64,000 nt of DNA from Hoplostethus atlanticus. Its lineage: Eukaryota > Chordata > Actinopteri > Trachichthyiformes > Trachichthyidae. The DNA lies in NCBI GenBank assembly GCA_034670405.1, contig JAXDDX010000053.1, positions 62,001 through 126,000 on the forward strand, given 5' to 3'. The position numbers and the translations under genes were made by a program. The notes under the pieces are model-generated. The model made no database searches. It was not told where the DNA came from and saw nothing but the letters and a program-made list of their open reading frames with translations. Of this stretch, positions 1 through 64,000 are shown one piece after another (the stretch's first letter is position 1; each line of letters begins with the position of its first letter).

Positions 1-1042
1 TATTTAATATATAATAGTTGATAACTATGTAGGCCATAATAGTGTAACAACTATTTAATATATAATAGTTGATAACTATGTAGGCCCTTATAGTGTAACA
101 ACTATTTAATATATAATAGTTAATAACTATGTAGGCCCTTATAGTGTAACAACTATTTAATATATAATAGTTAATAACTATGTAGGCCCTTATAGTGTAA
201 CAACTATTTAATATATAATAGTTAATAACTATGTAGGCCCTTATAGTGTAACAACTATTTAATATATAATAGTTAATAACTATGTAGGCCCTAATAGTGT
301 AACATCTATTTAATATATAATAGTTGATAACTATGTAGGCCCTAATAGTGTAACACCTATTTAATATATAATAGTTAATAACTATGTAGGCCCTTATAGT
401 GTAACAACTATTTAATATATAATAGTTAATAACTATGTAGGCCCTTATAGTGTAACACCTATTTAATATATAATAGTTAATAACTATGTAGGCCATAATA
501 GTGTAACACCTATTTAATATATAATAGTTGATAACTATGTAGGCCCTAATAGTGTAACACCTATTTAATATATAATAGTTAATAACTATGTAGGCCCTTA
601 TAGTGTAACAACTATTTAATATATAATAGTTAATAACTATGTAGGCCCTTATAGTGTAACAACTATTTAATATATAATAGTTGATAACTATGTAGGCCCT
701 AATAGTGTAACACCTATTTAATATATAATAGTTAATAACTATGTAGGCCCTTATAGTGTAACATCTATTTAATATATAATAGTTGATAACTATGTAGGCC
801 CTTATAGTGTAACAACTATTTAATATATAATAGTTAATAACTATGTAGGCCCTAATAGTGTAACACCTATTTAATATATAATAGTTAATAACTATGTAGG
901 CCATAATAGTGTAACAACAATTTAATATATAATAGTTAATAACTATGTAGGCCCTAATAGTGTAACAACTATTTAATATATAATAGTTAATAACTATGTA
1001 GGCCATAATAGTGTGACAACAATTTAATATATAATAGTTAAT
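1..1042. repeat. 51-bp AT-rich minisatellite, about 20 copies
   Basis: A 51-bp unit starting tatttaatatataatagtt and containing ctatgtaggcc and tagtgtaac repeats head to tail from the first base. Units differ at a few sites (ccctta / ccataat; aacaac / aacacc / aacatc). The array is cut by the window edge, so the true copy number is larger. There is no coding content and no spacer diversity. Confidence 0.97.
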
Positions 1043-1243
1043 ATAATAAATATATTGATCATATAGGCCCCTTACTACTAACTAGTAAATATATATTGGT
1101 CATATAGGCCCCTTACTACTAACTAGTAAATATATATTGGTCATATAGGCCCCTTACTACTAACTAGTAAATATATTGATCATATAGGCTCCTTACTACT
1201 AACTAGTAAATATATATTGGTCTTATAGGCCCCTTACTACTAA
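1043..1243. repeat. 41-bp minisatellite adjoining the 51-bp array
   Basis: About five copies of a 41-bp unit, aaatatatattggtcatat followed by aggccccttactactaacta. It shares the tataggcc core with the preceding array, so the two may derive from one ancestral AT-rich unit. 1244-1730 is unique AT-rich sequence with no gene seen. Confidence 0.9.
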
Positions 1244-1727
1244 CTATATACTGCCCATAAGGGCACATTTCTAATGATTAACTAGTAACTATTACTACTA
1301 GTAACTAACTATAGAGGTTACTGCCCATAAAGGTACATTGCTAATAGTTAAAAGGGCAATAATTGAGGTTTTTACTGTCCCATTTTTAATATTCCAGACC
1401 TTTCTAATGCCTGTGATAATGAATATATAATGTATAATAAAGATACTAATTGTAGATCAATCATATGGAACCTAATTTCCTCACGGGGATCAATACATTT
1501 TCATCTTATCTTAAAATCGTGAGAGACTGGGCTGAATTAACTGCATTCAAGGTTGTTTAAGGCCTTGAGTTTAGCTATTGTGACCCTTCGTTGAGGGTCA
1601 TGGATTACTGAACAAAGAAACAAGTAACTAGTTTAAGTCACTATGTGATGTTTTATATCAATGATGTTGTATTCTATTCTAGTAACTTCCAAACATCCAT
1701 CAGGCTCAGTTTTCACATTTCCAGCCA

Positions 1728-1758
1728 GCCAGCCAGTCTGTCTGTCTGTCTGTCTCTC

Positions 1759-1805
<47 letters not shown>

Positions 1806-1824
1806 GTCTGTCTGTCTGTCTCTC
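1728..1824. repeat. CT/GTCT microsatellite
   Basis: A compound simple repeat: CCAG/GTCT units, then (CT)n, then GTCT again. Serine/leucine-rich reading frames across it are repeat artefacts. 1825-2511 shows short direct repeats (ggactagttgga; an ataaccttgtttggt motif at 2350-2480) and no exon that I can recognise. Confidence 0.9.
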
Positions 1825-2511
1825 TGTCCAGTGTGAAGGTTCACTGGACTAGTTGGTTTAAGACAGTTGGACTAGTTGGACTAACTGGTTTAAGACAGTT
1901 GGACTAGTTGGACTAGTTTCCAGACGGTTTGCTTTAGCGACCTGGAAACCAAGGCCTGCTCCAGGCTGTTGTTCTGTCTGTCAGAGTGATTCTGTTACAG
2001 TATAGTATTAATATTCTTAGTATTAATAGAGTTACTGACAGGTCATCAACTGAACACATTTCTTAACAATAAGTGAGACAGAAAGACGTCAGTAATAATA
2101 ATAACTTTAATTTAAGACCCTTTCAGAGAACCCAAGACACTTAACAAGAAGAAAGAAAGAGAAAGAGAACAACTAGGCTAAACAGCAACTGAGTCCATCG
2201 GCCTGAAGAGGAGGAGAAAGGTCTTCAGAGTAGTACATTACAGTATTTAAACACAATGATGAAGCTGTATGTTGTTGATGTGATGGACGCCTCTCTGAGA
2301 CAGGTAACGTATGAATATCATAACTCATATCATAAAAAAGTATTTTTTTAATATAATAACCTTGTTTGGTTAATAATTTATGAATATAATAACCTTGTTT
2401 GGTTAATAAGGTAATTTATGAATATAATACATTTGTTTGGTTAATAGTTTATTCATATAATAACCTTGTTTGGTGATTAAGGTAATAATATATATGATAA
2501 ACCTGACTTAC

Positions 2512-2920
2512 CTGTTGCGCATCTTCCCTTGTTCTGGATCTTGATCTTGGCCTCGTCTTTCATGCTGGCAGCTTTCAAGGCGCACCCAGTTTTATAAGTG
2601 ACTCCATCGCTGCCGCAGACTTCATAGTTGGTCTTACAGACACAAACTCCCAGTTTGCTCTTCTTGTCCTTGTCGTTTTTAAGGCACTCCAACCCGGACG
2701 CGCAGCGCCTGGCCGCGGCTCCGCGGCCGCCGCACCGCTCCCCGTCCCCGGCAGCGCACACCGAGCAGCAGCCGCAGGAGTCCAGCAGCGACCCAGCCGA
2801 ACAGCCCTCTGCGGGAAGAGGGTCGCAGAGAGCCGGATCACAGGGACCACAACTCCCCGCTACACGGCCCGCAGACACCGAGACCAGGGGCAGAAACACG
2901 ACGACGGCCAGAGAGAACAT
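2512..2920 (-). CDS. igfbp7: Insulin-like growth factor-binding protein 7, exon 1 (partial gene)
   Basis: The exon encodes a signal peptide (MFSLAVVVFLPLVSVSAG), then a cysteine-rich IGFBP N-terminal domain with the characteristic CGCCSVCA motif, then a Kazal-like module (VCGSDGVTYKTGCAL). This order is diagnostic of IGFBP7, a secreted matrix protein that binds IGFs, activin and collagen IV. The start chosen is the ATG at 2918-2920, because the signal peptide follows directly; an in-frame ATG 48 bases upstream lacks this logic. The exon ends at a good donor (CAG then GTAAGT, minus strand) in phase 1, leaving 136 codons plus one base. The immunoglobulin-like C-terminal exons should lie to the left. 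I could not find them in 1-2511, so they are probably outside the window beyond a long intron 1. Confidence 0.9.
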
Positions 2921-3465
2921 GGCTGAATCTGATCCAGCTTCAGCTCTTGTATCAGAGTTAAACCTCACTGAAGTATAAAGGAGAATCTGGTGTCTGGTCC
3001 AGCTTCAGCTCTTCTATCAGTCAAACCTGACCACGCCTCAGTCTGTAAACTACGTGAATCTGATCCAAGACCTGTAGACACTGCTACCATTTGACCCAAA
3101 GTTAAAGGCTTTACCAGCTTTTCTCAATTATCAACCAACTTAAATATGGCAGACCGTTAAAAGCACTAGTCTCTAAACATGAGTCACCAGTACTGGTCAC
3201 TATTCTGCCAGTTACTAGTCAGTCAACTAGTGACTAGTTGCTTTATTAGATTTTAGTTCTAATTTAATAGTCTAATAGTAACTAATTTGGTCACTTTTCT
3301 ATTCTAATAACAAATTAAAAATACTACTAGTTTTTTTTTAATAGTTACTAGAGTCTAATTTCATTTTTCAGTCATTTTATATTTTTACCAGTAAAAACAA
3401 GTCATTAGTCACTAGTTAAATTCATACTAGTTTCTAATCTGTTTCTACCGCCATGCAGGTCACAC
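2921..3465 (-). promoter_or_regulatory. igfbp7 upstream region
   Basis: This is the 5' flank of igfbp7. A 25-30 bp direct repeat (ccagcttcagctct..tatcag) lies at about 2934-2960 and 2998-3020, just upstream of the start codon. No convincing TATA box is placed. From 3130 to 3440 the sequence is rich in CTAGT motifs (actagtaact and variants) and shows no gene. Confidence 0.35.
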
Positions 3466-3469
3466 TGGC

Positions 3470-3707
3470 TCATACAGAGTTAAAAGGTCAGTGATATAAT
3501 CAGGAGCCAGACCAGGAAGTGCTTTAAAAACAATTAGTAAAATCTTAAAATCCATTCTAAAATGTACAGGCAAGCAATGAAGGGGAGCTAAAACAGGGGT
3601 GATATGATCCTGCCTCTTGGTATTTGTTAAAAGCCTAGCAGCAGAGTTTTGGACAATTTCAAGACGATGTTTTTCTGGTTAAGACATGTAAGAAGAGCAT
3701 TGCAACT
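3470..3707 (-). mobile_element. Non-LTR retrotransposon ORF2 3'-end fragment (left part)
   Basis: Read on the minus strand the segment translates as LEIVQNSAARLLTNTKRQDH and then a HITPVLAPLHCLPVHFR stretch, ending ALPGLAPDYITDL. This is the conserved C-terminal end of fish L2/Rex-type LINE ORF2 proteins. It is interrupted at the TA at 3707-3708 by the DNA transposon that follows, and resumes at 7587. Confidence 0.8.
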
Positions 3708-3708
3708 A

Positions 3709-6700
3709 CACTGAAAAAAATAAAACCTTGAATCTACTTAAAAAAATTGAAGTAATCGATCACACAAAATATTTGACGTTGACTCAGTGTAAATAATTTA
3801 TTCAGTTTAGTCTGTATTTTTTAACTCCATGCAAACTATTTTCTGAAGGTGGAGCAAATTGATTATTTTAAGTTGTCCTAAATTAAAATAAATATGTTGT
3901 CTTTATTGACTTAATGTAAATAATCCATTCAGTTTAACCTGAAATGTTTAACTCCATGCAAACCATTTTTGAAGGTTGGAGCAAACTGATTATTTTAAGT
4001 TGTCTCAAATAAAAAATATCAGTTGTCATTATTTGAAATGTATATCAAATCAAAATTAAAAATTGCTTTAAATACATTTTGATCAATACTCAGAACACAT
4101 TCCTTGAGAACACATTCTCATTTATTATATAATAAATCAGTACAGAATCAGTACATCAGAGCAGAGCCAAATAAATCTAAACACATGTAGACCTAAAGTG
4201 TCACTTGATGAAATGAAAAATTAGGAACACTGAAAATAGAACAAAATCAGAAAATGTTCCTATCAGGGAAAATCTCTTTGTTCAAAGTGGCCAAAGTAAA
4301 ATACTTTTTGGAAATTAATACAGTCAGAGCGCTATTTCAACAGGAAGTATTCCCACAAATAAATCATGGATTTTACAGTGAACTGGGAAAGGTTTTCTGA
4401 CAGAACACATTTCCTCTCAACACCAAAAGTTATCCAAATAATATTCCTCAAGAGTTTCAAGATGACTTGTGTGAATCTCTTCAGTTCTCTAGAGAGGAAG
4501 CTCCTGGCCCTCTCCCTTGGTCTGAAACATCTAACCTATCTGCCGTACAAAATATGTGAAACGATGCAGTGCAAATGCAATCATTCTCTCCAGTTTTTCA
4601 GCACACAGCCTACTTCGGCCTGTAATACTGGTAGTCTTGTTTGTAAATACTGCAGTGAAAATGCAGTCATTCTTAAGTGCAACATCTGAACACCAACCTC
4701 TTACAAAGGGTCCAAAGTCTTTTTGAGAAAACTGCCTACTTATGACTCTGAGGCTGGTAGTCTATGAACTTGGGCAACTTGGGAACTTTTGTAAACACTG
4801 CAGTGAGAATGCAGACATGTAAGTGCAACATCCGAACACCGACCTCTTATAAATGGTCCAAAGTCTTGGTTATAGAAACACTATAAACTTAAGCACCAAT
4901 GGGAAAATAAAATCAAGCGAGTCAGTGCAACTCTGTTCAACTCTGCCTACTCTGGGCTGTACAGTTGGGTGCTCAGTCTATGAACTTTTGGGGACATCTT
5001 TTTTCCATCAAGCTCCATCAGGACTTTCTGCACAAATTCAAAGGTGTATTGCAGTTTTTTCGGATATTTTAGGTTGAGTATGTATATGAGCCCGAAGAAC
5101 ATGGCAAAAGCTGTTGCAACCGAGGGCAACTCCTTCAGGACCTCTGTTCCTTCGATGACTATCTTGATGTCTTTGGGTGGATGTAAAGGATCCTCTTTCC
5201 CAGTGACAAAGATTGCCATGGTTGCTTGCTCCAGTTCGTCAGCCTCATTTTCCTGCATATCCTGCAAAAAAAAAAAAAGGATCTGTATACCTCTTTATCA
5301 CTCTCCCCTGGTTGATGTTTTTCTTTCAAATTTATAGCCTTATTTAGTATAGTTTCACAATTTAGAAGTTGCTGCAAGGATTTTAGTAAAGGCACATACT
5401 GAAAAGACTTTCTATTCTTTCGGTCTAACACATATTCTACTGGTTCCACAACATTGAAGGTTTTTCTATAGTATGTCTTCCGTTTCCAAGCGGTTGACAG
5501 TGGACCATGTTTTCCTACTGCAGCTTGAATGGGATTCGAAGTGCAAAGCACAGTGGCTAACTCTTTCACAACTGATTCTTCAACTTGGCAATTGTGACCT
5601 TGTAAGTAGCGGATTATAGTCTCTTGGGTGACCGGCACAGAAACAGTACCAATTAAATATTGCAGCTCTTCAAGTAGTTCATTCACAGCTGCACTTGGCA
5701 CCAGAAAAGCATTTTCTAACTTAAGTAAGACAGAGGCTAATTTTAGTTCAATAACTTTTGTCAAATCTGTTGATTCTTCATCAGGAAGTTCTTCAGATGG
5801 TAAATCCTCATCCAACTGCTCAGTAGTGCTTCTTTCAAATGATTCTACAACAGCAGGACTATCAAAAGGTCCACCAACAATTCCAGGCTTTAAATCGTTA
5901 ATTGTATGGGGGGTATGTTTTCTCCATTTGTGAGTATTGAAAGCTCCATAAATATTTGTTTTGTATGAGCAACCAGCAAACATACAACTGACAGATTCAT
6001 GATTTTTCAAATGTTTCCCAATGTGTCGAAAATAGTCCGTCTCAGTAGAAAGTTGATTGTTGTTGCAAATGTGGCACTTGAATGGTGAAAAGCTATCCTT
6101 CTGTGAGGATTGTTGAGCAGGATGGGATTTGCTTAGATGGGTCAGTAGAGCTTTCCATGTCTTGCATGTGCATGGGCAATTCTCATAAGTACAGGGGTAA
6201 GCATGGCCCCGCCCATAATGCCGATGATCAAGTTTATAGTGTTTCAGAAGTTCAGATCTTCTTGAATATGAATTGTCACAGTCTTTACACTTCCACATGC
6301 ATGGATAACTGAGGAAACATGGGATACAAGCGAGATACAGGAGAAGAGGAGAGGCGAGGAGAGACGAGACAAGACCTACCTTTAGTTTACTGAGAAGACC
6401 ACATCTTAATTTTCACTTTACTTTTCAGTTTACTTAGTAGACCTGATAGACAGTTGCCCAGCTCAAATTAGGAGAGTGGCCTAATTATCACAAATGTCCT
6501 CATGATATTATAAACAGAACTTACCACAAGCAATGACCATTAACAGGAGCTTCCAAATAGGTTGCACAGCAGGAACAACTGATTTGGCAGCTGCTTCCCT
6601 TAAGTTGAAAGAGAAAACATTATTTAGTTTTTGTTTAGCCATCAAATGTATTGGCTACTAACATCATGCACAAATTAAGAATACCCAGCATTTAACATCA

Positions 6701-7584
6701 ATTGATTACTCTTAGGCCTATACTTTCTTTTATGATTTTAGGGCAGCTGGCTAACATTTTGGTACATTTCTATCACATGTAATTGTTGTCACAGTGTAGC
6801 AAACTAACATTACCAGCTAGAATTAGCTGGGCATTGTAACATTATAGCTGATAAATACTGAACACAAAGTAATTAGCAGGGTGAATGAAAGGTCACAAAT
6901 GTTCTTATGATATTGACAACAGAAATGACCACAATCAGTAATATTTGGAGCTTTCCAGCGATTGCACTGTAAGAGAAAAAAAAATTCATAGTCTTTAGCA
7001 AGCAAACTTTAGCCAAAGTTAGGTTTAAACATTAAGGTACAGACATCACATATCCCCACTTTATTTGGCATATATTGTTAAATAAATAGGCGTGCAATAT
7101 GACCGGCCTATGCTCTGCTCTCTCCTACCTACAGGGCAGCAGACGACCGGAGTCGGTGTTGTTAACTCTTTGTGACCTGGGTTAATTACACTAGCTAACA
7201 CAGGCTATCAAGCATGAGTGCTGAAATTACTACCAAATTATTCTTTTTTCCTTACCAGTGTCAACTTCGCTCCTTCTTCCAAGTGTCCCAAGTGTCGCAG
7301 TAGGTTCGCTCGAGGCTGGTTACCGCCAGATTTTTCCGAGAAGTTTTCAAAAAAATGCGCATGCGCAAATCATGCTTAATCTAATAAAAGTCCCTTGATC
7401 AAATGAATAATTTCAGTTTGATGACCCGCTGCCAGTTTATATTGTATCCATATAAAAAAAATAGATTCAACCGTAATCATAAATTAGAAAGTTTAGTTTA
7501 AATGAGCAAACTAATAATTTTCAGCTATTGGAGTGAGAAAAAAAACATTGAACGAACGACAGCAATGTTTTACTTTTTTCAGTG
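3709..7584 (-). mobile_element. 3.9-kb DNA transposon with CACTG termini, inserted in a LINE
   Basis: The left end reads CACTGAAAAAAATAAAACCT and the right end, reverse complemented, reads CACTGAAAAAAGTAAAACAT. These are terminal inverted repeats. TA flanks both ends (3707-3708 and 7585-7586), consistent with a TA target duplication. The flanking LINE reading frame joins when the element is removed. The left subterminal region holds an imperfect direct repeat of about 120 bp (about 3780-3890 and 3905-4015). The CACTG ends resemble EnSpm/CACTA-type (CMC) elements, but the family is inferred. The only sizeable coding remnant is the zinc-finger ORF on the minus strand. Confidence 0.8.
4947..6298 (-). 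pseudogene. Transposon-borne C2H2 zinc-finger protein, internally deleted
   Basis: The 6298 end opens with paired Cys/His fingers (WKCKDCDNSYSRRSELLKHY; later FKCHICNNN, CMFAGCSYKTN and FNTHKWRKH), then an acidic linker, then a conserved-looking block (KRKTYYRKTFNVVEPVEYVL). At a run of T on the minus strand (about 5267-5279) the frame is lost. It resumes as DMQENEADELEQATMAIFV and a hydrophobic C-terminal block (ELPSVATAFAMFFGLIYILN). From memory of similar fish proteins, such ORFs carry a long middle section between these two blocks that is absent here. That points to an internally deleted, frameshifted copy. The two parts could in principle be spliced, but the gap is only about 28 nt. Function unknown. 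Confidence 0.65.
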
Positions 7585-7586
7585 TA

Positions 7587-7670
7587 GCCTCTTGATATGA
7601 AACCCAAAATTCATATCTGGGTCAAACATGACACCCACATTTTTAGCTACTTTAATTCTGTTTTATCGGA
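7587..7670 (-). mobile_element. LINE ORF2 fragment (right part of the interrupted copy)
   Basis: The minus strand reads KNVGVMFDPDMNFGFHIKRL, the RT-downstream motif of the same fish LINE as at 3470-3707. Its position directly beyond the transposon end shows nested insertion. 7671-9200 is AT-rich, with no gene, TIR or RNA feature that I can support. Confidence 0.7.
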
Positions 7671-9206
7671 CTTTAGCTGCAGGACGTTTCTCAACACTTA
7701 GTACGTACTAGTAACTAATGAATAGCAACTTCAGATTAGAGACAAGTGCTAATTCAAATAGCTTAGAATAAATAAAATGTAGTTGCACAGGCTTGAAGGG
7801 AAAGCTGGAAGAACGTGATTTGGAAGAATCAAGTAGCTAATGTTTCCATGTAAAACATGTAGAACTGATTTGATAGAAAACATCTGAATCCTACATTTTT
7901 AACTCCAACCCACATAAAAGATTTACAAATGTGCAGAATCACTTTTGATTACACTACCAGTCATCATATTATCAAAGTATGTATGTGCTTACTTCAACTC
8001 ATTCTCATATCTGTGATTACATCACAGCATGTCAAATCTCCCCTCTTCCTCTGGATGCTCTTCTTGCTAGTTGTTTGTGTGAAATTAATCAAACACATTT
8101 TGAGAGTTGATAAGCGAATAAGAAGCCAGATTTAAACTGTCCAGAACAACATGAAATCTGCTTTGGTCGGGCCTAAGTATATTTCCTTGGAGGATAAACA
8201 TCCCTTTGACCCATAAGAGTTGTGGTTTGCCTAGCCCCAAAACATTTAACCCTTGATAAGCTACTTTGAAATTGCTCAGCATGATTTTGGCCCGATTTGA
8301 GTTAGAAAACCCGATCATCTGGAATCAATATTATCTAACAGCTCTTGAGTCTACCTTTATAGGATACCTGTCATCTTGGTGATCCACAATGAATTAACCC
8401 TGGATGTGATGTCACAAACTTGCAACTGAGGGTGCATCAGTTTAGTATTATTGACATAACATATTGCCTTCAAAATGGTAGCATTGATATTTCACATATT
8501 GGTCCAATATATCTCTAGGTCAAAATCCCTTTGTGCCATTCTAGAAAGAGTGTTACGAAAATATATGATCTTGTAGATGTACATCAGTTGTTGTATCAGT
8601 GACCCAAAATCATTTAACTGAGAAGTTTGGAGTGAATGACTGAATATCACTTTCCGTGAAGATTATGATGACAACCCAAATAGTGTTTGATATATGATAT
8701 AATCCACCTGAATGATGTTAAAATGTCATTCTACATACACGTGTGGTGTGACATGTTTTACAGGGGTTAGAAACTTTAGGTTCCCCTTTAATTTTCTGGT
8801 AACTTGCAAATAGGAAGCTTTGAATGAAAACCAACTTCAGCTACATAAAGAGCATAAAGTTTGGTTTTGGGGTGAATGAATAATAAAAGGGTTAAAAAAT
8901 ACAATAACACAATAAAAATGCAAATCATGAAGAATATAGCATTACATCTATCCCTGTATAAAGGTGAACTGGACTGCAGATGTCTTCAGTGCCCACAATG
9001 ATCTGTGCATGAATCGTCCATTTGCAGTGCAGGGCAAAAATGTTTGAGGGCACAAATTTCAAAGATTTCAAAACCAAGAGTACAAATTGCCAAATTGATT
9101 TTCACATGAAGGTAACCCTAACCCTTAACAGGTATTTACTTCCTTTTATTAATTACATACTGCTCAATAAAGAACAGACAAAATTAGTTTTGATTCGTTT
9201 TAGAGG

Positions 9207-9553
9207 AGTGATGTAGTTTGATAGTGTAGTTTGATAGTGATGTAGTTTGATAGTGTAGTTTGATAGTGATGTAGTTTGATAGTGTAGTTTGATAGTGATG
9301 TAGTTTGATAGTGGTGTAGTTTGATAGTGATGTAGTTTGATAGTGGTGTAGTTTGATAGTGATGTAGATTGATAGTCATGTAGTTTGATAGTGGTGTAGT
9401 TTGATAGTGATGTAGTTTGATAGTGTAGTTTGATAGTGTAGTTTGATAGTGGTGTAGTTTGATAGTGATGTAGTTTGATAGTGTAGTTTGATAGTGATGT
9501 AGTTTGATAGTGGTGTAGTTTGATAGTGGTGTAGTTTGATAGTGGTGTAGTTG
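9207..9553. repeat. GTAGTTTGATAGTG minisatellite
   Basis: Tandem units of 14-17 bp, gtagtttgatagtg followed by at, gt or nothing, run for about 350 bp. Long open frames rich in NYTIKLHHYQT are artefacts of the array. Confidence 0.95.
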
Positions 9554-9902
9554 ATCTTTTTGGCTTCGTGATGACACTACTACTTTGTGTCTAATATTTT
9601 ATGTGGTACCTGAGTTTGTGATAGTGTGCTTTCCTGAATCCCAAATACTGACAAACCACTGGTATTCAATTCTTCCTCATTCAGTGTAATATTGTTTCTA
9701 TCAGTGTCATTCATCATTTCTTTCATTTCTTTCCTTCACTGTAACATGAATTAAATACATTAGATGCATTGGCTGCTTCTCTCCTGCACTCGTCTCTCTA
9801 TCCACCTATCACTGCCTCTCTGGTTTCTGATTGGATAACTCCTGGGAAAGAGGCCTCTGATTAAAATAAGCGGGTAAAGAAAATGAATGAATGAAAGTGT
9901 CA

Positions 9903-9908
9903 TTTATT
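9903..9908 (-). terminator. cox18 polyadenylation signal
   Basis: AATAAA on the minus strand lies about 110 nt downstream of the cox18 stop codon. It is the nearest canonical signal. Confidence 0.6.
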
Positions 9909-10018
9909 TGATGCACTGCCCCGACCATTCAGTGGCAAACCCTTCTCTGTTTGCTGCAGCGAAATCTCTACAGTCTCATCTGTTCATCTGAAGTCCTTGG
10001 CCACGACGGCTACGGTGT

Positions 10019-10711
10019 TCATTTGAAGTACTTGGCCATGAAGGCGGCTACCAAGTCTCTGTATGGCGAGTCGGAGCGCTGAGCCGGGAGGAAACAAAAC
10101 CTCCGGAGACCAGGAGAACGCAGTATGAGGTTGTGGCCCAATCCCACCAGACTGGAGCTAAACCAGTACAGAGCCATAGACTAGGACAGGAGGTAGGAAT
10201 GATGGACAGCAGGATGAAAGAATGCAGAAATGAAGGGAGGGAGTGGAAGGGGGAGGTTAGCAGAAATAAAGGGAGGAGTGAGATGGGGAAGAGAAAACAA
10301 AGTCAGTGTTTCATTCTACAAGGAACGATCCAACCAACATGAAACCATATTACCCATCGACTGTAAAGTATGAGAACGTGGTGGACCGCCTTGCTGGCCA
10401 TGGAGACACAACAACATCATGCTGGTCCAGATCACAGCAGATAAAACACACCGAAGGAGATTAGAGATCACTTTCATAGGTGGATGAGGTGTGTGTGTGT
10501 GTGTGTGACACGATTGGACGAAGGCTACATGCGGTTCCTACGATGACTGAATGAAATGGTTGTCTGTGTTTATTATATGCCCTCCTGCAGTGTGTGTGTG
10601 TGTGACATTATCAAATCTCCAGACAGGAATGCATCTCTCTGGATACTATACAGGCATGTACATGTACATGAACGTATACGTTAGGCCTAATCTTCCTCTT
10701 CTGCCGACTTT

Positions 10712-10809
<98 letters not shown>

Positions 10810-11452
10810 GAGGGAACTGTAGCAGCGATGGGAATCATCAGCACTGAGATTCCTCTCATGAAGTTGGTAACAGACTTCTGGAAACGAGACAGCTCCACTT
10901 TCTGAAGGGCAAAGATCTGAAAGACACAAGGAAATGTCTGAATGATCATAGAGGGAAACTGTTGACTTTAAAAACACCGCAATGTTGTTGGAATTAAGAG
11001 AAATATTTAATATCGAAGATTTATTTTAATATTTAAGAGTTACAAACCAACCAACGAACCAACAAACCCAGAACTGTTCCAGAGCACCAAAACAAATAAT
11101 GTAACCATAAATTCCTGACAAGATCACCAAAGTCGATCCCACTCCAGGTGCAATCATGGAGCAATACTATAAAAGACCGGTGGACATGTTGGGACCCATT
11201 ATGATTCAGTCCCAGTTGCATCCCATAAGAAGACAGGGCTAGTCTGATCAGCTCTGAGTTGAATGAATCACCAGGGCTAAACCCCAGTGGAGCCCATCCT
11301 GATTGGCTGGCTGAACTCTGAACGAATCACTCACCTCTACAATGAGCAGGTTGGTGAGTCCCAGGCAGACAGGTAGGATCCAGGTGGAGTCAGGTAGAGT
11401 CAAGTCAGGAAACCACAGAGCGCCCCCTACTGCCAGCTCAGCCTGCAGGACT

Positions 11453-11522
<70 letters not shown>

Positions 11523-14500
11523 TAGTTCGGCCCTACAGTATACATGGTCGTGTTGCTTTGTGGGAAAGCGTCTCCATTTCCTCTTCCAGTTCATTTCCTG
11601 TGTTTCCACCTCCATGCGAACATCTGGTGGCCGACTCTTCAGATGAACGTCTGGAGGTTCGCTGAGCCTGTCAGAGGAAACTCAGCAGATCGTGATGTTG
11701 TTGTTTTTCTCTTTCTCAGGAAACAAGACGGGTTGCCCCCCAGCCCAATCCTAAATCCATTAGTGCCCTCTTTACATTAGTACTGCAGGTTATTGTGCAG
11801 AAGGTCTGGGTATGAGATTACTTGCATGGGAGCATAAACATCCCATAATACACCACTAAGCGACAACACACCAAAGCCAGAAAGCAGAGAGTTGGGCTGG
11901 AGCTTGGGAAGTTGGCTCGTCGTTCCCCCTGGAAAACCCCAATGTGAGTTCTACCGTCATTCATCATGAATCATCTCAAATCGTCAGTTCACCCCGTATG
12001 TTATTAACTCGCTCTGAGAAAGCAAAAAGTGACGAATTGTGAAATCCTGACCTTATCGAATTGTACATGAGGTCCCCACATAATACAAGTCCTGTGTGAA
12101 TAGGGCTTTTGACGCTGTTTCTACTTTGGCCATGTTCGACTTTGTTTTAAGTACACTGCCACCACGACAGGACCGACAGCCTTTTAAAGAATCACGTTTT
12201 TCAGTTGAATGGGTAGCATTAAAATATCTTAAAATATATTCCCACCAGGCAAAATAAAGACTAGTTTAATTTTGCTTTTATTTCCTTTGACTACTGTGAT
12301 GTTTAAGCGGAGATCCGCTTCCAGCACTCTGTAGTAGCTTACCAGTATGGGACTGGTCCAGGCTCAGGTTGCGCAGGGCCACAGACAGACTGATCCACAT
12401 AGGAAGCTGAACCCAGACCAGCAGACTGGCCTTGAACGGGTGGCAGTTCTCCCTGACGTAGAGCTGTGACACGATGCGACGCAGGTTCTTCTTAAACTGA
12501 TACCTGAAAACCAGCAGCAGTCATACAGACATGCAGTGTATTAAAATAGAAATATCTATTAAAACATCATCATTTTAACAAAGATTTCATTAACAATTAA
12601 AAAGTCAAAGTTAAAGCACTAGCAGTAGCAGTAGCGACACGTTTGGCCATGATAAAAAAAAAAATGGCTAAAAAAACCCCAAAAGGATAAAAAATGGCTC
12701 CATTGGAGACCAAATGTACTGTTGAGGAAAAGTTCATCATGTATTGAGCATATATGGAGAACAGAGAGTCAAAGTAGATGAAGATGAAGTTTATACACTG
12801 TACTGAGAACAGATGTGAGACTAGTCTAAACTAAAGCAAAAAGAGATAAGCTCTCATGGGAACGTTGTTTTCATGGTCATGATATTCTGCACAGAGTGGG
12901 TAACCATAGCAACACAATTTGCTTCCACGGTACCAAGTTTGGTGTCTGGCCACCCTGGGAAGTTCATTTGTTGCTGGAGGCCATTTAGTTTTTCTGCTTT
13001 TGCTGGAAAATGGTTAGAAAATGTATTGAAAGATGTGTAACAAGTTTGGTGGTGATGGGGGGAAAATGAAAAAGCATTAGGGGAAAAGCTTTTACAAAAA
13101 ATGTATCATGGCGGGTTTTTGTGGTCCAATTAGCAAATTTGTAAAGGAAACTCAGAAGAATGTGTGTAGCAAGTTTACAGTCAGAGAATTACAGCCTTTC
13201 AAATGCTTTCATTTTGGACCTTTAATTGTAGTGCCCCCATCATGGCAGGAACTATTTGTTTGACAAGCATTTGCACTGCATTCGCAATCAATGTGCAAAA
13301 TTTCAAGTCTAGCATGTTGCATCTTATGGAAAACTGAGAAACAGCAGAAGAAAATAAGAAGTAGAAGACGCAGTTTCAAAAGACACTGCATGCTACGTTG
13401 CATAGCTTGGATTTAGCTAGAGGCGGCTGTGGCTCAGTGGTAGAGCAGGTTGTCCACTGATCACAAGGTTGGCGGTTCGATCCCCGGCTCCTCCTGTCCA
13501 CATGTCGAAGTGTCCTTGGGCAAGACACTGAACCCCAAATTGCTCCCGATGGTCAGGCCAGCACCTTGCATGGTAGCTCACTGCCATCAGTGTGTGAGTG
13601 GGTGAATGAGAGGCATACATTGTAAAGCGCTTTGGATAAAAGCGCTATATAAATGCAGCCATTTATATATTGGAAATCTTGCATTTCAAGCAGATAATGT
13701 ACAGTACCGTCTTCACATGGTCATTTAACAGAAAATGATGAAATACCATCAGAATATAAATACAAAAAATCTTTTATGGCTTCAAAATACTTGCACAGCC
13801 TTTGTCAATGATGATGCTTCCAGATGTTTCTTGTAACCACCAGTAAGCTTCCTGCTCCTTCCTGCTGCCAGTTTCTCCAGGTCTTCAACTGCTTCAAGTT
13901 CTTCAATGTTTGAACGATTCTTTTGACCAACTGAACATTTCAGGTCTCCCCGTTGGATCTCAATGGGACTGAGGTCACGACTCATCGCTGGCCACTCCAG
14001 AACAGTCTTGAACCATTCCTGGTTCTTCTGGATGTTCTGGGTGTCCTGCTGGACGACCCAGGATCGGATGTGTGGAGCATGGAGGCAAGACAATTTAGGT
14101 TTATAATAGGAGCAACCTATGATGTGCTTCCTTTTCCCCAAAACCTCAGCCAATGGACAGGTGAGGATCAACATGTCCCTTATGTCCCCATCAGTCTTTA
14201 TCCATGAGGAAGAGCAGATAAGGAAAGAAACCGTTGTAGGCAGGAAGAACACAGACAAACAACTTGGAATCCAGCGAGAAATCACGAGCACTAGCTTATT
14301 CCTTACCGGCAGTGTTTCTCTGTCCAGCCACACTCTTTGGCTCGAACAGAAACCTCGTAGCGAAGTCTCTTAGCGAGCTCTGCTATCTCAGCCTGCAGTG
14401 CCTCCACCTGTGGAGGAAACCACTGAGGTTACTATGAGGTTACTAGGTTACTACCAGCAACTAACAGCATGGCTGGATTCCGCACTATTACAGTAGAAAG

Positions 14501-16582
14501 GAGATCTGAAGCACAGCAGTGGTGGATTGACCTTGACGAGCTATAACATATTCAATTGTCGGAGGGAACTCCGGCTGGCACTCCAAGAAACAGGCAATCC
14601 GCTACAAATGGAGCATGGGTTAGGGTCAGTGGCGCTACGACAAACCATTTAAGTCCACATTCGGAAGAGTTGACTTTAACCCGAACCTATAAGCTTTAAC
14701 TGAGCTAGACAACAACCCAGCCTTGGTCCCCTATAACTGGACTCCATCTTGGCTTTCTCTGCCTGATGAACTCTGAAGCTCTACACCTAAATGAAAATGT
14801 GAAATTTGTTAAATATGTTTATCTATTTTTAAGACTTAGATGAAGATCAGATCATATTTTAGGAGCCATTTGTGCAGCGAATTCAAAAGGCTTGATGTAA
14901 GTCACCTGAATGATTTGAATCAGAACGTCATTTAGCTGGCATGGTTGGTGTCTCTGTGTATCACCCTAACCCCGTATAACTCTAACCCCGTATCACCCTA
15001 ACCCCGTATCACCCTAACCCCGTATCACCCTAACCATCAACAGGTCATTGTCAGATTAATAGTACTACCTTGGTATAATGACCATGAACCAATGAGACCT
15101 TTGGTAGCCTCTATCTCACACCAGTGGTATTTGACTGTTATTGCTTCTTCAAATTAAAACTACATTTCCCATAAACCCTGGGAACCCTTCTTTTGCCAAA
15201 AGAAAACACACAGTATGCGTGACTATGTAACCCTAACTCTTGAACCATACATCAGTTTACTGTGTGTGTGTGTGTGATAAAGAAGCAGCAGGATGGATGT
15301 GCAGCTGGACGGAGGACTGGGAAAGAGGAACGCTTAATAAGGAAAGAACCGTGGGAGTGTTTGCTGATTTGTGGATGCCTGACATTCTTCCTCAGGCTCT
15401 GAGATAAACATGACAAACTGTTCCCACTGCCAATTCACGTTCTTATGGTCTAATAACATGTAAGTCAATGGTAGAATATTCCTTTTCAATAATAAAAGCA
15501 ACAAGGTTTTAACTGATCTCAGTCCTCCATATGTGACCAATCACAGCTGTTTTTACAGCTATGTAAATAACAAACTAAATTGATTCTCAGTCAGTCCAGT
15601 AGGAGGCACTCTCTCTCATTAACGCCTGCTGCTGGACATACAGCATTGCACTTCAAAAACAAAACATTCAACCACACTGTGGTTTGGTTGGAATAATTAT
15701 ACTGCTTGCGTTCAACAAGAGTCAAAGCAAATTCTGTGGATGCAACCACACAATGTGAAGTATCTGACCCAAGAGGTTTGTCCACAAAATGGTCGTATCA
15801 AAACAGATAAATGGCTCCAGCCCCCCCTGGAGGCTGTAAAGGTATGACACTGTTGTATGACTTTTTCCTGGATTCCATCATGTCAGTTCAACCAATATGC
15901 CAATAAATTAACACAGTATCAAGAGTAAACGTCTGGATGATGATAGAAATTATTTTTAGCTTTTAACATACCCAAAAAAACTGGTGAAATCGATGTAACC
16001 TGCTGATCGTGGCATGCAGATCCGTCTTTTCCTTATTGTTTGGTGATATGCACTAGTAATATAGACTAGTCATAGTCAAGAAATAGAGACTAGGTCCTAC
16101 TTTGACTATTTACTATTTACCTACGCAGAAATGTGCAAGATCAACTAGCCTGAAAGGCTTGTATGCTAGCCAGGTTTAACACCGACCTTTGCAATGACGA
16201 CCATCTGATAGGCTCCCAGTGGAAGAGTGATGAGCGTCCTGAGAGCCACCGTGGTGAACATGATGCTGGCCCACCATGGCAGCCCTGTCATCTGCTGGAC
16301 ATTTATCAATAACTGTTCAGTCAGTTGGACTGGCGGAGAGTCTGCAATGCTGCCATACCAACCAGCTCCACCAACACTGCTGCTTGATGCCAGTCTGTAT
16401 GGAGGCAAAGCCACATTTAATGTGCGAGGGAAGACAGAAGAGAGTCCAGGAGGTGTGACTGCAGGGCCACCAAGGCTGTGCTGTGGCTTCCGCTGGCAGA
16501 TGAAAGATGCACAGCTGATGCTTCGGACGAGCTGGCAGCCAGGCCTTCTCGCTGTAGCTGCCCTCAGACACAACATGGTCAT
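10019..16582 (-). CDS. cox18: COX18 cytochrome c oxidase assembly factor, six coding exons
   Basis: A YidC/Oxa1/Alb3-family insertase of the mitochondrial inner membrane. In mammals it inserts the C-terminal tail of COX2. Coding exons on the minus strand are 16187-16582, 14307-14407, 12343-12503, 11335-11450, 10809-10916 and 10019-10180. Phases agree throughout (1044 nt, 347 aa; human about 333). Residues 1-60 are Arg/Ser-rich and presequence-like, and WYGSIADSPPV begins at residue 75. Membrane segments include LPWWASIMFTTVALRTLITL, FKASLLVWVQLPMWISLSVA, STWILPVCLGLTNLLIVE and MRGISVLMIPIAATVPS then SMALYWF. The C-terminus is SDSPYRDLVAAFMAKYFK. The start used is the first ATG (MTMLCL), 9 bases after a plausible 3' splice site. 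Exon 1 uses the unusual donor AAG/GTCGGT. The exon 4 acceptor and exon 5 donor abut dinucleotide repeats. Confidence 0.93.
10711..10808. repeat. (CA)n microsatellite at the cox18 exon 5 donor
   Basis: About 49 CA units. On the minus strand this is (GT)n starting at the first base after exon 5 (TTCCCTCG/GTGTGT), so the repeat itself supplies the 5' splice site. Confidence 0.95.
11453..11518. repeat. (CA)n microsatellite at the cox18 exon 4 acceptor
   Basis: About 33 CA units. On the minus strand the sequence runs (TG)n then TCAG/TCCTGCAG, so the tract occupies the place of the polypyrimidine tract before exon 4. Confidence 0.95.
12900..13260. repeat. Interspersed non-coding repeat (also at 33000-33600)
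   Basis: Phrases such as accaagtttggtgtc, tgtgtagcaagttt and ttttaattgcagcgccc recur in similar order here and at 32855-33600. No ORF or termini were found. Probably an unclassified fish interspersed element, lying in cox18 intron 2. Confidence 0.5.
13419..13675 (+). mobile_element. tRNA-derived SINE
   Basis: The head carries RNA polymerase III promoter boxes: an A box in gtggctcagtggtagagc and a B box ggttcgatccc. The body reads cttgggcaagacactgaacc, and the tail gctttggataaaagcgctat is of the LINE-derived type common in fish SINEs. It lies in cox18 intron 2. It is not a functional tRNA gene, because no cloverleaf follows. Confidence 0.8.
13765..14260 (-). mobile_element. Tc1-like transposase relic
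   Basis: The minus strand reads RSWVVQQDTQNIQKNQEWFK, VLEWPAMSRDLSPIE, then SSLTKAVQVF. These are the C-terminal DDE-region phrases of Tc1-like transposases. The same family is present at 40446-41781. This copy in cox18 intron 2 is truncated and lacks clear TIRs. Confidence 0.75.
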
Positions 16583-16784
16583 GGGAGATCTCTGAAAACA
16601 TGGCAGGATGAAAAATCAGAACAGTCTACAATTTCTATAAATGAACTTGCAAATAATACTAGTACCACACATTGGACAGCATGCAACTACTGAGAAAGCC
16701 TCTGATTCAAAAGCAGCTGAGCCAGTAAAACAATCCACCTTATAATTAGCCAGCTCAGATTCTGTTGGGAAAACTGCATTACCA

Positions 16785-17117
16785 CTTTTATCTTATCTTA
16801 CATCTATCTTATCTTATATCTTATATTACATCTATCTTACGTTATATTACATCTATCTTATCTTATCTTACATCTTATCTTACATCTATCTTATCTTATA
16901 TTACATCTATCTCATCTTATATTACATCTTATCTTACATCTATCTCATCTTATATTACATCTTATCTTACATCTATCTCATCTTATATTACATCTTATCT
17001 TACATCTATCTCATCTTATATTACATCTTATATTACATCTATCTTATCTTATCTTACATCTATCTTATCTTATCTTACATCTATCTTATCTTACATCTAT
17101 CTTATCTTATATTACAC
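16785..17117. repeat. TATCTTACATC-type minisatellite
   Basis: Irregular repeats of atcttatcttacatctatct and variants (ttatattacatc) cover about 330 bp upstream of the cox18 first coding exon, in its inferred 5' intron. Open frames here are artefacts. Confidence 0.95.
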
Positions 17118-17793
17118 TCTTATAGGGATCTTAGTTCCCCACCTCTGTTGCCTCAGCTGTAAAAAAAAAACAGCACTATACATTCTCTCTTTGACCCTGA
17201 CGTTTCATTTCCTTATGTAACATTATATTGGAATAATCTAGATAATATGTTATGTTATGTTATGTTATGTATGTAATATGTCTGGATGTTATCACATTCA
17301 TTTCTGATTACCAACAAAGTGAAAGAGGTCTCTCTTACTAATCCTGCTAAATGTAAGAACGATATTGATTGATTGATTGTTGTGATGCCGACTCTGAGAC
17401 TTCATTTATTCTGGCATCGCCGTCCTCCCAAGACACTTGGAAGACATAATGTGTAATAGATAATATTTATTCTGATTTCTTGTTAAGTTGGAAAATGCTT
17501 TGGGTATAACAGAAGTCATGGTAGGAATATTTTGTAATGGATCTAATTTTATTTCTAGCGAAATTCCACATTCATCAATGAAAATTTAAATAGAAAACCT
17601 TATTTTTGGTATTTAGGAAAACATTTGAACCTTATTAGTCATATAGCCTATAATGTATTGTAGAAACAGCAAAGCAATGAAAACTATCGACTTCTTCAAC
17701 TTCTTCAAACTTCTTGAATGATTTTTAATATTTTATTTAAAATGTGTCCTCTGACGCTCTACTGTTCAACAGCAGCCAGCTAGCGATACTCAC

Positions 17794-17960
17794 TGTGTAG
17801 CAGAGGGAGAGATAAAAGCTGCTTCTCCGTCTGAAGGGTCACAGCATCTATAAACACCCTCAGCCATGGAAACGGCACAAACCCAGTTTATATCTGTTTG
17901 AAGGCTATTTCACCTTCATCCAACTCCCTTCTCCATCTGCTAGCAGCGGTGTGTCGGGCG
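17794..17960 (-). other. Inferred non-coding 5' leader exon of cox18
   Basis: A good minus-strand donor (CTACACA/GTGAGT) sits at 17788-17793, and a 3' splice site (TTTTCAG/AGATCTCCC) precedes the coding start at 16591. Splicing these would join a leader to the ATG-bearing exon. The left boundary is set by the donor; the transcription start is a guess. Confidence 0.4.
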
Positions 17961-18020
17961 AACATGACGTAAAGTGCTATGGGACGGTGTGTCGGGTAAA
18001 TATGACGTCATAAACCCAGG
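17948..18020 (-). promoter_or_regulatory. Duplicated CRE-bearing promoter module upstream of cox18
   Basis: ggtgtgtcggg-aa-atgacgt occurs twice, 38 bp apart. One copy carries TGACGTAA (17965-17972), the other a palindromic TGACGTCA (18003-18010), the CREB/ATF consensus. Placement just upstream of the inferred leader exon suggests a cox18 promoter. Confidence 0.45.
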
Positions 18021-18720
18021 AATGAAAAAAACGAATACAAAATAATAATTTAAATAGAGATCAAATTAGAACGTTCTTTTCAAAACAGCAAATGTTCTTT
18101 TCCAAAGAATTATTGTTTTTTTTTTGTTTTTTTTTTACCGCTGACGTTTTAATTAATTAATGTTTTTATTTTTGGTTTTCTTCTATTAAACCATAAAAAC
18201 TCTTGGGTTTTACTGACAGCCTGGAATCTTCCGGCTGACAGACAAAGTCCGGAAGTGATGTATTCTGCCTTCAAAATAAAAGCATAACATTTGGCACTGA
18301 AAAAAATAATTATTATGTATTAGGGTGCACAGAACAACAAAATTGTATCAGAATTCTCAGTGGAATCATTACATTAAATATGGAGTAGAAATACAAATAA
18401 ATAATTAATAAATAGACACTAAAGAGATTATATTATGTTATGGTGCATGCTGTATTCCCTAATGAAAGAGTGCCTTATAGATGGGTAAATTTAAGGTCCC
18501 AAATAAGTCAGTTTAAACACACAACAGTGACAAATTTCTCCCTTAAGGCTGTAGAATGGGAGCCCCTGGCTACTAGCGTCAAGTCTGTCAGAATAACCCA
18601 CTACTGAAATGCCCTGTGCTTGCAATATACAGTATGTTAAACTGTCAAAGTTCTCACATTCTGCAACACCTATACCAAACAATTGGGATGATGTCTACTA
18701 TCATATAGAAAATTATTTAC

Positions 18721-18824
18721 ACCCATTTCGGTGGCACAATTGTTGCAAAATTCTTGACTGACTTGGCACCAGGAACCAGGTCTTCCATTTAGCCTTTAGG
18801 AACAATTTTGCCACCGAAATGGGT
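18721..18824. repeat. 104-bp hairpin (near-perfect inverted repeat)
   Basis: The arms begin ACCCATTTCGGTGGCA on both strands and match at 23 of 24 positions (18721-18744 versus 18801-18824). This is a small foldback or MITE-like element. The rest of 18025-19070 shows no gene. Confidence 0.8.
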
Positions 18825-19076
18825 TAAATGGACTTTTATAACATAGCAGACACCCCGCCAAGTTGTCTGGAAAAGTTTCGCGAATGATTTGTATATTTCT
18901 CCAATCTTGTTTATATGCCATTTTGCGTAGACCTATATGAATAATATATGCATTGAAAATGAAAGTTGAATTTGCTATCTCCTTACGTATTTGTTTTTAC
19001 TTTCCCTTCTGTACTTTGTAGTACTCAAATTTTTGAGACGTGCTCGTCAATGACGCCTTTATTTTAAAGGTCGTGA

Positions 19077-19084
19077 CCGGAAGT
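19077..19084 (+). promoter_or_regulatory. ETS-type site upstream of selenot2
   Basis: CCGGAAGT lies about 80 bp before the selenot2 ATG, in a TATA-less, moderately GC-rich flank typical of housekeeping promoters. A motif match only. Confidence 0.35.
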
Positions 19085-19164
19085 CATTTGTGTTGGTCTT
19101 TCACATTGACAACGGTCCTCCAACCGGTCTGAGGCGACGTTACCGGCAGGCCGTTCGGTCTGAG

Positions 19165-19717
19165 ATGGCTGAATACACCCAGACGGGCATCCTGACGGCC
19201 CTGCTGCTGTTCACCGTCCTCACAGTAAATGACATTTATGTCGGCAGATCCATGAGCCAGCAGCAGAGCCACCAGGCCGCGGAAAGCCTCGGCTTTCCAT
19301 CCGACAGGCTGCGGGAGGCCGAGCCTGGGAAGCCGGCCAAGCACTCCCAGTACACCGGGCCTGTGCTAAAGTTCCAGTATTGGTGAGCTGGAAGACCCTT
19401 TCTTCAATTACTATTGACAATAGTTTTTCCAAATAAATGTAATACTGTAATTAAAGCTTGATACCGTGTTATCTGTTATTTAGCCTGTGTCCTAACCACT
19501 AGTTAACTAGCTGGTTCATCTCAAGAGTCTAGAAGCATGAAGCGACTCACCACTTTGACCATATTTCATAAGCGTGCGTGTCTTTACTATCATGTATGTT
19601 CCCAATGTCTTGTTAATAGTAAAGCCTGGAAACGTATTACATGTAAAGACTATTCATTGAGCCGCAATAGGAAAAGTAATATATCTAGTTAGGTTAGAGA
19701 ATGAAAGTAGAATCTCC

Positions 19718-19780
<63 letters not shown>

Positions 19781-22700
19781 GCAGCATCTCCTGAGGGTAC
19801 AGCAAGGTGTTCCAGGAGTACTCACGGTCCATCAGCCAGTTGTACCCGGACATTCGCATCGAGGGAGAGAATTACCCTCCAACCCCCCTGAACAAGTGAG
19901 ATGCTCCATCAGCTCCTTCATCCTAACAGTTCTTCAGCTTCAGTCATCGGATTGGAAAAACATGTTTGTTGTCATGTTGACCAGTCAAGTGTTTAATGTG
20001 AGGCCTTTCTGTTGGTGGTTAGGGTTACCTCAGTTCCTTGTTTCAGAGTTGTGAAACCAGGAGACCATCCTTTAGCTTGAAGACAGCAAGCATCTGCCCT
20101 GCTGAAGTGTCCTTGAGCAAGATATTGAATCCCTACCAGCTCTACTGGTGCTGTTCTGTAGCTCACCCTCACCTCTGAGCTCCCTGTAGAGGGGGGGCAG
20201 TTTAGGTCTAGGTAGGCATTAAGCTGACTTACAATGAGTGAGCAAGTAGGGGTTCAGTATTCAAGACACTTCAGCAGGACACATTGGATGTCGCCAGAAT
20301 TTGAACCTGGGACATTCTGGTTACAGTACAGTGTCTCTAGCCACGAGGCCACCCTGCTGCCCCTTCAGGGATCTTTAGAGTCCAGAGTCTCCCAAGAAAA
20401 GGCCACCTCCCCTCAAATAACAGCCGATAGTGATAAATTCACCATCTGCTGCCCTGCTTCACTCCTCAACAAGAGTCAGTGGATGCAGGAGGGCAGCCAG
20501 TTAAAGAAACGTCACTGGTTTGATCTCCACTTTATCCAGTCAGGGGTGATTTGAGGGGGATGAAGGGGCTTGTGTTCCCCTTGATAAATAAGCATGAATT
20601 GTGAAATGGATCCCCTGTGTTGTGGTGCATGAATGTCAGTATTCATCCTCCCCAGGTACATAGGGAACTTCTTCTCCTACTTCAAGCTGCTTGCCATCAC
20701 CCTGATAGTTAGTGGACAGAACCCATTCCCCCTGCTGGGCTTGGCAACACCACGGGCCTGGACCTGGAGCCAGGAGAACAAGGTGACTACTGCTCAAGTC
20801 CATATTGCTTCTGAAATGAAGCTTCAATACGTTCCTTCCTCTGTTGAATAAAAGCACGTTTCATTATTCAGTAGAGTAAATCTGTTTTTGTGTAATATTT
20901 GTACATGTAGTAACCAACTGTCCTAGTGATTCCTCTCGGTGGAGCAGCAGTGCTGAGGTTGTGCTGCAAACTCTAATTTTAATATGAAAATATCTGTTGT
21001 ATTGAAATACGTGTCATGTCAGTTTCTAGTTTCTAGTTGTGATCGGTCTGTTTCAGATCTTCTCCTGCTTGATGGCGTTCTTCCTCAGTAACATGCTAGA
21101 GACCCACTTTCTGTCCACCGGGGCGTTTGAGATCAAGCTGAACGGTGAGTCCAGTCTGTTTGTCTCGACATAGTATGTGATGTACAGCCCAAATAGAGTT
21201 ATTTCAACCTACTGGGTGCCCTTCACTTTATCAGGAAGTCTGCTAGGCTAAATTGACTTTGAGATAGTCTAAACTTTTTGGTACTGTATTGTCATTTGTG
21301 GTACACTCTACTAATCTGGTTGTGCAGGCAAGTTGATGTGCATATACATCTACAACATCACACATCATCTTAAACTCCTGCTGCTCTGAGTCACCACCAG
21401 CCAGCAGAACAGCATCCTCTGCTCTCCATGTCCTCCCAGTCCTCACCTGAATTACAGCTTTGACCACCATCGCTCGACTCCCTGTCCTGCAGCACTTCTC
21501 TGGCTCTCGTCACCTTGAGCTCCTCTTCTAAGGATCGGACTGTTGTTATGCCCATAGAGTGCCATACTGCTCAGGCTCCTCTGCTGTCCCAGCCATCTCC
21601 TGAGGTGGTTACTAACCTTCCTCTCCATGGCCTCAACTGTTCGTTCGTACACCAGGAGTGGCCACACGATTCTGGGAGGAATGCCATGCTGGTTAAGCCA
21701 TGCTTTAAACTTCCAGGGTAGTCTAGATCGATCCACTGATTTCAGCCAACCCTCCAAATCTGTGCAGGTAGCTTGGATGGATGCTGAATCCCTCTGGGTG
21801 CTGTCAAACACCTTGCCTAGGCTCTTTACAGGCTTTTCAGTGATGGTTGGGATGGTTGTGCCAGCAATCCTGAAGTGGAAACTATCAACCACCTTTCCTC
21901 TTAGTACCATTGATCTGGACATGGCTGGTTTGAAGTTCATCCAGGCCTACTTCATCAGCTTCTCAAGCCCCTGCAGAATCCACCTACAGCCTGGGACTAC
22001 CTCTGTGGTGACTGCCATCCATAAAAGTCGCAGGCTGAAAACTCACCTCTTCAAGAAACACTACCCTGACCCTTCCTCTTAGCACTTGCCTGTTTGTCCG
22101 AGCTCTTGTTTATTAGCTCTTGTTTATTTGATTTACTTACTTGTCTCATTTGTTTAATAAAAGTAGGTATCTAACTTATTGCACTTTTACCTCAGCACTG
22201 GTTCTGCTCTTAGATGATGTTTAGGAAGGAAATGTACTTCTGATTTCTGGTGACTAGTAGTTCTCTACCTATGTTAAATGCACTTATTGTAAGTCGCTTT
22301 GGATAAAAGCGTCTGATAAATGACTGTAATGTAATATAATGTAATGTAAAAGCCCTGATAGGTGGTTGGCGTTGGGCAGATTTAGTCTTAGGCCCTCTGC
22401 ATTCTGGTTCTGCCGACTTTGAGGAAAACAAGATCACAGAGATGGTCCTGTGATTATCCCCACCTCAACCTTATGCCACCCTGAGGAGACTCATCCTGAA
22501 GTTACTGTAATAGTCAGCAATGAGGCTCTGACTCATGGGGACATCGTCAGTGTGAGCTGTACCAGCTTGTGTGGTATAGAGTCTTCTCTGATGGGCTGGG
22601 TTACCATCCTGTGTGCTCCAAACACCCTGGAGATCCTGACATGCCCTCCTTCTGAACTGATGTGTCAATGAAGCTGTTCTTAGTGAGGAAGGTGCACAGC

Positions 22701-24127
22701 CGGTTGGAAACAACACCGAAGAAGATCTTTGCTTCAGTGCTTAACAAGGAGATGATCCTAACTGCTCGATCCATTTGGAGTTCTCCTCCTTTTGGATCCA
22801 AACCCCTTCTGCAAGAATCCTACCTCTCCTACAGAGAGGAGAGCAGGATCTTCCACAGAGTTTAGGACGGTTCTTGTAGACCTTGTATGGTCCTGGATCA
22901 GAGCTTGATCTTGATTTGCAGACTGCTTCAGCTCTGAGATGTCAAACTGCACACTGGCTCAGGAGGGTCTATGAGTTCTTACACCAGACTTTGGCTGAAA
23001 CTTTCTTTCCACTCATGTTTCTACCTACTATTATCAATAAGCACAGTGCGTTCCCTTATGTCCCGTTTTCCCAACACCATCTTGTGAAATCGCTGTTATG
23101 TTTTCGTATTGCTCATAGTTATTCATTATAATAGTTTGCTCTTGAGAGAAATATGCTGCTCTGAATCTGTCCATGGTCCATAACTATTTGACAGTTATGG
23201 TTGACAGAGCGAGTTGATAGCCACCTTCATTAGACCAGTTAGGAAGCGTCGCCATCGTTTGGTTTTGTGTAGTCAGCTAGGGCTGGGCAATATGGACCAA
23301 ATCTTTATCATGATAATTTGACCCATTTGTCACGATAACGATGAATACAAGGATAAATAATTAAAAAACAAAATAGATAATGTTAAGCGTGTAAGAAATG
23401 TCCATAACATCCAAAAAGGGCACACGTAGGGTTGCCGTTAACCCTCCCGTTTCACCAGAAATTGAACTATCATTCTAGATTTAAATTTTTTTTATTTAAA
23501 AAATTATATTATATTAATTATATTTCATAACATTTTTATGTTAAAATTTTTAAATTTGATTCAAGAATTTAATCATCAAATTTTAAATTTTAACATGCAG
23601 CGACTGTGTTGACTGGTAATGTGCACCAGAAGAAAAACGTTGATGTCAGTTTCGGTAAATTTTCGGCTTATCGCCCAGCCCTACAGCTAAACACACCCTG
23701 ACTATGGTGAACAGGCTGGGTGAGAAGAGTCCCTGCTGTCCTGATGTGAATTGATCTTTTGAGAATCGAAAGATGAAACATGGCTACTTGGCAGCTTGTT
23801 CAGTAGGAGGTTTCTTCTAGCTCTGACCAGCATCAGATCCAGACATCCCATGTCTTATGTTGCCATTTATCAGGATTTTCCTACTTCAGATGTTACCGCA
23901 AGGCAAGCCATCATTTTCTCTTTTCTAGTTCATCAGTCGTGTGATTAAATGGGTGAATATAAAGTTCTTATTTCAGTCTGAATTTATTGATATTTTCTCC
24001 TGCAGACGTCCCCATCTGGTCAAAGCTGCAGTCAGGCTACGTCCCCAACATCCAGGAGATCTTCCAAATCCTTGACAACCACATGAAAATGAACCAGGTG
24101 GAGCAGATGACCTTCTCCTCCCCGTAG
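19165..24127 (+). CDS. selenot2: Selenoprotein T (selenot2 type), five coding exons with Sec TGA
   Basis: A thioredoxin-like ER-membrane oxidoreductase. Coding exons are 19165-19382, 19785-19895, 20656-20782, 21057-21144 and 24006-24127 (666 nt including stop, 221 aa). The redox centre spans exons 1-2 and reads KFQYC-IS-U-GYSKVFQEYS, a CxxU motif; U is the TGA at 19792-19794. The frame continues beyond it as SQLYPDIRIEGENYPPTP, YIGNFFSYFKLLAI, LSNMLETHFLSTGAFEIKLN and DVPIWSKLQSGYVPNI, ending at TAG. All phases agree. The N-terminus (MAEYTQTGILTALLLFTVL) is a hydrophobic anchor unlike the classic selenot1 signal peptide, hence the selenot2 call, which is from memory. Automated annotation would probably stop at the Sec TGA. 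Confidence 0.92.
19721..19779. repeat. (TG)n tract before the selenot2 Sec exon
   Basis: About 30 TG units are followed only by TTGCAG before exon 2 begins at 19785, so the tract replaces the usual polypyrimidine tract of the exon that carries the Sec codon. Confidence 0.95.
20060..20365. mobile_element. SINE- or MITE-like repeat in selenot2 intron 2
   Basis: Contains ctgaagtgtccttgagcaag near the start and gaacctgggacattctggtt then ccacgaggccaccctgctgc near the end, phrases familiar from fish interspersed repeats. Termini and family were not resolved. Confidence 0.45.
21240..22960 (-). mobile_element. Broken non-LTR retrotransposon in selenot2 intron 4
   Basis: Minus-strand pieces read KIFFGVVSNRLCTFLTKNSF (about 22700), SVQKEGMSGSPGCLEHTGW, then LPWKFKAWLNQHGIPPRIVW, RRWLGQQRSLSSMALYGHNN and VIQVRTGRTWRAEDAV. 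These are successive parts of one reverse-transcriptase ORF. About 21960-22350 is an inserted 3' tail of a different LINE (RLKTHLFKKHYPDPSS, then cgctttggataaaagcgtct), the family also seen at 54838-57060. Frameshifts and stops throughout. Confidence 0.75.
23280..23681. mobile_element. hAT-like non-autonomous element
   Basis: The ends are GGGCTGGGCAATAT and TATCGCCCAGCCC, inverted. The flanking octamers gtcagcta and tacagcta match at 6 of 8 positions, fitting an aged 8-bp hAT target duplication. Interior AT-rich, non-coding. Confidence 0.65.
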
Positions 24128-24327
24128 TGCCCCAACCAGACGATGAGCAGGTAGACAGACACTGGTCCTGACATGGAGATGGAGCTAAACATCTAAACAT
24201 GTCACCTGAAACATGCTAAAGACCATGGCAGCCTTGTTGGCCTTCCCAGTCGGGTGGAAAGCCTTGCTTCTATGTTATGGGGAAAGAGCTCAACAGCTCC
24301 CTCGTTGGACAAACTAAGTACGACAGA

Positions 24328-24632
24328 TTAGGTAGGTGGGTAGGTAGGTGGTTGGGTGGGTAGGTAGGTAGGTAGGTGTGTGTAGGTGGATAGTAGGTAG
24401 GTAGTAGGTAGGTAGGTAGTATGTGGGTAGTACGTAGTAGTAGATAGGTGTGTTGGGAGGTAGGTGGGTAGGTAATGGGTAGGTGGTAGGTAGGTAGGTA
24501 GTAGGTAGGTGGGAGGGTAGTAGGTGGGTAGGTAGGTGGTAGGTAGGTGGGAGGGTAGTAGGTGGGTAGGTAGGTGGTAGGTAGGTGGGAGGGTAGTAAG
24601 TAGGTAGGTAGGTGTGTAGGTAGGTATACACC
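24328..24632. repeat. GGTA-type minisatellite in the selenot2 3' UTR intron
   Basis: Tandem ggtaggtaggtgg and agtaggtgggtaggtaggtg units cover about 300 bp inside the inferred 3' UTR intron (24151-24966). 24781-24850 holds a few telomere-like ccctaa units. Confidence 0.93.
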
Positions 24633-24990
24633 TACTCACGGTTACATGGTACAGGCCTTAGACCCATGAGCCACCAGGACGGCCCCCATCTTCTGTATGG
24701 CTGAAAACACTCAGCTGGTATTTTTGTTTTTCATACTGTACAAAATGAATGGCAGCAAATGGCTCCACTCACTAACTGCACAGTCAATAACCCTAACCAC
24801 AGTCAATAACCCTAACCCTAACCACAGTCAATAACCCTAACCCTAACCGCAGTCCACCAGGAATAATGGAAAGGAGACAAACTCAAAAAAACAGTGGCAT
24901 TATCTTTGAAGTCTGTTTGTAATATCATCACATATCAGTTGACAGCTCTTCCCACCCTCTCTCCAGCTGTGCTGAGTATCGTTGTCCTGG

Positions 24991-25090
24991 CTCGGTTGGA
25001 CCGTCTGCCGCTGGCGTTATGAAGGCCTGGCCTCAAAGCAGTCCTCTGTGTGGCCTGGCTGGATGTCCCCTGCCGCGAACCAAGCGCTCC
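24991..25090 (+). promoter_or_regulatory. Candidate SECIS element (form 2)
   Basis: The core ATGA is at 25019-25022. Twelve nt later comes AAA (25035-25037). The opposing GA lies in GGAT (25061-25064). Helix II pairs GCCTGGCC (25024-25031 region) with GGCCTGGC (25052-25059), with one T-T mismatch. GCAG/CTGT forms the extra apical mini-helix of a form 2 SECIS. CTCGGTT / AACCAAG may form the lower helix across a large internal loop. Found by eye, with no free-energy calculation. Confidence 0.6.
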
Positions 25091-25789
25091 TTCTGCCCCC
25101 GGGTTACACCTCTACTGCAGCTACCGCCGTCTGAGGATATTAGCACTACAATACCCATAATCCACCTGTCATCATTCCTGATGTCCATCTGCTGTCATTT
25201 TATGAGCTGAGATTAGAGAATTGCATAATTTGAACATAATGGTCTTGAATTTGATCTTCGTTGCATCAACGGTCAACTTTTATTTCAGTCTAGTTTGAAG
25301 TAAAAATTCAAATTCAGTTCTCTGTCACATCTGGGGAAAGTAAACGAGCACAGATTCAATCAACTCTTTCTCTGCCAATCAGCAAGCAGTTCTTAGTCTG
25401 CTGGAAACAAACACACACTTGAAGAATCAACTGGTCAGCTAACGTTATCTTCTGAACCAGCTGTCACACTTGAAATATCTCCCCTGTTGTTTGACACGTT
25501 ATGCTAGCTAACCTTACTGGCTAATATTGCACTACTACAGCGAGGAAATGTAACACTAGTAGCATTAGCCTAACATTTACTCTAATGTTTTGTAACTAGT
25601 GTTAGCGCAGATGTTAACGCTGCTGTTGTGAGAAGCTTTGTGCTGTGGAAGATGAATTGAATCCCCCGATGTGAGTCACAGAACTGAATTAAAATGAACT
25701 GAGTGTTGAATTTGTACTAGACTGAAACAGTGGAATGTAATGACAATCAAATTCAATTTCAAATCATTAAATTCAAATAATGCTTTTCA

Positions 25790-25795
25790 AATAAA
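25790..25795 (+). terminator. selenot2 polyadenylation signal
   Basis: AATAAA about 725 nt downstream of the candidate SECIS. It is the first canonical signal I see in the inferred 3' UTR exon. Confidence 0.45.
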
Positions 25796-25974
25796 GTGTT
25801 TGAATTCTATTATTCAATTTGAGCATTCAAGTAAATGCACTCCGCCCACATACCTGGAGCCTGACACACAGGGAACATGGGAAGGTCGGCTTCCTAACAC
25901 CGATTATCTTATTCTTTCATTGGTTTCATTGGTTTTGCTCCTCATGTGATCCCAGTTCCCCGCCTCCATCCTTG

Positions 25975-26366
25975 AAGGGGAATTCCGGTATTTTTAAACC
26001 TGGGCTCTATTTGTACAAATTCGTCATTTATACCGCAAAATAGGTACAAAAAGTTTTGGAATTGCTCCGGTAGATCACCTCAGTTGGAGGCGATCTACCG
26101 TTCAGTTCTTGAGTGAGACTTCTGTTTCTGGTTAACCAAAGGTCTATCTCTGTAGGATCCTTTCCTAATGTTGTCAGACACTTCCAATAACTGTCGGTGG
26201 CAAAAACAACTTTTAGTGGACGTACTTTGATCGACCCACTTGCCCCAAAGGATTACATTGCAGCCATAGCAGCCTGTTTCACGACTGCCGACTGAGGCGA
26301 TCTACCGGAGCAATTCAAAACTTTTTGTACCTATTTAAATGTTTTAAAAATACCGGAATTCCCCTT
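25975..26366. mobile_element. MITE with long inverted repeats
   Basis: The ends AAGGGGAATTCCGGTATTTT and its inverse at 26346-26366 are identical. A second inverted pair (aggtacaaaaagtttt..gctccggtagatc and its complement near 26290-26330) makes most of the 392-bp element a hairpin. No ORF. The target duplication is not clear. Confidence 0.8.
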
Positions 26367-26656
26367 TAAAGCCACCTTGCACATCTACTCTGCTTCCAGA
26401 AGTTACCAATGTATCTCAACCTCTGGTTAGACGTCAATGGCAACTTGACCCCAATAATAAGTAAATGGGAAATGTTTGGCTCATGCCACTTGAAGATCTC
26501 CAATCAGATGATTATATGTGGCTAGTGTGTGTGTAGCTGGGTGGTTGAATACCAGGCTGACCATGGAGAGTTGGACCAGGCTGAGCTGCCAATCATTGTA
26601 ACAATCAATGGAAAACAATTGTTACTTATACCAGTGGAGCAGGATTGTGGAGTCAA

Positions 26657-26753
26657 CATGGCCGCCACTCAGCATAATGTCCAACATGGCCGCCGCTCAG
26701 CATAATGTCCAACATGGCCGCCGCTCAGCGTAATGTCCAACATGGCCGCCACT
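26657..26753. repeat. 28-bp repeat, about 3.5 copies
   Basis: Units begin aacatggccgcc(a/g)ctcag and end taatgtcc. The aacatggccgcc phrase is Kozak-like, but no ORF follows. The rest of 26370-27530 shows no gene. Confidence 0.9.
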
Positions 26754-27534
26754 CATTGGAACTGCTCAGGTGCTCCTGATTCATCTCCACTATCGGATCT
26801 GTTGTGCTGACCGCCATCTTAATTCATCTCTTGGTCATTTCTGTTTTAATAGATGGTGAACAGGAAGAGAAACCAACAGTTTGGTACTGATGTGGCCTAG
26901 TGATCATCACTACTTGGTTTTCTTTATGTGGTGTTTTGCTCATCCAGTTGCACTGACACCCTCATTGACCAACAGCCAAACTTCACATTGGAGAACTTAT
27001 ATCTGATCCTTGATCAGTCAAAACACTCCAAACAGCTTCACAGAGTAGAAATGAAACAACTTCCCTTTGCCTTTGTGTGTTTGTAATGATTGGATATGTG
27101 AATGTGTGTGTGGGGGGGGGTACAAGCAACAGTCTACCTTGTCTTAATAAATACTTCTAATTGAGACGACTAAGTGAGTTATTTTTTCTTAATGGCGTTT
27201 CAGAAATTAAAGCTGATTTGCTCAAGAAGAAAAAACAATTATAATTGATTCTCCATCAATTATCAATATATTCATACCTGCAGTGTATCAGATATCAATA
27301 TAGTCAATTATCAATATATTCATACTCACAATGCAATTACATTCCTATCAACACTGTGTTGAGTATGTGTGTGTGTGTGTGTGGGTGTAATGTGGAACAG
27401 GAACAGTGTACTCTGATAGGTTTGGTCTGGCGTTACCATGGCAACAACAAGATGATGGTTTGACTTCACTGATGTCTTGGGTATTCTGACCCAAACTCTG
27501 CATGAGTTATATATAGTCGTATATATAGTATAGT

Positions 27535-28515
27535 ATACACCGATCAGCCACAACATTAAAACCACTGACAGGTGAAGTGAATAACATTGATTATCTCGTT
27601 ACAATGGCACCTGTCAAGGGGTGGGATATACTGGGAAGCAAGAGAACAGTCAGTTCTTGAAGTTGATGTGAAGTAGGAAAAATGGGCAAGCGTAAGGATC
27701 TGAGCGACTTTGACAAGGACCAAATTGTGATGGCTAGACGACTGGGTCAGAGCATCTCCAAAACGGCAGGTCTTGTGGGGTGTTCCCGGTATGCAGTGGT
27801 TAGTACCGACCAAAAGTGGTCCAAGGAAGGACAACCGGTGAACCGGTGACAGGGTCATGGGCGCCCAAGGCTCATTGATGCATGTGGGGAGCGAAGGCTA
27901 GCCCGTCTGGTCCGATCCCACAGAAGAGCTACTGTAGCACAAATTGCTGAAGGAGTTAATGCTGCTATGATAGAAAGGTGTCAGAACACACAGTGCATCA
28001 CAGCTTGCTGTGTATGGAGCTGCGTAGCCTCAGACCGGTCAGAGTGACCATGCTGACCCATCTACCGCCGAAAGCTCCTACAATGGACAGGTGAGCGTCA
28101 GAACTGGACCATGGAGCAATGGAAGAAGGTGGCCTGGTCTGATGAATCACGTTTTATTTTACATCATGTGGACGGCCGGGTGCGTGTGCGTCGTTTACCT
28201 GGGGAAGAGATGGTACCAGGATGCACTATGGGAAGAAAGCAAGCCGGCGGAGGCAGTGTGATGCTCTGGGCAATGTTCTCTGGGAAACCTTGGGTCCTGG
28301 CATTCATGTGGATCTTACTTTGACACGTACCACCTACCTCAACGTTGTTGCAGACCAAGTACACCCCTTCATGGCAACGGTATTCCCTGATGGCAGTGGC
28401 CTCTTTCAGCAGGATAATGCACCCTTGTTCAGGAATGGTTTGAGGAACTGTGGGATGTGCTGGAAAAACAAGTCTGATCCATGGAGGCCCCACCTCGCAA
28501 CTTACAGGACTTAAA
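27535..28515 (+). mobile_element. Tc1-like transposon relic, 3' truncated
   Basis: The left end, caccgatcagccacaacatt, is a Tc1-type terminus. A frameshifted transposase follows: [20 protein letters not shown], then EQWKKVAWSDESRF, GGGSVMLWAMFSGKPW and LFQQDNAP. No right TIR was found, and similarity fades near 28512. Inactive. Confidence 0.8.
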
Positions 28516-28640
28516 GGATCTGTGGTCTGACACATTGTCCAGGCACCCCAAGATGAAGCAGATGATACCAGGCTGGAAGCTGAAGTCCAGGCAGATGCAA
28601 ATGCAGTTGAGGAACAAGATGAGAGAAAGAAACCCGTCAT

Positions 28641-28943
28641 GGAACTCAGGCTAGCGGTAGCTAGCGGTAGCTTAAATTCTCCTGGTTGTTTACTGTGTCT
28701 GCTTTACTTGCTCAGTGTGTTTAATACTAATAGTCATTAAGCTGCTTTAGCAAAACGTTTCTCTGTAAGCATCGACCTGCTGTTCTTTTAGTTCACATCT
28801 ATCAACCAATTTAGAACAGCTGTCACCAACATGCTCAGCCTGCTGGCGGTACTGGAGCTGCGAACAGCACTTAGTTAGCACTTAGCTGCTAGCTAAAGTA
28901 CCTTAGCTAATGAGAGCAAGCAGAAACACTGGCGCCTCTTTTT

Positions 28944-29040
<97 letters not shown>

Positions 29041-29180
29041 CAGTTCAGTGCTTTATTGTCATGACTGTAAACAGAATCCATGTTGCCAAATCAGATTCCA
29101 AAATAAACATTCAGATAATAACTAACATTAGATAGTCAGTCAGGTTACATCAGGTGTGTGTGTGTGTGTGTCAGGTGTGA
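28641..29180 (+). repeat. Upstream copy of a duplicated rnf4 5' intron segment
   Basis: About 300 bp (ctcctggttgtttactgtgt through gcagaaacactggcgcctct) matches 31362-31655 almost base for base. Both copies run into a (TC)n tract and then a shared ttattgtcatgac..aaataaacattcagataat segment. The copies are about 2.7 kb apart in direct orientation. Confidence 0.9.
28947..29036. repeat. (TC)n microsatellite
   Basis: An uninterrupted TC tract of about 45 units, within the upstream duplicated segment. Confidence 0.95.
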
Positions 29181-29261
29181 TGTGTTTATGTTGGCCACTC
29201 ACTGTCCCTCAGGTTGTGACATGTTTGAACATATTGGGCGGCAAGACGCGCCGTGTCCCTC

Positions 29262-29537
29262 ACCCAGAGTGACTCTCGGTCTAGACTGGTCATCCAGCTC
29301 ACCCAGAGTGACTCTCGGTCTAGACTGGTCATCCAGCTCACCCAGAGTGACTCTCGGTCTAGACTGGTCATCCAGCTCACCCAGAATGACTCCTGGTCTA
29401 GACTGGTCATCCAGCTCACCCAGAATGACTCCTGGTCTAGACTGGTCATCCAGCTCACCCAGAGTGACTCTCGGTCTAGACTGGTCATCCAGCTCACCCA
29501 GAATGACTCCTGGTCTAGACTGGTCATCCAGCTCAGT
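29262..29537. repeat. 39-bp minisatellite, about 7 copies
   Basis: The unit tcggtctagactggtcatcc then agctcacccagagtgactc alternates with a variant carrying aatgactcctgg. All six frames stay open because 39 is divisible by 3. There is no splice context or conservation to suggest a protein. Confidence 0.93.
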
Positions 29538-29934
29538 GAATTGGGGAAGGACTTCATTGAATCTTATTGTTTTCTCTTGGTTGCCATGATTTCTTATATC
29601 TCCTTCTTCTATGTCTAGCTGGTCACTGAGCCTGGACTGGGTCAGGATCTGTCTTGTCTTTCTATCTCTGACAGTGAAGAGATATTCAGCCAGTTTAGAT
29701 TCTCTGTTCTAGTTTGCTTTGTGTTTTGGTTTCTCATCCCAATGGTCCAGATACAACTCTTTGCTAAGTTATATAATTTGGTTTCCTCTGATTGGAGTGA
29801 GGAAAGCAGTGCTGTTCTGAGACTGGTTTAAGTTGGATTGAACAGGATTGGTCAGTCTCAGTAACAGCTGACTCAGGGTCAGGGTTCAGCTCTTGGGTTT
29901 CAAATGAATCTCTGGGGCTGGATTGAAGATGAAG

Positions 29935-30420
29935 ATTTTAATGCTCTATTTTGAGTATTTATTAATAATGGGAACCGGTCTGATTCTGCTCTACATTAAT
30001 TTGTTGGAGTTTTTCTTTGTAGGTGTAAAATACTTTTGCAGAATTCTGCATGTAGGATCTCAGTTGAATGTTTTTCCCATTTAGTGTAGCTATGATGACG
30101 AAAATTTTGCACCATATTTTTGCTGGGATATTAATTTTGTAAAATGTTTGTTTCATTGCATAGAAAGCTCTACAAGCTTTTTCTTTTAGTGCATTCACTG
30201 CCATGTTGAAATTCCCTGATGACGTGATTGTTAGACCAAGGTAAGTATAACTCATTGTATGCTCAAGTGCGGTGCTGCCGAGAGTGAACTGATGTCTAAG
30301 TTCCTGACATCTGGGCCTTTTTTGGAAGATCATAACTTGAGTCTTTTTTGGATTTACTGCCAGGCCCAGTTCTGGCAGTACTGCTCCAGTACATTGAGTT
30401 GGTGCTGGAGCCACCAAGTC
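29935..30420 (-). mobile_element. Non-LTR reverse transcriptase fragment
   Basis: The minus strand reads NPKKTQVMIFQKRPRCQELR, YTYLGLTITSSGNFNMAVNA and LKEKACRAFYAMKQTFYKIN, the post-catalytic region of a fish LINE ORF2. 5' truncated and decayed. 30421-31060 holds no recognised gene. Confidence 0.75.
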
Positions 30421-31059
30421 ATTTCACTTCTCTATCTAGGAGAAATAGGCCAGGGGCTGTAGACTGGTCCAACTGCATCCATCTAACATATATCTACATT
30501 AATACAGGCTATTCCAAATAATGCCTCATGGGGTAGAGCAAGGATTTCTTGGATAGATCCATGTGTAGTATAGGTCTCTGCAGTCTCCTCTCCCCAGTTG
30601 GTAGGACTCCAAACACACAGCTACCCCTGCAGCTCCATCTCAGCCTATGAACAAACTATTGAAGTTAATGGGGCTAAAATATCTTTTACAGCTCTAAGAA
30701 GAAGTATAAAATGTTCATCAAGATTTCCCCAAAGAGCTGGTGCAGCATAATCCAGTTCAATCCAAACGATTGAGTAAGAACTGTTGTGGATAGTGTGGAT
30801 GGGATTTTCAAGATCAGGCCAATGGTCCGTATAATTGTACCATTTGTTGCAGAATTGAAGGTGTGTTGATGAAATTGAAATACAGGTCAGTCATTGCATA
30901 GACATGAAAATTCACCCCATAAATTAGAATGTATATTTCAGTTTATTTCAATCAAATGGATGGTTGTAGTTACTTAATTTAGAGAATGTGTCACTGATAA
31001 TATTTTCATCTCGTCCATCAGAGACTAGTCCGTGAACCGTGATGTAGTCTTTGGTTGGA

Positions 31060-31356
31060 CTGAAAACCCTCCGTGTAGGGGGACTGCAGTCCAGAAGAGG
31101 GCGGCAATACAACATGAAAATTGATGTCAACCACCGATAAACTAAGAAGAAGAAGAAGACCGCATCAGAAAACCGGAAACAGGAAGAAGTAAAAGAAGCT
31201 AGCATTAGCAGTAGCTCCTCTGGTGGGATATAAAGTAGCTGGGGGTTGTGTGCTGCCGCCAAATCATATAATGTTAAAGTTAATTAACATTATATGTTGC
31301 GCTGAACAGCAGAACAGCTAACAGCTAGTTGCTAACTCGAAAGAAGCATTGAGACG
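31060..31356 (+). promoter_or_regulatory. rnf4 promoter and inferred non-coding exon 1
   Basis: A donor-like GAGACG/GTATGT at 31356-31357 precedes the coding exon by 1.4 kb, and the upstream DNA is AAG-rich and TATA-less. An untranslated first exon ending at 31356 is inferred from position only. Confidence 0.35.
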
Positions 31357-31361
31357 GTATG

Positions 31362-32310
<949 letters not shown>

Positions 32311-32775
32311 TGTCTTGTCTCTCTCACTGTCTCTCAATTTTCAATCTTCAATGAGCTTTATTGGCATGAAAAGCTTCTATTGCCAAAGTAAACGTACATA
32401 AACAGACAGAACAACATTTACAACATATGAAAGTACATGCCACGACAGGGCAGCACAGCAACAACAGCAGAACAGCAACACCAACACATGTATTATGTAT
32501 CTATTGAAATGTACACACGTGTGTGTGTGTAAATACATATGTATTTACACACATTGTGTTTATTTATTATTGTATTATGTATTGTTATATATGTATGTGT
32601 GTATATTATACACATACATATATAACAATAATAAACATACATGTGATAATAATAAATATAAAATACATTATAGTAATAATGACAGCAGCAATCATCACTA
32701 TCAACTTATATTATCACTATTAACTTTCTTACTCTCTCTCTCACCAGACGGGAAGATCTGTGGGGTTTGATCAAC

Positions 32776-34342
32776 ATGAGCAGCGCTGTAAGTTTCACCT
32801 CTTCAAGTTTGGGTTTTCTTGTGCATATAGTTCATATGAATATGATGAAAGGAAAGGCAAAAGGTAAATATAGCTGCTAGTGGAGATCCCGGGGTTCACG
32901 CCTTAATCACGTTTAAGCCCAACATGAGTTATATGCCCTTCTTGCATAGGCCACGCCCACATCAACCAAAACCACATCATTATGGTGGACTTGATCTGGC
33001 TACCAAGTTTGGTGTCAATCATACTTGCCCTTTAAAAATGAAAAGTTTGATTCTGATCTTGCAAATGCACTTTGATCTACAAGGTGTTACATACTATTCC
33101 ATGATTCTTATGGGCTAGACCACGCCCACTTCCACTAATTACAGCCAAACTTCATATTTTGACGAGCACTTGGTCTACAGCATGTGTACTAAATTTCATA
33201 CAATTTCATACAAATTTCATACAATTTCAGTGATTGGAGTAAGAGACCATTTTTGTGTCCTCTGCGATAGGGGGGCTCTATTGCAGTCTTGCTCCGCCCA
33301 TTAAGTTCATTGGTTGGTGGTGGCCATATTGTTTATGCAATTGGGCCCATTTATTTAAGAACTGTGTAGGTATGTCTCCTAAATCAGTTTACCAAATATG
33401 GTCTTTATTGGTCATAAATCGAAAAGACCTCCAACAGGCAGACTTTGGTGTTGCTGGAGGCACATTTGTAGCTCGGCTAGCTGATATGTGCAAGATTTGT
33501 GTCAAGGTTTGACTTTTAATTGCAGCGCCCTCATCTGTATGATTGGGGTAGTATTTGTTGGGAGGCATTTGACCACCATGTACACCATGTGATAGACCAC
33601 ATCAAATCAGTCTAGGCCACGCCCACATATGGCAATCATGTGCACCACATTCCAACAATCACAATAGGAGATGTACATAATTGGACTTGGCACCCCTATG
33701 GGCCAATTATACAATACTAACTCAGTACCTCTACTGAACTTATGTACCAAGTTTAGAAATGAGTGGAAATGGCTATTTAGGTTCCTTCTGCATGTGCACC
33801 AAGTTTGGTATTTACTGGTCAAAAACTGAAAAAGCCTTCGGGGGGGACAAACAGAGCACGCTGCAGTCAGCTCCAACATGGGGCTGTATTTTAATATCTA
33901 TATCATTTTATCAATCTCTGCTGATCCCCTTGCACAGTAGATCTGGTTTGTTGACACATAGGAAGTGATCTGCTAGAGGATCTGTTGATCCCCTTGTGCA
34001 GTAGATCTTTCTCTGTGCTACACAGTACAGTAAATCAACAGTACTATTTATTATAGCGTAACGTTGAAACACATTGAAACATTCATTCCAGACTCAGAGG
34101 AAGAGAAGAGGGACAAGCAGCCCTCTGGTTTCCAGACCCAACACCAAGAGCAGCAGGACGGCTAACGCTAGCAGGACGGCTAACGCTAGCAGGACGGCTA
34201 ACGCTAGCAGGACGACTAACGCTAGCAGGACGACTAACGCTAGCAGGACGGCTAACGCTAACAGGACGGCTAATGCTGACCCTACCCCCCCCACAGAGAC
34301 CATTGATGTGTTGGACAGCACTGCAGCCAGTGAGTGTGTGTC

Positions 34343-34391
<49 letters not shown>

Positions 34392-37300
34392 ACACACAGG
34401 AGGTGTGCTTTGGTCCTTTGAAGTTGATCAGTGGTGTGTGTGTGTGTGTGTACACGTGCAGGTGAGGAGGATGTAGTAGATCTAACCTGTGAGGGATCAG
34501 AGCCAGCTGCTGTTGTTGACCTGACCAACAACGACTCAGTGGTGGTGAGAAACACACACACACACATACACATACATACATACATACATACATACCTGGG
34601 TTTCCTGCTGGAAGTGTGTTAAGGTGCTTTCAGGTGCAGCAGTAGATTCACTAGCTGGCCTCCACGTCCAGAGAGCGAGGTGGATGTTAATACATCAGAC
34701 CTGCTGCGGTGGGAGGACGAACAAGTTGAAATCAATTAAACTTTTCCAATCAGAATCTGGAGGCTTCATCTCACAGCTAATCAAATGTTAGGCATGCACC
34801 AGATCAATGGGAGAAGGTAGAACGCTAGCTAGCCAGTTGATGTACTAAGACTACTATACGACTGAAACATTTCACTCCACTTCTATGAATTGTTATGCCT
34901 TCCCAGAAAAAACCCCTCAAAGTTACAATGGCAAGTTTAGTGCGTTAGCCAGCTAGATAGACTCAACTAACGGCCATGACATCACATGACATGACATCAC
35001 ATGACATAACATTGCAACTAGTCATTGGTTTCTAAAAAAAAATATTTCATTGCAATTCTATTAATCAAAATTATAATGGAAATTACAATATCAAGGGAAT
35101 TAGTCTGCAATTTTAATTTTTGTGATAATCCTGCAGCACTAATATAAATAGAGAACAAAATTGGACCGAGGATGGATCCTTGGGGTACCCCACAGGTAGA
35201 CTGAGCTACAGAGGATGTATAACTATTCAGGTCTACAGAGATCAATTAAGATGTTGTGATTGACAGTATCAAAAGTAACACTAAGGTCCAGTAGAACCAG
35301 AATGGGTCAACGGTATCAGCTGTAAACTGTTTCTCTGATAAATCATTACTGCTCATGTACACAGTTAACCGATTATAGACCTGGTCTATTATATACCGTT
35401 TCCAAAACCGTAGCCATGAAGGGGAGTTAAGAAACGGGTCTGTAATTGCTAAGAATGGAAGGGTCCAGGCTGGGCTTTCTAAGAAGTGCACGTTTGAAAT
35501 ATGATGACAAAAGGCCAGTAGCCAATGAGCAGTTAGGGTTAGACAAACTGCATCACAGACCTCTTGTAGGAGTCTAGTTGGGATAAAATCTAGAGGGCAA
35601 GATGAACATTTCATATGAGAAACAATCTCAAGCATCCAAGCAAATTAAGTTGAAATAATCCACTAGATTTTCAGGTAGACAATAACACAGCAGACTGAAT
35701 TGGCACAGTCAATCTTGGTGTTAATAGTGATAAGAATAACGGTGAGGCCCCCACCCTGGCTTTCACCAGGCCTAAGCCAGGTTTCTGTTACAAATCCAAG
35801 TTGTTGGTTGTAATAAAATCATTTTAAAATAAGTCTCACTAGATAAAGATATAACTAACATGTTTCACATCACTGGTAGTAACAGCCGGAACCAGTAAAA
35901 TTATGGATCGGACTCTGGAGCTGAAGGCCTTGCAGTATTTTAAAACAAGCTCCATGTTCATGGCTAAAAAACATGAACCAGCTCGGTTGGGGTGAAGGAG
36001 AAAGGAAAAAGGTAATAGAAGTAGCCTTTAAGCCTGATGTGTAGTTGGCGTAGTAGGGTGAAGTTCACGTCGCCAAAGTGAGGGGAGGTAGTGGGCCGGA
36101 GAGCACTGCCTGCCAGAGTCTAGAGGAGTGTCAAAAGGGTTATAAAGTCCTCCTTTCATTTGCTCCAATTGCTGTGATCTGATGTTGTTGGCACCCGCAT
36201 GTACAATGATGGCAGAAGCTGAGTGGTGCTGTTGAGCACATGAATTCATGTCCTGGACTCGAGCACCCGGGTAGCAAAAGGGCATTGTGACATGTCAGAC
36301 CATGGAAAAGCCTACCAACAGCATGGTGGGAGGAGACTGTCCTCATGACCCACCTGGGTAGCTGGGCTCTCGGTGTGGTGTTTATGCATCGCCTGGCGAG
36401 GACTTTAGTTTTAATGCATTTGATGGGAATTATCAATATTTTTTTTATTTTTGCGTCATTGCCATCATTACGACAGACGTAACAACAGGAAAACAACGTA
36501 AAAGACGTAAAAGAGGGAGACGAGAGGGAGAGTCGACCATGGAGAAAAGGCGTCTAGTGAATGTGATGTCCGTGCAGGGTAACTAGTAGCGACATGGATG
36601 AAAGTGAACCAGCCAACATTGCCGACGGAGCATTCCCCATCCATGGCCTTATTTAAGAGAAATGTTTGAAGTTGTCAGCTCTAAGAACAAAGTGTGTTCT
36701 CGTGTTGATCATAATGTTTCGAGTTCTGTTGCTGACATTGAAATCTGATTTGCACATTGGAGCGAAGTTAATGTTATTTTCAGTATATTGTTTTTTATTT
36801 TATTTGAAGTTAGAATTAATAGTATAATAGTGTTAATAGTCTTCAAATTATATTAATCTGACGTGAGGTTCAGTTAGCTTTGCACAGAAACAGCCGGTAG
36901 AGGGCTACTATTACTTTTTACTTTTATACTACATACATTTCAGAGCCTGTACTTTTTGACTTTTACTTAAGTAAAGAAGTTGAATCAGTACTTATACTTT
37001 TACCAGAGTCTTTTTTTACATAAGTATCTGTACTTCTACTTGAGTAAAGAATGTGTGTACTTTTGCCACCTCTGGCCTGGAGATGTGAACAGGCAATCAA
37101 CAGGAAAAGCAAATGCAAACACTTTTCCAAGTCAACACAACCAGTCATGTCATATTCTAGACTAATCAGACAATGACACCCTGAAGAATTCACAAGTTCA
37201 CTAGTTCTCTGAGACCGAAGCTGCAATCATGTCCTTTTGCTCATACGAAACAGCTGAATTTTGTTTCTGGAGCAGGTATCTACCATCTTTAGTGGAGGTG

Positions 37301-40300
37301 GCAGTGATTATGTGAACCTCCTCATTGGTGCCAGTGTGGAGTTTGTCCAGCAGGGGGCACTTGGGTCTCAATTTAAGACTGTTTTGTTTATTTTATTAAG
37401 GTAGCTCCATATATGCACACACACAGTCTGGCTGTCTACAGTTAATTTACTTGCACTTATTAAAGGCGAACATCAGCCATTTGATTTCATAGTGTTCAAT
37501 GTTTATGTGAGTGCTGTCAAAGGAAACAAATCCATGCCTGGTTTTACTGCCTTGCCTTTGTTTCCATGGTCAGAAGTCACAGCAGCTCTACAGACAGTAG
37601 TGATGAAGAGGATTTGGGTGGTGATATACAGCCAGAATATCCAAATGTGGAGTTGGAGCAGATGGAGAGGGTATCTATCATTCATGAAAACTGCATTGTG
37701 TATGGCGTTGTTACGGTGGCCCTAAGGTGCACAACACAATGACATTAGCGAAGCAAACAAAAGCTGACAACATAATAACATTGATCGACAACACAACAAC
37801 ATTAACAGAAACGAAACATTTCTGAAAATGCTGCATTTGAAAAAACAAACAAACATGTACAACACTGCGACATTACATGACAACACAACAGCATTAATCG
37901 ACAACACAACATTAATCTACAACACAACATTAATCGACAACACAACAACATTAATCTACACAACATTAATCTACAACACAACAACATTAATCTACACAAC
38001 ATTAATCTACAACACAACAACATTAATCTACAACACAACATTAATCTACAACACAACAACATTAACCCACAACACAACAGCATTAATCTACAACACAACA
38101 ACATTAATCTACACAACATTAATCTACAACACAACAACATTAATCTACAACACAACATTAATCTACAACACAACAACATTAATCTACAACACAACATTAA
38201 TCCACAACACAACAACATTAATCTACAACACAACATTAATCCACAACACAACAACATTAATCTACAACACAACATTAATCTACAACACAACATTAATCCA
38301 CAACACAACATTAATCTACAACACAACATTAATCTACAACACAACAACATTAATCTGCAACACAACAGCATTAATCTACAACACAACAACATTAATCTAC
38401 AACACAACATTAATCTACAACACAACAACATTAACCCACAACACAACAACATTAATCTACAACACAACATTAATCTACAACACAACAACATTAATCTACA
38501 ACATAATTGTTGTTGTGTTGTGAGTTAATGTTGTGTTGTGGATTAATGTCGTTGTGTTGTAGATTAATGTTGTTGTGTTGTGGGTTAATGTTATTATGTT
38601 GTCAGCTTTTGTTGGCTTTGTTAATGTTGTTGTGTTGTGCACCTTAGGGCCACCGTACATTGTGTTCCTGTTATAGTTCTGCGCTCCACTCACTCCCATT
38701 GGGTTTATATATGATGATGCTGCCACCTAGTGGTTCTGCAGGCAGCAGTCTTCAATTATGTTATACAGCATTTTAAGTCTTAATTCAGTTTAAATGGCAT
38801 TAAAAAGTCTTAAAGTGAAGTCGATCAAACTTGCAGACACCCTGTTTGAGAGAAACAGTAATTGTGTTCAGATGAGATTATCATCTGCCGTCAGAAACAA
38901 AGCTCTCAATGAATTGATAATGGAATCTAAAGAACACCAAAAGTCAACAAGGAGCAAAATTGAATTAGAAAACTAAATGACCTTTCCATAATGTGTTTTT
39001 GTCTTTTTCATGACTTGCTGTTGGCTGATGTGATGGGATCCCAGGTGGTGGATGAAGGTAAAACACCAAGTTTTTAATCTATTAGCATAAAACTGCTAAT
39101 CCACCAGCTAATCCCATAGTAGCTGGTAAACCAGCCAAGTACCTTTTTAGAATAAAGCCTTCAAATAACTGTAATTTTACCAAGCATGTGGCTGTGGGTA
39201 CCAGCCTAGTACTGAAATACTCTCATAGATGGTATTAGAGTACATTTGAAATATTGTGAAAGATCATGAGCAATTTTATCTTGCAAGGCCATCTTACCTG
39301 TCCTACCTTAATATGTATCAGACAAACAGCTAAACTTTGTATGAAGCTCATCGTACCAACAAGTTGCACCTCATCGTTTATACACCTTTCTCTTGCTTTC
39401 CATCTTTGAACGTGCACCCTCCACACCCCCCTGGCCTTCATCAGGTCCTCAGAGCAGGAGAGAGACCAGCAGTGAGAGTTATGTTGTGAGCAGTGATGAA
39501 GAGGAAGACCCCACCACTGTCCTCAATGCTGCCTTATTGTCCTCCCTACAGGCCAGTAGCCGAGCCAGGTATTAGCTACATCCCTCCTTGTGGTAGGCTA
39601 GCACAGTGGTTCTCAATCCGGTCAAGGAACCCCTGTCCTGGAGGTTTTAGCTCCAGCCTTACTCAGGCACACCTGAACCAATTAAAGTATCATGAAAACC
39701 TGAAACCTCTAATTGGTTCAGGTGTGCCTGAGTAAGGCTGGAGCTAAAACCTCCAGGACAGGGGGTCCTTGAGGACTGGATTGAGAACCACTGGGCTAGC
39801 AGAAGGTTGGTCTTGTAGCCCGGTATTAACCACGTCCCTCCTAGTGATAGGCTAGCAGAAGGTTGGGCTTGTAGCCAGGTAATAACCACATCCCCCCCTA
39901 GTGGTAGTCTAGCAGAAGGTTGGTCTTGTAGCCAAGCATTAGCCACATCCCTACTAGTGGTAGGCTAGCAGACGGTTGGCTACTGCCTGGTATTAGCCAG
40001 ATCCCTCCTAGTGGTAGGCTAGCAGAAGGTTGGTTTTACAGCGGATATTAGCCACATCTCTCATAGCGGAAGGCTAGCAGAAGGTTGGCTACAGCCAGGT
40101 ATTAGCCATATCCCTCCTAGGGATAGGCTAGCAGAAGGTTTGTCTTGTAGCCAGGTATTAGCCACATCCCTCCTAGAGGTAGGCAGAAGGTTGGTCTTGA
40201 GGTAGAAGACCTCATAATAGAGCTCAGTAGAGATTCATAACAGCCCAGCCTTCTATAGCAGTGTTAAGTATTGCTTTGGTAGAGCCCAGTAGAGTGTTAA

Positions 40301-42379
40301 CTTGTCTATCAGTAGAGCTCAGTGTTAACTAGTATGTGTTTTCCAGGGCGACTCCAGGGACGATCAGCTGTCCAGTGTGTATGGATGCCTACACTGAGGT
40401 CAGATACTATAAACCTCTTAATTATGTATGACTTGTTAAGCAGTGCAGTTCTACTCAAGATTATTGTACCCTTGAACAACTTTCAGTCTTCACACATTCA
40501 TCTGTTTTATTTTAACAGCACATGATCAAACGATAAGAATACAAATGGCCATGATTATTTGCATCCTTTTCTAATTCATAGTTGCAGCCTTTGTCAATGA
40601 TGATGGTTCCAGATGTTTCTTGTAACCACCAGTAAGCTTCCTGCACCTTTATGCTGCCAGTTTCTCCAGCTCTTCAACTGCAACCCTCCAGTTCTTCAAC
40701 GTTTGATTGATTCTTTTGACCACAGTTGTCTCACCATTAGTTCTCCATGGGATTGAGATCAGGACTCATCGCCAGCCGCTCGTTTTCTCTTGAACCATTC
40801 CTGGTTCTTCTGGATGTTCTGGGTGTCCTGCTGGAGCACCCAGGACCTTCCATTGACACCCAGTTTTCTGACCCTGGGTAGAATATTTCTCTCCATAATG
40901 CCTTGGTAACCTTCTGATGATGCCCTAAATACGTTCAAGACGTTCAATACCTGAGGCAGCAAAACAGCCCCATGGCATTATGGGACATCCACTGTGTTTG
41001 ACTGTAGGTAGGGTGGTCTTTTTTTTCATTTCATCGTAAACAAAGCGCTGATCTGCATTGCCAAAGAGCTCTAGTTTGGTTTCATTGGTTCACAGAACAT
41101 CAATCAGGCCTTCTTGTGTTTCTCTTTCAGCAGTGAGGTCTTCCTCTGACAGTAAAGCCCTTCTTGGTTGAGTGTCTGGTGTATGGTACGGGCTGAGACC
41201 ATTACCAGACCACTCCAGGTCAGCCTGAAGATCTGTGCATGTCATGCAAGGTCTTTTTTCCAAGGGCTCACACCAACCCTTCAACGGCATCTGAGATCAG
41301 TTTTCCTCTTACCACCATGTCCTGGGAGATTCTGAAAAATTCCATGAGCAGCAAACTTCTTAATAACATTGCGAACTGTGGAACCAGGAACACCAAGGTC
41401 TCTAGAGATGCCTTACAGCCTTGTGAACGCTGATGTTTGGTGATAATAGTTTTTCTAACATCCTCAGACTCTTTCCTCTTTACCTTTTCACAGACAACCA
41501 GGGAAGCAGAACAGACCTGCAGCCTGTCACAGTTGAGTTGAATTACACTGCAAATGAGAATCTATTTCCTCCAACAAAATGGATTTGAATTGTTCTAAAG
41601 GGTGCCAATAATCACTGCCAATTAATTTTGAAGCCATAAGATTATTTTAAATTTGTATTATTGTTTGATCACGTGCTGAGGTGAATGTGTGAAGACCGAA
41701 AGTTGTTTCAATTATTGTTATTAAAGTTATTGTACATTATCTGCACAAAATGCAAGGGTGCAATAATCTTGGCCAGAACTGTAAATGTGTTTTCCTGTCT
41801 GTCTCTCAGATTGTCGACACCGGTAGACTGGTCGTTTCTACTAAATGTGTTTTCCTGTCTGTCTCTCAGATTGTCGACACCGGTAGACTGGTCATTTCTA
41901 CTAAATGTGTTTTCCTGTCTGTCTCTCAGATTGTCGACACCGGTAGACTGGTCGTTTCTACTAAATGTGTTTTCCTGTCTGTCTCTCAGATTGTCGACAC
42001 CGGTAGACTGGTCGTTTCTACTAAATGTGTTTTCCTGTCTGTCTCTCAGATTGTCGACACCGGTAGACTGGTCGTTTCTACTAAATGTGTTTTCATGTCT
42101 GTCTCTCAGATTGTCGACACCGGTAGACTGGTCGTTTCTACTAAATGTGTTTTCCTGTCTGTCTCTCAGATTGTCGACACCGGTAGACTGGTCGTTTCTA
42201 CTAAATGTGTTTTCCTGTCTGTCTCTCAGATTGTCGACACCGGTAGACTGGTCGTTTCTACTAAATGTGGCCACGTCTTCTGCAGCCAGTGCCTCCGAGA
42301 CTCTCTGGCCAGATCCCATACCTGCCCTACTTGTAGGAAAAAACTGACACATCGACAGTACCATCCCATCTATATCTGA
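32776..42379 (+). CDS. rnf4: RNF4, SUMO-targeted RING E3 ubiquitin ligase, seven coding exons
   Basis: RNF4 recognises poly-SUMO chains and ubiquitylates the modified protein in the nucleus. Coding exons are 32776-32787, 34092-34329, 34462-34544, 39045-39057, 39445-39568, 40347-40398 and 42230-42379 (672 nt, 223 aa; human 190). Phases agree at every junction. The N-terminus is MSSA-TQRKRRG, a basic motif shared with human RNF4, then a fish-lineage SRTANA hexapeptide repeat. SUMO-interaction motifs are VVDLTCE and AVVDLTNNDSVVVVDE, followed by acidic SYVVSSDEEED. The RING finger starts ISCPVCMDAYTE and continues GRLVVSTKCGHVFCSQCLRD, then CPTCRKK. It ends YHPIYI, the conserved C-terminus needed for RING dimerisation. 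Two exons end in or next to tandem arrays that copy their splice sites. An alternative model uses any of seven earlier acceptors for the last exon. Confidence 0.93.
32855..33600 (+). repeat. Interspersed repeat in rnf4 intron 2
   Basis: 32860-33045 matches the reverse complement of 51400-51575 (taaatatagctgctagtgga ... ggccacgcccacatcaacca). The rest resembles 12900-13260. Ends and class unknown. Confidence 0.75.
34151..34279 (+). repeat. 18-bp coding repeat in rnf4 (SRTANA, seven copies)
   Basis: agcaggacggctaacgct and close variants encode SRTANA three times, SRTTNA twice, SRTANA, then NRTANA. It lies between the basic N-terminus and the first SUMO-interaction motif and accounts for most of the extra length relative to human RNF4. 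Confidence 0.93.
34330..34388. repeat. (GT)n tract at the rnf4 exon 3 donor
   Basis: The donor GTGAGT at 34330 passes directly into GTGTCTGTCTG(TG)n. The following acceptor (acacgtgcag at 34452-34461) is also preceded by a TG tract, leaving an intron of only 132 nt. Confidence 0.9.
34990..36290 (-). mobile_element. LINE with RT and ORF1-like pieces in rnf4 intron 4
   Basis: The minus strand reads STCGVPQGSILGPILFSIYI (the RT palm motif preceding FADD) and HMKCSSCPLDFIPTRLLQEV. Further right, near 36030-36285, it reads SASAIIVHAGANNIRSQQLE, which resembles the esterase-like ORF1 of fish L2/CR1-type elements. The order right to left is ORF1 then RT, as in an antisense LINE. Frameshifted. Confidence 0.75.
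36930..37080. mobile_element. Short hAT-type MITE-like segment
   Basis: tgtactttttgacttttact and its near-inverse agtaaagaatgtgtgtactt bracket about 130 bp of ACTT-rich sequence typical of fish non-autonomous hAT elements. Target duplication not resolved. Confidence 0.4.
37714..38655. mobile_element. 942-bp TIR element built of ACAACATTAATCT repeats
   Basis: The ends are CGGTGGCCCTAAGGTGCACA and its inverse, with imperfect inverted similarity extending about 75 bp (including aaacaaaagctgacaacata on both arms). TA flanks both ends (37712-37713, 38656-38657). The interior is a minisatellite of acaacattaatctacaac units. Open frames on both strands (NTTLIY / CCRLML repeats) are by-products. Non-autonomous; superfamily not assigned. 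Confidence 0.8.
39045..39057 (+). CDS. rnf4: rnf4 13-nt microexon (VVDE plus one base)
   Basis: ATCCCAG precedes and GTAAAA follows GTGGTGGATGAAG. Inclusion completes the SUMO-interaction motif region as NDSVV-VVDE-G and is the only way I found to reconcile phase 0 of exon 4 (ends 34544) with phase 1 at 39445. Human RNF4 has DSVVIVDE at the same place. Confidence 0.8.
39565..40205 (+). repeat. 56-bp array copying the rnf4 exon 6 donor
   Basis: About nine degenerate units of agccaggtattagccacatc, cctcctagtggtaggctag, cagaaggttggtcttgt. The first unit starts inside exon 6 (gccgagccag/gtattagctacatccctcc), so several later units carry a copy of the exon end and GT donor. Confidence 0.85.
39604..39793. 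mobile_element. 190-bp hAT MITE with 8-bp target duplication
   Basis: The ends CAGTGGTTCTCAATCCGGTC and GAGAACCACTG are inverted repeats of the Charlie-like hAT type. ggctagca flanks both sides (39596-39603 and 39794-39801). The arms continue inward over almost the whole length (gttttagctccagccttact and its inverse). Inserted into the first unit of the 56-bp array. Confidence 0.92.
40446..41781 (-). mobile_element. Tc1-like transposon relic immediately before the rnf4 last exon
   Basis: The left end CAGTTCTACTCAAGATTATT and the inverse of the right end (CAGTTCTGGCCAAGATTATT) are TIRs. TA (41782-41783) follows the right end; the left has TG, probably a mutated TA. The minus strand encodes a broken transposase (TKLELFGNADQRFVYDEMKK, HSGCPIMPWGCFAASGI, RSWVLQQDTQNIQKNQEWFK). 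Its right end is only 28 nt upstream of the first rnf4 last-exon acceptor. Confidence 0.88.
41782..42269 (+). repeat. 60-bp x 8 array of the rnf4 acceptor plus exon start
   Basis: Each unit is ttttcctgtctgtctctcag, attgtcgacaccggtagact, ggtcgtttctactaaatgtg: a polypyrimidine tract, CAG, and the first 40 coding bases of the RING exon. Acceptor-linked exon starts fall at 41810, 41870, 41930, 41990, 42050, 42110, 42170 and 42230. Units differ at two visible sites only (gtcattt in copy 2; ttttcatg before copy 6). No stop occurs in the rnf4 frame through the whole array. Confidence 0.97.
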
Positions 42380-42790
42380 ACATTGGGACTAATTTTCAAT
42401 TAAATATCAATGCTAGGATGGCAAATGCTGGTCAATATGTGTTTGTATCTGGTAAGTTAGTCTACACGTAACCAACCATCATTTGGAGTCCTGTTCTATT
42501 AACATTTAGTTGGCTGCTAAAATGGTGAAACTGGTTGGTGAATTTTGGATAAGAAGTTGGCTTCCTGCCCTCATGGAAACCTCTACTGTATTTTTTTTTT
42601 CCAGTTTTCCAGCCCATGTTTGTTTTTTTGCTTTTTCAATCTAGTCACATCTTTTTCATTTTAGTTGGATATGCTCTGTGAAATACCTTTCCCTCTTCCT
42701 TTAGGAGATGTTGGGCCATAAGACCACTGGACTGTTTTATATAATTTTAGTTTTGTTTGCTGTCTTCATTGTAATGGATAATTGTGTTAA

Positions 42791-42796
42791 AATAAA
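42791..42796 (+). terminator. rnf4 polyadenylation signal
   Basis: AATAAA 412 nt after the rnf4 stop, in an AT-rich 3' UTR. 42800-44430 holds a LINE fragment and otherwise no gene. Confidence 0.6.
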
Positions 42797-43039
42797 GTCT
42801 ATTGGATGCTGTGATGCAGTGAAGTGATTTTGATCCTGAAGAATTCTCCATTATGTCTGCCTGACTGAACACCAGTTCAGTGTCTGATGTTATGTAAAGC
42901 ATCAGTGATTTGGAATGGGAGGTTAGTTAGCACCCATAATGTGGTCATCTGGGAGGCAACACTGGAGATACAGGGTTACTACAGGACAGTGATGAAGATG
43001 ATGATGATGCTTAGGTGATAAGGTGTTATAGGAATTGAT

Positions 43040-43220
43040 TATTGCAACTTCCTCTTTTCAGGCTTACCTACTAGCTGCCAGAATCCTGACCAAAACTAGG
43101 AAATACAACAACATAACGCCCATCCTGTCCTCACTACACTGGCTCTCAATTCAAGGTTCTTCTACTTACATATAAATCATCACATGGGCTGGCACGACCA
43201 TACTTATCAGATCTCGTCAC
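43040..43220 (+). mobile_element. LINE ORF2 3'-end fragment
   Basis: The plus strand reads AYLLAARILTKTRKYNNIT and then a PILSSLHWLSIQ-like stretch, continuing KSSHGLARPYLSDLVTPYI in a shifted frame. This is the same conserved LINE C-terminal block as at 3470-3707, here in sense orientation and eroded. Confidence 0.7.
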
Positions 43221-44505
43221 CCCATATATAGTGCTACGCGACCATAGTTTGGTTTAGTGAAGCCAAAGATACCCTGAATATGGTGAACTATGGAGACAGA
43301 CCTCTGAATTCTGTGAAAACAACGTGGTTTACTGAAAAGTCTGATTTACTGAGAACAACTTGGTATACTGAGGCGAGGCTGGTTTATCCAGTAATCTCTG
43401 GATCTCTGAATCTCTTCTCCCTCCTGGCTCCCCAGTGGTGGAATGACCTTTGACCTTCCCATCCCAGTCAGAACAGAAGAGTTACTCTCCATCTTCCATC
43501 ATAGAGTGAAAAACTTTTCACTGAAGCTGAATCTGTTCCTTGCATCACCTTCTCCCACCTCTTAAAATACCCATCTCTCTCTTATTCTGTTTCTTTCCTA
43601 GTCATTTCTCTCTCACATTATCATTGTGAGGAGGTCAAAGGTTGGAGCCTTAGTGCAATATTGACAATGTTGGCGATCCAGGAATTGAAATGTATTCTAC
43701 TGTTCACCTCATTGGAATCTGTCTGGATAAGAAGATCAGACAAGTCAAATGTAAAATGTCAAAATGTGCTGGATGAGGAAGACGTGCCAGTAGACTGGAG
43801 CCATTTGATATTTATTATTGTGTTAAATTATTATTGTTGTTAATTATTAGGTCATGCAGAAGCAAATTGGGTGCCTGTTATTTTATTTCCATTTTCAAAT
43901 ACAAGCCACTTGCCATAAAAAGAGATTATTTAATCGATGTACATCCAGACACTACCTTCACTAATTCAACTGATCTGCAGTCTGCTTGTTTCTGATCCAA
44001 CACAGTTACTATTATGTCTACTAGTTGATTGTGTTGGTTCAATTGGAAATGTCATTTCATGTGTTTCTAGTTACTTCTAGTTACTTCACTTCATGTGATG
44101 GTGAGTCATCGTGACCCAGATCATCTTCTAGAAACTCTGTGGTTTGTGGGTGTGGAGAGAAGAAAACAACACTGCAGCTGATCACAGGTCAGATGAGTCA
44201 CAGTCAGCTGATGGAGAGAAAGCTGCTGATTGGCTCGAATAGGGTGATCTGATGTAATGTCCAGAAACCAATATATACATGTATGTCACTAAACTAATAG
44301 TCTGAAGGTCAACCAATCAGGATTATTTCAAAAATATTGAGGAGACAAAATGACAGCTGGGTTATTATGTAGTAAAAACTGTTTGAATTGAAATGATAAA
44401 ACTATATTATATTAAATCTATTGATCTGTCTGTATTGAAATGATGATAATAAAACGATTTAACATGTTTATTGCTTCAGTCTCCAGTTTGACCTGTTCTA
44501 CTGGT

Positions 44506-44520
44506 TCACGTGACTCAGCA
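44506..44520 (+). promoter_or_regulatory. Overlapping CLEAR box and antioxidant response element of sqstm1
   Basis: TCACGTGA (44506-44513) is the TFEB/MITF E-box. TGACTCAGCA (44511-44520) fits the NRF2 ARE consensus TGACnnnGC. They overlap by three bases, about 340 bp upstream of the ATG. Mammalian SQSTM1 is an established NRF2 and TFEB target. Confidence 0.65.
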
Positions 44521-44652
44521 GGGAAATCCCACATTGGAAAATGCTTTGTCATTCAACGGCCTCACATTGGTCCAGCCATGGAGCTCCGCCCATTTGTTTA
44601 CATAGAAGCAGTACTCGAGACGGACAGCCCCCTCCACGAACCAGCAAGCTTG

Positions 44653-44700
44653 TGATTGGCTGAACAGACGCATAAATATTTCCCCCGACGTCGTGACGTT
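44653..44700 (+). promoter_or_regulatory. sqstm1 core promoter elements
   Basis: GATTGGC (an inverted CCAAT box, 44654-44660), a TATA-like cataaatatt (44671-44680) and a CRE-like gacgtcgtgacgt (44687-44699) lie in order about 150-200 bp before the start codon. Confidence 0.45.
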
Positions 44701-44854
44701 TATTACGGAAGTCGCAGAGTCGCAGTGACAGAACAGAGGCAGCTTCGGTATTTAAACTGCGCCACCGACGGAGATCTGCGTCTGTACACGTTAGAAATCA
44801 GCGAACAGATAGTTCCATATCTGAGGAGAAGAAAGCCCTGGGCCGGTTGTCAGC

Positions 44855-49680
<4,826 letters not shown>

Positions 49681-50073
49681 TGCCTTTCTACAGGAGGGAC
49701 TCCATATAGCTGACCAGTATGCCCTCTGTATAACCCTAGCTAACCGTATCACTGATAGTAACAACAAAATCACCATGAGCTATTATTTCACTATGCAATA
49801 ATAGTTGTATTGAAACTCAGTGGTCGTGTATCCTTCTTCTAATCCATCAGTATGAAATGGGATGATGGACATTATAAACCGTTCTGCTAGCTGACATCAC
49901 TACTACTTTAATATTACTACTTTGGGTATTATGAGTATCAACAGAATAAGGTGAAGGGAATCTGTTAAACTTAAAAAAAAATAAAACACTGAACAATTAT
50001 TCTTGTCATTTCTTTTATTTTTTGGAAGTTCAGTCGAAACAACTCATGCACCGATTATGAAAATGTTTTGGAC

Positions 50074-50079
50074 AATAAA
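50074..50079 (+). terminator. sqstm1 polyadenylation signal candidate
   Basis: AATAAA lies 394 nt after the stop. An earlier AATAAA at 49980-49985 is an alternative. 50100-51390 is AT-rich, with a LINE-like tail phrase at about 50478-50520 and no gene. Confidence 0.5.
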
Positions 50080-51399
50080 GGTACAATGATTTTATTTTAG
50101 CATCAAGCTCTGTGCAACATAATAAAGAGCCTAGTGAGCCAGAGACCAACTACATACAACCAAGCAGATATCCCACTTTGTCTCTGAAAGGAGACGCCTA
50201 AGGCCTCTATGATGACAGGGAAGAAACAAGGACAATTCAAAGAGGCTCGTCCCACCAGGACGGCTGGGCACGGCTGCCATCACAACCCACTACAGCCTGG
50301 GGCTAACACCCACGTTCAGCTTAATTTATTAACGAGGTATCTTTAAATATGAGGGACATGTTATCAACTTGGATTTTGCCATTTTCCCCATTAAGCAAGA
50401 CTAGAGTCAGGCTGATGCACAGACCGACGTGATACCAGCGCATCAGTAGTATCAGTAGTATCAGCCAAGTAGTATGCACTTATTGTAAGTCACTTTGGAT
50501 AAAAGCGTCAGCTAAATGACTGGCACTCTTAAATTAAAGTTATTAATGTAATGTAGTAGGGCACCTAGTTCCTTGTGACCTACCTACCCAACACCAGAGC
50601 TGCTTGAACTTACTCCATGTTTGCCGTGTTGAAATTGGCGCTGTTGTTGTGGGTCGTCGTTCCTAAATGACGTATGAAACTAAACTAAACTTGGGAAAGC
50701 AACCTGGAACTCTTTTGGGGAACTAAAAAGGTTCCTGCTCCAAAAAGTACCCAAGAGGTTCAGGTTCCTACGGTGGGAAAAGGCCTTGTTATCTAAATGA
50801 TATTTATGTCACTGGATACCAAACCACAACAATTTAGGTACTAGAAAACACTTTTGACCATTCACATGATAGATGTATATTATATATATATATATGATAT
50901 GATTCTCATGGTCTCCCATGTGTCCTAATTCCATTTGAAACTGACTAACCACCCATAGTGGGTGACAACCAACTACATGCTACCTGGTTGTCATTTTAGT
51001 AAAAGGATGCATGAAAGTCTTTTAGGTAGCAGAATGAGGAAGCAAAAATCAAACTGTATACTGTGAGATAAAACTAACTACCCCCCATCCTGAAACCAGT
51101 TCACATCTTTTTTCTGACAAATAGCTTTAAAAAATATAAAAGGAACAAATTATTAAAATATATAAATCTGTTTCAATTATTATTCCCAATCAGGACAACT
51201 ACTTTCCAATCACACTAAATGACATATACAACTTATATACAACAAGGATGTATTTAGATCATCACTGATCTAAAACATTGGTATTGTCAACTAATTATTG
51301 CAAATCATATTTTTATGGACTTTAAGCTGATATTTCTGAAAAATGGTACAGGAAAATCGTGGACGTCCTGATCAGGAATACCATTTCATTTTAAAGGCC

Positions 51400-51575
51400 A
51401 AGTATGATTGACACCAAACTTGGTAGCCAGATCAAGTCCACCATAATGATGTGGTTTTGGTTGATGTGGGCGTGGCCTATGAAAGAAAGGCATATAACTC
51501 ATGTTGGGCTTAAACGTGATTAAGGTGTGAACCCCAGGATCTCCACTAGCAGCTATATTTACCTTCTACTGTAAC
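51400..51575 (-). repeat. Inverted copy of the 32860-33045 repeat
   Basis: The reverse complement matches 32860-33045 over about 170 bp with few differences, so this is an interspersed repeat family, not a local duplication. Confidence 0.85.
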
Positions 51576-51711
51576 TACTCAAAGGCTGTGGGTTTGGTAA
51601 AAATGGAAAAATGCTTTTGTGACTGTCTATTTTGTTTAATAACATAAAAAGAAAATGGAACACAAATCTACTGCAAACTTCAAACATGTTAAATGTCAAC
51701 ATGTTAACGCT

Positions 51712-54700
51712 CTAAAACATGTCGTCAAAGTCTTCTCCGGTGTCAAACAGAGAGCCTGCAGGCAGGAAGGGGCTTTGCTGCTCAGTAGGCGGAGCCTGCT
51801 TACTGATGGATTCATGACACTTTGGCCTTGTTAGCTTGTGGGCGGGCCCTTCCTCAAATCCACAGAGACTGACAACTGACTTGAGCCTATTGGATATGAG
51901 ATGACCCGCCTCGTTGTCTGAGCAGTTCTGCCCACAGCCCCTCTTCCTCCCAGAAAGCTCCTCTTCTTCGTCCTTCTCATCCTGGCAGCCAGCGCTGAAG
52001 AACTGAGTCCATCTGGAGCTGGAGGAAGAACCAGGAAAGGAACCAGTATGGCGACCAGTCGGAGGACCAGTATGGCGACCAGTCGGAGGACCAGTAAGGC
52101 GACCAGTCGGAGGACCAGTATGGCGACCAGTCGGAGGCCCAGTATGGCGACCAGTCGGAGGCCCAGTATGGCAACCAGTCTGGGTACTGGAAGCTGCGTT
52201 GAGTGTACTGGGAGTACTGGTGAGAGCAGCTCTATTCCTGACTGGGCTGCTGGGAGGTTTCTCCCACAGACTGGAGGAGTTTGGCTGGTGGGAGAGAGGA
52301 AGTCAACAGGGTCAGTCTGATTTAGTGTTTTTATAATGTGGCGGTGGGAAGCCCTTTGAGACTGACACTGACATCCCTAGGTTAGTAGTGATGTCAGTGT
52401 TACTAGTGGTATCAGTACACTAATGACAGTAGTGATGTCACAATGACAGTAGTGATGTCAGTGTTACTAGTCACTACTCACTAGTCACTGTCACTACTGC
52501 TGGGGCTTTAACTTTGAAAAGGATTTCTGTTGAAACCTTTTAATTATTAATACAATTATTGATCATTTGACTAAAATGTTTTTTTTTTTTTAATGTACTC
52601 AGACTGTATACTAATGGTACTAGTGAGTAGTATTATTAGTAGTGTTACCTGTCCAGGTGTCCACCAGTCCTCCTCCCCTCTGGGAAAACTCCTCCCTCCT
52701 TCTCTCCATCCACCTCTTCTCTTCCTCTTCCTGTCAGGACGAAGAGCAGCATCAGCAGCTCGGATCAGAGGTCACAGCACCCAGACAAGAGGTGCAACAA
52801 ATACTCTGGTGAGCCTACAATGATGCTAACCCAGTATCCTGGGTTAGTAAAACCAGTACCCTAGGTTAGTAAGACTAGTACCCTGGGTTAGTAAAATCAG
52901 CACCCTGGGTTAGTAAAACCAGTATCCTGGGTTAGTACAACTAGTACCCTGGGTTAGTAAAATCAGTACCCTAGGTTAGTAAGACCAGCACCCTGGGTTA
53001 GTAAAACCAGTATCCTGGGTTAGTAAGACTAGTACCCTGGGTTAGTAAAACCAGTATCCTGGGTTAGTAAGACCAGTATCCTGGGTTAGTACAACTAGTA
53101 CCCTGGGTTAGTAAAACCAGTATCCTGGGTTAGTAAGACTAGTACCCTGGGTTAGTACAACTAGTACCCTGGGTTAGTAAAATCAGTACCCTAGGTTAGT
53201 AAGACCAGCAGCCTGGGTTAGTAAAACCAGTATCCTGGGTTAGTAAGACCAGTATCCTGGGTTAGTACAACTAGTACCCTGGGTTAGTAAAATCAGTACC
53301 CTAGGTTAGTAAGACCAGCACCCTGGGTTAGTAAAACCAGTATCCTGGGTTAGTAAGACCAGTATCCTGGGTTAGTACAACTAGTACCCTGGGTTAGTAA
53401 AATCAGTACCCTAGGTTAGTAAGACCAGCACCCTGGGTTAGTAAAACCAGTATCCTGGGTTAGTAAGACCAGTATCCTGGGTTAGTACAACTAGTACCCT
53501 GGGTTAGTAAAATCAGTACCCTAGGTTAGTAAGACCAGCAGCCTGGGTTAGTACGACTAGTTCCATGGGAGTAGGTCAGCACAGGTTTTGGGGTTAACAC
53601 AGTGAAACTGCAGAACTTTGTTTGTTCACCGGTAAACAAAGTGAAGACCGTGAAGCTGGACTCATGTCAACTGATCCTTGTTGAGCTGGTAGCGAGCATG
53701 GTGTGGTTCACATCTGACATGGTCTCCTACACAAACTACTACCAGCTACTCCCTGCTGGTGTACCAGAGTGAATCAGGACATACCTGACAATGCTGTTGC
53801 CATGGATCTGGTTTCTGTCCATCAAAACATTCACCGATGGCTCCTCCTCGGGCTCCTCCTCTGTCTCCTCCTCCTGTGGTTTGTCCAGGTATTTACTCCA
53901 GCGACTCACCTGAGGTTCTTCTACCTAAAGAAACACGGTGAGAAGTTAGATCAATCAACAGATAGACATCGACATGTACAAGTCAACACTTAACTCACCC
54001 TCTTCCCATCATTCTCCACAGGCCTGTCCTCGCCTCCTTCAGCTTCCTCCCTTTCAGGAAAACCAGATAACATCAGAGGACAGAACTAGATTTTGAGATG
54101 TGTTCAGAGGGTGTTGGAATATAGTGTTGAGAAATAGCTGTTGCCTGGTGTTATGCATTTAATACAGCTATGAGTGTATTTAATAGTTAAGTTACCATAG
54201 TGACCAGGCTATCTGTTCCTGTTCCTCCAACATGGCTCCTCGCCTCATGTTCAGTTTCTGGACATGGTGTCTGCAGTCGGCCCCGGAGCCACGCCCAAAC
54301 TCCTATGCAATCAACAGACAGTTGACAGGAGTTTTCATTCCAACGTTACATCATTTGACAAAGTGGTAAATCCAGTACAGCAGTTACCTTGAGAATAGAC
54401 TGCTTCTCTCCACACATCTTACAGCTCCATCTCTTGGTATTTTTCACCTAAGAAACACACAGCTTCTCTTTAAGTGAACACGTATTGTCCCAATACTTCT
54501 GCTGACTCACTGAATGGCATTGTTGTAATATAGTTCAACATATAAAATAAACGTAGACGTTGAGAATTTTACCTCAGTTATTGTTTGATTTGAAATACAA
54601 ATTTGATTAATACAGAGAAAAAAACACCAACCAATTCAACACAACTGTCCCAATACTTTTACATTTAACTGTATAAATTCAGCTTGATATGACTCATCTA

Positions 54701-57700
54701 TGTAGTTGCCTTTGTAATTGTAATTTGTAATGACAAAAGTTTAAGTCATTTTTTTCATGTGGTGTGCGGAGAGTGGCCGCAGAATGATTTACTATATTGA
54801 GAGTACAAGATGGTATTGTATTGTAATTAGAGTGAATTACATTACAGTCATTTAGCAGACGCTTTTATCCAAAGTGACTTACAATAAGTGCATTCAACAT
54901 AGGTAGAGAAGTACTAGTCACCAGAAATCAGAAGTGCATTTCCTTCCTAAACATCATCTAAGAGCAGAACCAGAGCTGAGGTAAAAGTGCAACAGGGTTA
55001 TTCCGGGTCAAATCACCCAAAGAGTTAAAACCGACCACCTCAGATTTTGATGAAACTTGGTGTACTTGTTGGTTGGGATCCCACAACACCAAATCTCAAA
55101 TTTCAGGTCAGTCGGACCAGTGGTTTGGGAGATACGACCCCCAAAATCCTGCGATTTTCGCCTACCTTTGAACCCTCATATCTCAGGAACTACTGGGCCA
55201 ATCTTCAAAACATTGGTAGTGTTGGAAAGGGAATTTGACAAAGAATCGAAATCTGTCAAATCATTATTTGTCTGATTGGAGTATGTTGGGGTACATTGGC
55301 CTTTTGACATTTGCTATGACCTTGAAATTGACCTTGTGGATCCCGTAACCTTGAGATGACCTTTCCTGAAATGTAATCTCCCACATGTTAACTAAAACAT
55401 ATAAAAGTTTCAGAGGTGTAATATTCTTTATTTAGCATCAATACACATTCAAAAAGTGCATGTCTATGAAAAGAACACCTTTACTGCCATTAATGTCTGA
55501 TTAGCTACTGAATTATTCATCAGTTACCCACTTCCTCCAATTCTAGCATCATCCTTTTTACTCAGACAGTACATCCGTCGAGAAGATGCAAGAGATGGTG
55601 TATCGATGACACAGAGGATGTCACCTTCACTAATCCAACAAGTGTCTTCAATGTTCAGCCAGTGAAATAACTTAGAAGGTCCGTGCGGGTGCATGAAACG
55701 ATTTAAGAAGTCTCCATGTTCTTCTGAAACGTCCTCAACTAGCCCAACCCATGCCTCATTGTCATACAGACAACAAACATAGCTTCTTGACTTCAATGGG
55801 AGGCCCCTCTGGTAACTCTGTCATATCATCCTCAGAGTCCAGGACAGATACTAGTGCTGGTGGGTCACTCTGCAGACTGTTTGTAGGCATGCATCTTTGA
55901 CGTAGACACTGGAACTAACTGACAGATTCTTTGTCAGTTAGTTCCAGTGTCTGGGCCAATTTTTTGAATATTGGCCCAGTAGTTCCTGAGATATGAGGGT
56001 TCAAAGGTAGGTGGTCACATCCATTTTGGGCGAAAATCGCAGAATTTTGGGGGTTGTATCTCCCAAACCACTGGTCCGACTGACCTGAAATTTGAGATTT
56101 GGTGTTGTGGGATCCCAACCAACAAGTACACCAAGTTTCATCAAATTCTGAGATGGTCGGGTTTAAAATGTCTGTTATTTTGGGTGATTTGACACAGAAT
56201 GACCCAATAAGTTAGCTACCTACTTTTTAATTAAACAAATGAGACAAATAAGTAAATTAAATAAACAAGAGCTCAGACAAATAAGTGGAGACAAATAGGC
56301 AAGTGCTAAGAGGAAGGGTCAGGGTAGTGTTTCTGGAAGAGGAAGGGTCAGGGTAGTGTTTCTGGAAGAGGAAGGGTCAGGGTAGTGTTTCTTGAAGAGG
56401 AAGGGTCAGGGTAGTGTTTCTGGAAGAGGAAGGGTCAGGGTAGTGTTTCTTGAAGAGGAAGGGTCAGGGTAGTGTTTCTAGAAGAGGAAGGGTCAGGGTA
56501 GTGTTTCTGGAAGAGGAAGGGTCAGGGTAGTGTTTCTAGAAGAGGAAGGGTCAGGGTAGTGTTTCTTGAAGAGGAAGGGTCAGGGTAGTGTTTCTTGAAG
56601 AGGAAGGGTCAGGGTAGTGTTTCTGGAAGAGGAAGGGTCAGGGTAGTGTTTCTAGAAGAGGAAGGGTCAGGGTAGTGTTTCTTGAAGAGGAAGGGTCAGG
56701 GTAGTGTTTCTTGAAGAGGAAGGGTCAGGGTAGTGTTTCTAGAAGAGGAAGGGTCAGGGTAGTGTTTCTAGAAGAGGAAGGGTCAGGGTAGTGTTTCTTG
56801 AAGAGGAAGGGTCAGGGTAGTGTTTCTTGAAGAGGAAGGGTCAGGGTAGTGTTTCTAGAAGAGGAAGGGTCAGGGTAGTGTTTCTTGAAGAGGAAGGGTC
56901 AGGGTAGTGTTTCTGGAAGAGGAAGGGTCAGGGTAGTGTTTCTGGAAGAGGAAGGGTCAGGGTAGTGTTTCTTGAAGAGGAAGGGTCAGGGTAGTGTTTC
57001 CTGAAGAGGTGGGTTTTCAGCCTGGTGAAAGATGGGCAGCGACTCTGCTGTCCTGACATCAGTGGGGAGTTCATTCCACCACTGTGGGGCCAGGACAGAG
57101 AAGAGCCGTGACCAGGTAGATCGGCCCCCAGGGGCCTCTGAGCGACGGGGCAACCAGTCGCCTCGAGGCAGCAGAGCGAAGTGGTCGGAGATGTAGCACA
57201 TGCCACCACAGTGAAAGTAGACTAGGATTATGGACATCTGTTAGTGAAATTCGACGTAGTTTTGTCGTTATAAGGCTTGCCGACTTTCATAGTAAAAAGT
57301 CAATGGAGCAGGACAGGACCCTTTGGAAAAGTAAAACATCCATAGGATGAAAGACTCCCAGAGTCCTGGATCAGGGCTAGCCATACCTGTGCTAATGGAA
57401 AACACTTAGAAAATCTAAGTGTGTGAGTGCGCATGATGTGGCCATTCCTAGTAAATATAAACAAGGTAGTTTGGTGTCTTTGGGTCATGTGACATTGAAG
57501 CAATTGAAAAAAAACCCAACAAAAACAACCATTTTCTATTAAAACATTCATATCAAATACTTTCAACATTTCAACAACAAAAATAAACACTTGTTGAGAC
57601 AAACATTGGGTGTGCACGATGTAGCTCTACTATTGTAACACAATGGTTTGTTTGGTGTCATACGGTTGAGAAGCTATTGCATTTTAACTTACACTATGCA

Positions 57701-58221
57701 ATGACTTTTTTGACGATCCCTAACCAACCGCTATAGAAGCTGATAGACAACCAGTAAGCTTACCGGGCGCGAGCACTCCGCTGCTGACTTTGGAGGACCT
57801 GAAAATGTGTCGAATATCCGACCTGAAACTACCAAGCGGCTATATATTAACTAGCCCTGATACAGGACCCTTTGGGAGTCTTCCATCATATGGGCTGTTT
57901 ACCTCCCAAAGCGTCCTGTATCAGGGCTAACGGGCTGCTTCCTGTATCAGCGCTATATACTAACTTAATACACGTTAGCCATCGGTTAGCACATTACGTA
58001 TGCAACTCGCGCGCACGTTATATTCCCTACATAACGGCCACTACCGCGCTCCAGTATGTCCGTGGGCTGAAGCTCGCTTAATGTTAGCCTACCGTTAGCC
58101 TAATGTTACCTTGCCTACCGTTAGCCGAGTCTTGCCAACTTCAGTGTGAATGCGAGTTTACCTGTTGCACCTGAAAACTTTGGCAGGAAAAACATTTAAG
58201 GACGTGAAACTCCTGAACCAT
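51712..58221 (-). CDS. mrnip: MRN complex-interacting protein, seven exons
   Basis: MRNIP associates with MRE11-RAD50-NBS1 and supports the DNA damage response. Minus-strand exons are 58162-58221, 54388-54447, 54196-54302, 53999-54050, 53785-53924, 52649-52730 and 51712-52284. Phases agree at all junctions (1074 nt, 357 aa; human 343). Exons 1-3 form the conserved N-terminal Cys4 ribbon: MVQEFHVLKCFSCQSFQVQQ, then WSCKMCGEKQSILK, then FGRGSGADCRHHVQKLNMRR. Exon 5 has SRWSKYLDK and a Glu-rich stretch. Exon 6 has the basic RKRKRRGGW. The C-terminus is LFDTGEDFDD, like the human LF.TGEDFDD tail. Exon 7 carries an 8-residue tandem repeat. Tail-to-tail with sqstm1, as in human. The first intron is 3.7 kb and packed with repeats. 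Confidence 0.92.
52046..52175 (-). repeat. 24-bp coding repeat in mrnip exon 7 (PTGRHTGP)
   Basis: About five to six copies of a 24-bp unit read PTGRHTGP on the minus strand (one copy RLTGP). The repeat is divisible by three and keeps the frame. A WSPYWSSD reading in another frame is an artefact. Confidence 0.9.
52840..53560. repeat. 22-bp CCTGGGTTAGTAA minisatellite in mrnip intron 5
   Basis: More than 30 copies of cctgggttagtaaaaccagt with aagact / caacta / aaatca variants. A longer periodic order of variants suggests higher-order duplication of about 108 bp. Confidence 0.93.
54995..56205 (-). mobile_element. 1.2-kb DNA transposon with 250-bp TIRs and a captured ORF fragment
   Basis: The left end is GGGTTATTCCGGGTCAAATC, and the inverse of the right end is GGGTCATTCTGTGTCAAATC. 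Inverted similarity continues about 250 bp. Flanks are AACA and AATA, a likely 4-bp target duplication, and the LINE sequence is continuous when the element is removed. The minus strand at 55524-55796 encodes VCCLYDNEAWVGLVEDVSEE, FMHPHGPSKLFHW and CWISEGDILCVIDTPSLAS, which looks like the C-terminal domain of a multicopy animal protein family; no start is established. A short palindrome (ggaactaactgacagattct.. at 55912-55945) lies beside the right TIR. Superfamily unknown. Confidence 0.78.
56308..57004. repeat. 29-bp minisatellite derived from the LINE coding end, about 24 copies
   Basis: The unit aagaggaagggtcagggtag then tgtttct(g/t/a)g equals one 29-nt segment of the LINE that occurs once at 22048-22080 (reverse complement). 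AAGAGG is present at both borders of the single-copy segment. Confidence 0.95.
57290..58140. other. mrnip intron 1, proximal part
   Basis: No gene seen. Related inverted phrases (acaggaccctttgg, tcctgtatcagggcta) at 57310-57380 and 57860-57940 suggest a small foldback repeat. 57940-58140 is GC-richer, with several cgttagcc repeats near the mrnip start, and is probably promoter-proximal. Confidence 0.35.
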
Positions 58222-59555
58222 GACGGGACTTGGCGGCTCGGCTCGCTCTGCTGTCTTTCTCCCCTTTCCCGGGATGTTTTGAACTAAGGTGAAACGTCAA
58301 CGGCAGAACTGAGTCGGTGTTAATTTGTGAGCGCCCTCTTCAGGACAAGGGGAGAATGCATGAAAAATACAAACTATTAAAAAACTCAAACACATGCAAG
58401 CTACACTACAAATTGTTTTTCACAAATAAATAGTTTGGCTCAAGTCTTGGGATGCATCTTTGTTGCCCCTAATGCAGATTAAATTAATTGTGGTTAGACA
58501 CAGGTTTTGTGGATAGCAAGGGTTTTATTGACCTTACAGGAAACACGAGGCCTTATAATCACATTTTGTTTAATCTTTGTGTTTTACATGGAATACAGGT
58601 GAGTTCGCCCAACAACTCATTCCTTTCATATTATTTCTACAGATTTTCTAGTCAGAAGCCAAACTTCCAAGTGTTTTTCAATATCTTATTTGTAAAATAT
58701 AAATCACTGTACAAATTGTAAAGTCATAAAGATCAAATTGTTATGTGATGAATTCTGTATTTATGTTCAAGGAATGAGTCATATCTGCAAGCAACCTATA
58801 TCCTCAGGTTTAATTTAGCATATCTTTCTAGCAATAAAAAATAGATGTTAATTTGAATGCTCAAATTGCAGATATCCAGACAGATCAACAATTTCATTCA
58901 GTATTTATTACACAATATAATACAGTACTGATCAATAAATTTATAAAGCAGGTATGTGAATAAATAAATGTTACATGGATACAATGAGGATGTAAGAGTT
59001 ATACAGTGACAACAACAACATGTGGTTTGACATTGGCTTAGCCAAGAAACAAAAATAAAAACTGAAATATTGTTCATAATTCTTTCACATTTAGCAAGTT
59101 ATCAGAAACAGGCAGATGTAAAGCAATGAATATATAATAGTGAGAAGGCTTGACTAACATTACATTACAATCTACACAGAGGTTGATGCATTGGGCGCTG
59201 GTGCTTGACCAGACAATAATGTGATCATTTAGCTTGGGTACGAAACTCAGTTAGGCTTAAAAAGTGCTGACATGGTGCGGTATTTCACCTTCAGGGGGGC
59301 AGAGGTCACAGTTAACTTTACGTAGCTGTACTTTATATAGCCAGTAGACCCTTGGCCATTCTACTGTTGAACAACTAGCAGCATACAGCAGCTGACTGTC
59401 ATTGCAGTACAATACTGAGATCAGTAGAAGGTCAATAGAAAACAGCGCCAGCACTTTATCTACTGATCTTCTCCATCACCCATAAGGGTCTGTTACATTT
59501 GGAGCCTGATGCTGTTCTGGCTGCAACACAGGAAATACTGTGAGGGTTCAGCAGT
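58222..59555. other. Spacer between mrnip and tbc1d9b
   Basis: This is the mrnip 5' flank (GC-rich to about 58340), then AT-rich sequence. No exon, TIR or RNA gene could be supported. It may include a long tbc1d9b 3' UTR on the minus strand. Confidence 0.35.
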
Positions 59556-61165
59556 AACACATCTAATCTCCATTATCCATACCATCTAGTCTCCATCATC
59601 CATACCATCTAGTCTCCATCATCCATACCATCTAGTCTCCATTATCCATACCATCTAGTCTCCATCATCCATACCATCTAATCTCCATTATCCATACCAT
59701 CTAGTCTCCATCATCCATACCATCTAGTCTCCATCATCCATACCATCTAGTCTCCATCATCCATACCATCTAGTCTGTTGGCTGTCGGAGGGTCGCGCGA
59801 CATGACCACGGTATCATATTGACAATATTTCCGCGGACCAGCCATCAGGGCGGGGGTTCCGCGGCCTGGTAGCAAATGTTCCGTGGGCCGGTGGTTGGGG
59901 ACCCCTGATCTATACCATCTAGTCTCCATCATCTATACCATCTAGTCTCCATTATCCATACCATCTAGTCTCCATCATCCATACCATCTAGTCTCCATTA
60001 TCCATACCATCTAGTCTCCATCATATATACCATCTAGTCTCCATCATCTATACCATCTAGTCTCCATCATCTATACCATCTAGTCTCCATCATCTATACC
60101 ATCTAGTCTCCATTATCCATACCATCTAGTCTCCATTATCCATACCATCTAGTCTCCATCATATATACCATCTAGTCTCCATTATCCATACCATCTAGTC
60201 TCCATCATATATACCATCTAGTCTCCATCATCCATACCATGTAGTCTCCATTATCCATACCATCTAGTCTCCATCATCTATACCATCTAGTCTCCATCGT
60301 CCATGCCATCTGGTCTCCATCGTCCATGCCATCTAGTCTCCATCATCCATACCATCTGGTCTCCATTATCTATACCATCTAGTCTCCATTATCCATACCA
60401 TCTGGTCTCCATTGTCCATGCCATCTAGTCTCCATCATCTATACCATCTAGTCTCCATCATCCATACCATCTGGTCTCCATTATCTATACCATCTAGTCT
60501 CCATCATCTATACCATCTAGTCTCCATCATCCATATCATCTAGTCTCCATTATATACCATCTAGTCTCCATTATCTATACCATCTAGTCTCCATCATCTA
60601 TACCATCTAGTCTCCATCATCTATACCATCTAGTCTCCATTATCCATGCCATCTAGTCTCCATCATCTATACCATCTAGTCTCCATCATCTATACCATCT
60701 AGTCTCCATCATCTATACCATCTAGTCTCCATTATCCATACCATCTAGTCTCCATCATATATACCATCTAGTCTCCATTACCCATACCATCTAGTCTCCA
60801 TTATCTATACCATCTAGTCTCCATCATCTATACCATCTAGTCTCCATTATCCATACCATCTAGTCTCCATCATATATACCATCTAGTCTCCATTATCCAT
60901 ACCATCTAGTCTCCATCATATATACCATCTAGTCTCCATCATCCATACCATGTAGTCTCCATTATCGATACCATCTAGTCTCCATCATCTATACCATGTA
61001 GTCTCCATTATCCATACCATCTGGTCTCCATTGTCCATGCCATCTAGTCTCCATAATCTATACCATCTAGTCTCCATCATCCATACCATCTGGTCTCCAT
61101 TATCTATACCATCTAGTCTCCATTATCCATACCATCTAGTCTCCATACCATGTAGTCTCCATTAT
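59556..61165. repeat. 23-bp minisatellite (about 65 copies)
   Basis: The unit tccatcatccataccatctagtc varies at ATC/ATT, CCAT/CTAT/ATAT and AGTC/GGTC. It is interrupted once by an hAT-like fragment. Confidence 0.96.
59776..59907 (-). mobile_element. hAT-like terminal fragment inside the minisatellite
   Basis: Reverse complemented it begins caggggtccccaaccaccgg and continues gcggaacccccgccctgatg, the familiar terminus of fish/tetrapod hAT-N elements. The other end is missing. Confidence 0.65.
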
Positions 61166-61689
61166 CTAGCCTCCCATACAACTGAGGCATAACAGCACAA
61201 AAACAAAATGACAAAAAGCATATTCAATGTTCATCATGCTGAAATGGCAATGAAATGAACAAAATATCAACCATAATCGTTTTTACTATCAAGACAGAAG
61301 CTTAGGACACTTATTGAGAAATATTTACTATGTGGGAAGACAGTGTAAAAAACAATATCAATATCTTGTTCACACCATTTGGTTTTCTCAAATTGTCACT
61401 CCATATATTTCATTCAAATATTAACACTTGTATACTCCCAATACACTAATACCAGATAGAATATGGTCCTCTATGCGTTATTGTTGCTACTGCTAGTGCT
61501 TTAAGTTTGAAAAGGACTTCTGTTGAAAAACATTAATTATAAATTTAAAAAAAATAATGTAATCTTGTAATATAAATATAATTTGACAAAAAATTTCTCT
61601 ATTAGTTTTTGATAAATTATGTAACAAAATAGTTCTTGGTAGTGGACTCAGACTTTTGGACCCCACTGTATACAGACACATATACTGGT

Positions 61690-62500
61690 ACTGCTGGATT
61701 AACTAATGGAGACGGGTACTACTGGATTAACTAATGGAGACTGGTACTGCTAGATTAACTAATGGAGACTGGTACTACTGGATTAACTAATTGAGACTGG
61801 TAGTGCTAGATTAACTAATGGAGACTTGTACTACTGGATTAACTAATGGAGACTGGTACTACTAGATTAACTAATGGAGACTGGTACTACTGGATTAACT
61901 AATGGAGACAGGTACTGCTGGATTAACTAATGGAGACTGGTACTACTGGATTAACTAATGGAGACTGGTACTGCTAGATTAACTAATGGAGACTGGTACT
62001 ACTGGATTAACTAATGGAGACTGGTACTGCTAGATTAACTAATGGAGACTGGTACTACTGGATTAACTAATGGAGACAGGTACTGCTAGATTAACTAATG
62101 GAGACTGGTACTACTGGATTAACTAATGGAGACTGGTACTGCTAGATTAACTAATGGAGACTGGTACTACTGGATTAACTAATGGAGACTGGTACTGCTA
62201 GATTAACTAATGGAGACTGGTACTACTGGATTAACTAATGGAGACAGGTACTGCTAGATTAACTAATGGAGACTGGTACTACTGGATTAACTAATGGAGA
62301 CTGGTACTGCTAGATTAACTAATGGAGACTGGTACTACTGGATTAACTAATGGAGACTGGTACTACTGGATTAACTAATGGAGACTGGTACTGCTGGATT
62401 AACTAATGGAGACTGGTACTGCTAGATTAACTAATGGAGACTGGTACTACTGGATTAACTAATGGAGACTGGTACTGCTAGATTAACTAATGGAGACTGT
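61690..62500. repeat. 28-bp minisatellite (about 29 copies)
   Basis: The unit is ggagactggtactactggat then taactaat, with a common tactgctaga variant. The two variants alternate for much of the array, giving a 56-bp higher-order unit. 61166-61680 is AT-rich with no gene. Confidence 0.96.
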
Positions 62501-62992
62501 TCCTCAGAGGCAGTGTCAGAATTGGGATTTTAAAATACTGGCCGGACTAAAATCAATGTGTTATAATGTTATAATTATACAGTAAAGGCTTTTTCTTCCA
62601 CTGTCATTGATTGTGGTCCGCTGAGCGCTGGAGAGGCAACAGAAAGGGTAAAGAAGATCTATTAATATGTTGTTGGTCATACAGAGAAGATGAGATCTAC
62701 AACTGACATTCATCACCTGGGGAGCAGGTAACAACATTAACACAACATTCAGCCTCTTCATTAAATGTGGCTAAAAACATGACTGATAGGCAGACAGATC
62801 TCCTACTGTCTATTTTCATATTTTCTTCTACAGCTACATCTGTTAGCATCAGATAGAACGGGGAACAGACCAGCAGGGTCACAGCTCCCAGTAAAATAGT
62901 TGTGAAGCAAAGCTTGAGGTGGAGAGGACAGAGTTCAGGAGGTTAGGGTTAGAAGTGAAGATCAGATGGAGCTTCTACAGAGTTCTGGTTTC

Positions 62993-63595
62993 TCAGACTG
63001 AATGTTGGGCCAGTTCATGATCGCTGGAGGAGCTAGTCTGCCTCTCCACTGCCCGTTGAGCCTTGCAGGCGGCCATCTTGGCCTGAATGTCCCCCTTCTT
63101 CTCAAAGTAGTCCACGAGGGTCGGCTCCGTCAGCAGTGAGGCTAGCACCTGCTCAAAGGTGATTGACCAATCCCCATCCAGTATGCTTCCTCGCCTCTGC
63201 TCACCACAACCAATCAGGACGGTGTCATCGGCGATGTCTTCACACTGCAGCGATCCGGCGCTCACCATGGAGTAGGACGACACTGACATGTCGTCTTTGG
63301 TTTCCTCGTCAGACGTCTGCTGTGCTGGAGTCTCCAGCTGGGCCTCAGCCAGAGCCCTGCAGACCTGGGACTCACTTGACACTCCTTCCCCGATCCACTC
63401 CTCCTTCTCAGGTTCGGAGATGAGGGGGACTGGTGAGGCTGTTTTTTTGGAAGCGCTGCTGGTAAACTTCTTTCCCACTTCTCCGATGCGAAGCAGCAGG
63501 CTGGCCACGGTGGCGATGGCGTGGTATAACTCCTGTTCTAGAGGCTCCTCACTGAACATGTTGTACAGCGTTTTACAAAGCTCAATGAACTGCTC
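62993..63595 (-). CDS. tbc1d9b: TBC1 domain family member 9B, last coding exon (partial gene)
   Basis: This exon encodes the C-terminal 200 residues of TBC1D9B, a Rab GTPase-activating protein of endosomal membranes. The catalytic TBC and GRAM domains are not in this window. It opens EQFIELCKTLYNMFSEEPLE and continues LYHAIATVASLLLRIGEVGK. A variable linker is followed by the conserved DDMSVSSYSMVSAGSLQCED, WSITFEQVLASLLTEPTLVD and FFEK-like YFEKKGDI. It ends SDHELAQHSV and TGA at 62993-62995. The acceptor is CTTCTCCAG/GAGCAG at 63595, phase 0. The in-frame stretch upstream (MFCLSQSLS...) is intronic. Same strand and order relative to mrnip as in human. Confidence 0.93.
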   Translation of the reverse strand, partial: EQFIELCKTLYNMFSEEPLEQELYHAIATVASLLLRIGEVGKKFTSSASKKTASPVPLISEPEKEEWIGEGVSSESQVCRALAEAQLETPAQQTSDEETKDDMSVSSYSMVSAGSLQCEDIADDTVLIGCGEQRRGSILDGDWSITFEQVLASLLTEPTLVDYFEKKGDIQAKMAACKAQRAVERQTSSSSDHELAQHSV

Positions 63596-64000
63596 CTGGA
63601 GAAGACAGACAGACGTTATCCGGTAAGACAAACTCTGAGACAAACAAAACAAACCATCATTACTGTGGCAGGATGAGACCTTATATCTTCATATGTGATT
63701 TTCACACAATGTAAACAGCTACAAATTTCAAACTGCCGTAAGTCTACACTGGAGCAAAATGACTAAAATATGTTGTGTGTTGTGTTTGGGGGGTGCAAAC
63801 AGAGGGTTTGAAGGGAAACAGATGGGAATTTGTACATTTGGTTTCTATCAGAAAAGTCAGAGCAGGAAAAAAAAAAATAATAATAATCCAAACAAACAAA
63901 AGAGCGGTCTGGTTGAAAAGGCCTGATAAAGTAGCCCACAGCTTGATTCATGTTGGGCAAAACTGCCAGCCATCAAATCCTCATTGTTTGCGGAAGACAA
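63596..64000 (-). other. tbc1d9b intron
   Basis: Intronic sequence between the last exon and the next upstream exon, which lies beyond the window. No feature beyond a short poly-A/AAT run at about 63870-63890. Confidence 0.7.

Follow-up and report, generated by a model that had tools for sequence, protein, structure and literature searches.

The last coding exon of rnf4 in the fish Hoplostethus atlanticus begins within a tandem array in which its own 3' splice site stands eight times, and the question that this locus raises is which of the eight acceptors is used and what protein results. The window, as we use the term, is the whole stretch of 64,000 nucleotides that was analyzed; coordinates refer to it unless a contig is named, and the features on which the argument turns are collected in Table 1.

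The acceptor array and the gene that carries it

Judged from its sequence, the gene that carries the array is rnf4, with a C-terminal RNF4-type RING. The best matches of the last exon are the RNF4 RING structures 4ap4, 2xeu, 3ng2, 4ppe, and 2ea6, and Pfam assigns this exon to zf-RING_2 (E 1e-9). The penultimate exon terminates in CPVCMDAYTE, in phase 0, ahead of the donor GAG^GTCAGA (score 5.94; the caret marks the splice boundary), a phase that fits the last exon, and the intron between the two exons appears to contain what we take to be a Tc1-like remnant. Farther upstream, near 34462, lies EEDVVDLTCEGSEPAAVVDLTNNDSVV, which we take to resemble the tandem SUMO-interaction motif (SIM) region of RNF4. 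Shortly upstream of this SIM-like region, at 34152-34277, seven 18-bp units of SRTANA repeats can be read through in the frame of what appears to be an upstream exon of rnf4.

A further copy of rnf4 was rejected as far as the best-scoring candidates in the assembly show. Of the 73 matches listed for the 49-residue exon, eight represent this locus (the exon plus seven upstream copies); no second rnf4 last exon in the 633 Mb was found among the best-scoring candidates, and the next best by E-value among the candidates scored is a RING with only 46% identity (E 6e-4). The array locus therefore probably has to supply RNF4. Rnf4 lethality is known from mouse but plays no part in this argument.

Tandem Repeats Finder, run on the window, places 8.1 copies with a period of 60 at 41782-42269, with matches at 99% and indels at 0%. 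The preliminary description of a 60-bp unit repeated eight times almost without change is borne out, with two substitutions across the 480 bp of 41782-42261, three distinct unit sequences, and a mean pairwise difference of 0.5/60. The variant in copy 2 (G to A at 41894) changes V to I when read as exon, and that in copy 6 (C to A at 42095) lies within the pyrimidine tract and changes L to M upon read-through. Exon starts fall at 41810 + 60k, the final one at 42230. When the array was used as a DNA query against the 633-Mb assembly (1161 contigs), its locus was matched in full once, and the only other match listed is an array in chm that we describe below. Of the window, 16.3% is tandem repeat when every period is counted and 15.0% when only periods of 10 or more are. 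The array as such plainly exceeds chance.

Other repeats and open frames are present in the window. Downstream open frames at 44825-49436 resemble sqstm1/p62, with a ZZ domain (Pfam) at 45931-46320 and, presumably, a PB1-like start that has no Pfam match; in-frame open repeats of 6 bp (46579-46639) and 21 bp (49289-49375) lie in this candidate sqstm1/p62 neighbourhood. A 24-bp array of 5.8 copies (52042-52180, 96% matches) falls inside open frames of both strands, and a 231-residue open frame on the minus strand (62996-63688), with no Pfam match, presumably resembles a TBC1D9-type protein.

Table 1. Features of the rnf4 locus and of the chm array (window coordinates unless a contig is named)
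Feature	Position	Strand	Remarks
Decayed eight-unit donor array, about 56 bp per unit	39564..40199	+	donor of the preceding exon; unit 1 is the real donor CAG^GTATTA
190-bp insert splitting the first donor unit	39604..39793	.	8-bp target duplications GGCTAGCA at 39596-39603 and 39794-39801
Penultimate rnf4 exon	40347..40398	+	first half of the RING, RATPGTISCPVCMDAYTE
Last rnf4 intron, to acceptor 1	40399..41809	+	1411 nt, donor GAG^GTCAGA
Intronic TAAATGTG, left direct-repeat member	41782..41789	+	8-base identity with 42262; presumed role in seeding
Eight 60-bp tandem units	41782..42261	+	TAAATGTG, pyrimidine tract, CAG, and bases 1-32 of the last rnf4 exon
AG of acceptor 1, most upstream	41808..41809	+	product would have seven additional 20-residue blocks
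Acceptors 2 to 7	41868..42169	+	AG at 41868, 41928, 41988, 42048, 42108, and 42168; exon starts 41870 + 60k
Eight TACTAAA motifs	41839..42265	+	starts 41839 + 60k
AG of acceptor 8	42228..42229	+	yields the canonical RING
Canonical last rnf4 coding exon	42230..42379	+	second half of the RING, ends YHPIYI stop
Exonic TAAATGTG, right direct-repeat member	42262..42269	+	8-base identity with 41782
chm/REP1 acceptor array	C127:472054-472274		3.9 copies of a 56-bp unit, 99% matches, out of frame

Boundary repeats elsewhere and the origin of the array

The intron preceding the penultimate rnf4 exon opens with a decayed array of donor sites. The donor of unit 1 recurs unchanged in units 7 and 8, is stronger in unit 3, weaker in units 2 and 5, and gone from units 4 and 6. 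Use of a downstream donor copy would insert TAT TAG, that is, a stop. The insert that splits the first unit is presumably hAT-like. In a genome search with this donor array, the sole other match listed is the exon edge at 39564-39603 (90% over 40 bases).

The final unit of the chm array continues into an exon of Rab escort protein 1 (1ltx, E 4.5e-10), and this exon, searched against the assembly, gives one match. The upstream acceptor copies read CAG^ATT and the last reads CAG^GTT. All three upstream acceptors run into stops (at codons 44, 44, and 41), so the protein is obtainable from the last acceptor only. Used as a DNA query, the chm array is matched 65 times; these matches take in the array itself and two pieces of the rnf4 array, and the remainder are mostly 66-77% identical, with one that reaches 93% across some 40 bases. 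At C127:489110-489804, roughly 17 kb away from the chm array, we observed a long array with a roughly 34-bp unit and TTTTACAG in each listed copy.

Scans of the genome for threefold acceptor patterns found 279 places for CAGG/Y8NCAGG (230 reversed), 334 for TCTCTCAG (278 reversed), and 128 for TTTTNCAG (102 reversed), with no clear genome-wide excess in any of the three. Overlapping places in one array are recounted in these numbers, and CT-rich stretches or simple repeats make up many of the places listed, which are a subset of these totals. The scans neither prove nor exclude further cases and, since they give no clear excess, we do not claim splice boundaries as preferred sites for such arrays.

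Minisatellite-like repeats that span 3' or 5' intron-exon boundaries have been described in amphioxus as mirages, in the genes for Adh3, the globins BflGb6 and BflGb9, TnC, and PGBD5, and are reported there to be without effect on normal splicing (PMC3087553, PMC3902484). Length instability belongs to their description (PMC3087553); PGBD5 has 60- and 108-bp repeats covering splice sites, and the Adh and TnC mirages are reported to generate no aberrant mRNAs (PMC3902484). Like these repeats, the units in rnf4 and chm are tandem, minisatellite-like, and placed over an exon-intron boundary; in rnf4 both the 3' and the 5' boundaries are duplicated and the copies carry splice signals, the donor being lost in two of eight units. 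The unit length is also comparable, at 60 bp in rnf4 against the 60/108 bp given for PGBD5 and the 10-72 bp given for Adh3. Unlike the amphioxus mirages, the rnf4 array is in a teleost and lies within the RING-coding part of a gene for a SUMO-targeted ligase, and its units are nearly identical, a multiple of three in length, and open in frame. Because the rnf4 and chm arrays have the structure by which mirages are defined, we class them as mirage-type repeats in a vertebrate, without implying that they share ancestry with those of amphioxus. Among the results listed in searches of open-licence literature, none reports an array in rnf4 or a mirage in a teleost.

It might be asked whether the array is an artefact of the assembly or of the individual, its copy number being wrong or the haplotype a damaged rare allele. 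A single assembly is our basis, and one amphioxus mirage was apparently misassembled in a draft genome, according to the legend of the authors' supplement (PMC3087553, PMC3902484). Nevertheless, the multi-megabase contigs (C53 is 3.0 Mb) suggest long reads, the single-base differences among the copies speak against a simple duplication error, and another such array is present in chm; we consider an artefact very improbable.

In human segmental duplications, internal tandem repeats at exon-intron boundaries shift exon/intron edges (PMC2812944), and they resemble the rnf4 array in that minisatellite expansion alters such edges in a coding gene. The human case, however, is described mainly as exon elongation and the creation of new introns, and an eight-fold acceptor does not figure in that description (PMC2812944). 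Intron gain of the type proposed by Rogers (PMC2891723) is similar in that tandem duplication carries extra splice signals into a coding region, but it requires the proto-splice site AGGT, which is absent from two successive rnf4 units. As the unit lacks AGGT and duplicates an existing boundary, a new intron is not expected, and we do not assign the array to this mechanism. The CTNS repeat was likewise set aside as a parallel because it is described as wholly intronic (PMC5628181). In fishes, intron gain has been described for ray-finned species (PMC3151243) and tandem repeats for Nothobranchius (PMC2688266). The cod genome, repeat-rich like that of the present fish, is described as having thousands of tandem repeats in coding regions (PMC5241972); the main text of that paper does not use the word 'splice'. 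Unlike cod and its relatives, which are reported to have lost MHC class II beta (PMC5894186), this fish retains it, with four matches in the assembly, and a kinship with cod, considered because of the repeat load, was rejected on this ground.

As to how the array arose, the 8-bp direct repeats TAAATGTG coincide exactly with both of its edges, and the simplest account is probably a duplication between them with later expansion and homogenisation. The intronic and exonic TAAATGTG, 60 bp apart, would have permitted an initial tandem duplication, which slippage or unequal exchange, in a repeat-rich fish genome, may then have expanded and homogenised to eight copies. The edges of the chm array show no long direct repeat by eye, so this manner of seeding need not be general.

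Choice among the eight acceptors

All eight acceptors lead in the same frame to a common stop ending at 42379, with 0 to 7 added blocks of 20 residues; the upstream forms are in frame rather than stopped because 60 is a multiple of three. The earlier claim of eight in-frame acceptors with an open tract thus stands, each having been translated to that stop, as does the claim that only the last acceptor gives a canonical RING: the predicted C2-C3 loop of the RING is 18 + 20n residues (n = 0 to 7), and a spacing of 18 is unique to acceptor 8. Every inserted block contributes one extra Cys. The RING consensus for this spacing is C-X9-39-C and, since one block gives 38, inside that range, use of acceptor 7 need not destroy the RING.

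What found no support is the suggestion that the in-frame period and open tract are special. The chance of frame compatibility was taken as 1/3, for a period that is a multiple of three, times the share of acceptor-like sites in the window whose seven preceding codons are open in the phase tested, which is 142/171 when the array's own copies are excluded (150/179 when they are counted). The result is about 0.28, and a chance probability of this size makes frame compatibility weak evidence for function. Given this value and the out-of-frame chm array in the same genome, the compatibility looks incidental.

Splice signals were scored with provisional acceptor and branch matrices. With the provisional matrix, acceptors 1-8 score 8.93 bits each, a value equaled or exceeded by 122 of the 8759 AG sites on both strands of the window, the array's eight included. 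Upstream in the same intron, four AG sites score higher; they fall within or close to the transposon remnant, and the best of them (exon start 41131) reaches 11.05 bits. TACTAAA motifs 1-7 are the predicted branch sites for acceptors 2-8, and the eighth lies inside the canonical exon. As the preliminary description proposed for the exonic motif of each unit, TACTAAA is the best branch candidate at normal distance for the next acceptor, 26 nt from the exon with no intervening AG (score 4.06, acceptors 2-8); the best candidate for acceptor 1 is CTGTAAA, with 2.22 on the provisional matrix. Owing to its private C to A change, acceptor 6 has an additional, closer candidate (4.59 at 15 nt), and save for that change acceptor 8 is indistinguishable from acceptors 2-7. 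In-frame acceptors of one exon compete here as they do in NAGNAG sites, but we did not assign the array to that class, as the spacing is 60 and the branch candidates are separate, with no shared branch site. First-step recognition applies to 3' sites more than about 12-20 nt apart (PMC9225289); with acceptors 60 nt apart, each having its own branch candidate and tract, the choice is expected to be made at that step.

ACTAA occurs eight times on this strand in 40400-42380, every time within the array. In mammalian cells, Quaking and SF1 compete for ACUAA branch sites, and strong repression of RAI14 exon 11 needs two ACUAAC elements (PMC13004596). Since UACUAAA is found at acceptors 2-8 only, with CUGUAAA at acceptor 1, a Quaking-dependent shift to acceptor 1 is conceivable: in tissues with high Quaking, acceptors 2-8 would be blocked jointly and a seven-block RNF4 made, with the canonical form elsewhere. 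The array motif is ACUAAA and the UAAY half-site is absent from the array, which weakens this reading, and we regard such a tissue switch as highly improbable. If it were true, the number of copies would determine how strong the switch is and how large the insert.

Another reading is that several acceptors are used appreciably, so that RNF4 would exist in forms whose C2-C3 loops measure 18, 38, 58, and so on to 158 residues, and copy number would act as a heritable dial. The shared open frame, the equal acceptor scores, and the spacing of 38 with a single extra block are all consistent with this, and simultaneous binding of two U2AF, or of two U2 snRNPs, has been reported for a pre-mRNA with two 3' sites (PMC5389562). 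However, frame and openness arise by chance with the probability calculated above, the chm array is out of frame, each block would place a stray Cys in a zinc-binding domain, and the published mirages are reported without aberrant mRNA (PMC3087553, PMC3902484); we therefore think a RING series of this kind unlikely. The same dual recruitment by duplicated 3' sites (PMC5389562) and the identical acceptor scores could also be read as a brake on splicing, in which upstream acceptors trap U2AF/U2 non-productively and a longer array lowers rnf4 output while leaving the protein unchanged. Because mis-splicing in frame is not expected to trigger decay, the rnf4 array would make a poor brake compared with that of chm, and we give this reading little credence.

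Our preferred reading, which we hold to be probable, is that the rnf4 array is a mirage-type minisatellite on a splice boundary from which mostly the last acceptor is used, the upstream ones being used weakly. The TAAATGTG repeats at the edges, the near-perfect copies, a window with 15% repeats, the recurrence in chm, and the donor array in rnf4 support it, as does the branch motif, on which acceptors 2-8 outscore acceptor 1. Expansion would have produced eight equivalent acceptors; most mature rnf4 mRNA would be spliced to acceptor 8, giving a normal RING, and weak use of the upstream acceptors would give in-frame forms with lengthened RING loops. We infer the TAAATGTG-based origin, the dominance of the last acceptor, and the weak use of the others alike. 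Taken separately, it is in our judgement quite likely that acceptor 8 is the source of most rnf4 mRNA, and the chances that another acceptor is used detectably are about even.

Dominance of the last acceptor is suggested by its being the only one predicted to give canonical RNF4, with no second last exon found among the best-scoring candidates, by analogues that are reported to splice normally, and by chm, which would need its last acceptor. The length of the last intron also points this way: long flanking introns significantly reduce, without reversing, the preference for an upstream 3' site, as reported for internal exons only (PMC9225289), and 1411 nt is a setting of such reduced preference. 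Against it stand the intron-centric rule of Reed and Maniatis, by which the upstream of duplicated 3' sites is preferred (as cited in PMC9225289), and the human genome-wide pairs of 3' sites, in which the upstream one is favoured (PMC9225289), a preference that long introns merely reduce; the signals of acceptor 8 are, moreover, no different from those of acceptors 2-7. The chm edges without a long repeat, the scans without a clear excess, and the provisional matrices count against the preferred reading.

These findings extend to a bony fish the boundary repeats known from amphioxus, and a single gene has both a 5' and a 3' case. Eight acceptors of equal score and spacing, taken with the out-of-frame array in chm, amount to a natural experiment in the ranking of equivalent 3' splice sites by the spliceosome. 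The rnf4 locus may also offer a measurable link between the length of a minisatellite and the form of a protein.
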